Part shown: piece by piece, positions 1 through 64,000 of the stretch | Numbering within the stretch: the first letter of the stretch is position 1 | Layout: every line of letters begins with the position of its first letter | Origin: Dyella jiangningensis | GTDB lineage: Bacteria > Pseudomonadota > Gammaproteobacteria > Xanthomonadales > Rhodanobacteraceae | Assembly (NCBI GenBank): GCA_000632805.1 | Contig: CP007444.1 | Span: 3,584,772-3,648,771 of the forward strand | Direction: 5' to 3' | DNA length: 64,000 bases | The notes under the pieces: model-generated | What the model was told of the DNA's origin: nothing | The model's input: only the letters and a program-made list of their open reading frames with translations | The model's database searches: none | Translations under genes and position numbers: made by a program

Positions 1-2
1 CC

Positions 3-1052
3 GTGGTGGAACCGGGTGTGCTCAATGGCGACCTGCAGCAGGCACTCAAGCCGCACGGTTTCTTCTGGCCGCCCGATCCGACCTCGTCGCCCTGGTGCAG
101 CATCGGTGGCAACCTTGCCTGCAACTCGGCCGGGCCGCGCACCGTAAAATACGGCAGCCCGCGGGAGAACACGCTGGGCCTGCGCGCCGTGGCCGGTACT
201 GGCGAAGGTTTCCGTTGCGGCACATATACAAGCAAAGGGGCTACGGGCTACGACCTGACGCGGCTGCTGATCGGCTCGGAAGGCACGCTGGCGTTGATCA
301 CCGAGGCCACGCTCAAGCTCACGCCCAAGCCGTCGGGCCTGCGCACCATGCGCGCGACCTACAGCGACGTGGGCGCGGCAGCGCGCGCCGTGGCACGGAT
401 CATGGCGCAGCCGGTCACGCCGTGCGCGCTGGAATTCATCGATGACGTTGCCTTGAAGCTGGCACGCGATCACGGCGGTGACAGCGTGCCCGTGGCAGGC
501 GCGATGCTGATGATCGAAGTGGATGGCGAACCAGACACGCTGCCGAGCGCGGTGGAAGCCGTATCGCGCGCGGCGCGCGGTGAAGGGCTGGAAGAGCTTC
601 GCATCGCGGAAACCGCCGAGGAAACGCAGGCGCTATGGTCGGCGCGCAAGGCGCTGTCGCCGGCACAGCGCACCATCTCGCCAAACAAGATCAACGAGGA
701 CGTGGTTGTACCGGTCAGCCGGCTGCCGGAGCTGGTCGATGGCATCAAGCGCTTGTCGAAGAAACACGATGTGCTGATCGTCAGCTTCGGTCACGCGGGC
801 AACGGCAACCTGCATGTGAACCTGTTGCCACGCGACGACGCCGAGCGCGAGCGCGCACATGCCTGCCTGGCGGAAGTGTTTGCGCTGGTGATCGCGCTGG
901 ACGGCACTCTCTCGGGCGAGCACGGCATCGGACTGGTGAAGCGCGAGTTCATGCCGCTGGCGCTGCAGCCGACGACGTTGCATTTGATGCGCAACGTAAA
1001 GGCGGCATTTGATCCGGACGGGATTCTCAACCCTGGAAAATTGTTGCCGTAA
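3..1052 (+). CDS. FAD-linked oxidase, GlcD / D-lactate dehydrogenase family (5'-truncated by window)
   Basis: This is the C-terminal ~349 residues of an FAD-binding oxidase that oxidises a 2-hydroxy acid such as glycolate, D-lactate or D-2-hydroxyglutarate and passes electrons on through FAD. The glycine-rich stretch IGGNLACNSAGPRTVKYG and LIGSEGTLALITEATLKL belong to the PCMH-type FAD-binding domain. GHAGNGNLHVN and GEHGIGLVKREF are the conserved C-terminal motifs of the FAD-oxidase C domain, and the protein ends normally with NPGKLLP. The reading frame is open at the window edge, so the true start lies upstream. The substrate cannot be chosen from this part alone. A REP pair follows the stop. 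Confidence 0.85.
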   Translation: MVEPGVLNGDLQQALKPHGFFWPPDPTSSPWCSIGGNLACNSAGPRTVKYGSPRENTLGLRAVAGTGEGFRCGTYTSKGATGYDLTRLLIGSEGTLALITEATLKLTPKPSGLRTMRATYSDVGAAARAVARIMAQPVTPCALEFIDDVALKLARDHGGDSVPVAGAMLMIEVDGEPDTLPSAVEAVSRAARGEGLEELRIAETAEETQALWSARKALSPAQRTISPNKINEDVVVPVSRLPELVDGIKRLSKKHDVLIVSFGHAGNGNLHVNLLPRDDAERERAHACLAEVFALVIALDGTLSGEHGIGLVKREFMPLALQPTTLHLMRNVKAAFDPDGILNPGKLLP

Positions 1053-1064
1053 GCTGGCTCTGCC

Positions 1065-1149
1065 GTAGGAGCGCATCCAGTGCGCGATCGGGGCCTGAAT
1101 GCACTGATGAGCGTCGAGTGGCCCGATCGTGCACTGGGTGCGCTCCTAC
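1065..1149. repeat. REP-type inverted pair
   Basis: GTAGGAGCGCATCCAGTGCGCGA at the left is answered by its near reverse complement ending in GCACTGGGTGCGCTCCTAC at the right. The same sequence recurs at 43199-43279, 48346-48467, 48597-48622 and 63904-63928, always between genes. It sits just after the oxidase stop and may help end or stabilise its transcript. Confidence 0.85.
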
Positions 1150-1173
1150 AAAAGCAAAGCGGCGCGGCCTTGC

Positions 1174-1812
1174 TCAGTAGTCGCGAATGTCGAGCATGAT
1201 GAAACCGCGCACGCTGTAGCCGCTACCTTCCGGCCACGCCAGGGACGCAAGTGCGCGATCGCCAGCGGCCCAAGGTGCATTGTCGAGCAACACTTCGGCG
1301 CTTATCTGGCCATCATCGGCACGGCGATGGAACAGGCGCACCCAATGCGGTTCGGCGCTGAGCGCCTCTCGCTGCAGGGCTTCGCGCAAAGTGGGCAGGA
1401 TGTCCTGCGGCACCGCGACGTCATCGCGACTCGACAGCCACGGTGCGACGAACACATCCCAGGTACGGATGCCAAGTTCCCAACCGTAGGTCTGCAAGCG
1501 CCGTTCGTCGGTCACGTACCAGCAGGCTGCGAGCAGCACGTGGAACACGCTGCGCTCGAAGGCTTCCAGGGCGTTGCGACATGCGGCTTCGCCGCTGCCC
1601 GTGCCGGCGAAACTTTCCTCGATGTGCCGCTCTTCACTAATGACGATATCGACGTCCAGACGTCCGGGTTGGCCGCCCGTACCCTCGGTCCAGATGGCGC
1701 GCACGGCCGGAAAGTCGCCATCGGTCATCAACCAGTCCTCGTCAGGCTCCAGCTCGACGCCGTGACGTTGGAAGAGACGCAGGAGGTATTGCTGTAGCGC
1801 GGCGTCTTGCAT
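1174..1812 (-). CDS. conserved hypothetical protein, DUF6348-like
   Basis: A 212-residue soluble protein beginning MQDAALQQYLLRLFQRHG. It has no signal peptide or membrane segment and is rich in aromatic and acidic residues. The C-terminal part (LLDNAPWAAGDRALASL followed by a GYSVRGFIMLD-type ending) resembles the DUF6348 family, whose function is unknown. The frame stays open upstream, but I chose the internal Met at 1812 because the upstream stretch is arginine-rich and overlaps the neighbouring membrane gene. It is co-oriented with the gene ending at 1827, probably one transcript. The family name is from memory and only moderately sure. Confidence 0.7.
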   Translation of the reverse strand: MQDAALQQYLLRLFQRHGVELEPDEDWLMTDGDFPAVRAIWTEGTGGQPGRLDVDIVISEERHIEESFAGTGSGEAACRNALEAFERSVFHVLLAACWYVTDERRLQTYGWELGIRTWDVFVAPWLSSRDDVAVPQDILPTLREALQREALSAEPHWVRLFHRRADDGQISAEVLLDNAPWAAGDRALASLAWPEGSGYSVRGFIMLDIRDY

Positions 1813-1826
1813 GGAAAAAACCTCGG

Positions 1827-2153
1827 TCAGTTCGCGCGGGGACGCCACAGCAGGTGGCGAACGATCATTGCGAGCACCAGCACCACCACGCAGGCGCCGT
1901 AGCCATAGAGCGCCGGCAGTACCTGTTGCCAGATCGCACCGCTCGCCGGGCCGTATTGCCCGACGGCAGGTACGCTGGCGGTATCGAACGCGGTGCTCGC
2001 GCATTCCACGGCGGCAAAGGCGGCCAACAACAGTGCGGCCAGGTCAAAGCTGCGGCGCGCGGGGGTACGCGGCAGGCTCTTGGGATAGGACCAGTACGCC
2101 CAGCCGAGAATCAGCAGCCACGGCGCCAAGAGCAGGATAGCCAGGTAACGCAT
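1827..2153 (-). CDS. small integral membrane protein
   Basis: A 108-residue protein with an N-terminal hydrophobic helix (residues ~3-21), a second around 38-52 and a third around 83-100 (ACVVVLVLAMIVRHLLW), so probably a three-pass inner-membrane protein. No enzymatic motif is visible. It lies between trpS and the DUF6348-like gene, all on the minus strand and closely spaced. Function unknown. Confidence 0.6.
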   Translation of the reverse strand: MRYLAILLLAPWLLILGWAYWSYPKSLPRTPARRSFDLAALLLAAFAAVECASTAFDTASVPAVGQYGPASGAIWQQVLPALYGYGACVVVLVLAMIVRHLLWRPRAN

Positions 2154-2191
2154 GCGTCAGTTCACTCCTTGGTTGCTGGCGCCTGGCGTGC

Positions 2192-3556
2192 TCATTCCTG
2201 GGCCGCCAGCTGATCCAGCGCGCCGCGCAGGCGATTCAGCGCTTCGTCGCGTGCCTGTTCGCCCTCGTAGTCAGGCGTGGTCGCCACTTCTTCGCCATCC
2301 AGCTCCAACGCGAGCGAGAGCGGCTGCACCTGCACCACGGCGCTGGTGGCGCCCAGTTCCTTGATGCGCTTTTGCAGCGCACCGGCCGCCTTGGGATCGG
2401 TAAACGAACGGGACAACAGCAGCTCTTCGCCGTCGCCCGAGAACAGACGGAAGCGGAAGCTGCCATCGGCATCGCGGAAGCTGGCAAAACGCGGCGGCTT
2501 GCCGGATCTGGGCACAGGCTCGGCGGCAGCCGCTTGCGGCGCCACGGCCACGCCCGAACGCAGACCGATCGCATCGCGCAGCTCCGCGATCTTGGGTGCC
2601 GCGATCGCGCGTGCCTTCTTGGCGCCTTCCTGCAGGATTTCTTCGATGATGGCGGGACGTGCGATCAGAGCGTCGTAGCTTTCGCGCATCGGCGCCACAT
2701 CGACTTCGATGCGTTCGAACAACACTTGCTTGGCCTCGCCCCAACCAATGCCGTTGACCAGCGCTTCATGGAACGCTTCGGACTCGGCTTCGCTGGCGAA
2801 CGCGCGGAAGATGGTGAACAGCGAGGAGCTGTGTGGATCCTTCGCTTCCCCCGGCAGGCGCGAGTCGGTGACGATGCGCATGATCGAGTCACGCAGGTGC
2901 TTCTGCCCGCCCGAGAACAGCGGAATGGTGTTGTCGTAGCTCTTGGACATCTTGCGGCCGTCCAGTCCCGGCAGCGTCGCGACCTGCTCTTCGATCACCA
3001 CCTCCGGCAGCACGAAGAACTCGCGGCCGTAGATGTGATTGAAGCGCTGCGCGATGTCGCGCGCCATCTCGATGTGCTGGATCTGGTCGCGGCCCACCGG
3101 CACCTTGTTGGCGTTGAACGCGAGGATATCGGCCGCCATCAGCACGGGATACATGTACAAGCCCGCTGTGACACCAGCGTCGGCGTCCTCCCCCGCTTCG
3201 GTGTTCTTGTCCACGGCGGCCTTATAGGCGTGCGCGCGATTGAGCAAGCCCTTGGCGGTGACGCAGGTGAGGAACCAGGTGAGCTCCGGAATTTCCGGGA
3301 TGTCCGACTGGCGGTAGAACGTGACCTTCTGCGGATCGAGGCCTGCCGCCAGCCACGTCGCGGCGATCTCCAGGCGCGAACGCTCGATGCGCGCCGGGTC
3401 GTCGCTCTTGATCAGCGCGTGGTAGTCGGCCATGAAGTAGAACGCGTCGACGTCATCGCGCTTGCTGGCCGCCACGGCCGGACGGATCGCGCCGACATAG
3501 TTGCCCAGGTGCGGCGTGCCCGTGGTGGTGATGCCGGTGAGTACGCGGGTCTTCAT
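2192..3556 (-). CDS. trpS: tryptophan-tRNA ligase with C-terminal DUF1508-like extension
   Basis: Class I aminoacyl-tRNA synthetase that charges tRNA-Trp with tryptophan in the cytoplasm. The HIGH-type signature is TPHLGNY (residues ~14-20) and the KMSKS loop is GRKMSKSYDN. The protein is 454 residues, about 100 longer than ordinary bacterial TrpS. The extra C-terminal part (FASFRDADGSFRFRLFSGDG and onward) looks like a DUF1508/YegP-type beta domain, an arrangement I associate with xanthomonad TrpS. It begins ATGAAGACCCGC and is followed downstream by the small membrane-protein gene. Confidence 0.95.
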   Translation of the reverse strand: MKTRVLTGITTTGTPHLGNYVGAIRPAVAASKRDDVDAFYFMADYHALIKSDDPARIERSRLEIAATWLAAGLDPQKVTFYRQSDIPEIPELTWFLTCVTAKGLLNRAHAYKAAVDKNTEAGEDADAGVTAGLYMYPVLMAADILAFNANKVPVGRDQIQHIEMARDIAQRFNHIYGREFFVLPEVVIEEQVATLPGLDGRKMSKSYDNTIPLFSGGQKHLRDSIMRIVTDSRLPGEAKDPHSSSLFTIFRAFASEAESEAFHEALVNGIGWGEAKQVLFERIEVDVAPMRESYDALIARPAIIEEILQEGAKKARAIAAPKIAELRDAIGLRSGVAVAPQAAAAEPVPRSGKPPRFASFRDADGSFRFRLFSGDGEELLLSRSFTDPKAAGALQKRIKELGATSAVVQVQPLSLALELDGEEVATTPDYEGEQARDEALNRLRGALDQLAAQE

Positions 3557-3590
3557 GAGCTCTCGTTCTTGGTGTTGTTATGAATATTGA

Positions 3591-4505
3591 TCAACGGATC
3601 AGCGTGGACTTGCCGAACAGCGATTCGACCAGGTCCACGGCCAGGCGCGCGGTCTGGTTTTTCTTGTCGAAGGCGGGATTGAGCTCGACGATATCGAGCG
3701 ACCCGACGCGGCCGGTGTCGGCGATCATTTCCATGCACAGCTGTGCTTCGCGGTAGTTCGGGCCGCCGCGCACCGTGGTGCCCACGCCAGGCGCGATGGT
3801 GGGGTCGAGAAAGTCCACGTCGAAGCTGATGTGCAGGTGCGTGTTCTCGTCGACATCCGCCAGCGCTTCTTCCATCGTGCGCTTCATGCCTACTTCGTCG
3901 ATGTGGCGCATGTCGAAGATGCTCACCTTCGACTCGCGCACAAGACGCTTTTCGTCCTCGTCCACCGAGCGGATGCCGATCTGCCGGAAGACATCCGGCG
4001 TGGTGGCAGGCACGTGGCCACCGACCTCCACCAGCTCCTTCGGCCCCTGCCCGCACAGGCACGCCACGGGCATGCCATGAATATTGCCCGAGGGCGTCAC
4101 GTCGGCGGTGTTGAAGTCGGCATGCGCATCCAGCCAAAGCACGCGCAGCCGCTTGCCCTGCTCGCGACAATGACGCCCGACGGCGCTGATCGATCCGATG
4201 GCGAGGCAATGGTCACCGCCCAGCATGATCGGCAGGCGACCATCCTTGAGCTCGGCATAAATTGCCTCGTGCACGGCTTGGTTCCAGGCCAGCACTTCGG
4301 GCAAGTGCCGGTAGCCGTTGTGCGGCGGCTGCCACGGATTGAGCGGCCCATGCAGGTTGCCGCGATCAACCACGTCCAGTCCGCGCTTGGACAGCTTCGC
4401 GCCAAGGTTCGCCACGCGCAGTGCTTCCGGGCCCATCGAGGCGCCGCGGTGACCCGCGCCGATATCGGTGGGAACGCCAATCAGGGAAATTGCCTTGTTG
4501 ACCAT
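3591..4505 (-). CDS. rocF: arginase
   Basis: Ureohydrolase of 304 residues that hydrolyses L-arginine to ornithine and urea with a dinuclear manganese centre. The metal-binding motifs are all present in order: GGDH (residues ~97-100), DAHADFNTA (~127-135) and SFDVDFLDP (~230). The N-terminal GVPTDIGAGHRGASMGPEALR is typical of the arginase branch rather than agmatinase. It lies 34 bp upstream of trpS on the same strand and immediately downstream of the rhodanese gene. Confidence 0.93.
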   Translation of the reverse strand: MVNKAISLIGVPTDIGAGHRGASMGPEALRVANLGAKLSKRGLDVVDRGNLHGPLNPWQPPHNGYRHLPEVLAWNQAVHEAIYAELKDGRLPIMLGGDHCLAIGSISAVGRHCREQGKRLRVLWLDAHADFNTADVTPSGNIHGMPVACLCGQGPKELVEVGGHVPATTPDVFRQIGIRSVDEDEKRLVRESKVSIFDMRHIDEVGMKRTMEEALADVDENTHLHISFDVDFLDPTIAPGVGTTVRGGPNYREAQLCMEMIADTGRVGSLDIVELNPAFDKKNQTARLAVDLVESLFGKSTLIR

Positions 4506-4514
4506 GCAGACCTG

Positions 4515-4949
4515 TCAGTGTGAAGGAGCGGAAACGGCCGAGCCCTCGCGCACCAGCGGCAACTGCTGCTGCCGCCAGGCGTTGAGGCTGCCGTCGAGCA
4601 ATCGCACGTGGCTGTAACCGAGCGACTGCAGGGTTTCCTGCGCACGCGCCGCGCGCCGTCCCGACGCGCAGTACACCACGATCTCGCGGTCGCGGGGGAC
4701 GCCCAATGCGCCCGCGCGGCTGCCGAGCTGTTCCACGGGAATATTGAGCGCACCGGCGATGTGGCCATCGCGGTATTCGTCGGCGTGGCGCACATCGAGC
4801 AGCAGTGGCGCCTGCCCCGCCTGCTGGCGTTCCACCAGTTGGGGCGCGGCGAGCGGTGCCTCCGCGGCCATGACCGCGCCTTGCACCGCGAGGCAGACAA
4901 CCACGAAGCCGGCACCTTGCCACAGGCGTCGTTGGAGCAGATTTTTCAT
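4515..4949 (-). CDS. exported rhodanese-like sulfurtransferase domain protein
   Basis: A 144-residue single-domain rhodanese. The start MKNLLQRRLWQGAGFVVVC gives a signal peptide ending near VMAAE, so the product is probably periplasmic; an alternative start lies 21 bp upstream at 4970. The domain shows LLLDVRHADEYRDGHIAGALNIP and the active-site loop VVYCASGRRAAR with its catalytic Cys. It may transfer or bind sulfane sulfur. The stop is 9 bp before the arginase start, suggesting cotranscription, though no functional link is obvious. Confidence 0.8.
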   Translation of the reverse strand: MKNLLQRRLWQGAGFVVVCLAVQGAVMAAEAPLAAPQLVERQQAGQAPLLLDVRHADEYRDGHIAGALNIPVEQLGSRAGALGVPRDREIVVYCASGRRAARAQETLQSLGYSHVRLLDGSLNAWRQQQLPLVREGSAVSAPSH

Positions 4950-5136
4950 GGGCAGAACGCTGGTGGACATGCGATGCCTAACGTCACGGTCGCCATCGAC
5001 AGGCGCTTGCGGGCCCTTGCCGGACTGGCCAGGGAACGGCCTCGAAGTATAGCCGCCGCCCGCGGTGGAAATGGCTTCCGGGCCAGTACGTCCGGCCGCG
5101 GCCGGCCATCGCACGCGCCTGAAGCCTGGTCCGGGT

Positions 5137-5907
5137 TTACCGCACGCCGTTCTGGAATCGCTGCCGGAGGTAGAAGAGCAACGTGGGGTGATACCACTGC
5201 TGCGACGGCCCTTCGCTGGAATACGGCGCGAGACGGTTCTCCACGGCATCGCACAGGGCCGACCGCATCATCGGAATGGCCTTGGCCATCTGGTGGATCG
5301 GATAGGTCACGAAATTGTCCGTCGTGCCAACATCGATCGTCGACTGATACAGGATGCCGCCGGTGTCCACGCCCTCGTCGACCATGTGCACGGTCACCCC
5401 GCAGCGCCGGCGGTCGTCCATCGCCAGCGCCCAGTAGCCGCCGTGCACGCCGCGGTAGGCGGGGGTAATGCCCATGTGCGTGTTGATGAACGGCGCTTTG
5501 ATCGAGCCCAGCAACTTCTTGGAGAGAATGCGCGTGCCGTTGACCACCACCGCATCCGGCGCCAGCTCCTTCAGCAGACGGATCACTTCCCGCTTGTTCG
5601 CGCTGTCGACCCTGGTGACGACGCGCGGCGGGATCGGCGAGTCATCCATGTCGTAGCGCTGGATCAGCTGCTGCACGCGCTTACGGGACGTGCGGCCCAA
5701 CCAGCGGCTGTAGAGGATGAAAGCGAGCTGGCCAAGCGTCGTGCGCCAGCCCAGCGTCTTCGCGCGGTACTTGATCATGCTCCGGGACGAAGGCTTCTTT
5801 TCCAGCACCACCGCAGCGATGTCGCAGCTGTCGCGCAAACCGTTGTACATCAGCTCCGTGGACAAGCCTGGGCCTGCCAGTATCACGATGCGTGGTCTAG
5901 GCGGCAC
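5137..5907 (-). CDS. formyltransferase-domain protein
   Basis: A 256-residue protein of the formyl_trans_N type (GART / Met-tRNA formyltransferase fold). Key motif: INTHMGITPAYRGVHGGYWAL around residue 145, containing the His and the P-x-Y-R-G loop that bind the formyl donor, then TVHMVDEGVDTGGILYQ, also conserved. Its start overlaps by 11 bp the stop of a polysaccharide deacetylase gene. Formyltransferase plus deacetylase pairs recall the ArnA/ArnD logic of formylating and later deformylating an amino sugar, so a role in a surface glycan is a reasonable inference. The real substrate is unknown. Confidence 0.8.
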   Translation of the reverse strand: MPPRPRIVILAGPGLSTELMYNGLRDSCDIAAVVLEKKPSSRSMIKYRAKTLGWRTTLGQLAFILYSRWLGRTSRKRVQQLIQRYDMDDSPIPPRVVTRVDSANKREVIRLLKELAPDAVVVNGTRILSKKLLGSIKAPFINTHMGITPAYRGVHGGYWALAMDDRRRCGVTVHMVDEGVDTGGILYQSTIDVGTTDNFVTYPIHQMAKAIPMMRSALCDAVENRLAPYSSEGPSQQWYHPTLLFYLRQRFQNGVR

Positions 5908-6877
5908 GGGTGCGCTCCAGCTCCGCGGAGATCTCGCCCATGTTCAACGACTGCATGCCGTAGCGTTTTTTCAACTCGCCGTAGTATTCGAGGATGCGTT
6001 CCAGAAAGCGCTGGTTTTCCTCGATATGCGCGCCGAAGTTGTGCGGATGCCACCACAGGTGGAACAGGCGATTGTTGATCGCCGCATGGCGCATCGCGCG
6101 CTTGATGCGATGCAGGCGCAAGCCATCGAGCCACGCCACCGACGGCGAATACGGCCGCAGGAACCGGCTCGAAGGAATGTTGAACGGGCGACTCTGCGCG
6201 CATTCCTCGAAGCTGTAGGTGTTGTAGCCGGTGACGTTGAGGTAGGCATCGACGAGACGCAGGCCGCGTACCAGCGGATTCTGCTGCTCCTGATTCCTCG
6301 GCGTGTAGAACGGCGCGTATTCGTTGCCGCGATAGCAGCGGATACCGAGCTCCTCCAACACCGGCAGGTACGCCGGATTTCCCTGGTTTCGCGGGAAAAC
6401 CAGGCTATGCACGTCAATGCCCCGCGCCCTGGCCGCGTCGATGGCGGCCTTCAGGTCCGCCTTGAACGCTTCGGCGGTCTGGCCGGGCTCGAGGCAGTAG
6501 TAGTGCGAAAACGTATGCGTGCCGATTTCCTGGCCCGGATACCGGCGAATCAGCTCGATCACCTCAGGCGCGAAGTGATACTCGTCGTCACTGCCCCAGG
6601 CGTGCTCGTCGATGTAGCGGTAAGGCGAGAGTTTTGCATTGCTGTAGGCCGGCGTATCGCTCGGCAGCTTCGTGCGCAGCTCGGCGACATCTTCAAAAAA
6701 GATGAAACCCAACGTGGCCCAGGTGGCATGCACGCCATGGGCATCGAACGACGCGAGCATCTCGCGTATGGCCTGGCGCTCGCCGCGTAGATTGTCTTCG
6801 TAGTCCCGGATACTGCGCTTGTCGCGCACGCCCCAATAGAGCTCAAGATCCAGCGAGACGGTAAATATGCCTGGCAT
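5897..6877 (-). CDS. polysaccharide deacetylase (NodB-homology) family protein
   Basis: A 326-residue cytoplasmic carbohydrate esterase 4-like protein. The first metal/catalytic motif is visible as SLDLELYWGVRD near the N terminus and the histidine motif as GTHTFSHYY near residue 133. A later LVFPRNQGNPAYLPVLEELG corresponds to the family's R-x-P motif region. The C-terminal LWWHPHNFG supplies the last conserved His. No signal peptide. It is the first gene of a two-gene unit with the overlapping formyltransferase, probably acting on a sugar precursor of a cell-surface polymer. Confidence 0.83.
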   Translation of the reverse strand: MPGIFTVSLDLELYWGVRDKRSIRDYEDNLRGERQAIREMLASFDAHGVHATWATLGFIFFEDVAELRTKLPSDTPAYSNAKLSPYRYIDEHAWGSDDEYHFAPEVIELIRRYPGQEIGTHTFSHYYCLEPGQTAEAFKADLKAAIDAARARGIDVHSLVFPRNQGNPAYLPVLEELGIRCYRGNEYAPFYTPRNQEQQNPLVRGLRLVDAYLNVTGYNTYSFEECAQSRPFNIPSSRFLRPYSPSVAWLDGLRLHRIKRAMRHAAINNRLFHLWWHPHNFGAHIEENQRFLERILEYYGELKKRYGMQSLNMGEISAELERTRAA

Positions 6878-7165
6878 GAGGTCGTACCCATCCCATTAGT
6901 CCGTTTGTCAGCCCCCAACTGAGCTATCCAGCCGGCAATCGGCACCCATGTCACATCCCCGACCGGTCCAGCGTTGTCAGGGCGAACACATGGGATTGTT
7001 CGGGCCCGATCGTGAAGGCAGGCTGAGGCGCCTGACCTGCAGGCGGGGCCAGGTACAGGCTTCGCCCTGCCCCGGGGGCGCGACGCGACACGCGCCAGCG
7101 GCCGGCGCGATGCCTACCATGGACCGCGCTGCGGCCCGATGGATGGACGGGGGATATCGCCAGGA
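6878..7165. other. gene-free chromosomal spacer left of the element
   Basis: I see no convincing gene. Position 6915-6936, read on the minus strand, resembles the 5' end and D-arm of a tRNA (GCCGG...TAGCTCAGTTGG) with a two-base insertion and no matching 3' half, so it may be a tRNA remnant. The rest is G+C-rich spacer up to the attachment repeat. Confidence 0.4.
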
Positions 7166-7214
7166 TGGTGCCGGCAGCAGGAGTCGAACCCGCGACCTAC
7201 TGATTACAAATCAG
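7166..7214. repeat. left attachment repeat (3' part of tRNA-Thr)
   Basis: 49 bp identical to 39256-39304. Read on the minus strand it runs from the anticodon arm (CTGATTTGTAATCAG) through the T-arm and acceptor stem to CCA. No D-arm precedes it; the sequence diverges right after TCAG. This is the copy created by integration. Confidence 0.93.
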
Positions 7215-7273
7215 AATTAAAAACCCACGCAGACCGCATAGGAGCTAAACTTTGTAGAACATTATGCCCCTTT

Positions 7274-7295
7274 TGGGGGAATTGTGGGGGAATCC
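7274..7295 (+). repeat. left subterminal G-rich repeat
   Basis: Two tandem TGGGGGAAT-type blocks immediately before the integrase start. The same 22-bp sequence, differing at one base, is at 39157-39178 in the same orientation and at a similar distance from the other attachment repeat. Possible integrase or excisionase arm sites. The second block also places G-rich sequence just ahead of the integrase start. Confidence 0.7.
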
Positions 7296-7300
7296 GTTCA

Positions 7301-8353
7301 ATGGCGACATTTGAGAAACGTCCAGGTGGTTGGCGAGCCCAAGTTCGGCGCAAAGGTGCCAAGAGTATTAGCCGAACCTTTGATCTCCGCAAAGACGCTG
7401 AGGCCTGGGCCGCCGAGATCGAGCGCGAAATCCGCCGTGGCAATCTGGCTGTAGTCGATACGGCCACGACTAAGCTGACCTTTGGCGAGTGCGCCGACAA
7501 ATACGCCGCCGGTCCGCTCACCTCGCTCCGCTCCCGAAAGACATCTGAATTGTACCTGCTAAAGGCCCGTGCCCGGTTCGGCCCCAGCTTCATAACGGCC
7601 ATTCGCAACGCTGAGGTTGCGAAATGGAGGGATGCCCTTCTTGGGGAGGGTATGTCGCCGCGCTCCGTCGCCTACTGTCTATCGGTTCTGTCCACAGTCC
7701 TTACGTTTGCACAGCAGGAGCTGTCCGTGGCTCTGCCAGGCGGTAACCCCGTGAGCGCCGTACGGAAGCCCAGCCCACCCAAGGGTCGTGATCGGAGACT
7801 CTTGCCAGGTGAGCTAGTGGCCTTGCTACAGGCCGCCGATCGTTCGCGCGCCGTGGGACTGAGGCAGGCGATTGAACTCGCCATAGAAACGAGCATGCGC
7901 CTCAGTGAGATTGTTCATCTGGAATGGCGACACGTCGATTTGTCCGCCAAGACCGCGCACCTACCGGACACCAAGAACGGCGAAAGCAGGACCGTCGCCC
8001 TTTCGTCCGCAGCAGTGGCCGCCCTGTCTGCGCCGGCCCTATCCACGAAGCGTCGGGGCCGGGTATTCAGCAACTGGGGGACCAAATTCGCCCTCGAAAA
8101 AGCATGGGCAAACTGCCGGAAAAATGCCCTGTCAACGTACCTTGAGGAATGTACGGAGGCTCGCTCAGCACCGGATCCCGCGTTCCTCAACGACTTGCGC
8201 TTTCACGATCTTCGCCACGAGGCCACGAGCCGCCTTTTTGAGCGCGGCCTGGGAATCATGGAAGTGGCCAGCATGACTGGCCATAAGAGTCTCAGCATGC
8301 TGAAACGCTATACGCACGTTGACGCTGCGAGGCTGGCCGAAAAGCTCGGCTAG
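7301..8353 (+). CDS. int: tyrosine-type integrase
   Basis: Site-specific recombinase of 350 residues that integrates and excises the element at tRNA-Thr. The N-terminal arm-binding segment (FEKRPGGWRAQVRRKG) is followed by a SAM-like core-binding domain and the catalytic domain. The catalytic set is complete: Arg200 (TSMRLSEIV), Lys225 (DTKNGES), His302 and Arg305 (FHDLRHEAT), His328 (TGHKS) and Tyr337 (LKRYTH). I chose ATG 7301; the open frame extends back into the tRNA fragment and that part is not coding. It is the only gene between the left attachment site and the cargo and is read inward. Confidence 0.95.
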   Translation: MATFEKRPGGWRAQVRRKGAKSISRTFDLRKDAEAWAAEIEREIRRGNLAVVDTATTKLTFGECADKYAAGPLTSLRSRKTSELYLLKARARFGPSFITAIRNAEVAKWRDALLGEGMSPRSVAYCLSVLSTVLTFAQQELSVALPGGNPVSAVRKPSPPKGRDRRLLPGELVALLQAADRSRAVGLRQAIELAIETSMRLSEIVHLEWRHVDLSAKTAHLPDTKNGESRTVALSSAAVAALSAPALSTKRRGRVFSNWGTKFALEKAWANCRKNALSTYLEECTEARSAPDPAFLNDLRFHDLRHEATSRLFERGLGIMEVASMTGHKSLSMLKRYTHVDAARLAEKLG

Positions 8354-8623
8354 CTCATTTATAAGGAAATTAGGGAAATTATCGGGTCTTTGTAATTTCG
8401 ATAAATTCGGTATAAATCGCGTCGCAGTCCCTAACCTTGGCCCTCGCTCAGCCCGGCTTCCAAGGATCTCATCAAGCACGCGCCGGGTTGCCATGACCCC
8501 AACTGCCCACGCCGTGCAAAGGAATGGCGTACCAAGCCCTGGGGGCGCAAGGGCAGAGCCAAAGGCCTCAACAATGTCATGCCCGCCGTCGCTCGCCCCG
8601 GCACACCCCGCCCGCGGCTGTGA

Positions 8624-8983
8624 TCAGCCCGGCAGCTCCCCCGTCAGCAGGAAATCTTCCAGGCCTTCGCGGCTGACGATGCGCACTCCACGCTCGGTCG
8701 CCTCCTTGACCTTCTTGGCGCCGGCAGTGGCCCCTGCACAGAGCAGGAAGCACCCCACGGTCACCTTCGTTACTACCGTCACTCCGCCTCGCTTGGCCAA
8801 GTCAGCCAATTCGGACTTCTCCGCGTCCGTGAACCCGGTGAAGCAAACTTCCAAGCGCTTCTCGCGCTTGGCCGGTGCAGTAAGGTACACCTGATCCCAG
8901 GCGCGCTGGTCGGTCATGGCGGCGATATCTGCCTCCGCAACCCCGCGCTTGCGCAGGATCTTGGCCACTTTTTCCGAAGGCAC
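8624..8983 (-). CDS. BRCT-domain protein
   Basis: A 119-residue protein starting at GTG 8983 behind a strong GGGGAG site. Residues ~42-115 form a BRCT-like domain: RLEVCFTGF, a helix with LADLAKRGGVTVVTKVTVGC, then LLCAGATAGAKKVKEATERGVRIVSREGLEDFL with the usual invariant small and hydrophobic positions. BRCT domains, as in NAD-dependent DNA ligase, bind DNA ends or other proteins. The N-terminal ~40 residues look helical. It is co-oriented with and 144 bp downstream of the STAND/nuclease gene, so the two may work together, but that is only suggested by position. Confidence 0.75.
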   Translation of the reverse strand: MPSEKVAKILRKRGVAEADIAAMTDQRAWDQVYLTAPAKREKRLEVCFTGFTDAEKSELADLAKRGGVTVVTKVTVGCFLLCAGATAGAKKVKEATERGVRIVSREGLEDFLLTGELPG

Positions 8984-9127
8984 GATGCTCCCCCCCCTGT
9001 TCGGACCTTGATGTTGTATCGGCGGGCGGTCTCAGCCCCTGAGCAGCCTCGGTGTAGCCTAATCCGACCCAGGCCAGTCGTCTGCCAACTACCGGGATGG
9101 CCCACAAAGCCAAGTTCAACTTGATGC

Positions 9128-12100
9128 CTATGTAGTCCGGATATCCTTGAAGACCTCGCTGATTTGTACGGCCGCTGCTCGACGATCGCCTAGGTCAACG
9201 AGAGTGTCCAGGGCGCTCAGTAAGATGCGCCCCATGGCGGTGGGTAGAGGCTGCGTCTTCTCGGAAAAGCGTTGAATAAGGCCGGCAAGTCGCGCAGGCA
9301 ACGAAGAGCTATGCCATCCAAGAGGCATACCCTCACTGCGTCCAAGTACAAAAGAAAGCTGTGTGACGAACTGATCAACTGGGTAAGTATCAAACGCACG
9401 CTCACACCGTGTCACGAACGCCGAAGCAACGGTCTTGTTCTCGCCGTAAGTCTCCAGAATTGGTTCAGTGAGGGGGAGGACCCTTAACACTTCCTGCCAG
9501 TCGCCATTGGCAAACCTCGCCGCCCCCATGGCCTTCTCAATTGCAATGAAGAATATAGAACGGATCATGTCGGCGAGTTCTCTGTCGTGAAGCGACCCGT
9601 CGTTCCAACTTGCTCGCCTCCAGCTTTCGAAGGTCAGCATTCGCGAAACAATTTTTGTCAGCAGGTCCAATGGCACAGGTGGAAAGACATGCTCATCCAT
9701 GATGTTGCAAGTGAGATGAGAGACAAACGAACCCGCAAGTGAGCCGAACACCTCGTCATCGCAATTGGCTGCTGGCTCGATGAAACGGCGATCAGCATCC
9801 GCTGGATCTAGGTGCAACGCGACTTTCGCGAGAAATCGAAAGAGCGCGCGACGCCACTCGAAAAGATCTGATGTTTCAGCTTCGAAAGACTCCCCATTTG
9901 AGTCATTTGCCCAGCTTGGATTGAGCCGCTCGATGGTCCATGCGACAAGATCATCGCACCAGAACAAGAACAGGTCGCGCCTTGGGGCGTCCGCCATGGC
10001 AACCGGCACCGGAATGCTGGCTAGAACCTTCGCGAGAATATCCGTTTGAAGATCAAGAGACGAGTGCTGCCATCGAACCCTTACCTCCTTACCGCGACGG
10101 ACTCTGTGCAGGTAGGGACCATCAGAGGCCGGCACCCAAGCCGCAGGAAGTCTGGGCAAGGCAAAAGGTGGTTCTATCGAAGTACCTATGCGATTCAGGG
10201 CGCCTTGAATTGCGGTTCTGACGCGTTGCTGATGCCCCTTTTCATGTTGCTCAGGCGTTGCACTACGTGTAAGTCGATTGAATAGGGATAGTGAAATTGC
10301 AAGATCCAGTGCAAGCCAAGCGACATCTGGAAGACCGTCCCATACGCTGAGCATGGCCTTTAGTGCTTCGATCGCTATCTGATCATAGGGGTGTCCAGCA
10401 AGCTCAACGAGGGCCGCTTGAGAAGCCTGCTTCTGAGGGCTGTTACGGAGAAGCGCGCCCAGTCCGCGCACGGCGTAGAGCACCGGATGGTGCAGCAAGA
10501 TCGATCCGCGAAAAAAATGATCGTTTGGAGCCTCTGCTGTTCTCCAAGCACGAAAGCAAACATCAGCAGCCCATTCAAAATCTTCGGCAGAGCCCGTGCC
10601 GCTGTTAACCACTACCGCTGCCACACCTGCGACTGCTCCTTGCCGCTCGAAGGCCGGGCTCGCGTGCAAGCATGCCTCTCCAAATAGCGAAGCTGAATCA
10701 AGCTGTTGAGCATTTCGAACAGCTTCATCCAGAGCAATTCGATCGTCGACAGTATTGTTCTCAAAGAATCTATGCACCCAATTCAACAACGTGAGGTGCC
10801 GGGCCATCTCCGACTGCCGTAGATTGATCGAGTCAATGTCTGGCCCTTGTGCCTTGGGATTGTCCAATTCGATGAGTATCTGCGAGCCATCTTCAGTCGG
10901 TGTCGCTCGGTAGTTTTCCCTCTTGCCAACCTCTGCCCAAATTGAAGAGGTCCGCTCCAAATAGCCAACCCTGCCTGCTACCTCCTTCTCTTCTTCATAG
11001 TCAAACGGCAGATCACTCGGAAACTGCGCAATCGCGACTGACGCGCGTTCACCCAAGTCTCCGCCCTTGAGAACGCATATCGAGGCCAACCAACGCAATT
11101 CATCCTGCCGAGAAGCGTGGCTATTTGTAGCGACCACCGCAGCGTAGTGACTTTTGTCCTTTGGCTGGAACCCGAAAAGATTGCTCGCCCCCCCAAAGTC
11201 CGACACTTTGCGTTGGATGTCCCATGCCCACAGTCGCTGGCTAGTTAGAAGCGGAAGGGTTACCTCGGAGCAATGCCTCGTCTCTAGCGCGAGAGCGGCG
11301 GCGACACCAAGTGCAGCAACACCGTGATGACCTTCAAGCACTTCCTGTAAGACTTCGTCCAGGAGCCGTCCACTTTTAGCTTCGTTGAATGCCCAGACTT
11401 CGAGTGCCATCAGGCCAGACCCGACGACATGAGATCCCCAGGTACCGCGCGCCCAGAGGTACTCATGTGCGCTGCCCCAAAAAGTCTGAGAACCCCAGGG
11501 GAAAATGAGAACAAGTGGTATCGGAGTGCCGCGGCGATCGTGGGCGACACGATGTAGCTGCTGCCAGGCTTCTATCGCATGATTGGTCAACAGCCTGACT
11601 AAGCGCCGTGCCTCATGGGGTGCATAACAAAACAATGAGTGAAAAGGTTCACGACTTGGAGCGCAAGGAAAGAAAGAGTGCAGTTCGTCGATGGATAGCG
11701 AGTTCCAGTCCTGGCTGCTAATCCCATTTCCAAACATCGAGCTCGCCGCTCTCCGCGCGACCTCTTCAGGCAATGGTCTGAGCATGACCTTCAACATCAA
11801 CTCAACCAGCTGTGTTGGACAGGCTTCGCTGAGCACTCGTGAATAGGTTAGAACTTGATCGATAGTCGACTGAGACACACGATCCATCCCTTGCAAAATA
11901 GCAAGGTATTCGCACACGTCCACTGGATATGATCGGGCGACCCTGAGAAGTACAGCTCTCAGCCGCGACGTAAGTTCTTCGATCTGCCCTCTCTTAAGCC
12001 TCTCCCACTCGCCGCGATCGGGCGCAAAGTGAGAAGCATGTGCCCGCGTGTCGATGTCTATCAGCCAACCTTTGGCAAGCCCGATGATCTTTGCAGACAC

Positions 12101-14401
12101 GTCATTGCGGATATCGGCAGCAGCGTTCTGCCATACCTCGAATACAGCCACAATTTCCGGTCGAATAGTTACCGGGATGTCTTCGATGTGGTGGACTAAC
12201 CAATTGCAGAAGCGCCGCCAAGTGTCGAAATCAGACGGGTAAGCAAGTACATCTGCATAGACGAGCCGCTGGGCTAGGTCGAGATCTGGGAATATTTTGT
12301 TGTCCAGAGCGGCCGGATTAGCCTTGGTTTTTTCTGCTTGGAACCAGACTGCGAGCTTTGAGACGCGCTTTGCTTCGTCTGCCAGCATCGCCTCACTGTA
12401 TGTTGATTCGAGCGAACCAAATGTGGGAAGCCCAAACGGCCCCAACATCCACGCGCGCAGCCACTGGGACCGCATACCGCTCGTTCCTTCCAGCTGGCGT
12501 AGATGCCTCTCCCAATCCTCGCCATCTTTGAGCTCTGCCTGAGAAAGGAGCTCAACAACGCGACCAAGAACTGGCGGCTCGCCGACTTCACGGATGACGT
12601 CTGTCCATCGCTCGTTCTTGGATACAAGCAACTGGAGGAATGCCCACTCGAAGTAGATATCGTGTACAAAGCGAATCGTCTGGCCGTGTCGAATCGGGCG
12701 CACGATCCCGTCTGCTTCTAACTCGACCAAGGCCTGGGGGTCTATGCCTACAGCTGAAATTCGCCTCCCCAATCGAGCGGCCCCAGCTTGCGCGAGTTGG
12801 ATCAGGGCATTCTGGCGGTAGCCCGCACGAGCTGCCTCCGCGCCGTATCCGCCCCCAAGCCACCACGCGGTAGCGAGCTCAACCTCTGAACTGGGGACAT
12901 TGGTGTCCGCTGCGTAACGCCTGATGAGCACGGCGGCGAAGAATGGTCGACGAACGATCACCTGGACCTGGGCAGAGCCAAAGAGTAGTGATTGCAGGGC
13001 TGGTCTTTCTTTGGCGAGAATTTTTGCTTCAAATTCGTCAAATCCACCAACATCGATCAGCTGCGCACCTCCATCGAAAAGGCGCGAAGGCAACCACGTT
13101 CGTAATGGTTCGATCCCGGTGTCTCTGACCGTGACGACGACCCGCCAATTTTCGAGAAGAGACGAGTCGAGGATCGTATTAAAGATGTCGAGCAACACTC
13201 CTCGATTGCGTACCTCGACTCGATCTATACCATCAATGAAAACAATTGATGATCCTGCTGCTGATAACTCGACAAGGAGCTCCTCGAGCGGAACGCTCCC
13301 AAGACCGTTGCTAGTAGCGTACTGAATCCATGATGTGCCACTAAGCCGGTCGGACTTGATGAATAGCGTTGGTCCTTCCGTCAGCGCTTCCTCGACTAGA
13401 GACCTTAGAACTACGGACTTGCCTGTTCCGGGCAAGCCGCCAATTTGGACAAACGGTGTTCGAGCTAGTGCTTCACGTGATGCTTGGACGAATCGCTCTC
13501 GCGGTATATTCACTCCGGAGATGGTGTTGACAACTTCCGCGGCGGCGAGTCGTGATTCAGCCGTTATTTGAGAAAGCGCTTGATGTAAGGATGGCGCTCC
13601 ATCAAGTTTGAATGCGCCATTTAATCTGGCGACCAATGTTTTCCTATCGAACGACGCGGCTTGACCTTCTGCAACACGAACCAAGGCTAGGAGACGCCGC
13701 CATAGATCGTCCGCGCGGTTTCGATCAGAGTGCCTGAGACAGCCGGACAGATTCACAACAGTTTGAGCCTCTGTTGTAGAACCTTCGTGCAACATCTCAA
13801 ATCGCATCAGCACGAAGTGTGCGAGCAATCGATGACTAGCTGCGTCCAATTCCTGTTCTGGAACGGAGCTTGAAAGGATGAATCGGACGTGGTCAAAATG
13901 ATCGCGCTTGTCTCCCGCGACGCCATCGGTATGCAGCTTAGCGACGAAGCTCTTCGAGTCACTTTCAGCCCGCGCCCATTCGCAAAGCGTTTCAAAGGTG
14001 CGCTTGCTACTGTCGGCGATTTCGCCTGTGACAGCACCGACCCTGTCCAGATCCGGCGTGAAGCTCTCTCCCGTCAATGTCGTGTAAGCGCGTAAGACGG
14101 TCTCTCGAAAGTCAGTGTTAGAGGTTGAGCTGCTGATGACGATTTTTCGCTTAACCTGTAAGCTAAGTCGCGCCTGATTTCCATCAGGACTCACCCCTTC
14201 GATGATCACATCGTCCAAGGGATGCCCTAGCGCCCCCTGCTGCACGGAAAGGCGCTTCACGACCCTGCCAGGCAATCCTGGAGCAGTCGTCTCGGCAAGA
14301 AGTGCCGAGGCGTAGACGGCCGCTACGCCATCCTCAAAGGTAAATCCGGCGCCTCCAGTGAGTTCTGGGCTGGCAGCGTTCGCGAGATCTTCGTTTGCCA
14401 T
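9128..14401 (-). CDS. Avs-like STAND NTPase with N-terminal nuclease domain (antiphage candidate)
   Basis: A 1757-residue protein. I chose ATG 14401 because GGAGAGCCA stands directly before it. The N-terminal ~200 residues look like a Cap4/Mrr-type PD-(D/E)XK nuclease: GGAGFTFEDGVAAVYASALL, then HPLDDVIIEG (Asp63/64) and LSLQVKRK (Gln82-x-Lys84). A P-loop NTPase follows, with Walker A GGLPGTGKS near residues 318-326 and Walker B SSIVFIDGIDRVE near 380-392. The remaining ~1100 residues are helical and repeat-like. This nuclease-STAND-repeat order and size is that of Avs (AVAST) proteins, which sense phage proteins and then cleave DNA. No catalytic repair or restriction partner is adjacent. The base composition is lower in G+C than the neighbours, pointing to transfer. 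Confidence 0.78.
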   Translation of the reverse strand: MANEDLANAASPELTGGAGFTFEDGVAAVYASALLAETTAPGLPGRVVKRLSVQQGALGHPLDDVIIEGVSPDGNQARLSLQVKRKIVISSSTSNTDFRETVLRAYTTLTGESFTPDLDRVGAVTGEIADSSKRTFETLCEWARAESDSKSFVAKLHTDGVAGDKRDHFDHVRFILSSSVPEQELDAASHRLLAHFVLMRFEMLHEGSTTEAQTVVNLSGCLRHSDRNRADDLWRRLLALVRVAEGQAASFDRKTLVARLNGAFKLDGAPSLHQALSQITAESRLAAAEVVNTISGVNIPRERFVQASREALARTPFVQIGGLPGTGKSVVLRSLVEEALTEGPTLFIKSDRLSGTSWIQYATSNGLGSVPLEELLVELSAAGSSIVFIDGIDRVEVRNRGVLLDIFNTILDSSLLENWRVVVTVRDTGIEPLRTWLPSRLFDGGAQLIDVGGFDEFEAKILAKERPALQSLLFGSAQVQVIVRRPFFAAVLIRRYAADTNVPSSEVELATAWWLGGGYGAEAARAGYRQNALIQLAQAGAARLGRRISAVGIDPQALVELEADGIVRPIRHGQTIRFVHDIYFEWAFLQLLVSKNERWTDVIREVGEPPVLGRVVELLSQAELKDGEDWERHLRQLEGTSGMRSQWLRAWMLGPFGLPTFGSLESTYSEAMLADEAKRVSKLAVWFQAEKTKANPAALDNKIFPDLDLAQRLVYADVLAYPSDFDTWRRFCNWLVHHIEDIPVTIRPEIVAVFEVWQNAAADIRNDVSAKIIGLAKGWLIDIDTRAHASHFAPDRGEWERLKRGQIEELTSRLRAVLLRVARSYPVDVCEYLAILQGMDRVSQSTIDQVLTYSRVLSEACPTQLVELMLKVMLRPLPEEVARRAASSMFGNGISSQDWNSLSIDELHSFFPCAPSREPFHSLFCYAPHEARRLVRLLTNHAIEAWQQLHRVAHDRRGTPIPLVLIFPWGSQTFWGSAHEYLWARGTWGSHVVGSGLMALEVWAFNEAKSGRLLDEVLQEVLEGHHGVAALGVAAALALETRHCSEVTLPLLTSQRLWAWDIQRKVSDFGGASNLFGFQPKDKSHYAAVVATNSHASRQDELRWLASICVLKGGDLGERASVAIAQFPSDLPFDYEEEKEVAGRVGYLERTSSIWAEVGKRENYRATPTEDGSQILIELDNPKAQGPDIDSINLRQSEMARHLTLLNWVHRFFENNTVDDRIALDEAVRNAQQLDSASLFGEACLHASPAFERQGAVAGVAAVVVNSGTGSAEDFEWAADVCFRAWRTAEAPNDHFFRGSILLHHPVLYAVRGLGALLRNSPQKQASQAALVELAGHPYDQIAIEALKAMLSVWDGLPDVAWLALDLAISLSLFNRLTRSATPEQHEKGHQQRVRTAIQGALNRIGTSIEPPFALPRLPAAWVPASDGPYLHRVRRGKEVRVRWQHSSLDLQTDILAKVLASIPVPVAMADAPRRDLFLFWCDDLVAWTIERLNPSWANDSNGESFEAETSDLFEWRRALFRFLAKVALHLDPADADRRFIEPAANCDDEVFGSLAGSFVSHLTCNIMDEHVFPPVPLDLLTKIVSRMLTFESWRRASWNDGSLHDRELADMIRSIFFIAIEKAMGAARFANGDWQEVLRVLPLTEPILETYGENKTVASAFVTRCERAFDTYPVDQFVTQLSFVLGRSEGMPLGWHSSSLPARLAGLIQRFSEKTQPLPTAMGRILLSALDTLVDLGDRRAAAVQISEVFKDIRTT

Positions 14402-14556
14402 TGGCTCTCCGAGCCGTCTGGGGAACATGTTGTAGCCCCTACTTTCTCACGATCGCCTCTCTTTAATCACGGAAGCGCCGTGGCCGGTCCTGTCGCTGCG
14501 CGCAAGAAGTGCGCCGAATAATTGGTGTGACACATCGGATACCTCCAAGCCCCGAC

Positions 14557-14584
14557 CATGAGTGATTCAGTTGAATCGCTCATG
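14557..14584. promoter_or_regulatory. 28-bp near-perfect palindrome (family A)
   Basis: CATGAG-(T)-GATTCAGTTGAATC-(G)-CTCATG, with arms differing only at two pairs of positions. Its core belongs to the GTGATTCAACTGAATCAC family found at 18415-18627 and 35640-35888. It lies in the 200-bp gap between the lipoprotein gene (stop side) and the STAND gene (upstream side), so it could regulate the STAND gene or end the upstream transcript. Confidence 0.7.
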
Positions 14585-14603
14585 CTTGCGAGGGGGCGCA
14601 CCT

Positions 14604-15632
14604 CTACCGTTGAGCGTTCACCAAGCGCTTGGCTTCCCTCAATCGCTTGTCGTAGTCCGATCGGGTCACCCCATCGATGCTGCTTAATTCCGCCAGAAGC
14701 GACTGAGCGGCCCCGTGTACAGCACGGTAGCGCAACACCAGGCCAGGCAGCAGGGCGCATGCGGGCAGGGGGTTCGGGACCAGTGAGCCGTCAGGTGCCA
14801 GGCACGGTGAGATTGCAATGGCATGATCAAACTTCGCCATTGCCTGCTGAGCCTCTTCCACCACCCGCGCATCACTGTCGAGCGCAAGGCCCAACTGGAT
14901 CTGTGTCGTGTTCATGGACACTTCGACGTTGTTGGCACTGACGTCGGCGATGCTTTGGTGCAGCGCCAACAACTGCTTAATCTTCGCCACCCCGGCATCT
15001 CCGTAGGCCAGGGTCTTCTTGCGGCGGTTTTCAGCCTTGTCGAGGCTCCACGCGGCCTCTTTGTCCAGGAACCGCTGCAAATTGCCGGCTAGCTTGGCCG
15101 TTTCGGCGTCGGCCTCTTTGGCCTTGGTCACAGCCGCATCGGTGGCCGCAAGATTCTGACGCTGGTTGCCCAGTGTCTGCAGCATGGAGGCATATTGCTC
15201 CTCAGTTTTTCCATCGAACTGCTCATGGGCGAGCTGGCCATCCTTCTCAACCCACGACATCGTGATCACACCTGGCGCCCAGGTGGCGTTGCGATTGCTA
15301 TGGCCAATGCCCTCATCAATCGCGAAGGTCACGTGATTCCCATCATAGAACCCAGACACATTCTGGCTACTGGAATTACCCTTGCCTGCCCTCGTGATCG
15401 ATGTGCTTTCAAGCGTCCCCGTGAACTGCCCCGGGGCGGATTGGGTCAGCCGCAAGGCCTCCACGAAAACCTGGTCTGTTGAGGTTACGTGACCGAAGGC
15501 GACATACGTGCCCGAAATGCTCGTTGGGCTCGGCGCCGGTGGCGCAGGTGCACCCACGTTGTCACCGGAAGGCCGTCCACCCGAGCACGCGGCCAGCAAG
15601 CCGCACCCGATCACCAGGATCCACTTGCTCAT
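14604..15632 (-). CDS. predicted lipoprotein with coiled-coil C-terminal half
   Basis: A 342-residue protein whose start MSKWILVIGCGLLAACSGG is a lipoprotein signal with lipobox LLAAC; GGGGAGAAGGGG lies just before the ATG at 15632. A proline-rich linker (APAPPAPSPTS) follows, then a beta-rich part (TYVAFGHVTSTDQ; GFYDGNHVTFAIDEG) resembling a ligand-binding fold, and from about residue 140 an alpha-helical, Ala/Lys/Glu-rich region. No enzymatic motif. Probably anchored in the outer or inner membrane, facing the periplasm. Function unknown. Confidence 0.75.
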   Translation of the reverse strand: MSKWILVIGCGLLAACSGGRPSGDNVGAPAPPAPSPTSISGTYVAFGHVTSTDQVFVEALRLTQSAPGQFTGTLESTSITRAGKGNSSSQNVSGFYDGNHVTFAIDEGIGHSNRNATWAPGVITMSWVEKDGQLAHEQFDGKTEEQYASMLQTLGNQRQNLAATDAAVTKAKEADAETAKLAGNLQRFLDKEAAWSLDKAENRRKKTLAYGDAGVAKIKQLLALHQSIADVSANNVEVSMNTTQIQLGLALDSDARVVEEAQQAMAKFDHAIAISPCLAPDGSLVPNPLPACALLPGLVLRYRAVHGAAQSLLAELSSIDGVTRSDYDKRLREAKRLVNAQR

Positions 15633-15757
15633 GCCCCTTCTCCCCTGTCTGGCCGGCTGATGATAGACGAGCCACTCCGCCCCCTGGGCGCTGCTGCTGA
15701 TCACTTCGATGCCGGCGACCTGGAAGGCATCGACGGGCTTTCCGGGTTGCCGATACA

Positions 15758-15958
15758 TCAATATCTTCGGAAGCTCGAGACCGTCCCCTGGTCAGTGGGG
15801 CGCGCGGCGCGGTAGGCCCAACCTTCCGCGTGCCACCACTTCTCGCCACAAGACGGGCAACAGAGGCTGGTGATCCATCCTTCGTAGGTGTCGGTCGAGG
15901 CCCAATGGACATCAGTGGGAATGCTGTCTAGGCAGCAGATGGGACGTGGGTCGATCAT
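15758..15958 (-). CDS. small cysteine-rich protein, possible zinc knuckle
   Basis: A 66-residue protein starting at ATG 15958 behind a good CGGAGAAAG site; the longer open frame upstream is not needed. It contains ICCLDSIPTDVHW and a LCCPSCGEKWWH stretch, giving two paired-Cys groups plus His that could bind one zinc. No homologue is recognised. It is upstream of and co-oriented with the lipoprotein gene. Confidence 0.55.
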   Translation of the reverse strand: MIDPRPICCLDSIPTDVHWASTDTYEGWITSLCCPSCGEKWWHAEGWAYRAARPTDQGTVSSFRRY

Positions 15959-16121
15959 CGCTTTCTCCGGTGGGTTTCCCGGCATGAAAGCGTCACGACC
16001 AGATTTGGGGAACCAGGAGGCGTCGCACGAACCGAGACGACTCCCCCTTACCTTCCATTTGCCGACTGGAGACACCCCCAGCCCCGGTCGGGTTCCGCCC
16101 CTCTGACGTGGAAGCGGAGGA

Positions 16122-16154
16122 GCCCTCGTCGCCCTAGCGAGGGCTTCATTTTTG
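16122..16154 (+). terminator. hairpin with T-tract, plus strand, no obvious upstream gene
   Basis: Stem AGCCCTCG/CGAGGGCT with a 9-nt loop, followed by TCATTTTT. On the plus strand this reads like an intrinsic terminator, yet no plus-strand gene precedes it inside the element. It lies 60 bp ahead of the exported-protein gene at 16216, so it could be a leader attenuator or end a short RNA. Confidence 0.45.
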
Positions 16155-16215
16155 TGTGGGGATGCCGACAGTCACTTACACCGGCAGGAAGCCGGTTGCC
16201 AAATGGAGATCGTGA

Positions 16216-16551
16216 ATGTTCAAGTCTGTTGCTGTTGTTGCTCTGGCCCTGGTGGCCACCGCCCCGGCGTTCGCCCAGAACGGCGGGCGCATTTTGCAGT
16301 TGGAGTCACCGAAGGCCTATAAGGCCCTCAGCCAGGACGCCCGCTATGCCTACATCGCGGGGGTGCTCGACTTCGAGGCTTATTCCCAGCCCCAGATCTA
16401 TGCGTCGATCGAAGGATGTGTGCACGCCTCGTCCCCAGATCAGCTCGTTGGGATCGTGGATAAAGCCATGGCCGCCCTTCCGACCCTGGACGGCAAGGCG
16501 ATGCCGGAGCTTGTGCACAACGCCATCGTCAAGGACTGCGGGAAGCGCTAA
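16216..16551 (+). CDS. small exported protein, Rap1a/Tai-like
   Basis: A 111-residue protein with a clear Sec signal (MFKSVAVVALALVATAPAFA, cut near AFA-QN) and an ideal GGAG site 8 bp before the ATG. The mature part YAYIAGVLDFEAY...GCVHASSPDQLVGIVDKAMAALP...HNAIVKDCGK resembles the Rap1a/Tai fold of periplasmic immunity proteins: a Y-x-x-G-V opening, one Cys pair (residues ~73 and ~108) and a helical end. The resemblance is weak, so immunity function is only a suggestion. It is one of very few plus-strand genes in the element and has its own terminator. Confidence 0.7.
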   Translation: MFKSVAVVALALVATAPAFAQNGGRILQLESPKAYKALSQDARYAYIAGVLDFEAYSQPQIYASIEGCVHASSPDQLVGIVDKAMAALPTLDGKAMPELVHNAIVKDCGKR

Positions 16552-16568
16552 TTTTTGACGTATCATGA

Positions 16569-16590
16569 GGGCCCCGCTGGGGCCCTTTTT
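16569..16590 (+). terminator. intrinsic terminator of the exported-protein gene
   Basis: Perfect stem GGGCCCC-GCT-GGGGCCC followed by TTTTT, 18 bp after the stop codon. Confidence 0.92.
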
Positions 16591-16748
16591 ATTGATCAGG
16601 GACGCATCCAATGACGGACACCCTCATCTGATCAAGGAATTGTGTATCAGATTGCACCGTACCGTAGCTTCCCTGTCTCTACCCCAACACCTTTGGGGAC
16701 CAGGGGCAGCGCAATGCAACCTCGCTGCAAGGCTTCCTGGACGTCTGA

Positions 16749-17450
16749 CTAGTCCTCGACCTGGTTCTTCGGCTGAGGCTTAGGGCACGTGGTCCGCAAG
16801 CCGTCGATGTGCTCTTGGAGGCCGGCAGGAATGTTTGCCCAAAGCGGGTCAAGAATGAAATCTATACCCTCGCGACGCGCTTGCTTGGCAGCAGGTACGA
16901 AGTCGGCGTCGCCTGCCATCAACACGATTTGATCGACCTGCTTTTTGAAGGCCAGCGAGGCGACATCGATGCCGATACGCATGTCTACGCCTTTCTGGCG
17001 TGTGCTGACAATCACTTGGTCTTCGGTCAACTCATCGAACTTAGTACGTCCCTTCAGCAAGGCCTCGATGACATCGGGTTTGATGGTCCATTGGACTTGC
17101 GGGGACAGGTGGCCGAGGCGTAGTGCGACTTTGCGCTTCACACGCAGACAGCTGTGCAGCTCGTTGCGGAAAGTGGCTTCTTTCGACAGAGAAAAGTCGA
17201 CCGCCTTTTTTGTCAGCGGGTGGTGCATCTTCTTATCGAGTGGCGGGCAGTCGTAGAAGAAAATCCGGTACAGCTCCCGACGCTCTCGACTCGGGGCCGA
17301 GCCGTTCCTCTTGAGGGGTGGGGTGAGATGCAAACAGGCCCAGCGATGGGCGCATTCGGCGGCGCGCTTGGCGTCCCAGTGGTTTTGCGGCTCGATCGAG
17401 CGGAAGCGCTTAATAAAGTACGCGCCGTCGATGAGGATGGCTGTCGGCAT
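16749..17450 (-). CDS. NYN-domain (PIN-like) protein, putative RNase
   Basis: A 233-residue protein of the LabA/DUF88 NYN type. The acidic residues expected of a PIN-like metal site are visible: Asp8 in ILIDGAYF, the KGVDMRIGIDVASLA segment (residues ~152-166) and GDADFVPAAK (~178-187). The central part (YRIFFYDCPPLDKK) also matches this family, where a Tyr-Asp pair follows the second strand. Such proteins often cut RNA and occur on mobile elements and in defence loci. No signal peptide. The gene stands alone, with about 430 bp of spacer upstream. Confidence 0.85.
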   Translation of the reverse strand: MPTAILIDGAYFIKRFRSIEPQNHWDAKRAAECAHRWACLHLTPPLKRNGSAPSRERRELYRIFFYDCPPLDKKMHHPLTKKAVDFSLSKEATFRNELHSCLRVKRKVALRLGHLSPQVQWTIKPDVIEALLKGRTKFDELTEDQVIVSTRQKGVDMRIGIDVASLAFKKQVDQIVLMAGDADFVPAAKQARREGIDFILDPLWANIPAGLQEHIDGLRTTCPKPQPKNQVED

Positions 17451-17881
17451 CCTAGTTTCCCCTGCTTTTTCTGAGCTTCAGATAGCAAAACGCCCCAGGG
17501 TTCGGCCAGTCCGGGATGAGGTGGACGGCGTACTGCCAGGGGCGGGATGACCTATATTATGAGTTAGGGATACCTAAAGGGCAACTTAATGGTTTGTAAC
17601 CGTTAATTGTGAGCTAGTGCCCTCCCCTTCGGGTCGCTCTCTCCCGCTGTTTATCAAGCCAGGCAAGGCCTGTCCCTCCGGGCTACCGACCATGCCAAGG
17701 GCGGTCTGCCACCGGCCATGTAAATCCTGTTCGGTAGCCTCCCCCAAGGTCGAATAGTCCAGGGATAGGGGCTCGAACAGTGGTTCTTGTACCGCGACGC
17801 CCAAAGCCCCCTTATGAGCCTACGTCTGCGAGAAACCGGGAAGTTCACTCTTGATAACCGTGATTATCATTAGCCCGATCT
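17451..17881. other. 431-bp spacer with two small inverted repeats
   Basis: No confident gene. TTAATGGTT-TGT-AACCGTTAA at 17586-17606 and TGATAA-CCGTGA-TTATCA at 17852-17869 are imperfect inverted repeats. A 72-codon minus-strand frame starting at TTG 17804 has a G-rich site before it but no recognisable protein, so I do not count it as a gene. The NYN gene's promoter should lie near 17451-17560. Confidence 0.4.
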
Positions 17882-19036
17882 TTAACGGTGCAAAACGCGC
17901 TTCTCGTACAACCAGTCTTCAGGTGTGATTTCGCCCGCCGCCCGATACAGCGGCCGTTGGTGGCTGTCGAACAAGAACCGCATGCGTGATGCGTCTTGGC
18001 CGACAAACAGCCACAGGAATTTCCGGTCGAACTGAAATTTGGATCGGAACGGATATGTAGGCCCATCGTGCGTGTCATCGCCGAAGGCGTCGAAACCACG
18101 CAAGATCAGCAGCGTCGGCACTTGTCCGGGGCCACTATCGGTCGCTCCGCGTTGCCATCCGTCGAGGCGCTCTGTGATGGCGCATAGTCGCTCAACGGGC
18201 GCTGGCCGCAAGTCGATGACTTCGACCGAAATGCCCCGTACGGTGGCTGCTCGCGTTACCGCGTCGACGACGACCAGCTCCGCCGCGTCCGATGGACACA
18301 CCAAGCGCGCGGGCGTACTAAACGAGGGAGCCAGATGATGGATGAAGCCGCCTGCGATCTTCTCTGCGATCGCCTCGACCGTGCGTGTCGCGGCACGAGC
18401 CGGCGAGGTGCCAGGTGACTCAACTGAATCACCCGGGTGTAAGCCCACGTCTGGTGAGTCAGTTGACTCACTCCGGTGGCAACCCGTGCCTGGTGAGTCA
18501 GTTGACTCACTCGGGTGGCACCCCGTGCCTGGTGAGTCAGCTGACTCGCGCGGGTGGAGCGCCGTGCCGTGTGATTCAACTGAATCACACAGGTGTCCCC
18601 CCGGGCCTGGTGAGTCAGCTGACTCAGAATGTTCGAGGCTGGCCAGGTTGACTCGGTCCGGATCCTCACCCGAAGCCTGAAGCGCACTTTCAATAAATAC
18701 CTGAAGGCGATGAATGCGCCCCTTCAGGATCATTTCCATGGCCGAAGTTCCCCCAAGCATTGGGTTAGGCGCGCGAAACCACTTCTCAGCTTTCGCAGCA
18801 TCCCTTCCCAAGCCGATGGTTACCGCATTGGCAAGGTGTGCCAGTTGCAAAATAAAGTGGTCGGTCGTCATAGAGGGGGCACCGGATTCGCGAGTCCGTT
18901 GGACTGCCTCGGCCAGGTCCTCTGCGGATAGCGCAAACCAATCAAGTACTCGGTCGCGACGTGTGGCCCCGTTTTGCGCGAAGCCAAGCGGATCCAGGCC
19001 CTGAATTGAAATGGTTGGCTGAGAATTCACCACCAC
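17882..19036 (-). CDS. MbcA/ParS/Xre (DUF2384)-like protein with 13-residue palindrome-encoded repeats
   Basis: A 384-residue protein starting at one of three adjacent GTG codons behind GGAG. Residues ~25-118 look like the toxin-binding domain of MbcA/ParS-type antitoxins, with AEKWFRAPNPMLGGTSAMEMI followed by a GR...L end. Residues ~137-208 are six 13-residue repeats (ESTDSPGTGCHPS type), each encoded by a DNA palindrome. The C-terminal ~170 residues form an alpha/beta domain with an AAA-like strand TLLILRGFDAF but no Walker A. The gene overlaps the preceding one by 10 bp and is last in a run of related genes. No toxin gene follows it. Function unknown. Confidence 0.75.
   Translation of the reverse strand: MVVNSQPTISIQGLDPLGFAQNGATRRDRVLDWFALSAEDLAEAVQRTRESGAPSMTTDHFILQLAHLANAVTIGLGRDAAKAEKWFRAPNPMLGGTSAMEMILKGRIHRLQVFIESALQASGEDPDRVNLASLEHSESADSPGPGGHLCDSVESHGTALHPRESADSPGTGCHPSESTDSPGTGCHRSESTDSPDVGLHPGDSVESPGTSPARAATRTVEAIAEKIAGGFIHHLAPSFSTPARLVCPSDAAELVVVDAVTRAATVRGISVEVIDLRPAPVERLCAITERLDGWQRGATDSGPGQVPTLLILRGFDAFGDDTHDGPTYPFRSKFQFDRKFLWLFVGQDASRMRFLFDSHQRPLYRAAGEITPEDWLYEKRVLHR
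18415..18627. repeat. six 39-bp tandem repeats, each with an 18-bp palindrome (family A)
   Basis: Palindromes start at 18415, 18454, 18493, 18532, 18571 and 18610, exactly 39 bp apart. Core forms are GTGAGTCAGTTGACTCAC, GTGAGTCAGCTGACTCGC and GTGATTCAACTGAATCAC. The 21-bp spacers share a GGTG...CCGTGCCTG pattern, so the whole 39-bp unit has been duplicated. A half site may continue the array at about 18649. Since 39 is a multiple of three, the host gene's frame is kept. Confidence 0.95.
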
Positions 19037-19482
19037 TCATCTCCATTCCTCGAGCCCGCTACCTCGCGAGCCAGCTCAATGACCACCGCAGGGTCAGTCG
19101 CAAAACGTTCTGCCGGTGCTTGCATCTCACCGGCTCCGTCCAATAGCTCTGAACTTTTCCCATATAGCCAAAATGCACGCCTCCAGCCGCCTCGATCTGC
19201 CTCCTGCGTAAAATCTTCACAGAACGCCAATGCTGCAAGCAATGCGCGAACCTCGGCATGTCGTAGCTGCCCATACTGGTCGAACTGAAAGTCGGGATGC
19301 ACGAACTCACGCGCCGGGGCGGACCACACCCCAAGCAATTCACCAGCGCGCCGCTTGTCCCTAGCCCATTGCGCCCCGTTGCCAGCCTCAACGCCATTGC
19401 GCTGAGCGACACTGATCGAATTTGGCCAGTGAAGCCGCAGCAGTTCGTCCCGAATCTCAATGGCCGCCAATCGCGGATCCAT
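19027..19482 (-). CDS. MbcA/ParS/Xre (DUF2384)-like protein
   Basis: A 151-residue protein. The start MDPRLAAIEIRDELL was chosen because GGAGG lies 6 bp before that ATG. The middle ELLGVWSAPAREFVHPDFQFD and the later GGWRRAFWLYGKSSELLDG...PAERFATDPAVVIELAR follow the pattern of Xre/MbcA/ParS-domain antitoxins that pair with RES toxins. No separate DNA-binding helix-turn-helix is obvious. Its 3' end overlaps the next gene by 10 bp, and the paralogue upstream ends 13 bp before its start, so they form one operon. No RES gene is nearby. Confidence 0.7.
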   Translation of the reverse strand: MDPRLAAIEIRDELLRLHWPNSISVAQRNGVEAGNGAQWARDKRRAGELLGVWSAPAREFVHPDFQFDQYGQLRHAEVRALLAALAFCEDFTQEADRGGWRRAFWLYGKSSELLDGAGEMQAPAERFATDPAVVIELAREVAGSRNGDEWW

Positions 19483-19495
19483 CTGCATCCTCCAT

Positions 19496-19927
19496 CTACC
19501 AGTCAGCATCCGACGGCATGAAATCGTCACGCGCAGCCTTTATTGCCAGCGTTGGCGCGCTTGCCAGGACGTCTGCCGGACGCTTCCCGTCTAGGGAGCG
19601 CCTCCGTTGAAAAAGCCAATTAATGGTGGCCCACTCGCCAGTGTCGGAGGGGATCACGGCAAGGATCTCTGCCATCACGGGGCGAACATCACCCGCCGCC
19701 ACGTCGAATTGCACGTGCGGGTAAAGGTAAACCCCCTCGATCGTCACCCCTGCCAGCTTACGGGCTACCCGCAATTGTTCTGCGGTACGCCGCCGCCCTG
19801 CCTCCATCAATAGGTCATTGACCTGGCTCTCGGACAGCCATGTCTCATTGCCCAACAACCGCGCGCGCCGCTGGGCGCCCGCCACCTGAGGGCTAGGCAA
19901 TGCTGCAGAATGTGTTGACTTACGCAT
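19496..19927 (-). CDS. MbcA/ParS/Xre (DUF2384)-like protein
   Basis: A 143-residue paralogue of the gene downstream. After a basic N terminus, residues ~30-60 (ESQVNDLLMEAGRRRTAEQLRVAR) are helical. These are followed by the same layout: LAGVTIEGVYLYPHVQFD, then WATINWLFQRRRSLDGKRPADVLASAP and AIKAARDDF at the end. It likely belongs to the antitoxin-like family, but the WxxA/WL motif is the main support. The 250 bp upstream to 20181 have no convincing gene, although several frames are open there. Confidence 0.65.
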   Translation of the reverse strand: MRKSTHSAALPSPQVAGAQRRARLLGNETWLSESQVNDLLMEAGRRRTAEQLRVARKLAGVTIEGVYLYPHVQFDVAAGDVRPVMAEILAVIPSDTGEWATINWLFQRRRSLDGKRPADVLASAPTLAIKAARDDFMPSDADW

Positions 19928-20180
19928 ATCGACATCGCTCCCATCGCTAGAAGGGCCGCCTGATTGGCGATTATCGTGATACCAACAAGCAATGTCAGGA
20001 TGGGAGGCAAGCCGTCATGAATATGATCTTCAGAGTTGCCGTCGATGCAGCGGCTGAATCGATACGGGAAACCCCGCGTCACTACTTCGCTCCGATTGTT
20101 GCTGCTTACAGGTGGATCACCAGGGCACTCTGCCGGCCAGCCCCAAAGAACCCGGCAGGCTGAGATCAACCCTTGCCGTC

Positions 20181-20591
20181 TCAGAGAACGCCGTGTGCGG
20201 TTTGCAGCAGGAGCGATTCAATAGTGCGCGCGCCGGCACCCATTGTCGCCAATGTCAGCGGCGCGACCTCCGTCCCGTTGTTCATGTAGTCCGCCGGAGT
20301 GCGGAGCCACCTGACAGCTGCATCCACACTGCCGAATAGCTCAGTGGCGCTGGAAATCACAGCAATCAGGCGGGTCAGACGCTCGTTCTCAGCGTCGGCG
20401 AGAAACCCGGTGGCCTGGTCGTGCGGCCGTCGCTCGATCTGCTTGGGATGGGCGATCGCGGCCTCGATCTTCGACGCGAGTATCCGCAGGCCAGGCGTGT
20501 CACCCGTACCCAAACTGGCCACCGTGTCTGTTTGTTTCTTTGTTCGTTTCTTTGTTTCTTTGTTTCTTTGTTTCTTTCTTTGTTCTCTCAT
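20181..20591 (-). CDS. DUF2384-like protein with repeat-encoded Lys-rich N terminus
   Basis: A 136-residue protein whose C-terminal half matches the MbcA/ParS toxin-binding pattern: ATELFGSVDAAVRWLRTP, then VAPLTLATMGAGARTIESLL and HGVL. The first ~22 residues are a Lys/Arg/Thr/Gln run encoded by 8-bp tandem repeats. The start ATG at 20591 overlaps the preceding gene's TGA (ATGA), which fixes it and suggests translational coupling. Changing the 8-mer copy number would shift the frame right after the start, so expression may switch on and off. No toxin partner is recognised. Confidence 0.7.
   Translation of the reverse strand: MREQRKKQRNKETKKRTKKQTDTVASLGTGDTPGLRILASKIEAAIAHPKQIERRPHDQATGFLADAENERLTRLIAVISSATELFGSVDAAVRWLRTPADYMNNGTEVAPLTLATMGAGARTIESLLLQTAHGVL
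20546..20577. repeat. (GTTTCTTT)4 simple-sequence repeat in a 5' coding end
   Basis: Four perfect tandem 8-mers, with a fifth copy at 20534-20541 after GTTC. They lie within codons ~6-16 of the minus-strand gene starting at 20591. Eight is not a multiple of three, the hallmark of a phase-variable coding repeat. Confidence 0.85.
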
Positions 20592-21034
20592 TGACTAGCC
20601 GAGATGACAGCCGGCAGTTTGGCCTTTTCGATCAACGCCATGTAAGGCACTGACAACGAGGACGCACCTTCTTTGGCGTAAGCCAACATAGCCATAAGAT
20701 ATGCGGCAACGTCGGCGAACGAGACGACCCTATCCCCCTTACTGGCAACTACTTCAAGACAAGCGGCATCCTGGCAATGCGCCAACTGCAAACTTTCGAA
20801 GGCATCAGCCGCCTTTACTAGATCGCGCAGCTGGGCCACCGCCTCCTGCACCAGCTCATCGGTCAGACGCTGCAATGCACCGGCGGGGAGCTCCGCGAGC
20901 GTGGCCACTAGGCCTGCGCGCAGGATGTCGGCCACTGAAATTGTTCGCACGTCTGACTCCCCGTCCTTCGCGCCGTACTGAAATTCCAAATCCTGCATTT
21001 GCGCGAAGCCGATGACATTGTTGTTATGCGACAT
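20588..21034 (-). CDS. hypothetical cytoplasmic protein
   Basis: A 148-residue protein starting MSHNNNVIGFAQ at 21034, with GAGGAG 10 bp upstream; a longer open frame adds six residues. Mostly alpha-helical (LRAGLVATLAELPAGALQRLTDELVQEAVAQL and onward), with two Cys in HCQDAACLE. No family recognised. Its stop overlaps the next gene's start and its own start lies 25 bp after the gene at 21059, so it belongs to the same minus-strand operon as the DUF2384-like genes. Confidence 0.6.
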   Translation of the reverse strand: MSHNNNVIGFAQMQDLEFQYGAKDGESDVRTISVADILRAGLVATLAELPAGALQRLTDELVQEAVAQLRDLVKAADAFESLQLAHCQDAACLEVVASKGDRVVSFADVAAYLMAMLAYAKEGASSLSVPYMALIEKAKLPAVISASQ

Positions 21035-21058
21035 AGCATCACTTCTCCTCACTGTTGG

Positions 21059-21565
21059 TTAGAACGTCAACGGCACGTTGAACTGAAAGCCGACAAAGCC
21101 GCTGTTTCGCTCGTAGTTCGGCACACCCATGATGCTGAGGGCGATGCCGCGCCGCGACACGACACGTAGCAAGCCAGCGCCGGCGAAAGGAGCCGCCGCC
21201 ATTTCCTGTCTGCGATAGCCGGACACCAGGCCGCCCGCCACACCGGCATCAACATGCCAGCCGCTATGGAAAAGCTGCAAGCGAATGGGTGTGAAGTTGA
21301 CCAGCGCGTACAGGCTTAGCCTAGAAAAGCTGTTCTTGTAAGCGCCCCCTGAAACCGACCAAGAGTCACTCAAGCGCGTCGTGATGCCCAAACCTGGATT
21401 GACTTGGTTGAGCGAGTCGCGTGCCCATCGTTCGGTGTGGATGGAAGCGAGGTTGAAATCCAGTGTGGCGCGCGGCGTGACGGTGTCTTCGGCAAGGGCA
21501 AGGGACGGGGCTGCCAGCAGGGCAATCAATGCGAGGCCGATGGCCTTGCGAGCGTACAAGCGCAT
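21059..21565 (-). CDS. exported beta-rich outer-membrane-type protein
   Basis: A 168-residue protein with a signal peptide (ALIALLAAPSLALAED) and a mature part of alternating polar and hydrophobic residues typical of a small beta-barrel. It ends in FQFNVPLTF, a C-terminal aromatic as in outer-membrane proteins recognised by the BAM complex. Segments such as GLGITTRLSDSWSVSGGAYKN and GGLVSGYRR look like barrel strands and turns. AGGAATCTTC precedes the ATG. The fold is reminiscent of PagP-like small barrels, but catalytic residues cannot be assigned. Confidence 0.6.
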   Translation of the reverse strand: MRLYARKAIGLALIALLAAPSLALAEDTVTPRATLDFNLASIHTERWARDSLNQVNPGLGITTRLSDSWSVSGGAYKNSFSRLSLYALVNFTPIRLQLFHSGWHVDAGVAGGLVSGYRRQEMAAAPFAGAGLLRVVSRRGIALSIMGVPNYERNSGFVGFQFNVPLTF

Positions 21566-21674
21566 GAAGATTCCTGGAACGGTGCGAGACGGATTGGCTC
21601 AATCCATCTCGCAGAAGTGGCGAAACGCAGCGGTGAGTCATGCTGCGGTTTGCCTCTTGGCCCATTCGACGCAT

Positions 21675-22577
21675 CTAGCCCTTGGCGGGAGCTTCCGCGT
21701 AAGGCGTGACCTGTACCGGGGCCGTATCGCTCGGACCCTTCATGTAGAGAGTGAATGCCCGTGTCGCAGCCCTTCCGTCACCATCACGGCCCAGCCCTTG
21801 GGAGCCACTCACACATATCCTGTGCCAGCCCTTGCCTAACGTCGCACCTACCTTCGCGCTCGTTTCGGAGGTGTCGAAGTTGTGCATCGTCATCACAAGC
21901 TCGTCATCGATCCAAACGCCGCCTGCAACATCGCTGGATGAACTAGGGCGCCCATCACGGCTGGTCAGGTACAACGTGTGAGGCCCGGCTTGAGGCACTT
22001 TGATCCAGAACGCCAACAGGATCGAATCCCTGTCGAAATCTCTGATTGCCCCCGCCCATTCGGCCGGCGGCTGCAGCGTGAAGTTCGGATAAGGCGCTGC
22101 TAGGGTCACATGCCCAACCTCAGGCCAGACGTCGACGCCCTTCTCTTTTCCCAACAGCGAGTACTCCACAAATCCCGGCCGAAGGCGCTGCTGTGTGGCC
22201 GCCAGAAGAGTTCCGTCCGCCGCAGTTTGCGAAGGAAACAGCGCTTCATGACAGCTAGCAGCGTGAGGCGCAGCGGGCATCAAACCTACGGGCTCGCAGC
22301 CGTCCGGCCATTCCATTTTCTCCAGCAGTCCAATGGACCACGCGGGCGGCAAGTCCGGCGATGTACCTACATAGGTAGCCTTAGCCAGTGGTGCCATCGC
22401 TACGCTCGTAGGCGCCGGAGGGAGCGTTAGAGGGACAATAAGTGCGTTCGGCTGTGACAGCTTCGGCATGGGCGCACCAGTCAACAGGCCAATGGCTGAA
22501 CCGATCAATGCCAAGGCTGCTACGAGGACTACGCCACCATAGACCATCCGCTTCCTTCTCGAGCTGTTCAAATGCAT
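21675..22577 (-). CDS. membrane-anchored protein with PA14-like C-terminal domain
   Basis: A 300-residue protein with one N-terminal transmembrane helix (residues ~12-32, GGVVLVAALALIGSAIGLL) and the rest periplasmic. The C-terminal ~120 residues (FWIKVPQAGPHTLYLTSRDG, GGVWIDDELVMTMHN, GKGWHRICVSG) follow a PA14/GLEYA-like beta-sandwich pattern, and it ends YMKGPSDTAPVQVTPYAE. The same ending is found in the protein at 32757-33605, so the two are paralogues. GAGGTGAAACG precedes the ATG. It may bind a carbohydrate or partner outside the inner membrane during mating, an inference from the paralogue's operon. Confidence 0.7.
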   Translation of the reverse strand: MHLNSSRRKRMVYGGVVLVAALALIGSAIGLLTGAPMPKLSQPNALIVPLTLPPAPTSVAMAPLAKATYVGTSPDLPPAWSIGLLEKMEWPDGCEPVGLMPAAPHAASCHEALFPSQTAADGTLLAATQQRLRPGFVEYSLLGKEKGVDVWPEVGHVTLAAPYPNFTLQPPAEWAGAIRDFDRDSILLAFWIKVPQAGPHTLYLTSRDGRPSSSSDVAGGVWIDDELVMTMHNFDTSETSAKVGATLGKGWHRICVSGSQGLGRDGDGRAATRAFTLYMKGPSDTAPVQVTPYAEAPAKG

Positions 22578-22685
22578 CGTTTCACCTCATCAGTACAGTG
22601 GTTGTGGAACACGCCTTGTCGCGCGCATCGGCCCGAATGCGCTGCGCGTCCACTGCCATCGCCGTCCTGGCGAAATCATTGAGCT

Positions 22686-22716
22686 AAAAAAAAGCCGCGA
22701 GCACTGTGCTCGCGGC
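22686..22716 (-). terminator. intrinsic terminator, minus strand
   Basis: Stem GCCGCGAGCA/TGCTCGCGGC with a three-base loop and eight A at 22686-22693, read as a T-run on the minus strand. It is about 40 bp after the stop of the small exported-protein gene at 22755. Confidence 0.9.
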
Positions 22717-22754
22717 CTTTGATGCGCAATGACGCGAAATGAAACGCTATTTGA

Positions 22755-22958
22755 TCAGCGCAGAATGCTGGACGGATCAGACGCGTAACCAGCAACGGTC
22801 GACGACGACGGAGGGAAACGGCCGTCAGGACCCACCGTGAACTGCGCGACAATGTTTTTCTGCGCTTCAAAGGAGTGGGCCAGATTGCTTCGGGCCATGT
22901 TTGCGGCTTGTGCTACACCAGCCATGCCAGCTGCAAAAAACAGAGCTTTAATGATCAT
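22755..22958 (-). CDS. small exported protein
   Basis: A 67-residue product starting MIIKALFFAAGMAGVAQA, a short Sec signal peptide; GGAAG is 8 bp upstream of this ATG. The mature ~48 residues (NMARSNLAHSFEAQKNIVAQ...) have no Cys and no recognised domain. It is a single-gene unit with its own terminator, downstream of the adhesin gene. Possibly a small periplasmic or entry-exclusion-like factor, but nothing in the sequence proves it. Confidence 0.65.
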   Translation of the reverse strand: MIIKALFFAAGMAGVAQAANMARSNLAHSFEAQKNIVAQFTVGPDGRFPPSSSTVAGYASDPSSILR

Positions 22959-23085
22959 AGGTTTTCTTCCTTCGCCGAGTATGTGCGTGATCTTGAGCGT
23001 TGTTGATCGCACGGCTTGCGACTCACGCTAGGATTTCGCAATTGCGGCGAAAAAAGGTTTCGCCACATCACCTTCCGTTAATCGA

Positions 23086-24651
23086 TCACCAGGAATAGCT
23101 TGCACCCGCTCCCACGGTGCGCTCTTGGCCGCTCACACCACCGCCGATATTCCATGCGGTGTGTCCACCCTCGGACACATGCTGATAACCGACACTCACG
23201 CCATTGTGTCCGCCGGCGAAACCAACACCCGCCGCGACGCGGTTGCGGTTGGCCAGATCTGCACCGGCGAATGAAGCCACCATCTGTGCCTGCGCCGTGC
23301 CCATCGCTTCGGCCGTGGCGATGCGATCAGCGAGCCGGCTGACGGCCCAGTCCGTGTACGCATTGGCTCTTGTCAGCGTCTGCTGCGAACTGGCGTCGGC
23401 GTAACCTTTGGCAATCGCCAGTGCCGCTTCCACCTGCTGCGCGACCTGGCCAACGTTGGCGGCGTCCGTGTCGGCTACGCCAGCACGGACGTTCTTAAGG
23501 GTCGTGCCGTGCGCACCCTGTAGCGTCACCATGGAGTGAATGTCGTCGTCGTAATGCACGGCCTGGTTATCGGACCCGCCATTGATAGCGCCGGCGCCCG
23601 CTGCGCCGGTGTCGCCCTTCGGACCCTGCGGGCCAGTGGCACCCGCTATGCCCGTGGTACCCGGTGAGCCCTGCAGGCCTTGTGCACCAGTTGCGCCGGC
23701 CGCGCCGGTGTCGCCCTTCTCTCCCTGCGGGCCCTGCACCCCAGCGATACCCTGCGGACCTTGTGCACCCGTTGCGCCAGTTGCGCCGGTGTCGCCCTTT
23801 TCGCCCTGCCGGCCCTGCACACCGGCGACACCCTGCGTGCCTTGTGCGCCTTGTGCGCCTTGTGCGCCTGTTGCGCCTGTTGCACCTGTTGCACCTGTTG
23901 CACCTGTTGCGCCGGTGTCGCCCTTCGGGCCCGGGACCAACTGGATGTTGTCCACGCGGGCATTGACCGCGGCTAGGCCGCTATCCAACGCCGTCAGTGC
24001 CGAACCAACGTCGTGATAGGTACCAGCCGCGCCCACCGCACCAAGGGTGTAGGTCGGCGCAGACAAGACCCCGTTGATCACCATGGCCCCGCCTCCCAAG
24101 GCGTTTGCCATAGGGGTCAATTGGCCGACCGTTGCTGCGTCGCTTTGCATGATGCCGTCGGTGACGTTGCTGATTCGTCGCGTGGCCCCGCTGCTGCCGA
24201 CTGTCACGACGTTGCTGTCACTCGTTGTGCTGTTTGCTCCCAGCGCGACGGAGTTCAGGCCGAGCACCGAGGAATTCGCACCGATCGCAGTGGAGCCAAT
24301 ACCGTTGACGTTGGCGCCGGCACCCATGGCGAGCCCGTTGTCCGTCCAGACGGCGGCGCCCTGACCGAAGGCCAGAGCATAGAGGCCCTGCGCACGGGCC
24401 ATGCTGCCAATGGCCACCGAACCGATGCCCAAGGCTTGCGTGCTCTGCCCGATTGCGGTGGAGCCGGAGCCAGTGGCTTGCGCTCCATCAGCCTGCGAAT
24501 GCTGGATGCACGGCCGACCGGTCCCCGTCGGATCGACGCACATCGCGAGATAGCCCGTTGAGTCCACGAGCTGAGGTAGCGACTGAGCGCTGGTGAGTGA
24601 ACTAGCGACGGTGATAGCGATGACCAGGGCGGGTACAGCAAAATGTTTCAT
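23086..24651 (-). CDS. YadA-like trimeric autotransporter adhesin with collagen-like repeats
   Basis: A 521-residue protein starting [18 protein letters not shown], a signal peptide. The head (residues ~50-150) has YadA-head repeats such as [21 protein letters not shown] and [17 protein letters not shown] neck-like region ([19 protein letters not shown]) follows. Then come about 115 residues of Gly-X-Y triplets ([20 protein letters not shown]) forming a collagen-like stalk, a second neck ([19 protein letters not shown]), and a C-terminal coiled coil plus ~60-residue anchor ending in GASYSW. It should form a trimeric outer-membrane barrel. It may help cells contact recipients or surfaces. The longer open frame upstream of 24651 is not coding. 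Confidence 0.92.
23583..23934. repeat. low-complexity Gly-X-Y coding repeat
   Basis: Tandem 9-bp-based repeats (GCAACAGGT type on the minus strand) encode the collagen-like stalk of the adhesin. Long antisense proline-rich frames here are artefacts of this repeat. Copy number is likely to vary between strains. Confidence 0.85.
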
Positions 24652-24748
24652 TGCAGGCACTCCATGTTCGAAAGTGGCCCGGCCGCGTGTGCGACACGGG
24701 TTCCAGCGCCGGTGTCGCACCCATGACGAAATCGCAATTTCACGGGGC

Positions 24749-24775
24749 AAAAAAAACCCCGCCAGGGACGGGGTT
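24749..24775 (-). terminator. intrinsic terminator of the transfer operon
   Basis: Stem AACCCCG/CGGGGTT at 24755-24775 with eight A at 24749-24756, giving a T-tract on the minus strand. It follows the 56-residue gene and so ends the operon that begins near 34546. Confidence 0.88.
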
Positions 24776-24788
24776 CGTGGATCGTTCG

Positions 24789-24959
24789 CTACCAGTGGCG
24801 CCGGTGTCGGCGGCGAAAAATGGCGTGAAGGATGACGGCCGCGATCAGGCCGGTGACAACGTAAGCCACGATGCCACGCAGCCCTATGCCGTGCATCGTC
24901 TCCCGGATGCCACCGTAAACAACGCCATGAACAATGGCCGAAATAATCATGTGCATCAT
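24789..24959 (-). CDS. 56-residue membrane protein coupled to the relaxase gene
   Basis: Small gene read directly from the sequence. Its ATG at 24959 is four bases after the relaxase TGA, and its stop is 14 bp before the terminator stem. The product begins [17 protein letters not shown] and has two hydrophobic stretches (residues ~3-16 and ~31-48, [18 protein letters not shown]). It ends in a strongly basic tail (RRRHRRHW), which by the positive-inside rule would face the cytoplasm. Tight coupling to the relaxase gene and the immediate terminator support it as a real gene. Role unknown; possibly a membrane factor for transfer. Confidence 0.65.
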
Positions 24960-24963
24960 CGAA

Positions 24964-27900
24964 TCACCTACCCAGGTCGTAGTCGTCGCGAGTCACCACG
25001 GGCGAACGGCCGCCCTTGGTTGCCGTATTCGCACGCTCGGCGAACTGATCTTTTTCCATGGGCGCGAAACCCTGATCGAAAGGGTTTGGCTGCGGCTTTA
25101 CTTGACTCAGGGTTTCACGCACGGCCCGATCTTCGACTTTGTTGTGGCCGTTCGCTTTGGCAAACTCGATTGCGCTGGTTTTGTCATGGCGGATACCGGT
25201 TTGCTCTAATGCCTTATCCAAATTCTGCGTGTAGACCCTCGCGTTGGCCTTGGCACGGGTGATGTTCACATACCACTCTCGCCATCCGTGTCGGCCTACT
25301 TCGGTGTTGTGATGAAGCCAGGCTGTGTCCTTGCCGTGGCCCTGCGATTTGAAACTGGTGTAGGTCGCCGCGTGATCGATCTTGAGCGCCTGGTCATTCG
25401 CCACGGCCACGCGCTGCGGCTCACCGTTGCCTTTGAGGTCCTGGATCAACAGCGTGGTCCGGTCAGCCTCGACGCGTTCGACTTGCGCGAACTGGCCGTT
25501 GATAACAGGTAGCTTGTCGCCATCGATCGTGGTGAGCCGGTGGTTTTCGGTGAATCGGATGCTGTCGCCGTTGGCGAGGCCTCTTGTTTCACGCTCGTAT
25601 GCTTCCAACGACACGCGTTTCGGGTCCACCGTGACGATGCGTTCGGGGTTGCTCAGGTCGCGTAGCTTCAGGGTGTTGGCGTGCTCATTGGCCCCAATCA
25701 CCTCGAACCGATCGCCTGGCTTCACCTGGTTGTCTTTTCCGGCGTCCATGACCTGGACCACGATTGGCTCGCGCGTCGGATCGGTCTGCTTGTACTGCAC
25801 GGCCTGCCCTTTTTCCTCCGCCGTCATAGCCAGCTTTTTCAGCGTGGTTACTTGTCGGTCTTGCTCGCCGAGCTGGCCGCGCTCTCGCAGGACCTCACGG
25901 ATTTCCCTATTGAGCGCCTTACGGTCGGCGTTCGTGCCCGTGATGATGATTGTGTGCTTGCGGTCCTCCGGGCTCAGTTCGGCGTAGTCGCGGGCCATGC
26001 GTTGGATAACTGCCCGATTGTCCACGCGAGCCGCCTCCCGCTTCGCGTCTCGATTGGCGTCCGGTTTCGCCATGGCCAGTCGGTCCTGCGCATCGCGCAC
26101 TTCCACCTTCTCGATGGCGTCGAAGGCTTGCTTGAGCTTTTCCGCGTCCGGCTTGTTGCCCATGCTATCCAGCGTGGCGGAGACGGCCTGTTTGGCCATG
26201 CTCCCATCCGCCTGGCGAACGATCGAATCACGGCCCAGCGATTTGGTGGGCAAGTGGTTGTTGTCCTGCAGGCGCTCGAAGGTTTTGCCCGCCTCCACTG
26301 ACTGGTGCTGGTTGACGTCGCCCAGCGACACCATCCGCGCGCCGGCCTTCTCGGCAGCCTTGGTCATCGCGTTGAATTCCTTGGTGCCAGACATGCTGGC
26401 CTCATCGTGGATCCAAAGTGCCTTGTTGCCTCGCACCGCCTCGCTTGAGGCTTGCTCCGCCAGGCGCTTCACCTCCTCGCTCCGGGCGGCCTCTCGGCCT
26501 TGGTGGATCTGGTGCTTTGCCCAAGCCTCCCGCAAGCCGGTGACCGGAGTGTTCTTCACCGCATGCAGCCGGTGTTCGGGCAGGTGACGGGGGCCGCGTG
26601 TGCGCACCTGGTCGCGTGACTTCTCTAGCAGAGCCTGCAGGCGCTCACGTTCGCCGGCCTGGCGCTCGCGATCCGCGCCACGCATGAGATGCTTGGCGTA
26701 GGCCGTTCGGAGCATGCCGGCTTTCTTGTAGTTGAGCTTGCCCTCGCCGAACAAACGCGTTTGGCGCTTTTCGGTAAAGACCACACCACCCTTGCCCTGC
26801 ACATACGAGCCGACGCGCCGCTCGTTCTTGAACATAGCCTCTGAATAGATCCAGCCCTCACGGTCCCGCACGTAACGCTGGCCCTGACCATCGAAGAAGA
26901 CGCCCGTCTTACAAGCCATCCGCTCGAAATCCACATGGGACTTCACCAGGCGGCCCTGTTCCCTTTCCCACGTGGCCAGCGCCGCCTGGGCTAGGTATCC
27001 ATCGTGCCCCAGCTCCCGCACGCCATCGGGATCGAGCACGTTGCCGTTGACGGTGGTGAACTGGTAGGTGCGGCCGTCGCTGCCCTGGTAATAGTCACCG
27101 GACTCCCGCGCTGGCTTCGGGTCGACCACGTTTTCCGCATAGAGGCTGCCGTCCTGGTGGCGGACATAGGCATTGCCACGGCTGTCGCGGATCAGCTCGC
27201 CTTGCTTGCTCAAGGCCTGCCAGTCCAGTTTGCGGGGGAGGAATCGGTCCTGCTCACGCTCCCATGTCGCCAAGGCGGCCTGCGCGAGCTGTGCGTCGCG
27301 AGCGGCCTTGGCCGTGGGGGCAGTGGTGTCCGTGGTGCCCGCCTTTTTCTCGTTGGCTAAGTGGCGGGCCGTGGTGGTCGACCGGATGCCGCTTTCGGCT
27401 TCCAGCTTGGCCGCCTGCTCCGCGCCGTTCGACATGCCGCGGATTTCCCAGCCCTTGGCATCCGCCGCTTCCCGCACGAATTCCAGCATGGTCGTTTTGC
27501 CGGTACCGGCCAAACCCTGCACGCCCTGAAACCGATCGTCGCCCGTCAGGATCGCGCAGGCGGCGGCCCTTTGCTCGTGGCTAAGTACAAAGTCCTTCTT
27601 GAATTCAGCGGTTTTGCGCGCTTGGAACGCAGCCAGTGCCTGGTCAAATTCTGCGCCGGTCATGACCGCGCGGTGCTGGCCATGGCCTGCCGACACGCGC
27701 GCCTCAATCTCGGCTTCCGCGGCGATACTGGCGCGCGCCGTGTACTTGCTGCCATCACGATCGCGTACCAGCTCGCCCCATTCGGTCATGTCCCTAATGG
27801 CCTGATCGATGGCCCCCCAGCGCGCCTGTCCGCGATTGAACGCGGCAATGGCTTTGTGCAACTGCTTTTCACTGAACACCATGTCCCGCTCGGACAGATG

Positions 27901-28851
27901 CGCCACGGCTCGCTTCACGGCCTCGCCGGCGGCTGCCGTTTCACTCGTCCATGTGGCATCAGCAACCAGCCGGTCGACCAGTGCCGGAGGCGCGATGCCC
28001 ACGGCGGCGGCTTGGCCTCGCCAGCGTTCGACATTGGCCTCCCGGGTCTCGATGTAATTTTTGGTCTTGGCGCGTGTGCTCAGAGCAACAGTTTCCCGTT
28101 GCTCTGCACTTGACCGCCCGCGATCCGTGCCACGGTCGGCGAGGGCTTCTTCGATTTCCTTTGAGCGCTTGGAGAACTCGCGCATCTGTTCGCGGCTGTA
28201 GTCCGCCAGTTCCACCCTGCCCTGCTTGTCGTGTTCGACCTGGTAGCCGGCTTGTTGCAAACCGCGGCTCAACTCTTGGTGATAGATAGCATCCGCCGTC
28301 GCATAGCGATCAAACAGGCTTCTACTGTGCAGGCTGTAGGCCCTGCCTTCGTACATGGTGACGTTGGCCACAAGCACGTGCGCGTGGAGCTGCGGATCAC
28401 CCTGCCGGCTGGTCACATGCTCGTATTGGGCCATGACCAGGTTGCCGGTGCGCACGTCGTCGCCCTTGATCCGGGCCTCTACCCGCTCCTCGAGGTACTG
28501 CATGGCGGCCCGTACGGCCTGCCGGTGGGCATCGCGCACGTCGTCCCGGCCAAAGGCCAGCGCCGCCATGCTGACGCTCTTGGGCGCACTGATAGTGAAA
28601 TCCCAGCCCTTCCTGTGCTCAATGCTGCCGTCTTTGGCTTGCCGGCCCAGCACCTGGCCGTTGACCTGGCCGTTAAGCACGGCCTCAAGCGGGCCGTGCT
28701 CAACACCACCAGACAAGCCCAGGTGCGCTGCGCCCTTGCCCGCCCACTGGTTGGGGATACCCTCGCCCTGGTAGTACTCCGCGGCCTTCGCTACATCGGA
28801 GTAATAACGGGCCGCGTCTTTGGCGCTACTGATTTCGCTGGGTCGAATCAT
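24964..28851 (-). CDS. traI: MobF/TrwC-type conjugative relaxase-helicase
   Basis: A 1295-residue protein that nicks DNA at oriT and unwinds it for transfer. N-terminal relaxase: the tyrosine pairs of RYYSDVAKAAEYYQGEG, then GWDFTISAPKSVS, and the metal-binding histidines in DPQLHAHVLVANVT. C-terminal RecD-like helicase: Walker A GLAGTGKTTM near residues 444-452, the DEASM motif II near 814, and the late motif TYTSFKSQGHGKD. Between motifs I and II about 360 residues are present, far more than usual, including two related ~95-residue units beginning AQAALATWEREQ (near 525 and 620). The gene starts three bases after the coupling-protein stop, in the transfer operon. Confidence 0.93.
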   Translation of the reverse strand: MIRPSEISSAKDAARYYSDVAKAAEYYQGEGIPNQWAGKGAAHLGLSGGVEHGPLEAVLNGQVNGQVLGRQAKDGSIEHRKGWDFTISAPKSVSMAALAFGRDDVRDAHRQAVRAAMQYLEERVEARIKGDDVRTGNLVMAQYEHVTSRQGDPQLHAHVLVANVTMYEGRAYSLHSRSLFDRYATADAIYHQELSRGLQQAGYQVEHDKQGRVELADYSREQMREFSKRSKEIEEALADRGTDRGRSSAEQRETVALSTRAKTKNYIETREANVERWRGQAAAVGIAPPALVDRLVADATWTSETAAAGEAVKRAVAHLSERDMVFSEKQLHKAIAAFNRGQARWGAIDQAIRDMTEWGELVRDRDGSKYTARASIAAEAEIEARVSAGHGQHRAVMTGAEFDQALAAFQARKTAEFKKDFVLSHEQRAAACAILTGDDRFQGVQGLAGTGKTTMLEFVREAADAKGWEIRGMSNGAEQAAKLEAESGIRSTTTARHLANEKKAGTTDTTAPTAKAARDAQLAQAALATWEREQDRFLPRKLDWQALSKQGELIRDSRGNAYVRHQDGSLYAENVVDPKPARESGDYYQGSDGRTYQFTTVNGNVLDPDGVRELGHDGYLAQAALATWEREQGRLVKSHVDFERMACKTGVFFDGQGQRYVRDREGWIYSEAMFKNERRVGSYVQGKGGVVFTEKRQTRLFGEGKLNYKKAGMLRTAYAKHLMRGADRERQAGERERLQALLEKSRDQVRTRGPRHLPEHRLHAVKNTPVTGLREAWAKHQIHQGREAARSEEVKRLAEQASSEAVRGNKALWIHDEASMSGTKEFNAMTKAAEKAGARMVSLGDVNQHQSVEAGKTFERLQDNNHLPTKSLGRDSIVRQADGSMAKQAVSATLDSMGNKPDAEKLKQAFDAIEKVEVRDAQDRLAMAKPDANRDAKREAARVDNRAVIQRMARDYAELSPEDRKHTIIITGTNADRKALNREIREVLRERGQLGEQDRQVTTLKKLAMTAEEKGQAVQYKQTDPTREPIVVQVMDAGKDNQVKPGDRFEVIGANEHANTLKLRDLSNPERIVTVDPKRVSLEAYERETRGLANGDSIRFTENHRLTTIDGDKLPVINGQFAQVERVEADRTTLLIQDLKGNGEPQRVAVANDQALKIDHAATYTSFKSQGHGKDTAWLHHNTEVGRHGWREWYVNITRAKANARVYTQNLDKALEQTGIRHDKTSAIEFAKANGHNKVEDRAVRETLSQVKPQPNPFDQGFAPMEKDQFAERANTATKGGRSPVVTRDDYDLGR

Positions 28852-28854
28852 GGG

Positions 28855-30699
28855 TTAATTCCATCCCTCAAAATCGTCGTGGCCACTGTGTTCCCACTGC
28901 TCGGGCACGTCGTGATCGGGTGGGTCATCGCTCACGTCACAGATGGATCCCATCTCATCGTCAGCTGACGCGTCGGCCGCAGGGTCCGTGCTATGCAATT
29001 TGGCGCTGGCTGTCTCGACCACCTGCAACACCGGGTTCTTTTCGACCAGCAACTCTCTCGGCATCGCACCGAATTTCCACGCCTGACTCTCGATGAATGG
29101 TTCTGCCACGCTGGGGCGATGGGGACCAAACGGCTGTACCAGTTGGCCAATGACGTCGCCGATATGAAGTAACAGCAGCGGGCCGTCCGACGTCACCTTC
29201 AAACCAAGCAGGTCCGAGGGATTGAGCACATCGCGCGAATCGGCACGCATTGTTTTACCCTGCAAAGCGCCGTTCTGTGCCGTGGTTTCGATTAACAGAA
29301 TGTCCCGCTTACCTATCCGTTGCGCCACCTCGGCCGCAAAGTTTGCTTCCGCCGCCATGTAAATACGCGTGCGCTGCACTTTAAGGACAGGCTCGGCTTT
29401 GTCGCGGCCCAACAAGGCCGCGATCTGGCTTTCCTCCTGCAGGGCGAGAACCTCGCGAACTCCGCGCGATCGCCCCAGCTCTGCAATGTTCTGAATGTGA
29501 ACAATGCTGCCGGCACCAAGTTGCGGGAATTCATCAAGCACCATCCACGTGCCACGTTCATCAGCGGACACCTCTGGCATCATCGCCGAGTTGACCGTCT
29601 CTGCCATCACGGCCAAGACGCTGCCGAAGATCGCGCCGCCCGCCGCCTTGTACATCGCGTTGTTGTTCAGGATCACTGTCAGCACATCGCTGTGCGCTTT
29701 CCCGATAAGCCACCCGCGCATGCTGAACATGCGTTTTCCATCCGTATCGACGGCCGCCACCTGGAGCAACCAATCGGTGGCGTTCTTAAGGGTCGAAAGC
29801 ACGCTCTGTTCTTGCTTGTTCGGCACGCCGCCGGACTGTGGCGAAAGAAGAAAGGCGAAATCGCCAGCCACGCGGGGGTCACCGATGGCGGCCGTGGCAA
29901 CATAGCCTGCCGGCGGCCGGTTCAAGATCGCGCCAAGCTCGCCCCATGAGATTTTTTCGCCGTTCCGCATGAAGGCCAAGAGGATGCCGGCGAGCACACC
30001 GGCCGCGCCTTCGACAAAGAACTTGCCCTCGCCGGTCGCACTGGCCACGCCGCAAACAGCCTTGGCGAATTCCTTGGCCAGCGCCGGACTGTCTATGTCC
30101 GCGCCAATGTCCCAAAGGTGCGATCGCTCGTCCCAAAGGCCAAGTAACACCGTGTTACTGGCGTCGTAGTAGACTGCAAGCAGGTCGTTCTTCGGGTCAT
30201 GGATCAATAGGCGGTCGCCTCGGCCTCGCACCTGGTCGATGATCGCCTTGAGCAGTACTGTCTTGCCGGCTCCGGGCAAGCCCGAAACAACGATGTGCTC
30301 CGTTTCGCGCGCACGGGAAAGCTCCACCCCACCGATCACCAAGCCCTGCACGCGAACCGTCGCCTCATCATTGCCTTGCTTGGCCGGATGCTGCCGGTCG
30401 CTCATCTTGTCGCGCTCCTGGGCATCCAGCAGCGCGGTAGCCTTGGCCGTATCTGCCTCGTAGCGGACGCCGCGAACGTGATGCTCGGCTTGCTGCCGCG
30501 AGGCGTACCACGCACCGGACGCTCCACCGGCCAACGCCGACGCCCAAAGCAAGGCTGCCCGGAACGTATCAGCGAAGTCACCACCAACGGGGGAAAAGGT
30601 GCCCAGGCCACAGGTAAACGGCGACGTGGCCACGATCGCCGCCGCAGCACCCAGCACCGCACCGATCATCGTTTCTTCGATTCGTACTTTGATAAGCAT
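28855..30699 (-). CDS. traD: type IV coupling protein (VirD4/TraD-like ATPase)
   Basis: A 614-residue membrane ATPase that docks relaxase-DNA at a mating channel. Start MLIKVRIEETMIGAVLG at 30699 with GGGAG 7 bp upstream; the longer frame is rejected. Two hydrophobic segments lie in the first ~70 residues. Walker A GLPGAGKTVLL is near residue 138, and RLLIHDPKND follows as in VirD4 proteins. Walker B WMVLDEFPQLG is near 383, followed by ALQEESQIAALLG. The C-terminal tail is acidic (ADASADDEMGS...), as in TraD relatives that bind partners. No T4SS genes are adjacent, so a helper channel is needed. Confidence 0.9.
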   Translation of the reverse strand: MLIKVRIEETMIGAVLGAAAAIVATSPFTCGLGTFSPVGGDFADTFRAALLWASALAGGASGAWYASRQQAEHHVRGVRYEADTAKATALLDAQERDKMSDRQHPAKQGNDEATVRVQGLVIGGVELSRARETEHIVVSGLPGAGKTVLLKAIIDQVRGRGDRLLIHDPKNDLLAVYYDASNTVLLGLWDERSHLWDIGADIDSPALAKEFAKAVCGVASATGEGKFFVEGAAGVLAGILLAFMRNGEKISWGELGAILNRPPAGYVATAAIGDPRVAGDFAFLLSPQSGGVPNKQEQSVLSTLKNATDWLLQVAAVDTDGKRMFSMRGWLIGKAHSDVLTVILNNNAMYKAAGGAIFGSVLAVMAETVNSAMMPEVSADERGTWMVLDEFPQLGAGSIVHIQNIAELGRSRGVREVLALQEESQIAALLGRDKAEPVLKVQRTRIYMAAEANFAAEVAQRIGKRDILLIETTAQNGALQGKTMRADSRDVLNPSDLLGLKVTSDGPLLLLHIGDVIGQLVQPFGPHRPSVAEPFIESQAWKFGAMPRELLVEKNPVLQVVETASAKLHSTDPAADASADDEMGSICDVSDDPPDHDVPEQWEHSGHDDFEGWN

Positions 30700-30753
30700 G
30701 CCAACTCCCAAAAAGCGCGGTGCGCCATCACTGACGCACCGCACACGAAGCGC

Positions 30754-32757
30754 TTAGGCGTGCTTCAGAACTTCGGCGGCGGCCGCCTCGATGTGGCGAA
30801 GCGTGACAGCTCGCTCGATGCCGTTCGTCACGCTATCGATTGCGGCGGTACTGTTGGCCGCCTCGAGTGTGGCGAAGGCGTTGGCTGGCGATGTACCGGA
30901 TAGGAACGGCATAACCTGGCTAGCCCACGTCGCCGGCGATTTGCCCGCGATATAGGCCGCATGGCGCGTCGCCCAATCCTGCACCAGGCGCAACATCACC
31001 TCATCGCCCGGATTGCGGAACTCGATTTTCTGAGTGAAGCGACCGCCGCGTCGCGCGGCCTCGTCAATCGCGTCGGCGCTGTTCGTAGCCGCGATCCAAA
31101 CGACGTCATGCAGCATGCCACCGGCGCCATCCATCAGGGTCAGCAGCTCGTTCGTGACGGCCTTGTATTGGCTGTAAGCACGGTCGGCGAGAATGTCGTC
31201 TGCCTCGTCAATAAAGACGATAGCCGGCCGCAAATCGCTCGCTTCACTGCGCAGTTTGTCCGTGGCGCCGGCCTGCATGAGGTCACGGCCTGTGCGCTCG
31301 ATGAACGTCCAGCCGCAGGCCTTGGCCAAGGCCATGGCGGTGGTGGTCTTTCCGGTGCCCGGTGGGCCAAGGAAGAGCAGTCCTTTCGGGATATTGCCAC
31401 CGGCAGCTTCAAGTTCGTCAACCCGGACCAACTGCGCCGCGAACTGCGCTACACGCTGTTTGAGGTCTGCATCCAAATAGAGGTCATCCAAGCCCTTGGC
31501 ACCTTCCGGTGCCCCGCCCTTGCCGCCTTGGATCTTCCGCAGGCCTTGGTAAAAATCGGCATAGGTCACGGTGACCGCGCTGCGCATCCTAGCCACGTGT
31601 GCACCCTCGCGAGCGGCATCCATCAGGCGCGGCACGTTGAAGCCCGCCCATCGCCGCACCAGACGCGCCAAAGTTTCCGCATCGGTGTGGGCGCCGGCCT
31701 TGGCCAGCGCGCCGCGGATAAGCCCCTCGCGGGCGCCGGCATCGGGCAAGCCGACTTCAATCTTGAAGTCGAATCGGCCCTCGCGGATCGCGGCCTTGTC
31801 GAGCTTGTCGAAATGGTTGGTAGCCGAGACCAGCAACACCTGAGATCCACGCAAACGCACGGCCCAATCCAGAAAGGTCGTGACAATGCGGTCGTTTTCT
31901 TCATTGCCGCCGCTGGCCTGGCTACGATCCTTGACGACGGAATCAAGCTCATCAATGAACAGTACGCAGGGTTGCTGTGCGGTCGCTGCCTGGAAAAGTG
32001 CAACCACCTGCTCGGTGGTCTGGTTGATCCACTTTGATGCCAGGTCGCCAAACGTCACGTAGAGATAATTCACGCCTAGCTCGCCGGCGAGCGCTTCGCC
32101 GAACGTCGTTTTGCCCGTGCCCGGAGGACCAAAGAGCAGCACGCCGTTTTTCGCCTCGTGCTTCTCCATGCGCGCCTCGCCGTGGCGCCAGGCCTGGCCA
32201 GCCTCGATCAGCTTTGCCTTGAGCTCGTCCTGCCCATGGATCTGCGCAAACGACAGGTGCGGCGTCACTGCCTGGTAACGCTGGGCGACCTCGTTGGATG
32301 CCGGTTGACCGGCAGGGGGTGTAGCCGGTGGAGCACCGGCGGACTGATTGACCCTCGCCCGGTAGCTCTTGGTGCGTCGGTCAGCGTCCCACCCGGTGGC
32401 CAGTGCCACGACACCACTGCCGGCGGCAAACATGATCTGAGGGAAAAAGTTGCCGTGCGCGATGGCGTTCGCGCCGTCCACCAGGACGTTCAAGGCAAGA
32501 CCGCTGGCCAGCGCTTCGACGATCACCACCAGACCGTGGTAGGTCTGCAGGTCCGCCAGCCGCCAGCGGCGAATTACCATGAGGCCAGACCCAACGACCG
32601 CCCCTGCGATGCCAATGGGATGGTGGGTCGCCAAGTCGATCGCGCCAACCAGGGCGATCGCGACACCCCACAACCGCACCCAGCGAACGTGGCTGGCCGG
32701 TATCAGGCACGTGATCCCGGTGAGGAAGAACACAATGCCCTGCGCATCGATGTGCAT
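30754..32757 (-). CDS. membrane-anchored tandem AAA+ ATPase
   Basis: A 667-residue protein with about four N-terminal transmembrane helices (residues ~10-125) and two complete AAA+ modules of the Cdc48/FtsH class. Module 1: Walker A GPPGTGKTTF near 209, Walker B VLFIDELDS near 265, then SATNHFDKLDKAAIREGRFD, the SRH region. Module 2: GPPGTGKTTT near 463, IVFIDEADD near 511, and ATNSADAIDEAARRGGRF. No protease domain follows, so it is likely an unfoldase or remodeller facing the cytoplasm. It lies between the coupling protein and a PA14-like protein in the transfer operon, an unusual partner for a MobF relaxase. A GTG start three bases earlier is equally possible. Confidence 0.88.
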   Translation of the reverse strand: MHIDAQGIVFFLTGITCLIPASHVRWVRLWGVAIALVGAIDLATHHPIGIAGAVVGSGLMVIRRWRLADLQTYHGLVVIVEALASGLALNVLVDGANAIAHGNFFPQIMFAAGSGVVALATGWDADRRTKSYRARVNQSAGAPPATPPAGQPASNEVAQRYQAVTPHLSFAQIHGQDELKAKLIEAGQAWRHGEARMEKHEAKNGVLLFGPPGTGKTTFGEALAGELGVNYLYVTFGDLASKWINQTTEQVVALFQAATAQQPCVLFIDELDSVVKDRSQASGGNEENDRIVTTFLDWAVRLRGSQVLLVSATNHFDKLDKAAIREGRFDFKIEVGLPDAGAREGLIRGALAKAGAHTDAETLARLVRRWAGFNVPRLMDAAREGAHVARMRSAVTVTYADFYQGLRKIQGGKGGAPEGAKGLDDLYLDADLKQRVAQFAAQLVRVDELEAAGGNIPKGLLFLGPPGTGKTTTAMALAKACGWTFIERTGRDLMQAGATDKLRSEASDLRPAIVFIDEADDILADRAYSQYKAVTNELLTLMDGAGGMLHDVVWIAATNSADAIDEAARRGGRFTQKIEFRNPGDEVMLRLVQDWATRHAAYIAGKSPATWASQVMPFLSGTSPANAFATLEAANSTAAIDSVTNGIERAVTLRHIEAAAAEVLKHA

Positions 32758-33605
32758 CACTTGGCGCTCTCCTTTGCCGCGCTGCTGCCATCCTTGGGTG
32801 GCACGGCAAAGGGCGTGATCTGCACGGGCGCGGTATCGCTCGGCCCTTTTATGTAGGTCTTGAGCAGTAGCGGGTGCAGGTCATCGGTCCGGCTCACGCC
32901 CTGCTCGATGCCTACGACGAATTTGTGCCAGCCCTTGGCCAAGCCCACGCCAACCTGCGCCTGGGCGCGGTCATCCACGAACAAGCCGCCATTGATGGCT
33001 TCCTGCAGCGTCGCGTCGGCCGCATCGTCAATATGTACATCAGCCGTTCCTCGGGTTTTGCCGTGGCCGCTAACGATGAACGTGTAAGTGCCATTGGTCG
33101 GCACTTCCGTCCAGAATTCCCATACCACGCGCATCCGCCCTTGCGTCGGCGTGATGTCTTTCCACTCGGTCCGCGGCTCCGTCGTGAAGTCGGCCAGCGT
33201 GGCCGGCACGGTCGCGGTACCAATCACGGCCCACGCGCCCCCTTCACCCGCCCTACCTTGCAATGCGTAGCCCGTGAAGTGCGGTGCAAGGCCCTCCGGA
33301 GCGGCCTGTGCAGGAATCAGGGCATTGGCCAAGGAAGCCGGCGTTACCGCCACCTGCGCCGAGCCTGGAGCCACCGTGGTCACGCTAGTCCCCGGTGCCT
33401 GCGTGGCCAGGTGCTCTGGTACGGCAACCGATGCCTTAGCCTGGGGCGACTTGCCCTGTACCGCCGACTTACCGGCCACTAGGCCAAACAACGTGCACAA
33501 CACGAGCAAGCCGGCCATCGCAATGCCGCCATACACCATGGAAGCCGGGATCTTCTTTTGCTCCGCGAAGGTGTCCACCTTCTTTTTCAGCTCATCGAAA
33601 TTCAT
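32757..33605 (-). CDS. membrane-anchored protein with PA14-like domain
   Basis: A 282-residue protein starting MNFDELKKKVDTFAEQKK at 33605 behind GGGGTAGGTG. The short cytoplasmic start is followed by one transmembrane helix (~25-47, MVYGGIAMAGLLVLCTLFGL), then a periplasmic part. From ~120 on the pattern is PA14-like: ALQGRAGEGGAWAVIGT, TYTFIVSGHG, GLFVDDRAQAQVGVGLAKGWHKF and YIKGPSDTAPVQITPF. The last segment is nearly the same as in the protein at 21675-22577, its paralogue. The TGA overlaps the ATG of the AAA+ gene, so the two are translationally coupled and probably work together. Confidence 0.78.
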   Translation of the reverse strand: MNFDELKKKVDTFAEQKKIPASMVYGGIAMAGLLVLCTLFGLVAGKSAVQGKSPQAKASVAVPEHLATQAPGTSVTTVAPGSAQVAVTPASLANALIPAQAAPEGLAPHFTGYALQGRAGEGGAWAVIGTATVPATLADFTTEPRTEWKDITPTQGRMRVVWEFWTEVPTNGTYTFIVSGHGKTRGTADVHIDDAADATLQEAINGGLFVDDRAQAQVGVGLAKGWHKFVVGIEQGVSRTDDLHPLLLKTYIKGPSDTAPVQITPFAVPPKDGSSAAKESAK

Positions 33606-33621
33606 AGATTCACCTACCCCT

Positions 33622-34230
33622 TTAAGCCGTAAAGTGGTTAACAAAAGCCAGAAACACGTTCACTGCGCTGCCTGCCATCGCTGCCACACAAGCCCGTTCG
33701 AGCGTCTGCGCGTGACCCGGCGGCCAAATGCCTACATTTCTGGCGACAAGCGCCGCCACACCCACGGCGAATCCAGCAGCAGCTACCGAAAAGCGATCAC
33801 CGGTCGGCAAAGCCAGCAACAAGGCGAGCAACGCCGTGGCGACTGAGAAGATCACCGTGGCCAGGCGCAGGTGTTCGCTGCCCGACCCGTGGCCACTGCC
33901 AGAGAAACCCAACGCGGCCGCCGGAATGGCCGCAACGCCGGCGGCTTGTCCAGGACTGATCCACGGCACGACGTGCCGGAAGCCCCACGCCAGCCCCGGC
34001 CAGAACAGGAAGCCCACGGCCACCCACGCCAGCGTGGCCAGCGCGCCCACTGCTCCACCGAAGCCACGGCCGGTGACGCGTCGGTTCACAAAGAGCGGAC
34101 CCAGAAGTTCGAGCGCACCCATCAGCACGCCCACGGCCCAGGCCGCGGGCTGAGGCAATACCAAGCCGAAGTACCAGCCACATAAAATGGCAATGACTAC
34201 CGCGAACAGCAGTCGAAGCAAAGCGATCAT
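33622..34230 (-). CDS. multi-pass membrane protein of the transfer operon
   Basis: A 202-residue protein with about five or six hydrophobic helices (starting MIALLRLLFAVVIAILCGWYFG; later ALLALLLALPTG and AVNVFLAFVNHF) and a small Gly/Ser-rich loop (GFSGSGHGSGSEH). No enzymatic motif. AGAGGTGAACCC stands before its ATG. It lies four bases after the ribbon-helix-helix gene and 16 bp before the PA14-like gene, so it is part of the same operon. Perhaps a membrane partner of the AAA+ ATPase or of the coupling protein. Confidence 0.72.
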   Translation of the reverse strand: MIALLRLLFAVVIAILCGWYFGLVLPQPAAWAVGVLMGALELLGPLFVNRRVTGRGFGGAVGALATLAWVAVGFLFWPGLAWGFRHVVPWISPGQAAGVAAIPAAALGFSGSGHGSGSEHLRLATVIFSVATALLALLLALPTGDRFSVAAAGFAVGVAALVARNVGIWPPGHAQTLERACVAAMAGSAVNVFLAFVNHFTA

Positions 34231-34234
34231 GGGT

Positions 34235-34546
34235 TCACCTCTGGGTGAGCGTGGTTTTGAGGTCGGCCCGAATCGCGTCCAGAAGCATTTGCATGCCTCG
34301 CTTGAGGCTCGCCTTGTCCACCATCAAGCCCGTATTGGGATCCACCAGTGCGGCCAGGACTCGCCGCAACTCGGCGACGTCGGCAGCTGTGGCAGCTACC
34401 CGGTCGGCCAAGAGCGACAACTGCCCCGCATGTAATGCGAGATACCGGGCGTGCACGCTGGGTGGCACGCCCACGTCATTTGCCGCTGCTTTCAACACTG
34501 CGTACTGATCGTCAGAGACAGCGAACTTGATGAAACGGCGTGGCAT
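34235..34546 (-). CDS. ribbon-helix-helix relaxosome accessory protein
   Basis: A 103-residue protein. The N terminus RRFIKFAVSDDQYAVLKAAANDVGVPPSVHARYLALH fits a ribbon-helix-helix DNA-binding domain: a basic beta strand, two helices and a Gly-Val-turn. This is like MobC/TraY/TrwA-type proteins that bind near oriT. The rest is helical and likely mediates oligomerisation. GGGAGAGCCA precedes the ATG. It is the first gene of the transfer operon and faces the 776-bp gene-free region, where oriT would be expected. Confidence 0.8.
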   Translation of the reverse strand: MPRRFIKFAVSDDQYAVLKAAANDVGVPPSVHARYLALHAGQLSLLADRVAATAADVAELRRVLAALVDPNTGLMVDKASLKRGMQMLLDAIRADLKTTLTQR

Positions 34547-34770
34547 TGGCTCTCCCTAAAGTTCTGTACTGCTGAAATTGGCGTTCCGCGTCAGTCGCAC
34601 ACAAAGCGAAATACCCTTCAGTCTTCTGTGGCACTGGAGAACCATTGCCCTGCAAGACGTTGCAGGACTTGGATAGACGCTTTTGGAGAGCAAGCGAGAT
34701 GCGCGCTGTGGCACGCGCAAACACTTAAACGGAGCGGATTTTCAGCATCCCGTAGGGATGAGTAGTGTGT

Positions 34771-34811
34771 GCCCCTTTTTAGGGGCATAGGGCAGCCCAG
34801 CGGGGCTGCCC
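34771..34811 (-). terminator. two adjacent hairpins
   Basis: GCCCC-TTTTT-AGGGGC at 34771-34786 and GGGCAGCCC/GGGCTGCCC at 34790-34811. They lie about 225 bp upstream of the minus-strand transfer operon and may separate transcription units or be part of oriT. Confidence 0.45.
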
Positions 34812-35010
34812 GGCAATCGTCGCTCCAGCGCTTGAAGTGGTGCCGGCCAGGAGATGTAGCGAAGCAAACGGTGCATCGTGCGTGGCCACTAATGACGATC
34901 GCCCGTGATGCAATTTAAACCGAGCCAAGGATCACGGATTGATCGGTGACTGCGCATCACCAACTGGCCAAACGTGCAGGCACGAATCGAACGCAAGCAC
35001 GACACCGCTG

Positions 35011-35080
35011 GTGTTTGGTGTTTGGTGTTTGGTGTTTGGTGTTTGGTGTTTGGTGTTTGGTGTTTGGTGTTTGGTGTTTG
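35011..35080. repeat. (GTGTTTG)10 tandem repeat
   Basis: Ten perfect 7-bp units, then a degenerate GTGCATG unit. It is not in any gene I accept. Iteron-like tandem arrays beside relaxase genes can be sites for accessory proteins, and perfect short repeats also vary in length. Confidence 0.95.
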
Positions 35081-35106
35081 GTGCATGGTGCTCATACACC
35101 ACAGCA

Positions 35107-35189
35107 AATGCGTGTTAGCCGATACGGCGGCCGACCTATCGAGGCCAGGATGGCGCAACGGGCAACCTTAGTCGGTCGTAACACGCATT
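35107..35189. promoter_or_regulatory. 11-bp inverted repeat, 61 bp apart
   Basis: AATGCGTGTTA at 35107-35117 and its exact reverse complement at 35179-35189. A further half-like copy (AACACGC...GCGCGTTAATGCGTG) follows near 35219-35248, just upstream of the XRE gene. Likely operator or oriT structure. Confidence 0.6.
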
Positions 35190-35322
35190 ACATATCGAGA
35201 TAAGGTCGTTTTCTTGGTCAACACGCTTTTTGATGCGCGTTAATGCGTGGTCATATGGGAGTTCTAACCCCGCTATCCTCGGCGCTTATCTAACAAGCAA
35301 ATAAGGAGCTTCGCGAAGACAC

Positions 35323-35643
35323 ATGGAATCAACACCGAGAACTACAGAGGCAATTCTCGAGGACGTTGGCAGGAGGATCAAAGACCAACGGATCAGGTTG
35401 GGGCATAGCCAGGTGGAGTTGGCCAAGTTGGCCAATGTGTCCCCACGGGCTATTCAGAATCTAGAAGCAGGCCACAACTCGACCATGCTGACATTTGTAC
35501 GTGTGCTTCGAGCCATGGGCGTGGAGGAGGATTTAAACGCCATCGTACCGATACCTTCGATTAGCCCCATGGCGATGCTTCGGCGCTCAAAGCGAAATCT
35601 CCGGGTGGGTCGCCCCAGAGGTTCTATATCGAATCAGGAATGA
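35323..35643 (+). CDS. XRE-family transcriptional regulator
   Basis: A 106-residue protein with a Cro/C1-type helix-turn-helix at residues ~12-70: VGRRIKDQRIRLGHSQVELAKLANVSPRAIQNLEAG, then FVRVLRAMGVEEDL. The basic C-terminal tail (RRSKRNLRVGRPRG) may contact DNA. It reads away from the transfer operon, the usual layout for a conjugation repressor. A small palindrome (CTTCGCGAAG) stands between AAGGAG and the ATG, so translation or autoregulation may act there. The TGA stop is itself part of an A-type palindrome. Confidence 0.85.
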   Translation: MESTPRTTEAILEDVGRRIKDQRIRLGHSQVELAKLANVSPRAIQNLEAGHNSTMLTFVRVLRAMGVEEDLNAIVPIPSISPMAMLRRSKRNLRVGRPRGSISNQE

Positions 35644-35963
35644 TTCAACTGAATCACCCCCTTGCTCGGTGCTGCCCATCGTCCCGGCAAGTCCAACTCC
35701 CGCTGGCCGGATCCACGCCACTGACAAGCGGTGAACCGATTCATCTCACCGCTTTGCGCAATACGTGAGTCAGCTGACTCGCTACGGACCTTCCCTCCAC
35801 TTACCCCGTTGCACAGGCCTGATCATGCACTTCGAAGTGAACCGATCCGGTTCACCACCCTGCGCGCTACGTGAGTCAGCTGACTCACCACGAAGCTTCC
35901 TTGCGCTTACCCCTTGCACCTGCCGCTGAGTCACGCAATCCGATGTGAACCGACCCGGTTCAC
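35640..35963. repeat. alternating A and B palindromes in ~106-bp tandem units
   Basis: A sites (TGATTCAACTGAATCA or GTGAGTCAGCTGACTCAC) at 35640-35657, 35765-35782 and 35871-35888. B sites at 35727-35753 (degenerate), 35837-35855 (GTGAACCGATCCGGTTCAC) and 35945-35963. In two successive units the B and A centres are 33-34 bp apart and the units repeat every ~106 bp with shared flanks (CTTACCCC...TTGCAC). An extra half A site is near 35927. The array lies between two convergent genes (XRE gene on the left, winged-helix gene on the right), so it is not a promoter region. Confidence 0.93.
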
Positions 35964-36127
35964 CGCTCTGGGCCACAGCCGTACTCCGTCTCCCGTCAGC
36001 GTAGGTGTACAGTGGCTCTCGTTCTTCCACCTCTTTCGTCCAACCAACTCTGGTCTTTCGCGTGTGCGCGCGTCTCATGGTTGGGTTGGTTTTCATAGAA
36101 GAGCTTCAATCTTGTAGAGCGGTTGAT

Positions 36128-37360
36128 TTAGTGCATCGAAATTTGTGCAACGCCATTGCCAGTGGGCGTCGCACTGATGCCGCGCAATACGGCGCCACGC
36201 CAGTCTTGCGTGAACCCTCGAGGCGTCGTCCACGTTCCGCGAGCGATGATGGAAATGATGATTCGCACAGATGCCAGTTGATCGCCGTTGGCCAGATTTC
36301 CAAGGGTGGCGGCAAAGGCGATTTCATCGATGAGCTGCCCCGCCCGCTTGTCTCCCGCAAGAGCTACGAGACGCGAATATTTCTCCCAAATTGCGTTCGC
36401 CAAGAGTGGGTGGGCGCGCGTCGGCACGGCTTGGATTGCGGCAGAGGCTTTGTTTGCGCGAGGTTGCTCCCGCTTAGGGGCAAGGCTCATCAGACATTCG
36501 ACTTCAGTGTCAGTAAGGTTCCACGCCGCGTCGATGTCCTGACGGCGAAGGGTCCCACGCATCACTTCGTAGACCGCACCTGGTACCTTGGCCCTGACGG
36601 CAGCGTGGAGCTCGTCGCTGTAGATGGTCTGGTGCGCGGGTACCGTGTCCTCGTCTGCTGCGCCACCGTCCATGGGGGCGCGGTGGAGCGTGGACGGATC
36701 GGGGTCGGGGCGGTCCGAATGGACCCGGTCAGAAGCACCTGTTTCCGCATCCGTGAGTCGGGCCGACTCATTGTGACACCGCAATAGAGTGGTTGGACGG
36801 CAGTCGACGTCTTCGATGCTCGCGTGTACCTGGCCGACGTCAGGCGCGGTCTCTGAATCGGGTATGCGCTGGCCTATGTAGCCTGTGGGATTGCTGAGTC
36901 GGGCCGACTCAGTAGGTGCGTTGCCGGTATCGTTCAGGCCGTCACGGCAGCCGGTACCTGGGCTGGTTCGCGTTTTGCGCAGCTCACGGACGTATTGGGC
37001 GGCTGGCCCAATAAGGGTTGTGCGCGTTGGGGCACCACGCGCTGTCACAGTTGTCCGCCGCACGAGGCCTGCATCGGCGAGAGAGGTATACGCGGCGCCT
37101 ACAGCGTTTCGATGAAGATTCAGGCGATCAGCAAGCCATTGCGTAGTCACCGATTCCGTTACGCGGCCTTGGCGCATGAGGCGGGCAAGCGTATCGAGTG
37201 CGACACGGTAGCCAGCTGCTGTGAGGTCTGCGCGAACCAGCCGTTCAAAGAGTTCGGCTGCATTGATCGCGACCTGGTCGATCATGGCCTGGCGTTCGCT
37301 TGGGCACGGCTTAGCGGCCCTCGGAGCGAACTCATGGGCCTTCGCAGAGGCGTGGTTCAT
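36128..37360 (-). CDS. winged-helix DNA-binding protein, possible replication/regulatory protein
   Basis: A 410-residue protein starting MNHASAKAHEF at 37360, sharing the A of the previous gene's TAA (TAATG). Residues ~65-110 look like a winged helix: VTTQWLADRLNLHRNAVGAAYTSLADAGLVRRTTVTARG. A long, Asp/Ser/Thr-rich linker (~130-240) follows, in which two C palindromes encode ESARL. The C-terminal part is helical (ANAIWEKYSRLVALAGDKRAGQLIDEIAFA; LASVRIIISIIARGTWTTPRGF). The layout resembles replication-initiation or STY4528-like proteins of integrative elements, but I cannot confirm that. Last gene of a three-gene operon. Confidence 0.65.
   Translation of the reverse strand: MNHASAKAHEFAPRAAKPCPSERQAMIDQVAINAAELFERLVRADLTAAGYRVALDTLARLMRQGRVTESVTTQWLADRLNLHRNAVGAAYTSLADAGLVRRTTVTARGAPTRTTLIGPAAQYVRELRKTRTSPGTGCRDGLNDTGNAPTESARLSNPTGYIGQRIPDSETAPDVGQVHASIEDVDCRPTTLLRCHNESARLTDAETGASDRVHSDRPDPDPSTLHRAPMDGGAADEDTVPAHQTIYSDELHAAVRAKVPGAVYEVMRGTLRRQDIDAAWNLTDTEVECLMSLAPKREQPRANKASAAIQAVPTRAHPLLANAIWEKYSRLVALAGDKRAGQLIDEIAFAATLGNLANGDQLASVRIIISIIARGTWTTPRGFTQDWRGAVLRGISATPTGNGVAQISMH
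36754..36770. repeat. palindrome, family C (copy 1)
   Basis: TGAGTCGG-G-CCGACTCA, 17 bp, arms perfect. Inside the coding sequence of the winged-helix gene, in the low-complexity linker. Confidence 0.9.
36894..36912. repeat. palindrome, family C (copy 2)
   Basis: CTGAGTCGG-G-CCGACTCAG, 19 bp, arms perfect, 140 bp from copy 1 and also in the linker-coding part of the winged-helix gene. Confidence 0.9.
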
Positions 37361-37932
37361 TAGATCAGCCCCCAACCAAAGCCGGCGAAACCCAGCTGCC
37401 CTGCGACAATGGCGCGTTGACGTTGGGCGTCCAATTGCTGCACCCGGCGGCGAGTACGATGTGCTGTCCTGGCCCGGCTGGCCGTGGAGCGAACAAGCTG
37501 CACCATCGCATCGGATGATGTTTCGCTCGCTTCCTCCGCCTCCTCGGCTTCCAGGAGGATGGCCAACGGATCGGAAACCTCGCCCTGGACGTAAGCCGCA
37601 GTGGCCGCATCGAGCTCGAAGTCCGTCACGTAGACGGCTTGACGACCGCGAGAGCCACCGGCGCGCCGTGCGCGACGGTCAGCAGAACGCGCGTACCCTG
37701 CGGCAGACTGATTGCTGCTAGTGAAGCCATTCTGAGCGAGCCACATATCCCCAACAAGTTCGGGGCTCTTACGCAAGGCGACGCATAGCTCTATCGATAA
37801 CCCGTGACGTCGGGCTTGCTGTGATATGGTGTCGTCAGATGCCGTCTCAAAGGGGCGTGTATCTACATCCAGCTCGATAGCGGTGTCGGCCGCTATCGAG
37901 CTTTTTTCGTTTAGGTAGAGGAGATGTGTCAT
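37360..37932 (-). CDS. hypothetical protein in the winged-helix operon
   Basis: A 190-residue protein with no recognised domain. Residues ~85-105 are basic (YARSADRRARRAGGSRGRQA). An acidic stretch follows at ~130-140 (LEAEEAEEASE), then an Arg-rich helix (ASRARTAHRTRRRVQQLDAQRQR). It ends at GFGWGLI. The ATG at 37932 overlaps the upstream gene's stop (ATGA) and its own TAA shares an A with the next ATG, so all three genes are coupled. The charge pattern suggests nucleic-acid binding or a scaffolding role, without proof. Confidence 0.6.
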   Translation of the reverse strand: MTHLLYLNEKSSIAADTAIELDVDTRPFETASDDTISQQARRHGLSIELCVALRKSPELVGDMWLAQNGFTSSNQSAAGYARSADRRARRAGGSRGRQAVYVTDFELDAATAAYVQGEVSDPLAILLEAEEAEEASETSSDAMVQLVRSTASRARTAHRTRRRVQQLDAQRQRAIVAGQLGFAGFGWGLI

Positions 37933-38342
37933 GCCACATCTCCCATGCTCTTCGGGATGGCTTTTCGCGGACGACCACGGCGCCTCGGGGAAGGCGTCGC
38001 CACAACTTCGCTGGATGTAACAACGACAGCAGCCGGCGCGATGCGGTCAAGGGTCTCTGGGCCGGTGAAGGGAACGTTCCCGGTTGCCAAGAGAGTAGCA
38101 ACGAGCCGCTCGTGCTCCACTCGTGGAACGAGACGACGGTTGCCGAACAGGACAGTGCGAATCGGATACTGACCTCGCGAAATCAGGTTCCGAATCGAGT
38201 TGAGGGGAAGATTGATCTCTCTTGAGTGCTCTGCAAGGGAAAGAAACAGCTTGGCGTTAGCTGCCTCATGCGGAGTATCAAAGACGCAATTCAAATCGCG
38301 CACCGACACTGGCGCGCCCTTCTGACAGGAGACGTGGGACAT
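37929..38342 (-). CDS. AlpA/excisionase-like DNA-binding protein
   Basis: A 137-residue protein starting at ATG 38342. Residues ~35-80 (LAEHSREINLPLNSIRNLISRGQYPIRTVLFGNRRLVPRVEHERLVATLL) read as a MerR/AlpA-type winged helix as in excisionases and phage activators. The C-terminal end is basic (SPRRRGRPRKAIP). It is first in a three-gene operon near the element's right end. Excision control is the natural guess for its role. Its ribosome-binding site lies inside a small inverted repeat. Confidence 0.6.
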   Translation of the reverse strand: MSHVSCQKGAPVSVRDLNCVFDTPHEAANAKLFLSLAEHSREINLPLNSIRNLISRGQYPIRTVLFGNRRLVPRVEHERLVATLLATGNVPFTGPETLDRIAPAAVVVTSSEVVATPSPRRRGRPRKAIPKSMGDVA

Positions 38343-38344
38343 AA

Positions 38345-38367
38345 CAGGTTCCTAAAAGGAACCCCTG
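38345..38367 (-). promoter_or_regulatory. inverted repeat enclosing the ribosome-binding site
   Basis: CAGGTTCC-TAAAA-GGAACCCCTG, read on the minus strand, contains the AGGAAC site of the excisionase-like gene and ends three bases before its ATG. It could be an operator or a translational hairpin. The next ~70 bp to 38437 are very G+C-rich. Confidence 0.5.
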
Positions 38368-38422
38368 TGCGCCCTTATCGGGGGCGCGGCGCCCGCGCGG
38401 GACGGGGCCGATAACCCGCGCG

Positions 38423-38848
38423 CTATGCGCCGCGGGCCTGAGTCGGAATAGGCAAGAAGCGGGGAGAGAGCGTCAGAGCGATGAGCCCTGCACGCTCGCG
38501 AAGCATGCGAACAAAAGCGCGCGAATCACGATCTGCACGAGCAGCGCGATCAACGGCAACGCCAGAGGCCAACGCTGACAACTCTCGGGTGATCGGTTCT
38601 TCGAAACTAGCCACCACCTGCCGGTCCATGCGCCAAGCATGGCGCCACTGCCGCCGCATCAAACTCCCGAGACGGCGTGATAGCGCCGTCACAAGCTGGG
38701 CGAAAACCCCAACAGCACCAACGCCAATGGCCGCGTACGCCGATGCGTTTAGCAGGCAATGCATGGTCAAGACACCGGCGAAGCACATGGCAATCAAACC
38801 GAGTCCGATCATCGGGGCGATGATCGTCTTGAGCTCGTCGAGCTTCAT
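38423..38848 (-). CDS. membrane protein near the right end
   Basis: A protein of about 141 residues, starting MKLDELKTIIAPMIGLGLIAMCF. It has two hydrophobic helices (~8-30 and ~35-60, AYAAIGVGAVGVFAQLVTALS) and a basic cytoplasmic tail (RRLGSLMRRQWRHAWRMDRQ). The open frame extends upstream to 39232, but that part has no clear ribosome-binding site and runs into the terminal repeat, so the start is uncertain; an intermediate Met is possible. No domain recognised. Confidence 0.5.
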   Translation of the reverse strand: MKLDELKTIIAPMIGLGLIAMCFAGVLTMHCLLNASAYAAIGVGAVGVFAQLVTALSRRLGSLMRRQWRHAWRMDRQVVASFEEPITRELSALASGVAVDRAARADRDSRAFVRMLRERAGLIALTLSPRFLPIPTQARGA

Positions 38849-39255
38849 GTTTCTGTGTGCGTTGCTCCCGACGCGCACCGCCTTGCGGATATGCATCCAT
38901 CCACGACGCTGCGACAACAGACGCCAGATTGTCTGAAGGAAGCTCGTGGAATGAGGGATCAGGGAGTGCTGCATTGGGATAACAGCGTATCTCAATGGTG
39001 ATGACGACCGCACATAACGGCTGACGCCAAACATCACTGACGATTCAAGGCTGAGAACTACATCACACTTACGCATCGGCTTGGTCCCGTGATAGCCATG
39101 AGCTGGCGAGGAGGGGGAGCCGCGGGGGATGCGTCCTGTTATACGCTGTGACACGGTGGGGGAATTCTGGGGGAATCCCCCTCCAAAATCCCCGCTCGCA
39201 ATCAGCAACATGGTCAAACAGCATGACCTCAAATTACTGATATTGCGGGCTTTTC
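38849..39255. other. right-end spacer of the element
   Basis: Apart from the frame of the preceding gene, which may start further upstream, I see no gene. The G-rich repeat 39157-39178 is here, followed by ~75 bp up to the attachment repeat, a normal place for integrase or excisionase arm sites. Confidence 0.5.
39157..39178 (+). repeat. right subterminal G-rich repeat
   Basis: Matches 7274-7295 at 21 of 22 positions in the same orientation. It is 77 bp inside the right attachment repeat; the left copy is 59 bp inside the left one. Confidence 0.7.
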
Positions 39256-39304
39256 TGGTGCCGGCAGCAGGAGTCGAACCCGCGACCTACTGATTACAAA
39301 TCAG
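39256..39304. repeat. right attachment repeat within tRNA-Thr
   Basis: 49 bp identical to 7166-7214; the match ends inside the anticodon arm right after CAG. Confidence 0.93.
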
Positions 39305-39331
39305 TTGCTCTACCAACTGAGCTATACCGGC
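39256..39331 (-). tRNA. tRNA-Thr (anticodon TGT)
   Basis: 76 nt including an encoded CCA. Acceptor stem GCCGGTA/TGCCGGC with one G-T pair, D-arm TAGCTCAGTTGGTAGAGC, anticodon arm ACTGA-TTTGTAA-TCAGT with TGT in the anticodon position, T-arm with GGTTCGA. It is the integration target of the element. The 3' 49 bases are shared with the left attachment repeat. Confidence 0.97.
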
Positions 39332-39366
39332 ATGAGAGGGGGAGTCTAGCAGGCCGCCGCCGTGAC

Positions 39367-40077
39367 TCAAAAACAACCGGTGCTGTGCGAGCCCACGCCG
39401 TGCACGCGACTGCGCCAGTCGGCGCGGCCGTTATCCGCGATCACCACGTCCAGCCAGTACTCCGGAACGCTTTCCGTGCGCTCGCTCATCTGCGCCGGGA
39501 AGCCCGCCGAGACCACCTGATCGCGGCGTCGACGCGCGTTGGCGGGATCCTTGAACAGGCCCAGCGAGATGGTGTTGGACTGGTCACCGCTGCTCACGAT
39601 GAAGTATTCGCCCACGTTCGCCGCGCTGAGACGACGGCCGAGTTCCAGCGCCCGATCACGGCTGCCGCCGCCGGGCAGGTAGACCCACCAGCCGGTGGTC
39701 TGGGTGGTCTGTTCCTGGCGCGAACGCATGCGTGCGGCCTGGTTGCTGAGCGCGGTGCGCGCAGTGCGCATGTCCGCCTGCGTGGCGAATGGGCCCAGCG
39801 CCATGCAGGTGTAGGACGTCTGGCGCGGAGGAGCCACGGGCGCCGGGGCGGCCGGAGCCGTCGAGGCTGCCGGCGCCGCAGCGACGGACGCGGGTGCCAT
39901 CGGCGCTGCCGAGCTCGTGGATACAGGTGGCGCAGGGCGCTCGCTCAGCAGACGCAGTTCGGGGACACCCGCGTCGGTGGCGCTGCGCCCATGTACATCG
40001 TCCTGGCCAAGCAACAGCCATGCGCCCACGGCGATATTGAGTGCGATCAGCAAAACGAACAGCAGGCGCAGGAACAT
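39367..40077 (-). CDS. SPOR-domain membrane protein
   Basis: A 236-residue protein starting MFLRLLFVLLIALNIAVGAW at 40077, a signal anchor. An Ala/Pro-rich linker (~55-100) follows, then a C-terminal domain beginning YTCMALGPFATQADMRTAR, with GWWVYLPGGGS and YFIVSSGDQSNTISLGLFKDPANARRRRDQVVSAGF. This is the peptidoglycan-binding SPOR fold with its repeated beta-alpha-beta pattern. It probably acts in the cell envelope, near the division site. It lies downstream of birA-coaX on the same strand. Confidence 0.85.
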   Translation of the reverse strand: MFLRLLFVLLIALNIAVGAWLLLGQDDVHGRSATDAGVPELRLLSERPAPPVSTSSAAPMAPASVAAAPAASTAPAAPAPVAPPRQTSYTCMALGPFATQADMRTARTALSNQAARMRSRQEQTTQTTGWWVYLPGGGSRDRALELGRRLSAANVGEYFIVSSGDQSNTISLGLFKDPANARRRRDQVVSAGFPAQMSERTESVPEYWLDVVIADNGRADWRSRVHGVGSHSTGCF

Positions 40078-40112
40078 CGTCGATCCGTCATGCAACGACA
40101 AGAGCCGGCATT

Positions 40113-40871
40113 CTAGAGAGCCGGCGCCAAGGGGGAATGTGCATCCGACCACACGGCCAGACCACGCAATACGCTGTTGCTGCTGAGCCGAGCGGGCGGC
40201 GCCAGCAGGGGTAGCAAGGCTTCCGCGTCGCCACCGCCGAGAATCAGCACCGGCGAGCCACCCAGCGGGGCGGTCATGTGCGAGACGAACCGCTCGATCA
40301 ACGCAGCGCTCGCCTGCCAACAACCAGAAGCGACCGCATCGGGCGTATTGTCCGCCGCTTCCAGCACCCTGCCCGGCCGCTCCATCTGCACGCGCGAAGT
40401 GGCGCCCAGCAACGACTGCTGCATCAGCTGCGGCCCAGGCGCGATCAACCCGCCCAGATGCTGGCCATCGGCCGTCAACGCATCAAGCGTCAACGCCGTG
40501 CCGACACCCGCAAGCACGCATGACACCGGCTCGTCGGCGTGCGCCGCCACCATCGCGAGGAAGCGATCGACACCGAGGCGCCCCGGCTCGGGATAGGCAT
40601 TGCGCACGCCGCAGGCCTGGGCAGGCGTGCGCAGCCATTCGGTGTCTCGCGCAAAGCACGCCGCGACGACTGCCGCCACCTGGGCTTCGCGTGACGCATC
40701 CACCACGGACGCGCCAAACACATCCACGGGCACCGGAAGATTGCGCCAAGCCTCATGCAGCGAAAGCACCACGTCCTCGCTCCAGCCCACCGCGCCATGC
40801 GCAAGCCAGCCGGCGCCTTCGCGCAGCGCCCACTTCAGCCGCGTGTTGCCAAGGTCGAGCAACAGTCTCAT
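40113..40871 (-). CDS. coaX: type III pantothenate kinase
   Basis: A 252-residue ASKHA-fold kinase that phosphorylates pantothenate, the first step to coenzyme A. N-terminal LLLDLGNTRLKWAL is the phosphate-1 motif. Later GVRNAYPEPGRLGVDR contains the substrate-binding G-x-D-R, then VLAGVGTALTLDAL is the phosphate-2 motif with a catalytic Asp in the GVDR/LD segments. Near the C terminus PVLILGGGDAEAL is also conserved. The ATG overlaps the birA stop (ATGA), the usual birA-coaX arrangement. Confidence 0.93.
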   Translation of the reverse strand: MRLLLDLGNTRLKWALREGAGWLAHGAVGWSEDVVLSLHEAWRNLPVPVDVFGASVVDASREAQVAAVVAACFARDTEWLRTPAQACGVRNAYPEPGRLGVDRFLAMVAAHADEPVSCVLAGVGTALTLDALTADGQHLGGLIAPGPQLMQQSLLGATSRVQMERPGRVLEAADNTPDAVASGCWQASAALIERFVSHMTAPLGGSPVLILGGGDAEALLPLLAPPARLSSNSVLRGLAVWSDAHSPLAPAL

Positions 40872-41839
40872 GTGCGACGCACCGAAACATCCGCGCTGTC
40901 GATGCTGTGAAGACCATCCGGGCTCTGCACCAGCAACGCACCACGCGCATCGACTCCGGCACCTACGCCATCCATCGCGCCCTGGTTTCCCTGCACCCGC
41001 AGCGCCTTGTCGCGCAGCAGGTCGTGCTCGGCGTATTCGTCGACGAACGCCGCGAAGCCTTCGCGTTCGAACTGACCCAGCCCCTCGACAAGAGCAGCGA
41101 TCAAGGCGGCGGCAACGCGGTTGCGATCTGGCGCGACGCCGCCCGCCAGGTTCGCGAGATCGTTCACCGGCTGGCCGGCCTGTTCGTGCAATGCCGGCGT
41201 GAGACGCACGTTGAGGCCCACGCCGATGATCGCCGCGCACGGCCCCTGATACTCGCCACTCAGCTCGACCAGGATACCGGCCAGCTTGCCCGCATCGCTC
41301 AGCACGTCATTCGGCCATTTGAGACCGGCGCCGCGGATGCCAAGCGTTGCCAGCGTCCGCATGACGATGACGCCAACCGCCAGCGACAATCCCGACAACG
41401 AGGCAAAACCCGCGTCGAAGCGCTTCAGGCAGGAAAGATAGATATTGAGGCCCGGCGGCGACAGCCAACTGCGCCCGCGACGACCTCGCCCGGCGCTCTG
41501 GGTCTCCGCAAGTACCACGCTCAGGTCAGGCAATGTGCCTGCGCGGCGCTGGATCTCACTGGAGGTTGAGTCGATCTCCCAGTGCAGTTCCAGTTCGCCC
41601 AGCGATTTGCGCGTCGTGGCGGGCAGCGCCGTGCGGATCGCGGGCAAGGTCAGCAACTGCAGCGGCCATGGCAAGCGATAACCTGCCGTGCCTTGCGATT
41701 GCACCGGCACGCCGCGGGCGCGCAGCGACTCCACTTGCTTCCAGATCGCGGCGCGGGTGACGCCCGCGCGTTCGGCCAGCTGGGCACCCGAAATGGTGCC
41801 TCCATCAGCCAAGGCCATCAGCAGCTCGTGTGCCTGCAT
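40868..41839 (-). CDS. birA: bifunctional biotin-protein ligase / biotin operon repressor
   Basis: A 323-residue protein that attaches biotin to carrier proteins and represses biotin genes. Residues ~1-60 form a winged helix (GGTISGAQLAERAGVTRAAIWKQVESL). The ligase domain has ETQSAGRGRRGRSWLSPPGLNIYLS (the GRGRRGR biotinyl-AMP loop), the LKWPNDVL motif and a C-terminal SH3-like part. The first gene of birA-coaX-SPOR on this strand. Full length and typical. Confidence 0.95.
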   Translation of the reverse strand: MQAHELLMALADGGTISGAQLAERAGVTRAAIWKQVESLRARGVPVQSQGTAGYRLPWPLQLLTLPAIRTALPATTRKSLGELELHWEIDSTSSEIQRRAGTLPDLSVVLAETQSAGRGRRGRSWLSPPGLNIYLSCLKRFDAGFASLSGLSLAVGVIVMRTLATLGIRGAGLKWPNDVLSDAGKLAGILVELSGEYQGPCAAIIGVGLNVRLTPALHEQAGQPVNDLANLAGGVAPDRNRVAAALIAALVEGLGQFEREGFAAFVDEYAEHDLLRDKALRVQGNQGAMDGVGAGVDARGALLVQSPDGLHSIDSADVSVRRT

Positions 41840-42085
41840 TACAGCGCGCCCATGGCCGACAAACCGCGTGCGACGGCGCCGTTGGCAAACGGTGGCGGTG
41901 GGAGTGAATGAGGCATTCGGCGATTCTAGCTTGCCCTGCGACGGCCCCGCAGGTAGCTACACCGCTTCCGTCCCATGACTTCTGGGACTCGCGTGCGTTT
42001 TCACGAGCCTGCAGGGCACTGGCATCGCCCCCCTGTTTCTGCCAGCATCGGGATCTTGGATTGCGGATCAAGGGGTTGAGCCGCC

Positions 42086-42403
42086 GTGGCTATCGGGAAA
42101 TTCTTGATCGGGTGCGTTCTGTGCGTCGGCGGCGTGAACGCTGCGTCGGCCATGGATGCCGATGGCCAGGATTCGTCCGCGATGCAGCGTTCGCTCGACA
42201 ACAACGCCAGCAGCCATGAAGGCGCCGGAGCCAGCAGTGGCGGCGATGCCCTTGGCCTGTCGCGCGAAGCCCCGGTGTCGTCCGGTTCCTCTTCGTCCTC
42301 CAGCAGTGACAGCTGCCCAGGCCCGAATCCGGTTTCGCCAGCGCGCAGCAACCGCCGCGCCACCCTTGGCTGGCAGTCGCTGTTGCCCGGCTCCATCCAG
42401 TAA
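42086..42403 (+). CDS. small exported Ser-rich protein
   Basis: A 105-residue protein from GTG 42086 with a signal peptide (GKFLIGCVLCVGGVNAASA) and a low-complexity Ser-rich middle (SSGSSSSSSSDSC). The end (RRATLGWQSLLPG) looks ordered. No domain recognised. It ends 12 bp before mtfA and is probably cotranscribed with it. Confidence 0.6.
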   Translation: MAIGKFLIGCVLCVGGVNAASAMDADGQDSSAMQRSLDNNASSHEGAGASSGGDALGLSREAPVSSGSSSSSSSDSCPGPNPVSPARSNRRATLGWQSLLPGSIQ

Positions 42404-42415
42404 AGCCCCAGGCCC

Positions 42416-43183
42416 GTGCCGGACTCCTGGTGGCGGCGCTTTCGCGCCTACCTGACTCCCCCTCCGATCTTCGAAACCTCATGGCGTGAAGCCGTGGCTT
42501 CGTGCCCGTTGGCCCAGCGACTGGATCGCGCGCAGCAGGCCGAGCTACGCCAGCTCGCTGCCGTGTTCCTCGCCCGCAAGCGCTTTCATCCGCTGGCCGG
42601 CGCGGAGCTGACGCCATCGCTGCAGCTGCTGATTGCCATGCAGGCCTGCTTGCCGGCGTTACAGCAGGGTCCGCATGTGCTCCGCGGGTGGCGCGAGATC
42701 CTGGTGTATCCCGGCGAGTTCAAGGTGCGCCGCAGTCACCACGACGACCGTAGCGGCGTCATCACCGAAAGCGACGACGTGCTGATCGGCGAGGCCTGGG
42801 AGCGCGGTCCACTCGTGCTGTCGCTTGCCGATGTGCAGCTGGACCTCGAACAACCGTGGGACGGCTTCAACGTGGTTGTGCACGAGATTGCCCACAAGCT
42901 CGACATGCTCGATGGCGCAGCCGATGGCGTACCGCCGCTGCCGCCACACATTCCAAGGCGCCAGTGGATCGTGGCGTTCCAGCGCGCGTTCGATCATCTA
43001 TCCAACGACGTGGCGCGCGGGCGCGACACGCTGATCGACCCATACGCGGCGGAAAGTGCCGATGAGTTTTTTGCTGTGGCGAGCGAGTTGCATTGGTCGC
43101 AGCCCAGCGTGCTGCGGCGCGCGGATGCGACGGTGGCGGAGTTGCTGACGGCGTATTACGGGCCTTCGCCCGCGCCACGTTGA
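42416..43183 (+). CDS. mtfA: MtfA-like zinc peptidase (M90)
   Basis: A 255-residue cytoplasmic metallopeptidase; in E. coli MtfA binds the repressor Mlc and affects glucose PTS expression. VVHEIAHKLDML (residues ~163) is the HExxH zinc motif and DEFFAVASE further on supplies the third ligand. The start region DSWWRRFRAYLTPPPI is family-like. Starts with GTG 42416. A REP pair follows, separating it from the convergent kinase gene. Confidence 0.92.
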   Translation: MPDSWWRRFRAYLTPPPIFETSWREAVASCPLAQRLDRAQQAELRQLAAVFLARKRFHPLAGAELTPSLQLLIAMQACLPALQQGPHVLRGWREILVYPGEFKVRRSHHDDRSGVITESDDVLIGEAWERGPLVLSLADVQLDLEQPWDGFNVVVHEIAHKLDMLDGAADGVPPLPPHIPRRQWIVAFQRAFDHLSNDVARGRDTLIDPYAAESADEFFAVASELHWSQPSVLRRADATVAELLTAYYGPSPAPR

Positions 43184-43198
43184 ACGATCCGGATCCAT

Positions 43199-43279
43199 GT
43201 GGGAGCGCACCCTGTGCGCGACAGCTACGTTGCATGATTGCTGCATCATGGGGTTGTCGCGCACAGGGTGCGCTCCCAC
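43199..43279. repeat. REP-type inverted pair between convergent genes
   Basis: GTGGGAGCGCACCCTGTGCG at the left and its reverse complement at the right, with a ~40-bp middle. It lies between mtfA (plus) and the histidine kinase gene (minus), a typical place for a bidirectional terminator or REP function. Confidence 0.88.
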
Positions 43280-43297
43280 AAAAAAGCAGCGGATAGC

Positions 43298-44734
43298 TCA
43301 ACCCGGCGGCAACTTCACGCTGAAACGCGCGCCGTTGAATTCCGGCGAGCGATCGACCTGCAGTTCGCCGCCATACGCGCGGATGATGTCCTGCACGATG
43401 GACAGGCCAATACCATGGCCCTGCACGCGCTCGTCGCCACGCACGCCACGCTGCAGCACGCTCTCGATGTTGTCGTCGTCGATGCCCGGGCCGTCGTCTT
43501 CCACGCTCAGCCACAAGCCGGGGCGGGGGCGACCGGCCACCGGTCGCATCTTCACCACCAGGAGCACGCGATGGCTCGCCCACTTGAAAGCGTTCTCCAG
43601 CAGGTTGCCCATCAGCTCCAGCAGGTCGCCCTGTTCGCCGTAGAACGCGGCGTTGTCGTCGATGTCGAATTCGCACAGCACGTTCTTGGCCGCATAGACC
43701 TTCTCCAGGCTCTGCACCAGGTCTTCGGCGTGGCCGGCGATGGGAATGGCGGTGGTGGCGAATGTCTGCCGGCCGGACGTGGCCGCGCGCGCCAGCTGGT
43801 ATGCCACCAACTCGTCCATCTTGCGTACCTGCTCCAGCACGGTGTCGCGCAAGCCGGATTCACCACTGGCGCTTTCCAGGCTGGAGCGCACCACCGCGAG
43901 CGGCGTCTTCAAGCTGTGCGCAAGATCGGCCAGCGTATTGCGCGTGCGCACGCGCTGTTCGCGCTCGCTGTCGATGAAGGCGTTGATGCGCTGGGTGAGG
44001 CCCATGAGTTCGGCCGGGTACTGATCACCCAGGTGGTCGCGATCACCGCGCTCCACGCGCGACATCTCGTTGGCTACCTTGCGCAGCGGGGTAAGGCTCC
44101 AGCGCAGCAGCAGCATCTGCAGCAGGATCAGCATCACGCCCAGCGATGCCAGCCAGAAAATGAGGCTGCGCCGGAACACCGCGTTGCGTCCTTCAAGCTG
44201 ATCTTCGGTCTGCGCCACCATGAAGGTGAGGTGGACTGATTTCTTCTCGGACGTGTCGAGCGCGACACCGTAGACGTAGTAATACAGACGGCCCATGCGC
44301 GTTTCGACCGGGCCGACGAACTGCCCCTGCCCCGGTTCGAGCGGATGCAGGAAGCCGAAGTCGCGGCCGATGGCCGACGGCGACTCCCAGCGAAAACCGT
44401 TGTCGCCGATGGCGACGGCATAAAGGCCCGAGCCCGGACGCGAAAAGCTCGGATCGGGCGGCGTGTCGGGCAGCAGCACCTTTCCGGAACGTCCGACTTC
44501 GGTACCCGCGAGATAAGCCACGACGAAGTTCTGCAGGCGGTCCTGCAGCCCTTTCAGTGCGCTATCGGCTGCCGTACGCGTGAGGGTAAGGCCGACCACA
44601 CCAAGAAAGGCTGCCAGCACAAAACCCGTGGCCAGAGCCGCGCGCGCCGCCAGTGAAAACGGGCGGCGCGGCGGTGGCGGATCATTCGTCGTCGCTTTCG
44701 CTGCGGGGGATGGCAAAGCGGTATCCGCGTCCAC
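43298..44734 (-). CDS. phoQ: PhoQ-like sensor histidine kinase
   Basis: A ~478-residue inner-membrane kinase. Transmembrane helix 1 lies near the start (LATGFVLAAFLGVVGLTL), then a periplasmic sensor domain, then helix 2 (FWLASLGVMLILLQMLLL) and a HAMP-like segment. The phosphoacceptor box is LADLAHSLKTPLAVVRSS. The ATP-binding domain has LMGNLLENAFKW (N box), VEDDGPGIDDDN (G1) and GHGIGLSIVQDI (G2). The start is uncertain: the frame has no ATG close to helix 1, and I propose GTG 44734, giving a 53-bp overlap with the regulator gene. The pairing with the regulator upstream is clear. Confidence 0.87.
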   Translation of the reverse strand: MDADTALPSPAAKATTNDPPPPRRPFSLAARAALATGFVLAAFLGVVGLTLTRTAADSALKGLQDRLQNFVVAYLAGTEVGRSGKVLLPDTPPDPSFSRPGSGLYAVAIGDNGFRWESPSAIGRDFGFLHPLEPGQGQFVGPVETRMGRLYYYVYGVALDTSEKKSVHLTFMVAQTEDQLEGRNAVFRRSLIFWLASLGVMLILLQMLLLRWSLTPLRKVANEMSRVERGDRDHLGDQYPAELMGLTQRINAFIDSEREQRVRTRNTLADLAHSLKTPLAVVRSSLESASGESGLRDTVLEQVRKMDELVAYQLARAATSGRQTFATTAIPIAGHAEDLVQSLEKVYAAKNVLCEFDIDDNAAFYGEQGDLLELMGNLLENAFKWASHRVLLVVKMRPVAGRPRPGLWLSVEDDGPGIDDDNIESVLQRGVRGDERVQGHGIGLSIVQDIIRAYGGELQVDRSPEFNGARFSVKLPPG

Positions 44735-45374
44735 GTACCGTCTCGATGGGCTTGAGGTTGCCTTCCGGATCGAGCTTCCTGCGCAGACGGCCGATGAAGA
44801 CCTCCAACACGTTGGAGTCGCGATCGAAATCCTGCTGGTAGATGTGCTCGGTGAGGTCGGCCTTGGAGACCAGCTCACCCGCGTGCAGCATCAGGTATTC
44901 CAGCACCTTGTACTCGTAGCTGGTGAGGTCGACCGGCTTGCCTTCCACGGTCACCGTCTGCGCGGTGGTGTCCAGCTTGATCGGGCCGCAGGCCAGCACC
45001 GGCTTGGACCAGCCGCTCGCACGGCGTACCAATGCGTTGATGCGGGCCAGCAGCTCCTCGACGTGAAACGGCTTGACGAGGTAGTCGTCGGCGCCGTGCT
45101 TGAGGCCTTCCACCTTGTCCTGCCAGCCGCCGCGGGCGGTGAGGATCAGGATCGGATAGCGCTGACCGGCCTCGCGCAGCGACCGGATCAGGTCCATGCC
45201 CGACATCTTGGGCAACCCTAAATCGATGATCGCCAGGTCGAACGGCACCTCGCGGCCGAGGTACATGCCTTCCTCACCGTCCTGAGCTGCATCGACGGCA
45301 AAACCATCGCGCTTCAGGCGGGCAGCGAGCGTTTCGCGCAGCGGCGCCTCGTCCTCTACCAAAAGGATGCGCAT
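44682..45374 (-). CDS. phoP: PhoP-like response regulator (OmpR family)
   Basis: A 230-residue regulator. The receiver domain shows LVEDEAPLRETL (acidic pocket), the phosphoacceptor Asp in LAIIDLGLPKMSG, and Lys in YLVKPFHVEELLAR. The C-terminal winged helix runs through LTSYEYKVLEYLMLHAGELVSKADLTEHIY to the recognition helix and RGRGYRFAIP. Autogenous control with the downstream kinase is usual. The ATG shares an A with the stop of the PepSY gene upstream (TGATG), so the three are coupled. Confidence 0.94.
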   Translation of the reverse strand: MRILLVEDEAPLRETLAARLKRDGFAVDAAQDGEEGMYLGREVPFDLAIIDLGLPKMSGMDLIRSLREAGQRYPILILTARGGWQDKVEGLKHGADDYLVKPFHVEELLARINALVRRASGWSKPVLACGPIKLDTTAQTVTVEGKPVDLTSYEYKVLEYLMLHAGELVSKADLTEHIYQQDFDRDSNVLEVFIGRLRRKLDPEGNLKPIETVRGRGYRFAIPRSESDDE

Positions 45375-45691
45375 CAGTGTTTCTCCTTGTTGCTCTCGCC
45401 GTCACTGGACGGGTTCTTGGTCGAATCGTTGGAACCGGCCTTGGCCGCTTCCGTCGTTACGGTCACCACGCGCACATGACCTTCCGGCGTGAGTACCTTG
45501 ACACGATGTTCAAAGGAGCTGCGCCCGCGCCGCACGGTGCTGGCTGACAGCACCTTGCCGCCTGTTTCCTTCTGCACCTGGACGACCGCCTGCTCCAGCG
45601 ACAAGGCCGGCTCAGCGGACTGCGCCGCCCAGACGACCGGACCGGCCGCGAGCGACAGCAACAAAACCAGGGAACGCAGAATTGTTTTCAT
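45374..45691 (-). CDS. exported PepSY-domain protein
   Basis: A 105-residue protein starting MKTILRSLVLLLSLAAGPVVWA at 45691, a signal peptide. The mature part LSLEQAVVQVQKETGGKVLSASTVRRGRSSFEHRVKVLTPEGHVRVV is a single PepSY unit, often found with PhoPQ-type systems and with peptidase inhibition. The tail is charged and disordered. It is the first gene of the PepSY-phoP-phoQ unit and may feed a periplasmic signal to the kinase, which is inference. Confidence 0.85.
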   Translation of the reverse strand: MKTILRSLVLLLSLAAGPVVWAAQSAEPALSLEQAVVQVQKETGGKVLSASTVRRGRSSFEHRVKVLTPEGHVRVVTVTTEAAKAGSNDSTKNPSSDGESNKEKH

Positions 45692-45787
45692 TTCGTTAAA
45701 CAGACCCAATCCAACCGCAGGGCGGAAACGCATCGTCGTTCAGACTATGGAATCGGGGCTGAATATTGACCGGATAACCGGACGGCG

Positions 45788-46792
45788 TCACGCCGCCACG
45801 CGGTGTTGCACCATGGCCTGCTCAAGAAGTGACCAGCCAGCGCCGGGCAAATGAGCGCCCTCGCTGAGTCGGCGGCGGAATCCGCGGGCACCCGGCTCGC
45901 CCTGGTAAAGCCCCAGGATGTGCCTGCTGATGTGCTTGAGCGCGGTGCCTCGGGCGAGCTCGGCCTCGACGTACGGCCGCAGTCGCAGCAATACGTCCTC
46001 GCGCGTCGGCATGGGCTCGCCGTAAAGCGCAGCCTCGACCTTCGCGAGCACATATGGGTCGTGATAGGCCGCCCGACCCAACATCACGCCGTCGACCTGG
46101 GCCAGATGCTCCTGCACTTCGTCCACCGTGGTGATGCCGCCGTTGATCACGATGACCAAGCCCGGGAACTCGCGCTTGAGGCGATACACGCGCTCGTAGT
46201 TGAGCGGCGGAATCTCGCGGTTTTCCTTGGGGCTGAGCCCCTGCAGCCAGGCCTTGCGGGCATGCACCACCAGCACTTCGACGCCGGCGCCTACCATGGT
46301 TTCGGTGAACTGCTGCAGATCGGCGTAGTCGTCCTGGTCATCGACGCCGATGCGGCACTTCACCGTCACCGGTATGTCCACGGCGTCGCGCATGGCCTTC
46401 ACGCAATCGCCGACCAGTGCCGGCTCACGCATCAGGCAGGCACCGAAGCGTCCGGACTGCACCCGATCGGAAGGGCAACCCACGTTGAGGTTGATCTCGT
46501 CGTAGCCCGCATCGGCGCCGTATCGGGCGGCGATGGCCAGCTCCTCCGGTTCGCTGCCGCCCAGTTGCAGTGCCACCGGATGCTCCTGCTGGCTGTGTTC
46601 GAGCAGGCGCAGCTGCCTGCCGCGCACCAGCGCGGCGCTGGTCACCATCTCGGTGTACAGGCGGGCATGGGGAGACAGCAGCCGGTGGAAATACCGGCAG
46701 TGGCGATCCGTCCAGTCCATCATGGGCGCGACGGTGAGGCGCCAGTCGTCCTTTTGCAGCGGCTGACGGAGGGATTCGGCGGGAGCTGACAT
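45788..46792 (-). CDS. dusA: tRNA-dihydrouridine synthase A
   Basis: A 334-residue FMN enzyme that reduces uridine to dihydrouridine in the tRNA D-loop. Motifs: VAPMMDWTDRHCRYF at the start, LNVGCPSDRVQSGRFGACLM with the catalytic Cys, VTVKCRIG, HARKAWLQGLSPKENREIPPL (DusA-type) and INGGITTVDE. DusA rather than DusB/C is supported by the LSPKENR sequence. The gene ends with a conserved HRV...A tail and is transcribed alone on the minus strand. Confidence 0.95.
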   Translation of the reverse strand: MSAPAESLRQPLQKDDWRLTVAPMMDWTDRHCRYFHRLLSPHARLYTEMVTSAALVRGRQLRLLEHSQQEHPVALQLGGSEPEELAIAARYGADAGYDEINLNVGCPSDRVQSGRFGACLMREPALVGDCVKAMRDAVDIPVTVKCRIGVDDQDDYADLQQFTETMVGAGVEVLVVHARKAWLQGLSPKENREIPPLNYERVYRLKREFPGLVIVINGGITTVDEVQEHLAQVDGVMLGRAAYHDPYVLAKVEAALYGEPMPTREDVLLRLRPYVEAELARGTALKHISRHILGLYQGEPGARGFRRRLSEGAHLPGAGWSLLEQAMVQHRVAA

Positions 46793-47544
46793 GCCCCTAT
46801 TGTACCGGCTGGCTCAGGAGGCCGCGGCTCGCCGCCCCTGACGCCAGGCCAGCCACCGCAACGGCAGGGCCACCCGGGCAGATCGCCGTGCCGGCGAGAC
46901 ATCAGCGCCACCAGGCTCTGCAGCACCGTGTTGATGCTTGTGCCGGGCCGAGGATGTCGCGCAGGCGCTGGGGCATTCAGATCACGCCGATCAGGAAGAA
47001 CTGAGGAAATACCCCAGCAGAGATGGCACCCATGCCTGCCACAGCTTTAGGCCATCGCCCTGCGGCGTATCTCGCTTGCTGAAAGAGTGACCGGGATGGT
47101 GAAGAGGCCACCAGACAGCATCACCAGCCGTGCCCGATGCTTCTGCGCTGCCTGCCCGTGAGCAACCGGCGCGTCCGTTCCCTGCGCATATTCCATCCCC
47201 TGGGTGGCTGGAGGCTGCAGCTGCGCTGTCTCGGCCAGCTTTACCTCTCGGGACATGATGCCGCAGTGATCTCTCCCTGCGAGGGCAAGCAGCACCAAAT
47301 AGCAGCCTAAAACCGCGTCAAACCGCGTGGATGCTGGACGCAAGCTCTTGGCCGACGCCAAGACGCGGGCGCCGCCGGATCATGAACGGCGTGACGGCCG
47401 ATGGCATAATACGCAGCCATACGCTGCACCCAGCAGCACTCGTCAGGCGCAGCGGCTCATCGCCTTCCCCACACGAGTCCGGCACCGGCCTTGGCTGGTG
47501 CTGCTGCCCGCAGCTTTTCATTTTTTCTACGACGGTACCCGGCA
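46793..47544. other. 752-bp spacer, possible gene remnant
   Basis: No intact gene recognised. On the minus strand, 46980-47260 holds pieces that could be a decayed membrane-protein gene: a segment starting MSREVKLAETAQL, a hydrophobic LSGGLFTIPVTLSA stretch and, after a break, GVFPQFFLIGV. Nothing can be assigned. The promoter for the ferredoxin reductase gene should lie near 47400-47540. Confidence 0.35.
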
Positions 47545-48321
47545 ATGGTGGCATTGGCGACGGAGCACGTGATCGACGTGCACCACTGGAACGACAGCCT
47601 CTTCAGTTTCCGCACGACGCGCGATCCTGGCTTCCGCTTCGACAGCGGCCAGTTCGTGATGATCGGCCTGGAGGTCGACGGCCGCCCGCTGATGCGTGCC
47701 TACTCGATCGCCAGCGCGAACTACGAGGAGCACCTGGAGTTCTTCAGCATCAAGGTGCCCAACGGCCCGCTGACCTCGCGCCTGCAGCACCTCAAGCCCG
47801 GCGACCCGATCATCGTCAGCCGCAAGCCGACCGGCACGTTGGTGCTCAACGACCTCAAGCCGGGCAAGCACCTCTACCTGCTGGGCACGGGCACCGGCCT
47901 GGCGCCATTCCTCAGCCTGGTGCGCGATCCGGAAACCTACGAGCGATTCGAGAAGATCGTGATTGCCCACGGCGTGCGCAACATCAACGACCTCGCCTAC
48001 CAGGACTATCTGGAAAACGAGCTGCCGCAGCACGAATACCTGGGCGAACTGGTGCGCGAGAAACTGGTCTACTACCCCACGGTGACGCGCGAGCCGTTCC
48101 GCAACCGCGGCCGCATCACCGACAACATCGTCAACGGCTCGATGAGCCAAGCCATTGGCCTGCCGCCGCTCGATCCGACCACCGATCGCGTGATGCTCTG
48201 CGGCAGCCCCTCGATGTTGAACGACACCTGCGTGCTGCTCGACGAGCGGGGTTTCCAGGTGTCACCGCGCACGCGTGAACCGGGTGACTATGTGATCGAG
48301 CGTGCGTTTGTCGAGAAGTAA
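47545..48321 (+). CDS. fpr: ferredoxin-NADP(+) reductase
   Basis: A 258-residue flavoprotein that moves electrons between NADPH and ferredoxin or flavodoxin. FAD contacts are FRFDSGQFVMIG and RAYSIASANYEE; the NADPH site is LLGTGTGLAPFLSL, and MLCGSPSML is the second nucleotide motif. It ends in AFVEK, as in the short bacterial Fpr group. I use ATG 47545; a frame extends a further 54 bp upstream. The gene stands alone after a 750-bp spacer and may be stress-regulated, which the sequence does not show. Confidence 0.93.
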   Translation: MVALATEHVIDVHHWNDSLFSFRTTRDPGFRFDSGQFVMIGLEVDGRPLMRAYSIASANYEEHLEFFSIKVPNGPLTSRLQHLKPGDPIIVSRKPTGTLVLNDLKPGKHLYLLGTGTGLAPFLSLVRDPETYERFEKIVIAHGVRNINDLAYQDYLENELPQHEYLGELVREKLVYYPTVTREPFRNRGRITDNIVNGSMSQAIGLPPLDPTTDRVMLCGSPSMLNDTCVLLDERGFQVSPRTREPGDYVIERAFVEK

Positions 48322-48345
48322 CGCCACGCCTTCGTCGTGCTTTGT

Positions 48346-48467
48346 GTAGGAGCGCATCCAGTGCGCGAAAAGCCGACGAAGCGATGAGACGATGACGCCA
48401 ATCGGGCGACAACCGTTCGATCCAGGTGATCCGGTGCTCTGCGGTCGCGCACTGAGTGCGCTCCTAC
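48346..48467. repeat. REP-type repeat pair
   Basis: GTAGGAGCGCATCCAGTGCGCGA on the left and GTCGCGCACTGAGTGCGCTCCTAC on the right. The right half belongs to a ~150-bp unit that is repeated at 48535-48682. Confidence 0.85.
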
Positions 48468-48682
48468 AATGCGGAGGCGTCGCGCCTTCAGTCTCGCGCC
48501 TGGCCTTGGCCCTCGTTGCCCCAATACCGAACACGCGATGAGGCGATGACGCCGATCGGGCGACAAGCGTTCGATCGAAGTGATCAGGCGAGTCTGCGGT
48601 CGCGCACTGGGTGCGCTCCTACAAGTTCGTTCCTTCAGTCCCGTACGCGACCTTGGCCTTCGTTGTCCCAATACCCGAACAC
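48381..48682. repeat. imperfect ~150-bp tandem duplication
   Basis: Unit 1 (48381-48534) and unit 2 (48535-48682) align along their whole length: both start GCGATGAG, both contain the REP arm GTCGCGCACTG, and both end at CCGAACAC. Unit 2 contains the true 3' end of the kinase-like gene. Unit 1 carries a copy that would still encode YWGNEGQGQARD plus a stop. Confidence 0.85.
48597..48622. repeat. single REP arm
   Basis: CGGTCGCGCACTGGGTGCGC plus TCCTAC. It is a half unit inside the second copy of the tandem duplication, 13 bp after the kinase-like gene's stop. Confidence 0.8.
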
Positions 48683-49288
48683 GCGACGTGCGATGAGTTT
48701 GTAGAGACGCTTGCCGGTCGCGCGCCACAGTCTTGAATGCGGCGCCGGCGTATCGAGAATCGCGCGCTGGCGTGCACTCAACGCTTCGGGGCAGTAGGTG
48801 CGTTTATGCTTGAGCAGGTGGCGCAGATCTTCGCGCGCGAGCAGACGGAACAGCGCGCCGCGTCGACCGCGGGTCCAGGCGATCTGGAAGTCCACCAATG
48901 CCGGGCGTCCATCCGTGCGCACCAGCCAGTTCGGTTCCTTGGCCAGGTCGTTGTGCACGATGCCACGGCGATGCAGCACGGCCAGCAATCGCAGCGCATC
49001 GCGGTAGTAAGCGCGATCGCGAGGCTGCGCCTGTTGCATCGGCGCGCCGGCGATATAGCCACGCAGCAGTTCGCGACCGTTCCAACCGAGCAAGGCAGGA
49101 ACGCCGTCGATGCCGTTGAGCTTCGCCAGCGCTCGCGCCTCACGCGCCGCCGCGCGACGCGCGAACGCGCGCGCCCACCAGCGTGCCGCGGCAATATCAC
49201 GCCGGATCACACGCACGCCGTTGCGTTCGACCATCTCGATGCGGCCGAGCTCGTCGGCCTTCAGCAGGGTGTCGCTCGAGGTGTCCAC
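48635..49288 (-). CDS. RIO/lipopolysaccharide-kinase-like protein
   Basis: A ~217-residue kinase-fold protein. The catalytic loop is GIVHNDLAKEPNWLV (H-x-D...N) and the metal-binding Asp is in ALVDFQIAW. N-terminal residues (KADELGRIEMVERNG, then RAAAREARALAKL) fit the glycine-poor start of InaA/WaaP-type kinases. Target unknown; perhaps the LPS core. The open frame begins at 49405, but the GTG at 49288 fits the family better and the DUF456 gene starts only 13 bp away from 49405. The 3' end is duplicated downstream. Confidence 0.75.
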   Translation of the reverse strand: MDTSSDTLLKADELGRIEMVERNGVRVIRRDIAAARWWARAFARRAAAREARALAKLNGIDGVPALLGWNGRELLRGYIAGAPMQQAQPRDRAYYRDALRLLAVLHRRGIVHNDLAKEPNWLVRTDGRPALVDFQIAWTRGRRGALFRLLAREDLRHLLKHKRTYCPEALSARQRAILDTPAPHSRLWRATGKRLYKLIARRVFGYWDNEGQGRVRD

Positions 49289-49418
49289 TAAGCATCCGCC
49301 AAACGGCGCGCCGTGCGCCGTGTCGGCTATTGTCGCCGATTCGCCGACAGTGGGCGCGGTATCGCCAGTCAGGTTCGAGCCGATATGCTGAAGGCTCGTC
49401 GCCACCGAGGAGATCGGT

Positions 49419-49901
49419 TTGGAGATCGCGCTCTACGTGCTCGCCGCGCTGCTGATCGTGGGTGGACTGGTGGGCAACATCCTGCCGGCGCTGCCGGGTA
49501 TCCCGATGATCTTCGGCGGCATCTGGCTGGCCGCAGCCCTGGATGACTATCGGCACCTGGGCCTCTGGTGGCTGGTGATCATCGGCACGCTGGGCACGAT
49601 CGGCGTCATCGTCGATTTCGTATCCGCCACGCTCGGCGCCAAGCGGGTGGGCGCCAGCAAGCTCGCGCTCAGCGGCGCGGCCCTCGGCACGGTGGTGGGC
49701 ATGTTCTTCGGGCTGGCAGGCCTGCTGCTTGGCCCGTTCATCGGCGCCTTGCTGGGCGAGCTGCTCTCGGGCACCAGCGTGCTGCGTTCGGCCCACGTCG
49801 GTGCCGCCACCTGGATCGGCCTGCTCCTCGGCACGCTGGTGAAGCTGGTGCTGTCGTTCATGATGATCGGGCTGTTCGCCTTCGCCTGGCTGGTCGGCTG
49901 A
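49419..49901 (+). CDS. DUF456 family membrane protein
   Basis: A 160-residue protein with four to five transmembrane helices; LPALPGIPMIFGGIWLAA and the Gly/Ala-rich later segments (GLAGLLLGPFIGALLGELL) are typical of DUF456. Starts at TTG 49419 behind GAGGAG. Function unknown. Divergent from the kinase-like gene. Confidence 0.85.
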   Translation: MEIALYVLAALLIVGGLVGNILPALPGIPMIFGGIWLAAALDDYRHLGLWWLVIIGTLGTIGVIVDFVSATLGAKRVGASKLALSGAALGTVVGMFFGLAGLLLGPFIGALLGELLSGTSVLRSAHVGAATWIGLLLGTLVKLVLSFMMIGLFAFAWLVG

Positions 49902-49999
49902 AGACGCGACCGGCATCGCGCGACCGCAACCTTCGGCACATGGCATTGGGCACATCCGCCCCTTTAGGCTCGTGCGACCACATCATCAGGGAAAGACCC

Positions 50000-51769
50000 A
50001 TGTACAAACGCCTTGCCCTTGCCATGGCGGTATCGCTGGTGGCCGCTGGATCGGCACACGCAGTCGAGACCAAGACACCTGCCTGGATCGAGCGCAGCAA
50101 CACCGATGCCAAGGTGCTGCTCGATGTGCTCGCCCGTTTCAATCCAGAATTTGCTTCGCAGATCGGCGTGCCGGGCTACGACGACAAGGTGGTGGACCTC
50201 AAGCCCGACGTCGATGCGCGCACCCGCGCCGCCCTCGTAGAGGCCAAGGGCAAGCTGGAAAAGATGCTGGCGACCGAGAAGGACGAGAACGTCCGCCAGG
50301 ATCTGCAGATCATGATCAAGGCGGCCAACGAGCAGGTCGAAGGCATCGACCTCAACCACAAGTACATGCTGCCCTACCAGGACGTGGGCCAGACCATCTT
50401 CCAGGGCGAGTTCGCGCTGCTGAAGGACGACGTGGACGCCAAGCGTCGCCCGTCCGCGCTCAAGCGCCTGCAGTGCTACGTGGGCAAGGCGCCGGGCTGC
50501 ACGCCGATCGTGGAGCTGGCCAAGGCGCAGACGCAGGCGCGCATCGGCGAGAAGGACCTGATCGGTCCGTACAAGAACGAGGTCGAGCAGAAGCTCTCGA
50601 ACACGCAGCGCTATGCACAGGGCATCCGCCAGCTGTTCACCAAGTACAAGCTCGACAATGCCGACGGCAAGGCAGCGCTCGACGCGATGGATGCGCAGCT
50701 GAAGGACTACGACGGCTGGGTGCGCAGCACCATCGTGCCGCGCCAGCGCGAGGACTTCCGCCTGCCCGAGCCGCTGTATGCCTACAACCTCAAACAGGTC
50801 GGCATCGACATCGCGCCGCAGGAGCTGATCAAGCAGGCGCAGCTGGAATTCGTCGAACTGCGCTCGGCCATGCAGATGATGGCGCCGGTGGTGGCGAAGG
50901 AAGAAGGCATTCAGTCCAACGATTACCGCGACGTGCTGAAGGCACTCAAGAAGCAGCAGCTCGGCAAGGATGACGTGGTGCCGTGGTACCACGAGATCAT
51001 CGGCAAGATCGAAGACACCATCCGCCGCGAGCACATCATCACGCTGCCTCAGCGCAAGATGCAGATGCGCCTTGCCTCGGAAGCCGAGACGGCCGCGGTG
51101 CCGGCACCGCACATGGACCCGCCGCCCTTCATCAACAACCACGGTGAACAGGGCACCTTCGTGCTGACCATGGGCAACCCCAGCGGCAGCAAGTCGGACT
51201 CGTACGACGACTTCACGTACAAGGCCGCCGCGTGGACGCTCACCGCGCATGAAGGCCGCCCGGGCCACGAACTGCAGTTTGCGGCGATGGTCGAGCGCGG
51301 CGTGTCGCTGGCACGCAGCCTGTTCGCCTTCAACAGCGTGAATGTGGAAGGCTGGGCGCTGTACGCCGAATCGGAAATGCTGCCGTACGAGCCGCCGTCG
51401 GGCCAGTTCGTCGCCTTGCAGGCGCGCCTGCAGCGTGCGGCACGCGCCTACCTCGATCCGATGCTCAACCTGGGCATGATCAGCAAGGAACGCGCGCATG
51501 ACGTGCTGCGCTACGACGTCGGCCTGTCCGAGGCGATGACGCAGCAGGAACTGGATCGCTACACCTTCAACAGCCCGGGTCAGGCCACGGCGTACTTCTA
51601 CGGTTACATGCGCCTGCAGCAGACGCGCCTGAACACCGAGCTGGCGCTGGGCAAGGACTTCAATCGCCAGGCGTTCAACGACTTCGTGATCGGCCAGGGC
51701 CTGCTGCCGCCCGAGCAGTTGGCCGAAGCGGTGCGCACGCAGTTCGTTCCGTCCCAGAAAAAGAAGTAA
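50000..51769 (+). CDS. exported DUF885 metallopeptidase-like protein
   Basis: A 589-residue protein with a signal peptide (MYKRLALAMAVSLVAAGSAHA). The C-terminal half carries HEGRPGHELQ, the DUF885 zinc-binding HExxx-H motif, and EGWALYAESEM, the downstream glutamate region. The N-terminal half is helical with charged surface. DUF885 proteins are thought to be M32/M3-like periplasmic peptidases; the substrate is unknown. Followed by an intrinsic terminator that overlaps the convergent gene's 3' end. Confidence 0.87.
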   Translation: MYKRLALAMAVSLVAAGSAHAVETKTPAWIERSNTDAKVLLDVLARFNPEFASQIGVPGYDDKVVDLKPDVDARTRAALVEAKGKLEKMLATEKDENVRQDLQIMIKAANEQVEGIDLNHKYMLPYQDVGQTIFQGEFALLKDDVDAKRRPSALKRLQCYVGKAPGCTPIVELAKAQTQARIGEKDLIGPYKNEVEQKLSNTQRYAQGIRQLFTKYKLDNADGKAALDAMDAQLKDYDGWVRSTIVPRQREDFRLPEPLYAYNLKQVGIDIAPQELIKQAQLEFVELRSAMQMMAPVVAKEEGIQSNDYRDVLKALKKQQLGKDDVVPWYHEIIGKIEDTIRREHIITLPQRKMQMRLASEAETAAVPAPHMDPPPFINNHGEQGTFVLTMGNPSGSKSDSYDDFTYKAAAWTLTAHEGRPGHELQFAAMVERGVSLARSLFAFNSVNVEGWALYAESEMLPYEPPSGQFVALQARLQRAARAYLDPMLNLGMISKERAHDVLRYDVGLSEAMTQQELDRYTFNSPGQATAYFYGYMRLQQTRLNTELALGKDFNRQAFNDFVIGQGLLPPEQLAEAVRTQFVPSQKKK

Positions 51770-51784
51770 GCGTCGACGATTTCG

Positions 51785-52162
51785 TCAGCGCGGGGGCCGC
51801 GTCTTCGGGCGCGGCCCTTTTCTTTGCGCCATTGGCGCGGCCAGCGCGCTGCGTGCGAGCCAGGCGGAGAATCGCGGCGTGTCATGGGAAAGCGATGCCG
51901 GCACGATAATGTAGCCGCGACTGGGCGTGGCCGAAGGCGTATGCCGGAAGCGGCGCGTGCCGTCGATAGCCAGCAATTCTTCCTGATCGGCGGCGGCCAC
52001 TTTCAGCGCCAGGCCATCGGCAGACAACCACGCGCAGGGCTTTTCGGCGAAATAGGCCATGAGGCCGCCGAACATCGGCTTGAAGCGCAGGTCGTGCGGG
52101 CGGCCCAGATGCGTGGCCGCATCCTCGAGATCGGTGCGCAGCGCTTCAAGTCCCGCGTTCAC
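51785..52162 (-). CDS. TfoX N-terminal-domain protein
   Basis: A 125-residue protein with the TfoX/Sxy N-terminal fold: FKPMFGGLMAYFAEKPCAWLS and ALKVAAADQEELLA are conserved. TfoX proteins affect competence in other gammaproteobacteria. Only the N-terminal domain is present, and the tail is basic and disordered (QRKGPRPKTRPPR). Its start overlaps the hemolysin III-like gene's stop by four bases. Confidence 0.85.
   Translation of the reverse strand: MNAGLEALRTDLEDAATHLGRPHDLRFKPMFGGLMAYFAEKPCAWLSADGLALKVAAADQEELLAIDGTRRFRHTPSATPSRGYIIVPASLSHDTPRFSAWLARSALAAPMAQRKGPRPKTRPPR
51794..51821 (+). terminator. intrinsic terminator
   Basis: Stem GGGCCGCG/CGCGGCCC with a short loop and TTTTC after it; it follows the DUF885 gene and lies inside the last codons of the convergent TfoX gene. 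Confidence 0.85.
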
Positions 52163-52827
52163 GCCGGCCCATCAGGCAGCACGTAAAGCAGCACGGCGAG
52201 GAAATGCAGCACGCTGCCGGTGAGCACGAAGAAGTGCCAGATCGAGTGGTGATAAGGAATCTTGCGGCCCAGGTAGAACGGCACGCCCAGCGTGTAGGCC
52301 GCGCCTCCGGCCAGCAGCAGCACCATGCCGCCGGTCTGCAGATGGGCCAACAGCGGCTTGAACGCGATCACGCCGACCCAGCCCATGCCCACGTACATGA
52401 GCACGGCGAGCTTGCGGTACTTCTTCAGAAGACCCAGCTCCAGCGCACTGCCCATCAGCGCCAGCGCCCACACCGTGCCGAACAGGCTCCAGCCCCACAC
52501 GCCGGGCAGCGCGATCAGGGTGAACGGCGTATAGGTGCCCGCGATCAGCAGGAAGATCGCGATGTGGTCCAGCGTCCGCAGCACGCGCTTGGCTGGCGCG
52601 CCGGGCACCGAGTGGTAGAGCGTGGAGGCCGTGTAGCAAAGGATCAGCGAGGTGCCGAACACGGCACTGGCCACCACCGCACGCACATCGGCATAGAGGG
52701 AGGCAAATGCGACGAGGGTTGCGAGGCCGGCAATGCTCAGCAGGATGCCGATGCCATGGATGACGCTGCTTGCGAGCTCGTCGCCGAACGCGTAGCGGGG
52801 TAGCACCGAGCCAGGGCTGACGGACAT
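52159..52827 (-). CDS. hemolysin III / YqfA family membrane protein
   Basis: A 222-residue protein with about seven transmembrane helices, characteristic of the PAQR-like HlyIII family. ASSVIHGIGILLSI supplies an early His, LYHSVPG a second and HSIWHFFVLTGSVLHF the histidine-rich C-terminal motif that binds zinc in this superfamily. Start MSVSPGS at 52827 with GAGGA upstream; a TTG start upstream is less likely. Coupled to the TfoX-like gene. Confidence 0.88.
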   Translation of the reverse strand: MSVSPGSVLPRYAFGDELASSVIHGIGILLSIAGLATLVAFASLYADVRAVVASAVFGTSLILCYTASTLYHSVPGAPAKRVLRTLDHIAIFLLIAGTYTPFTLIALPGVWGWSLFGTVWALALMGSALELGLLKKYRKLAVLMYVGMGWVGVIAFKPLLAHLQTGGMVLLLAGGAAYTLGVPFYLGRKIPYHHSIWHFFVLTGSVLHFLAVLLYVLPDGPA

Positions 52828-52933
52828 GGGGAAATCCTCGTGGGACAACGTACGGGGGCGTACGCCACCTTAGCCGGCCCGGGCTCGATTGCAAGCGACG
52901 CGGCTCATACGAAACGCCGCTACCTGGCCCAAA

Positions 52934-53365
52934 TCACTCGATGATGAAGGCACCGAAGGCGATGCCCAGGTCCCAGCCCTTGCCGGTGCCGCTGAGGGCC
53001 AGCGAGACATTGCCCTTGGTCATGACGCGCGCGCCGGCCGACTTGGCGGCTCCCGCGTGTACCCCGGCGTCGGCGTAGTGGCCCTTGATCTCGCTGATGC
53101 TGCTGATACCCGAGAACTTGCCGACGCCGTTGTCGATCTCGTTCTTGCCGAAGGTCAGGCCGCCGCCCTTGACGCGGATGCGCACGCCCATGGTCTGGCC
53201 GTTGCTGCAATGGACGGTCCCGCTGCCCTCCGCCGTCTGGTAGAACACCGACCAGCCGGAAAGACGAAACGTCATCTTGCACTCGAGGTCGCCCGCGTGC
53301 ACCGGCGTCGCCAGCAGGCCGGCAAGAATCAAAACCGTCGCGCCCATGATCTTCGCCGTTGCCAT
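52934..53365 (-). CDS. exported hypothetical protein
   Basis: A 143-residue protein starting MATAKIMGATVLILAGLLATPVHA, a clear Sec signal; AGGAGACACCGGC precedes this ATG. The mature part is Gly-rich with beta-strand character (GDLECKMTFRLSGWSVFYQT, then GTVHCSNGQTM giving two Cys for a disulfide, and GWDLGIAFGAFIIE at the end). No family recognised; it may be a periplasmic or lipid-exposed protein. Confidence 0.7.
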   Translation of the reverse strand: MATAKIMGATVLILAGLLATPVHAGDLECKMTFRLSGWSVFYQTAEGSGTVHCSNGQTMGVRIRVKGGGLTFGKNEIDNGVGKFSGISSISEIKGHYADAGVHAGAAKSAGARVMTKGNVSLALSGTGKGWDLGIAFGAFIIE

Positions 53366-53463
53366 GCCGGTGTCTCCTGTCGGGGGGCCCACTCGTGACC
53401 CCGCGGGCAATCCGATCGATATTGGCGACTACTTGCCGTCTGCCACGTGAATGCATTTTTCAC

Positions 53464-53580
53464 CCGGGCTGTACGGCAAAACAAGCACAGCCCCCGGAGA
53501 ATGGCACAACCGGATGTCCCCTCTCTCTCCCCCGACGTCCGGACTTGCTGCCCCGCCACCCTGTGCGGGGCTTTTTTTTT
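53464..53580 (+). terminator. orphan hairpin plus strong intrinsic terminator (possible small RNA end)
   Basis: GGGCTGT/ACAGCCC at 53466-53493 forms a stem. Further on, CCCCGC/GCGGGG at 53551-53570 is followed by nine T. No plus-strand gene precedes it and the next gene begins 100 bp later, so it could end a small RNA or act as an attenuator for the universal stress protein gene. Confidence 0.6.
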
Positions 53581-53681
53581 GCGCCGGTTCATGCGCCGAC
53601 ATTGATGCGGCAACGCGGGCTACACGGACGTCCGTGGCAGGCTCTAAGCTGGAGACGATCAGGAACCGGGAGGATTGCACG

Positions 53682-54509
53682 ATGTCAGCCATCGACCTGC
53701 TGTTGCATCTGGACCATCTGGACCTTGGCGTGGCGGCACCCCGGGCGGCCATGGCCCTCGCCGCGCGCCTGGACGCAAGGCTCGACGCGCTGTATGTGGC
53801 CGACCTCCCGGCCACGGCCTTCAGCCTTCCTGAAGCCGTGCCGGTGCAGCTGGAGGAAACCCAGCGGCGGGTGGCCGAAGCCCAGACCCATAACGACGAA
53901 TGGCAACGGACGCTTGGTGCCCATGGCCTTTCCGGCAGCTGGCGCGTGACCCAGGGCGACACCGTGCAGACCGTCAGCCAGGCTGCCTCCGGTTACGACC
54001 TTCTTGTGATGGAACGCAGCCAGCAGCGCAGCGACGCGCCCGTGGGCTTCGGCTCCGTGTCGCGATGCGTGTTCGCCTGCGGACGACCCGTGCTGGTGGT
54101 GCCGGACGTCTCACCCGTGGCCGGCATCGGCAGTCGCGTGCTGGTGGCGTGGAACGGCAGTCGCGAATCGGCGCTGGCCCTGGCAGCCGCCCTGCCCGTG
54201 CTGCAGCGGGCCGACGAGGTGCAGGTGCTCGACGGCAGCGAGATGAATGCGGACATGTTGCCGGTGCTGCCGCCGCCGGGCCTGGCCGACTGGCTGCAGC
54301 GGCATGGTATCCGGGCCACGGTGGAAACCTTCAGTACGGGACCCAGCCACGCCGCCGGTCCGGCCGTGCTGGATGCGGCCCATGAGCGGGGCGCCGACCT
54401 GATCGTGATGGGTGCCTGGAGCCGCTCGCGGCTGGCCCAGATGGTACTGGGCGGCACCACCCGCCACCTGTTCATGCACGGTGACGTGCCGATGCTGGTG
54501 GCGCACTGA
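53682..54509 (+). CDS. tandem universal stress protein (UspA) family
   Basis: A 275-residue protein of two Usp-like halves. The second ends with DLIVMGAWSRSRLAQMVLGGTTRHLFMHGDVPMLVAH, the classical G-x(9)-G-S/T nucleotide motif as GTTRH. The first half is more degenerate, with DLLVMERSQQRSDAPVGFGSVSRCVFACGRPVLVVP. Likely cytoplasmic stress or metabolite-binding protein. The start ATG 53682 has GGGAGGA 8 bp upstream. Confidence 0.9.
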   Translation: MSAIDLLLHLDHLDLGVAAPRAAMALAARLDARLDALYVADLPATAFSLPEAVPVQLEETQRRVAEAQTHNDEWQRTLGAHGLSGSWRVTQGDTVQTVSQAASGYDLLVMERSQQRSDAPVGFGSVSRCVFACGRPVLVVPDVSPVAGIGSRVLVAWNGSRESALALAAALPVLQRADEVQVLDGSEMNADMLPVLPPPGLADWLQRHGIRATVETFSTGPSHAAGPAVLDAAHERGADLIVMGAWSRSRLAQMVLGGTTRHLFMHGDVPMLVAH

Positions 54510-54684
54510 AAATTCCGTTCCGCGGCTCCCACGGACACTCCACCCAGAATAGCCTTCCATACGGCTACTTGTGCAAGCGTTTTCGATCGGCTTAGGCTGA
54601 ATCCGCACCAGCACGATCCCCACCGCATCCCCATGCGGCGTGCCCGGTGCTGACAATCCACATCGAAACGTCAGGAGGTCGCAT

Positions 54685-55338
54685 ATGTCGTCCGCAAGCC
54701 TGGCCGTACCTCGTCATGCCCATCCCGACGCCGCGCGCGTCGCGGCGTTGAGCACCGCCATCGCCATCAACCTCGTTGCACTACTCGCTCTTTTGCGGCC
54801 GATGGCGCCGCAGCTGGCACAACAGATCCAACAAGTCAGGGACATGACGATCCATTGGATCCCATTACCTCCGAAGGCCGAACCACCGCCGGACATCGAG
54901 CTCAAACCCATCCCCAAGCCTATGCCGGTACCGCGCACGCACGTCCAGCCGCAGCCGGTATCGCCGCCGGTGGCGCTCACCGACGATGGCAACACCGCTG
55001 CGCCACCGGTTCCGCCCACCGTTGCGCCAGCGGTCGAGCCGAACGCGGGCGCAGCCCCGATTGAAGCGACCCTCGCCTACCGTGCGGTGCCATTGAAATA
55101 TCCATCCGCCGCGCTGCGTGCGCATATGGAAGGCACCGTGGTGCTCAAGGTATTGGTGGACGAGCAAGGCGTCCCGCAGGAAGTGACGGTAGAAAAGAGC
55201 AGCGGCTATGCACTGCTCGATCGCAGCGCACGCGACCAGGTGCTGCACGGATGGCGCTTCCAGCCAGCGACCGTCAGTGGCAAGGCGGTGCGCGCCTGGG
55301 CACGGGTGCCGGTGAGCTTCAACGTCAATCAGCTGTGA
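54685..55338 (+). CDS. TonB-family energy transducer
   Basis: A 217-residue protein. The N-terminal transmembrane helix is at ~19-37 (STAIAINLVALLALL), then a Pro/Lys-rich periplasm-spanning linker (PKAEPPPDIELKPIPKPMPVP). The C-terminal TonB domain is at ~133-215 with YPSAALRAHMEGTVVLKVLVDEQGVPQEVTVEKSSGYALLDRSARD and RFQPAT. It should couple the inner-membrane proton force to outer-membrane receptors with ExbBD, not visible here. AGGAGG precedes the ATG at 54685. Confidence 0.92.
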   Translation: MSSASLAVPRHAHPDAARVAALSTAIAINLVALLALLRPMAPQLAQQIQQVRDMTIHWIPLPPKAEPPPDIELKPIPKPMPVPRTHVQPQPVSPPVALTDDGNTAAPPVPPTVAPAVEPNAGAAPIEATLAYRAVPLKYPSAALRAHMEGTVVLKVLVDEQGVPQEVTVEKSSGYALLDRSARDQVLHGWRFQPATVSGKAVRAWARVPVSFNVNQL

Positions 55339-55381
55339 GCAACTGCGTGGCGTGACCGCTTTGCATCACGCGGCCTGAAGG

Positions 55382-55422
55382 GGAAGGCCCGGCCTGCATC
55401 CAGTGTCAGACCGGGCCCTTCC
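55382..55422. terminator. hairpin between convergent genes
   Basis: GGAAGGCCCGG at 55382-55392 pairs with CCGGGCCCTTCC at 55411-55422. It lies between the tonB-like gene and the minus-strand membrane gene, without a T-tract, and may end both transcripts. Confidence 0.5.
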
Positions 55423-55436
55423 ACGGCAACCAGCAA

Positions 55437-55721
55437 TCAGTGCGGGACGGCGGCAGGCGCAGCCGTGCGGTGCGAACGCGCGATGGCCCATATCACGGCC
55501 ACCAGCAGGATCACCGGAAGGCAGAACGGCAATACGGCCAACGCGACGATCGGCGCGACGATCAACAACGCCAGGCCACCGAACACGAGGCCAAGCATCG
55601 CACCGACGAGGTGAAACAACCCGCCGATCAGTGCGAAGGTCAGCTTGAACACGATGCCGACCAGGGCAACCACCAGCCAGAGACCCGCGAACAACATCAA
55701 GAGCACGCTCATCGTGATCAT
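55437..55721 (-). CDS. small integral membrane protein
   Basis: A 94-residue protein starting MITMSVLLMLFAGLWLVVALVG at 55721, with GAGGAGGATCG upstream. It has three hydrophobic helices rich in Gly/Val/Leu, with a short basic end (ARSHRTAAPAAVPH). No domain recognised. The longer frame upstream is not supported. Confidence 0.65.
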   Translation of the reverse strand: MITMSVLLMLFAGLWLVVALVGIVFKLTFALIGGLFHLVGAMLGLVFGGLALLIVAPIVALAVLPFCLPVILLVAVIWAIARSHRTAAPAAVPH

Positions 55722-55944
55722 GGCGATCCTCCTCAGGTACATCCGGTGGCCTTTGTGCCCGGACGTCATGCTGGCGACCGGTGCATATTTCAAGGCCCGC
55801 TTGACCATGATCGTGCGCTTTTTGCGCATCGCGCACATGTCGCGAAAGTCATGCCTTGGACACGTCGCTTGGTGCTTTTCAGGTTACGGGACTTTAACGA
55901 TGTGCATGGTCCACTGCGCGCCGGTTCCCATCGAGTAGCCTCGC

Positions 55945-56523
55945 ATGGCAAGACACATGCAACAGCTCAAGGCGCTGCGCGACATCGCGCTCGATTACGG
56001 TGTGGGCGATCATCCCGACATCGCGTCAATGGCGCGGGACCTTAGCCGGGTGGTGTTCCAGCACAGGCAGTCCATCAGCGAAGGCCTGAGCGATCTGCGC
56101 ACGCGCGACAAGGGTTTCGAACGTTGGCTGGTCGCGCAGCGCGGCAAACCGGACGTCAGCGTGCTGGTGATGGCATGGCCCGCCAACTACGCAACGCCCC
56201 TTCACGACCATGGCGGCCTGTGGGGTCTTGAACTCGCCCTGCACGGTGCGCTGGAAGTGGAATCGTGGGATCGCGGCGCAGACGGCAAGGCCTTGCGCCA
56301 GACCGGTCGCGACTGGCTGGGCCCGGGAGACGCCACCTGGTTCGATACCGACGACTGCCACGCGCATCGGTGTCGCAATCTCTCGCGGCAGGAAACAGCG
56401 TTGACGCTTCACGTCTACGGTGGCGATCTGGCACAGTACTTCACGTACGAAGAAGCCGGAAAACCCGGCCAATGGCTCGTGAAGCCGCAGCGCAGCGTCA
56501 TCGCTGGCCAGCTGCACGCCTGA
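55945..56523 (+). CDS. cysteine dioxygenase-type cupin protein
   Basis: A 192-residue cupin of the type I cysteine dioxygenase family, which oxidises a thiol such as cysteine or 3-mercaptopropionate to a sulfinate with non-haem iron. The first cupin motif is ATPLHDHGGLWGLELALHGALEV, with the two His and a Glu, and the second is DDCHAHRCRNLS with another His. Some catalytic details (no Cys-Tyr pair seen) suggest the bacterial subgroup. It ends 38 bp before the FAD-protein gene; the pair is probably one operon. Confidence 0.85.
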   Translation: MARHMQQLKALRDIALDYGVGDHPDIASMARDLSRVVFQHRQSISEGLSDLRTRDKGFERWLVAQRGKPDVSVLVMAWPANYATPLHDHGGLWGLELALHGALEVESWDRGADGKALRQTGRDWLGPGDATWFDTDDCHAHRCRNLSRQETALTLHVYGGDLAQYFTYEEAGKPGQWLVKPQRSVIAGQLHA

Positions 56524-56561
56524 GCCACACCAGACAAAATCACGCTTTTCAAGGGAGTGGC

Positions 56562-57938
56562 ATGTATCGACGGGTCGCCATCATCGGCGGCGGCGCTGCA
56601 GCGGCAGCGCTGCTGAGCGAGCTGCTGGACCGCCAGCCGCCGCAGCCGCTGCATCTGGACTGGTATACCGGCGGTGGTACGCCGGCCCGCGGCGTCGCCT
56701 ATGGCACGCGCTCGGACCGGCATCTGCTGAACGTGCGTGCCGCGTCCATGAGCATGTTCGTCGCCAGGCCGCAGGGTTTTCTCGAATTCGCGCAGCGCGG
56801 CGACAGCAGCATCGCGGGCACCGACTTCCTTCCGCGGCGCCTGTATGGCGATTACCTCGAAGCCGAGGTGTCCCGTGCGCTGGCTCGCGCCCGCGAAGCG
56901 GGACACAACGTGCGCGTGCTGCCGTTCGCTGCCGACGCCGTGGTGCCGGAAAAAGATGGCGTCACCGTGATCCACGGCGAAGAGAACAGCCGTGTGGACG
57001 CAGCCGTGCTGGCCATTGGTTCGCTACCGCCGCAACCGCTGTCCGGCGTCAGCGATGCCGCGCTCGACAGTGGCCTCTACGTCACCGAACCCTGGAACTT
57101 CCTGGCAGCCGCCCAACCCGATCCGCGCCCCCGCAAGGTCGTGTTGATCGGCCTGGGCCTGACCGCCGTCGACGTCGTGCTCGAACTTTCGTCGCTCTGG
57201 CCCAACGCGACGTTCGAGGCGATCTCACGCCATGGCCTTCTGCCGGAACCTCATCTGGAAAATGCATCGGCGCCGTCGGGCGACAGCGGCGAATTGATCG
57301 AGTCGATGCGCGAGGCACCCGATATCCGCACATGGATCCGCCTGCTGCGTGAAGCCGTCGCGCAAAGCACGGATTGGCGCACCGTAATCGACAGCCTGCG
57401 CCCGCATACGCCTTCGCTATGGGCGCTGCTCCCGCCGGCGGAACGTTCGCGATTCCTACGCCATGCGCGCTGGGCGTGGGAGCGCGTGCGTCATCGCATG
57501 GCCCCGCAGGTCATGGCCTCGCTTCAAACGCTGGAACGGGAAGGCCGTCTGCATCGCCGTCGCGGGCGCCTGCAGGCCGTGAACGTCGCCGATGGCAAGC
57601 TGCATCTGGACGTCCGTTTGCCGCATGGCAAGGGCGTGGAAACGATGGATGCGGACCTGGTTGTACAGACCATCGGCCTCAATACCGATGTGCGCCGTAC
57701 CCAGCACCCGCTGGTTCGGCAGCTCGCTACCAATGGCCATATTACGCCCGATCCACTGGGCCTGGGCTGCGTCGCCACGAGCGAAGGCCGCCTGCAGCAC
57801 GACGGCCACACGTGGGAGCACTTCTACGCCATCGGCACCTTGCTGCGCGGCACGCTGTGGGAGTCCACCGCGATACCCGAAATCCGCCAGCAGGCGCGCA
57901 ATCTGGCTGATCGCCTGCTGGCGCCACAGGTCGCCTGA
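56562..57938 (+). CDS. FAD/NAD(P)-binding protein (HI0933/DUF-type)
   Basis: A 458-residue putative flavoprotein. The N-terminal Rossmann motif is VAIIGGGAAAAALLSELLD. It has GVAYGTRSDRHLLNVRAASMS, a second nucleotide motif VVLIGLGLTAVDVVLELSS and the C-terminal QTIGLNTDVRRTQHPL. This is the FAD-NAD(P)_binding family (pfam13454 type), often next to a cysteine-dioxygenase gene as here, so a role in thiol metabolism is likely though the reaction is unknown. GGGAG precedes ATG 56562. Confidence 0.87.
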   Translation: MYRRVAIIGGGAAAAALLSELLDRQPPQPLHLDWYTGGGTPARGVAYGTRSDRHLLNVRAASMSMFVARPQGFLEFAQRGDSSIAGTDFLPRRLYGDYLEAEVSRALARAREAGHNVRVLPFAADAVVPEKDGVTVIHGEENSRVDAAVLAIGSLPPQPLSGVSDAALDSGLYVTEPWNFLAAAQPDPRPRKVVLIGLGLTAVDVVLELSSLWPNATFEAISRHGLLPEPHLENASAPSGDSGELIESMREAPDIRTWIRLLREAVAQSTDWRTVIDSLRPHTPSLWALLPPAERSRFLRHARWAWERVRHRMAPQVMASLQTLEREGRLHRRRGRLQAVNVADGKLHLDVRLPHGKGVETMDADLVVQTIGLNTDVRRTQHPLVRQLATNGHITPDPLGLGCVATSEGRLQHDGHTWEHFYAIGTLLRGTLWESTAIPEIRQQARNLADRLLAPQVA

Positions 57939-57957
57939 TCGATCTACCGCGAGGTAA

Positions 57958-57977
57958 GGCGGCGCATCGGCGCCGCC
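57958..57977. terminator. G+C-rich hairpin between convergent genes
   Basis: GGCGGCGC-ATCG-GCGCCGCC, a perfect 8-bp stem, in the space after the FAD-protein gene and before the minus-strand reductase gene. No T-run. Confidence 0.5.
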
Positions 57978-57999
57978 CCTGCGCATTGACGCGCTGGTG

Positions 58000-59016
58000 T
58001 TATTCGAATCCGCCCAGCACCAGCTTGCCGATCGTCGTGGCGCTTTCCAGTTGTGCGTGCGCCCGCCGCAGGTTGGCCGCGTTGATGGCGCCGAGATTTT
58101 CGCGGAGCGTCGTGCGCAGCACGCCTGCGTCCACGAGATCGCTAGCTTCGTTGAGGATGCGGTGTTGCGCCTGCATGTCCTCGGTGTGATGCAATGAGCG
58201 CGTGTACATGAACTCCCAGTGCAGCGAGAGGCTCTTGGATTTCATCAGGCCGATATCCAGCGGCGTCGCCGGATCGTCGATCAGGCCGAGCTTGCCTTGC
58301 GGCTTGAGCAACTCGACGAGCGCCGGGAAATGCTGCTCGGTGTGCGTGAGGCTGAGCACGTAGTCGACGCCCTGCGGGGCCACCGCCTTCACTGCGGCAG
58401 CCAGATCGGCGCGATGATCGACCACGTGATGCGCTCCCATGTCGCTGGCCCACGCACGACTGTCATCGCGTGAAGCGGTGGCAACCACGATGAAGTTGGT
58501 CAGGCGCCGTGCCAGCTGGATGGCCATCGATCCCACGCCACCCGCTGCACCGACCACGAGCACCACGCCACTGCGCGGCGTACTGCCGCGCAGCACGCCG
58601 AGGCGATCGAACAGCAGCTCCCACGCGGTGATCGTGGTCAACGGCAGGGCGGACGACTGGGCAAAGTCCAACGTCGCCGGCTTGCGCCCAACAATGCGTT
58701 CGTCGACGAGTTGCAATGCGGCATTGCTGCCAGAGCGGTCGATGGCCCCGGCGTAGTACACGGCGTCGCCCGGCTTGAACAACGTGACATCGGCACCTAC
58801 GGCGACGACGGTACCCGCCGCGTCCCAGCCGAGTACCTTGTCGGCGCCTTCCGGATCCACGCGCTTGCGGATCTTCGTATCCACCGGATTCACGGATACC
58901 GCTTCGACTTTCACCAGCAAGTCGCGACCCTGCACCACGGGATCGGGAAGCTCGACATCCAGCAGGCTCTGCGGATCGTCGATGGGCAGGCTATGGCGAT
59001 AGGCGACGGCTTTCAT
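58000..59016 (-). CDS. zinc-type / quinone-oxidoreductase-like alcohol dehydrogenase
   Basis: A 338-residue MDR-superfamily enzyme. N-terminal GroES-like domain: VKVEAVSVNPVDTKIRKRVDPEG and LGWDAAGTVVAVG. The nucleotide-binding domain has VVGAAGGVGSMAIQLARRL, with the AxxGxxG motif. It lacks the structural-zinc cysteines, so it belongs to the NADPH-dependent quinone reductase branch. Possible role in reducing a quinone or enone. First of a pair with the SDR gene upstream on the same strand. Confidence 0.88.
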   Translation of the reverse strand: MKAVAYRHSLPIDDPQSLLDVELPDPVVQGRDLLVKVEAVSVNPVDTKIRKRVDPEGADKVLGWDAAGTVVAVGADVTLFKPGDAVYYAGAIDRSGSNAALQLVDERIVGRKPATLDFAQSSALPLTTITAWELLFDRLGVLRGSTPRSGVVLVVGAAGGVGSMAIQLARRLTNFIVVATASRDDSRAWASDMGAHHVVDHRADLAAAVKAVAPQGVDYVLSLTHTEQHFPALVELLKPQGKLGLIDDPATPLDIGLMKSKSLSLHWEFMYTRSLHHTEDMQAQHRILNEASDLVDAGVLRTTLRENLGAINAANLRRAHAQLESATTIGKLVLGGFE

Positions 59017-59043
59017 GGGTTCTCCAGCAAGGGGGACGTAACG

Positions 59044-60102
59044 TCAGGGAATGATGTTGCGCCGACGGAAGTCATCGAAAAGTCGCGTGAACATCGCCAG
59101 CGTCTCGATGTGCTCATGGAAGCCGAATCGCCGCGCCTTCGAACCGTCGCCAAACATGTCGTAGTCCCAGGAAAACACGAAGTCGGCGAAGCGCCAAGAC
59201 GAGACGTCGGTATACGGATGGTCGGCCAAGTGGTGCGTTTCGATCATCGTACGCCACAACGGCTCCTTGTCCGCCATCACCGAATCCAGCGAAAGCGGCA
59301 GCGGCGGCGCCACTTCCATGTCGAAATAGCGCGCGATGGCAGGCCACATCTCGCTCCAGCGGAACAGGTCGCCATTGGTGATGTTGAACGCCTGGTTGGC
59401 GCATGCGGACTCGGTCGCCGCCCACACGGTAGCGCGGGCGAGCAAGCCGGCATCGGTCATTTCCAATAAATGATCATAGGCGCCGGGCTTGCCAGGAAAA
59501 CGCAGCGGCAAGCCCAGCTCCTTGCTGATCGAGGCGTACACGGCAATCGCCAGTGCGAGGTTCATGGGATTGCCGAGCGCGAAGCCGCCGACGACCGCAG
59601 GCCGAATGGCCGACCAGCTCCATCTCGCGTGCTGCTGGCGCTGCTCCAGAAACCGCTGCTGGTCGTGCATGAACTCGGGCGGCATGAAAGCCGCGTCGGT
59701 CTCGCGCGCCGGCGTCTTGAACGGGCCGAGATGACCGCCGTACACCTTGTAGCCCTGCATCAGGCTGATGTGCTGCAGGTCTTCGGCCACCGGCTCGATC
59801 GCATCGACGACATGGATCAGCATCGCCAGGTTCGGCGGCACCAGTTCGGCCCAGGTGGGTCGATCCTGGTAGGCGGCGTAGAACACGTGCGTCACCCGCG
59901 TGAGCGCTGCCAGCTTCTGTCGCGCATCGGCAGCATCGAGCAGGTCCACCGCAAGATGACTTACTCGCCCTGACGACGGACCTCCGCGACGCGAGAGGCC
60001 GATGACCTCCCAATCGTCCAGCGACGCCAGGTGTTCCACGAGATTGCGACCGATCACTCCCTGTGCGCCAACAACCAGCGCCACCTTGTTCGGTGTCGTC
60101 AT
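59044..60102 (-). CDS. short-chain dehydrogenase, progesterone 5-beta-reductase (PRISE)-like
   Basis: A 352-residue extended SDR. The start MTTPNKVALVVGAQGVIGRNLVEHL at 60102 contains the nucleotide-binding G-x-x-G-x-x-G. The PRISE-type YKVYGGHLGPFKTPARE with its Tyr/Lys pair sits near residue 145. C-terminal WSEMWPAIARYFDM also fits the family. It reduces the double bond of an enone such as a steroid or iridoid-like compound in relatives; here the substrate is unknown. Forms a unit with the quinone-reductase gene. Confidence 0.85.
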   Translation of the reverse strand: MTTPNKVALVVGAQGVIGRNLVEHLASLDDWEVIGLSRRGGPSSGRVSHLAVDLLDAADARQKLAALTRVTHVFYAAYQDRPTWAELVPPNLAMLIHVVDAIEPVAEDLQHISLMQGYKVYGGHLGPFKTPARETDAAFMPPEFMHDQQRFLEQRQQHARWSWSAIRPAVVGGFALGNPMNLALAIAVYASISKELGLPLRFPGKPGAYDHLLEMTDAGLLARATVWAATESACANQAFNITNGDLFRWSEMWPAIARYFDMEVAPPLPLSLDSVMADKEPLWRTMIETHHLADHPYTDVSSWRFADFVFSWDYDMFGDGSKARRFGFHEHIETLAMFTRLFDDFRRRNIIP

Positions 60103-60139
60103 GAATAAACCCTTGAGTGGATGACGGAGTGGCCGCCGC

Positions 60140-61381
60140 TCATGCGCCGGCTGCAAGAGCAACGGCTGCCGCGGATGCGCGGCGGCGTTCGAGTGCTGCG
60201 CTGGCCAAGGTGACCAGCAGCCCCAGCAGCGTGACTACCGCCCCGGCGATGCTCACCGACGGAAGACCCAGCTTGAGGTCGATCATCGCGCCACCGATGA
60301 AGGCGCCGATCGCATTGCCCAGATTGAACGCAGCGATGTTGAGCGTGGACGCAAGATGCGGCCCCTCGCTCGCCTGCTGCACCACGCGCATCTGGAGCGG
60401 CGGCACGGTGGCGAATGCGAATACGCCCCATACGAACACCGTGACGATGGCGGCAATCGTGCTGTGCATGGTCCACGCGAACGCGAACATCACCAGGGCC
60501 AGCACCACCAGCACGCCCGCCAGCGACGGCATCGGGCGCCAGTCCGCCAGGCGACCGCCCACCATGTTGCCGATGGTGGTGCCCACGCCAAACAGGATCA
60601 GCACCCAGCCGGTCGCACCTACACTCACGTGCGACTGCTGCTGCAGGATCGGCGCGATATACGTGAATACGGTGAACACGCCGCCGAAACCCAGCACCGT
60701 CATGGCGAGCGCCAGCAGCACCTGCGGTTGGCGCAGCACGACGATCTCGCGACGCATGTCCGGCGACGGCATGCCGGGCAGCGCCGGCACCAGGCGCCAC
60801 ACGGCGATGGCCGCCACCACGCCCAGCAGGGTTACAGCGCCGAAGGTCGATCGCCAGCCGGCCCATTGGCCGAGGAAGGTGCCAAACGGCACGCCCAGCA
60901 CGTTGGCCAGCGTGAGGCCGGTGAACATCAGCGCGATGGCGCGCGCCGCCTGGCCGCGCGGCACGATGTGCGAGGCGACCACGGCGCCGATGCCGAAGAA
61001 CGAACCATGGCAGAACGCCGCTACCACGCGCGCCACCATCAGCACGCCGTAGTTCGGCGCCACCGCGCAAAGCGCATTGCCGAGGATGAACAGGCCGAGC
61101 AGGAGCAGCAAGGCGTTTCGACGCTCCATGCGAGCGGTAAGCGCCGCCAGCAGCGGCGCGCCGGCGGCCACGCCCAGCGCATATCCGGACACCAGCAGGC
61201 CGGCCGAGGGAATGCTCACATGCAGGTCGCTGGCCACTTCGGGCAGCAGGCCCATGATCACGAATTCGGTGGTGCCGATGGCAAAGGCGGCCACCGACAG
61301 GGCCAGCAGGGCCAGGCGCGAGGCGCCTGCGCTCACCGCGTCAGCCGGCGCCGCGGCCTTGGAAGAGGTGGAAAGGTTCAT
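60140..61381 (-). CDS. MFS transporter, AraJ/YdhP-like
   Basis: A 413-residue protein with twelve predicted transmembrane helices of the major facilitator superfamily, drug/sugar-efflux type (GTTEFVIMGLLPEVASDLHVSIPSAGLLVSGYALGV). GTFLGQWAGWRSTF is the conserved motif between helices 4 and 5. Likely exports a small toxic compound. It is divergently transcribed from the LysR regulator gene, whose start is about 100 bp away, and is probably controlled by it. Confidence 0.92.
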   Translation of the reverse strand: MNLSTSSKAAAPADAVSAGASRLALLALSVAAFAIGTTEFVIMGLLPEVASDLHVSIPSAGLLVSGYALGVAAGAPLLAALTARMERRNALLLLLGLFILGNALCAVAPNYGVLMVARVVAAFCHGSFFGIGAVVASHIVPRGQAARAIALMFTGLTLANVLGVPFGTFLGQWAGWRSTFGAVTLLGVVAAIAVWRLVPALPGMPSPDMRREIVVLRQPQVLLALAMTVLGFGGVFTVFTYIAPILQQQSHVSVGATGWVLILFGVGTTIGNMVGGRLADWRPMPSLAGVLVVLALVMFAFAWTMHSTIAAIVTVFVWGVFAFATVPPLQMRVVQQASEGPHLASTLNIAAFNLGNAIGAFIGGAMIDLKLGLPSVSIAGAVVTLLGLLVTLASAALERRRASAAAVALAAGA

Positions 61382-61478
61382 GGGAAAAGCCAGGAAAGGA
61401 CTGCCCGATACTGTGCGACTTGTCCGGCTTGGCGAGAATTGAGCAAACTAGAGAGGCATCTTTTCCAAAAAGTTGAAG

Positions 61479-62408
61479 ATGGTCGACTTCGAAGACATGC
61501 GGCTGTTCGTCCGCGCAGTCACCGACGGCAGCCTCTCGGCCGCCGGGAGGGCGCTCGGCCTATCTCCGGCGGCCGCCAGCAAGCGTCTGAACCGGTTAGA
61601 GCAGTCCCTAGGGGTCCGGCTTCTCCAACGCAGCTCGCGGCGCCTGGCGCTCACCGAGGAGGGCACCATCTACTTCGAGCGCGCCCAGGCCATCATCGCC
61701 GACGTGGACGACGCCAACTCGGCGGTGGGCCTTCGCCAGCTCGAGGTGCGCGGCCAACTGCATGTTTCCGCGTCGGTGGATATGGGGCGCCAGTACGTGG
61801 GCCCGATCGCCGCCGATTTTGCCGCCCAACACCCTGCCCTCACCCTGCGGCTGACCAACTCCGACGCAATGCTCGACCTGTTCGAACACGGCGTTGACGT
61901 GGCCGTGCGTGGCGGCACCATGACCGATTCGCGGCTGGTGTCGCGCCTGCTCACCAGCAACTTCCGCGTGCTGTGCGCCTCGCCCGACTACCTGTCCCGG
62001 CGCGGCCACCCGCGCACGGTGGAGGACCTGCAGCAGCACGACTGCCTCATGCTGCACCGACCCGGCCACGGGATCCTGCCGTGGATCGTGCAGACGCCCG
62101 ACGGCCCGCGCCCGCTTCGCATGGAAGGCTCGATCACCTGCGACAACGGTGACTTGATGCGCGCGTTGGCCGTGGCCGGCCACGGCCTGGCGTTCAAATC
62201 GGCATGGGATATTGCCGACGATGTCCGCGCCGGCCGCCTGGTGCCACTGCAGGGCGACGTGATCCTGCCGGACGCACACATCTATGCGATTTATCCCAGT
62301 CGTTGCTACCTGCCCGCACGCATCCGCCTGTTCGTGGATCATCTGCAGCAAGCGTTGCAGCTGCGCGAACGCGACGTGCTCGCTACCGTACGCAACGCCA
62401 TGATCTGA
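61479..62408 (+). CDS. LysR-family transcriptional regulator
   Basis: A 309-residue LTTR. N-terminal winged helix: RAVTDGSLSAAGRALGLSPAAASKRLNRLEQSLGVRLLQRSSRRLALTEEG. The C-terminal effector-binding domain has ADFAAQHPALTLRLTNSDAMLDLFEHGVDVAVRGG. It most likely regulates the adjacent MFS/SDR/quinone-reductase group. Start ATG 61479; a TTG six bases earlier is an alternative. Confidence 0.93.
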   Translation: MVDFEDMRLFVRAVTDGSLSAAGRALGLSPAAASKRLNRLEQSLGVRLLQRSSRRLALTEEGTIYFERAQAIIADVDDANSAVGLRQLEVRGQLHVSASVDMGRQYVGPIAADFAAQHPALTLRLTNSDAMLDLFEHGVDVAVRGGTMTDSRLVSRLLTSNFRVLCASPDYLSRRGHPRTVEDLQQHDCLMLHRPGHGILPWIVQTPDGPRPLRMEGSITCDNGDLMRALAVAGHGLAFKSAWDIADDVRAGRLVPLQGDVILPDAHIYAIYPSRCYLPARIRLFVDHLQQALQLRERDVLATVRNAMI

Positions 62409-62469
62409 ACCAGCATCGCGAGGACAGCATGCCGAAGTCGATTCGCACGCCCCCTTCCTCTGTCCGCGG

Positions 62470-63882
62470 ATGCCGCCCATGCTGAGCAGCGTCATCGGCG
62501 TTCTGCTTCTTCTCCTGCATGCCGCCGGCGTCGTCGCGGCCATGCACGCGGTGATGAACACCCGCACGCCGCAAGGTGCATTTGCGTGGGCGCTGGGGCT
62601 GGTGCTGCTGCCCTACATTACGCTCATTCCGTATCTCTACCTGGGCCGCAGCCGGTTCCATGGCTATGTCGACCTGCATCGCCTGCGCCGGGAGCAGATG
62701 CAGGCCATGGCGAACACCACGCTCGAATCGACATTGTCGACGCCCTGGATCTGCGAGCCCTACGATGAGATCGCGACCATGCTGCGCGCGCGCTTCCATG
62801 CCGGGCAGCACCTGCGCTTGCTGGTCAACGGCGAGGCGACGTTCAACGCGATCTTCTCGGCGATCGGTGAGGCGAAGCACTGCGTACTGCTTCAGTTCTT
62901 CATCATCCACGACGATGTGCTGGGGCGACGCCTGCAGCAGGCACTGATCGAGCGCGCGCGCGCAGGCGTGGAGGTATGCGTGCTCTACGATGGCATCGGC
63001 AGCCATGCACTGCCCAGCCTGTACGTGGAGACGCTGCGCGAAAGCGGCGTGGCGATCCATCCTTTCGCCACGCAACGGCGCAGCAACCGTTTCCAGCTCA
63101 ATTTCCGCAACCACCGCAAGATCGTCGTCGTCGACGGCATACGCGGCTTTGTCGGTGGACTCAACGTCGGCGATGAATACCTGGGCCTGAAGCCGCCGCT
63201 GTCGCCCTGGCGCGACACGCACCTGCAGATCGAAGGCCCGGCTGTTGCCGACCTGCAACGCAGTTTCGCCGAAGACTGGCACTGGGTGACCGGAGCACTT
63301 CCGCCCCTGCTGCGTCCCGAGCATGGTGCAGGCCGCACGCACACCTTGGTCGCCGCCACGGGCCCGGCCGACCGGCAGGAAACATGCTCGCTGTTCTTCG
63401 TCACGCTGATCCACGCCGCGCGACGGCGCTTGTGGATCACCACGCCGTATTTCGTTCCCGACCAGGCGGTGATGTCAGCGTTGCGTCTGGCGGTGTTCCG
63501 CGGCGTGGATGTGCGCGTATTGATTCCTTCGCGCCCGGACCACCACGCCGTGTTCCTCGCCACCGGCCTCTACGCGCATGACGCCGTGCGCGCAGGCATT
63601 CGCGTGTTCCGCTACCAGCCGGGCTTCCTGCACGAGAAAGTGGTGCTGATCGACGACGACACCGCATCGGTGGGCAGCATGAACCTGGACAACCGTTCAT
63701 TCCGCCTCAACTTCGAGATCGGTGCGCTCAACGTGGGCGCGGAGTTCGCCGCGGAGGTCGAAGCCATGCTGCTTGAGGATTTCTCGCATGCGCATGAGGT
63801 AACCGAAGCAGAGTATCTGAAGGCACCGTACCTCCGGCGTCTGGCGATGCATGTGGCGCGGTTGTTCGATCCAGTGCTGTAG
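62470..63882 (+). CDS. cls: cardiolipin synthase (phospholipase D family)
   Basis: A 470-residue membrane enzyme that joins two phosphatidylglycerols into cardiolipin. Two N-terminal membrane helices are followed by two PLD-type HKD motifs: HRKIVVVDG near residue 216 and HEKVVLIDD near 390, both with the following Gly/Asn-rich segment (GSMNLDNRSF in the second). Length and order match bacterial ClsA/ClsB. Confidence 0.93.
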   Translation: MPPMLSSVIGVLLLLLHAAGVVAAMHAVMNTRTPQGAFAWALGLVLLPYITLIPYLYLGRSRFHGYVDLHRLRREQMQAMANTTLESTLSTPWICEPYDEIATMLRARFHAGQHLRLLVNGEATFNAIFSAIGEAKHCVLLQFFIIHDDVLGRRLQQALIERARAGVEVCVLYDGIGSHALPSLYVETLRESGVAIHPFATQRRSNRFQLNFRNHRKIVVVDGIRGFVGGLNVGDEYLGLKPPLSPWRDTHLQIEGPAVADLQRSFAEDWHWVTGALPPLLRPEHGAGRTHTLVAATGPADRQETCSLFFVTLIHAARRRLWITTPYFVPDQAVMSALRLAVFRGVDVRVLIPSRPDHHAVFLATGLYAHDAVRAGIRVFRYQPGFLHEKVVLIDDDTASVGSMNLDNRSFRLNFEIGALNVGAEFAAEVEAMLLEDFSHAHEVTEAEYLKAPYLRRLAMHVARLFDPVL

Positions 63883-63903
63883 TCGCATTCGATGTGGCGC
63901 CGC

Positions 63904-63928
63904 GGTCGCGCACTGGGTGCGCTCCTAC
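63904..63928. repeat. single REP arm
   Basis: GGTCGCGCACTGGGTGCGCTC plus CTAC, 22 bp after the cls stop, same family as the other REP copies. Confidence 0.82.
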
Positions 63929-63972
63929 AGAGGGAGTAGGTAGTGCTCTCGCGAGCACCCGCCCTCACCCAG

Positions 63973-63995
63973 CCCTCTCCCCGGCGGGGAGAGGG
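63973..63995. terminator. G+C-rich palindromic repeat at window end
   Basis: CCCTCTCCCC-GGC-GGGGAGAGGG, a perfect 10-bp stem following a TCACCCAGCC leader, a common intergenic repeat of this bacterial group. Continues past the window edge. Confidence 0.6.
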
Positions 63996-64000
63996 AGAAG

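Follow-up and report, generated by a model that had tools for sequence, protein, structure and literature searches.

Palindrome arrays on a Dyella island and two large Rhodanobacter plasmids may mark an unrecognised type of plasmid-style replication origin

We have analysed an array of palindromes in a 64,000-nucleotide stretch of the Dyella jiangningensis genome (the window, from whose first letter all unprefixed positions are counted), together with related sites on plasmids and in other genomes. The array, referred to as array 2, lies on a mobile island next to the gene for P0001, a protein with a predicted winged-helix domain. The reading we favour, held with moderate confidence and drawn from sequence comparison, is that replication of the island, once excised and circular, starts in array 2 as an iteron-type origin with P0001 as the initiator; the island and two large plasmids may carry an unrecognised type of plasmid-style origin. 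That P0001, or a protein of its kind, binds the dyads appears quite probable. If correct, this reading would supply Rhodanobacter plasmids of about 200 kb, for which the gene tables list no initiator, with a candidate for both initiator and origin. Integrated Dyella islands would then carry the same replicon and spend part of their life as plasmid-like elements. Specificity could also be studied in a natural set, as each of the five related winged-helix proteins is accompanied by a dyad variant of its own.

Array 2 (35641-35963) consists of three A and three B palindromes in alternation, flanked, as an earlier note on this DNA had described, by convergent genes, the XRE gene (35323-35643, +) and the P0001 gene (36128-37375, -). 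The centre-to-centre steps are, in order, 91.5, 33.5, 72.5, 33.5 and 74.5 bp, and the near-constant B-to-A spacing noted previously was borne out, a distance of 33.5 bp being found twice. Repetition is seen over 77 bp at a distance of 106 bp (79% identity) and over 43 bp at a distance of 108 bp (81% identity). The tandem unit of ~106 bp proposed earlier is therefore recognisable, but the steps and repeats define only two complete B-A units, with one extra A before and one extra B after them. The first A site does overlap the stop codon of the XRE gene.

These dyads are not explained by chance. Between 35640 and 36127, five perfect dyads with 7-bp arms were counted against a shuffle mean of 0.13 (no more than 2 in any of 1000 shuffles), and the four consensus dyads compare with a mean of 0.004 in 500 shuffles. 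Both matches of the B pattern GTGAACCGNNCCGGTTCAC in the 5.4-Mb genome fall within array 2, and the loose A pattern TGANTCANNTGANTCA occurs at seven places in the genome, every one inside the island. Array 2 itself is not AT-rich, although one of the island's 15 stretches of lowest GC content is found at 35166-35340. A search of Rfam across 34600-38500 gave no match at E≤0.5. Two further repeats were observed in this vicinity. The 7-bp unit TGGTGTT is repeated perfectly in tandem, in 10.7 copies, at 35009-35083 and could be part of the origin; the second Dyella island described below has a similar repeat close to one of its A sites (G008:C1 about 727775-727865), the two being 88% identical over 91 bp. 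Repeats of the AACACGC/GCGTGTT type, read by eye at 35090-35260, 5' of the XRE gene, look like separate XRE operators.

On their sequence, A and B belong to a single dyad class, TGANYC-N4/5-GRNTCA, and are not unrelated; the two families described earlier can be distinguished, but only as variants within this class. All window sites except B site 1 fit it, three of them with one mismatch. The class is represented elsewhere on the island by array 1, by two sites within the P0001 gene and by a single dyad (Table 1), all of which had escaped the earlier note. Position 4 of the arms is occupied by G-C, T-A or A-T, the two bases being complementary in 13 of 14 window sites and in all 8 sites of the second Dyella island, a pattern expected of a dimer-binding site. 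In the sites of plasmid W01 (see below), positions 4 and 5 are mostly asymmetric, being complementary in 1 of 7 and 2 of 7, respectively. The sites compared in this way were chosen from the consensus scan, plus R. denitrificans variants picked by hand, with the degenerate B site 1, the W01 site at the end of parA and weaker scan matches excluded.

Table 1. Features of the island discussed in the text, with their positions in the window.
Feature	Position	Strand	Remarks
Left att, 49-bp perfect direct repeat	7166..7214	none	
Tyrosine integrase of the island	7139..8353	+	
Single near-consensus dyad (TGATTCAGTTGAATCG)	14563..14578	none	upstream of gene starting at 14428
P0005	17882..19036	-	N-part matching Xre/MbcA/ParS C-terminal domain, site-encoded middle, C-part
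Array 1, six A-type sites	18416..18626	none	exact 39-bp step; within P0005 gene
TrwC-family relaxase	24964..28851	-	
TrwB-type coupling protein	28855..30744	-	
XRE-type regulator	35323..35643	+	no match in second Dyella island (G008)
A site 1 (TGATTCAACTGAATCA)	35641..35656	none	overlaps XRE stop codon, TGA 35641-35643
B site 1	35731..35749	none	right arm degenerate, 3 mismatches
A site 2	35766..35781	none	one mismatch to consensus
B site 2 (GTGAACCGATCCGGTTCAC)	35837..35855	none	
A site 3	35872..35887	none	dyad perfect
B site 3 (GTGAACCGACCCGGTTCAC)	35945..35963	none	
AACCAAC...GTTGG inverted repeat	36040..36091	-	just beyond P0001 stop; fold z -3.2
P0001, 415 aa	36128..37375	-	winged-helix N-domain (RGAPTRT motif), probably disordered linker, helical C-part
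17-bp site in P0001 gene	36754..36770	none	residues 202-208
17-bp site in P0001 gene	36895..36911	none	residues 155-161
P0003, partner of P0001	37360..37932	-	kept in both Dyella islands; no known domain
P0004, possible Cox-like small DNA-binding protein	37929..38342	-	weak PHROG match, E 0.011
Hypothetical protein at tRNA end	38423..39232	-	kept in second Dyella island
Right att, 49-bp repeat	39256..39304	none	within tRNA-Thr(TGT) gene 39256-39331

The 49-bp att repeats, one of them in a tRNA-Thr gene, combined with a tyrosine integrase, a TrwC-family relaxase and a TrwB-type coupling protein, indicate that the island, as judged from its sequence, is a 32-kb integrative mobilizable element. 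A Pfam scan of 28 island ORFs detected neither a ParA/ParB family nor, apart from the coupling protein, any family of secretion systems. A related island is present in Dyella amyloliquefaciens (G008, locus L013), with an integrase 87% identical to that of the window and the same 49-bp sequence at the end opposite the integrase, about 53 kb apart. Of the window genes compared, it shares the integrase, the P0005 trio, the gene at 38423, P0004, P0003 and P0001, together with a partial match to the adhesin gene, and it gave no tblastn match to TrwC, TrwB or XRE. Four sites lie in its P0001 gene (two with one mismatch), three in its P0005 gene and one elsewhere; a consensus scan beside its P0001 gene found none.

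The gene content of this second island bears on two alternative explanations. The relaxase, coupling protein and integrase of the window island would be compatible with a role of the sites in transfer or recombination, serving oriT, excision or strand exchange. This is very unlikely, as the second island keeps the sites in the absence of a TrwC or TrwB match and the att sites are some 3 and 11 kb away from the window arrays. Alternatively, A and B could be an operator array bound by the neighbouring XRE protein, as adjacency and the overlap of the first A site with the XRE stop codon would suggest; this is extremely unlikely, since the second island has the same sites without an XRE match and the window sites lie at the end of the XRE gene, not at its promoter. 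XRE was consequently dropped as the binder of A and B. In tblastn searches of the fetched regions, XRE matched nothing outside the window, and P0003, P0004 and P0005 with its two partners matched only the second Dyella island. P0003 and P0005 had no match in the whole plasmid collection, the corresponding search for XRE and P0004 covering 41 kb of each plasmid.

Relatives of P0001 were found on the circular Rhodanobacter plasmids W01 (205 kb) and W02 (218 kb), and in the genomes of the second Dyella island and of a further strain, G098 (single-protein scan, 3 of 197 genomes). In another genome (G419), a 4.2-Mb contig encodes the ParA, ParB and P0001-like proteins of W01 (G419:C1 about 2095880-2100300), and, going by this contig, a W01-type replicon may be capable of integration. 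Five elements were therefore considered, the window, G008, W01, W02 and G098, with the W01 copies in G419 and L014 not counted separately. The P0001 family is the sole tested protein found in all five. ParA and ParB of the plasmids are present in W01, W02 and G098 and have no tblastn match in either Dyella island. As the Dyella islands lack a ParAB match and XRE was found in the window only, P0001 is the best candidate for the protein that binds the dyads. The link to the winged-helix operon of the island suggested in the earlier note is thus upheld in that the sites accompany the P0001 family across elements.

The position of the sites is similar between elements and their sequence is element-specific. 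In W01, W02 and G098, a ParA-ParB gene pair is followed by a gap containing dyads and then by the P0001-like gene. Dyad variants lie beside this gene in four of the five elements (window, W01, W02 and G098) and inside it in four (window, G008, W01 and G098), no consensus site being detected within the W02 gene. Arms in the Dyella islands are TGAGTC/TGATTC, plus TGAACC in B; those in W02 and G098 are TGACCC with a spacer of 5 bp, and those in W01 are GAACCAACTGA(A/C)TC. Nine sites with no more than one mismatch occur within the P0001-like genes of these four elements, at residues 122-208 and in two reading frames, encoding ESARL, ESADS, ESSAS, DSTES, DSVES, EPTES, TQIGS and TQPGS. These differing peptides indicate that it is the DNA pattern, and not the peptide, which recurs. 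A conserved ORF across the plasmid arrays was considered and rejected; long open frames are present in three gaps, and the shared ATGAC-TAG end in L008 lies outside the long frame.

A second feature is common to all five elements. AACCAAC, followed by GTTGG 43-54 nt on, is found 34-97 nt beyond the stop codon of the P0001-like gene in each, AACCAAC being expected about 0.006 times per 130 nt as estimated from the window. By sequence, the AACCAAC/GTTGG repeat is a further cis-element tied to the P0001-like gene. The fold computed for L010, from a fragment without the left arm of the hairpin, is not counted.

In a three-way alignment, the N-terminal domain of P0001 is 44% and 57% identical to its counterparts, compared with 29-37% for the whole protein, and the motifs HRN and RGAPTRT are invariant in this domain. 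The AlphaFold model of the domain is a winged helix (pLDDT 87). The full-length model has a pLDDT of 40 and was used for secondary structure only; residues from about 137 to 253 have no predicted secondary structure and the C-terminal end is helical at low confidence. Winged-helix proteins were among its top matches. Those of viral origin comprise many unnamed HTH proteins, besides initiator proteins, RepL, a replication protein C and an N-terminal lambda GpO protein. PHROG matched P0001 weakly to a replication initiation protein (E 0.019) and P0007 also weakly (0.039 and 0.078), and the G098 relative (L011) to replication initiation at 3.4e-5 and to an O-like family at 1.4e-4; P0006 gave no initiator match and L010 none to a replication family. 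RepA_N (PF06970) gave no match in any of five family members at E≤1, and Rep_3 was not found above the cutoff in the family, L011 alone giving Rep3_N at E 0.36. The best E value of a P0001 profile against PDB sequences was 0.032.

Foldseek comparison of the N-terminal domain with the PDB ranked MarR/ArsR-type regulators first. This ranking, together with the lone near-consensus dyad 5' of the gene starting at 14428, would suit a regulatory role, with P0001 acting as a MarR-like repressor or activator on dyads that serve as operators, looping sites or roadblocks. Such a role is distinctly improbable given the position of the sites: the window clusters lie in convergent or coding DNA, and 11 of the 13 consensus matches on the two plasmids (4 of 5 in W01, 7 of 8 in W02) are gathered in a single stretch, between parB and the P0001-like gene or within that gene, and not at scattered promoters.

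Random scatter of the unit in chromosomes was named in the earlier note as grounds for refutation. The strict A pattern TGAKTCARYTGAMTCA was found in 3 of 233 family genomes, at 6 places in G000, 6 in G008 and 1 in G069, so that 12 of 13 places belong to the two genomes with a Dyella-type P0001, which bear the island. The loose dyad class, on the other hand, does have scattered matches: 14 of its 21 matches in G008 and 11 of its 14 in G098 lie elsewhere in the genome, as do 19 of 26 in the D. jiangningensis genome when scanned with a spacer of 3-4. Among them are two identical dyads, TGATTCGGTCCGAATCA, observed 71 bp apart in G098, away from the P0001-like locus (G098:C1:672132-672219).

A second control, on P0005, agrees with that on the strict A pattern in tying the sites to P0001. 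Both Dyella P0005 genes carry a cluster of sites, six and three, respectively. No exact site, and a single match with one mismatch (L065), was found at 15 loci of about 3.1-3.5 kb which contain relatives of P0005 parts in 14 other genomes; 12 of these genomes were covered by the P0001 scans, G856 and G802 lying outside them, and one (G116) has a match to the P0001 profile over the winged helix only. When the order was scanned with this profile, 23 of 398 genomes matched at E≤0.001. Matches of near full length were restricted to G000, G008 and G419, the other 20 genomes matching around the winged helix only; G098 is absent from this list. A scan of the class detected P0001 in 1 of 369 genomes, its own, at 1e-8, and a search of genome contigs yielded two loci. 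Two scans of viral contigs gave no P0001 relative, and 56 of them with one A site each were taken as background.

The plasmids bear on whether the arrays are origins or centromeres. The gene tables, which cover W01 completely and W02 in all but 2.3 kb and are stated to be incomplete, list no replication initiator, and Pfam detected no initiator family among ten W01 proteins, one of which is KfrA_N. The cumulative GC-skew minimum lies at 74,956 in W01, with sites at 79.6-80.8 kb, and at 166,342 in W02, with sites at 173.7-174.4 kb, that is, 5-8 kb from the array in each. After strand correction, 8% and 18% of plasmid positions match or beat the array, and the skew therefore constitutes support, not proof, and is only suggestive. 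It cannot separate an origin from an adjoining centromere, and the parAB genes next door could share the signal. No DnaA box with up to one mismatch was found in the stretches scanned around the window, W01 (L007) and W02 (L008) arrays; one was found in the L011 stretch.

The main rival to an origin is a centromere. In this view the arrays would act in partition, with ParB as the binding protein on the plasmids and either P0001 or some unknown factor in its place on the Dyella islands. In the three elements which encode ParAB, the arrays are directly 3' of parAB, and one W01 site lies at the end of parA. In sopC, the partition site of the SopABC system of the F plasmid, a unit of about 40 bp that contains an inverted repeat is repeated in tandem. 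Array 1, in which tandem 39-bp units each contain a 16-bp dyad, resembles it, as does the position of the plasmid arrays 3' of parB; it differs in that array 1 lies within a coding gene and the Dyella islands have no ParA/ParB match. We consider a centromere unlikely, since these islands keep the sites without a tblastn match to ParA or ParB, the in-gene sites accompany P0001 and not parB, and no ATPase partner was identified for a P0001-based system. The earlier proposal of an origin or centromere in preference to an operator agrees with the location of the clusters in convergent or coding DNA and, on the plasmids, near a GC-skew minimum, but a centromere is the less favoured part of that proposal, ParAB having no match in either Dyella island.

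An origin with P0001 as initiator would have parallels in known replicons. Lambda O has a winged-helix fold, and its repeats lie at the position of the linker. The lambda origin is described as lying inside the O gene, with repeats bound by the N-terminal half of O (PMC4488673). P0001 is comparable in its predicted winged helix, site-encoded linker and C-terminal part and in having putative sites inside its own gene, but sequence similarity between lambda O and the P0001 family is weak, and the sites here are 16-19-bp dyads that form several clusters, some of them beyond the P0001 gene or within another gene. SGI1 is reported as an integrative mobilizable element that replicates via its own RepA, a Rep_3 family protein, from an origin 3' of repA (S004-repA, oriV) with 16-bp direct repeats and putative DnaA boxes (PMC7826253). 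The likeness lies in an integrated mobilizable island with repeats just 3' of the initiator gene, here a candidate; in contrast, the P0001 family has no Rep_3 match above the cutoff and the window array no DnaA box. In the RepA_N replicon of PLE, as presented in PMC7145576 and PMC8263062, an element-encoded initiator has a DNA-binding N-terminal domain and semi-palindromic iterons, and initiator domain and origin co-vary between elements. P0001 is likewise an element-encoded candidate initiator with a predicted DNA-binding N-terminal domain, and its dyad variants differ between elements, but no RepA_N match was found in the family. The likeness of P0001 to all three systems is thus one of layout.

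In the origin reading, P0001 dimers would bind TGANYC-N4/5-GRNTCA dyads beside and within the P0001 gene, and, once bound, these dimers would bring about DNA opening and recruitment of the host replisome, so that the excised island would gain a plasmid-like phase. Array 1 would represent an extra binding cluster, possibly for copy control, pairing or as a second origin. More tentatively, and with doubt prevailing, these elements could represent an undescribed class of replicon on islands and large plasmids of the Rhodanobacteraceae, in which a winged-helix initiator acts on dyads located in gene linkers, its own and, on the Dyella islands, that of the fused P0005 with its 39-bp array, linker and site shape each other, and distant arrays pair to control replication.

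The C-terminal part of P0005 occurs as a separate protein in other genera, and its sequence suggests that two proteins which those genera encode separately have been fused in P0005, with the 39-bp array at the junction. Additional genes of the Xre/MbcA/ParS C-terminal domain type lie near P0005, at 19496-19927 (a weak match) and 20181-20591; no toxin partner was identified for the genes of this type near P0005. A short tandem repeat of the TTTGTTTC type is present at 20529-20585, at the start of the 20181-20591 gene, where it could possibly give rise to phase variation.
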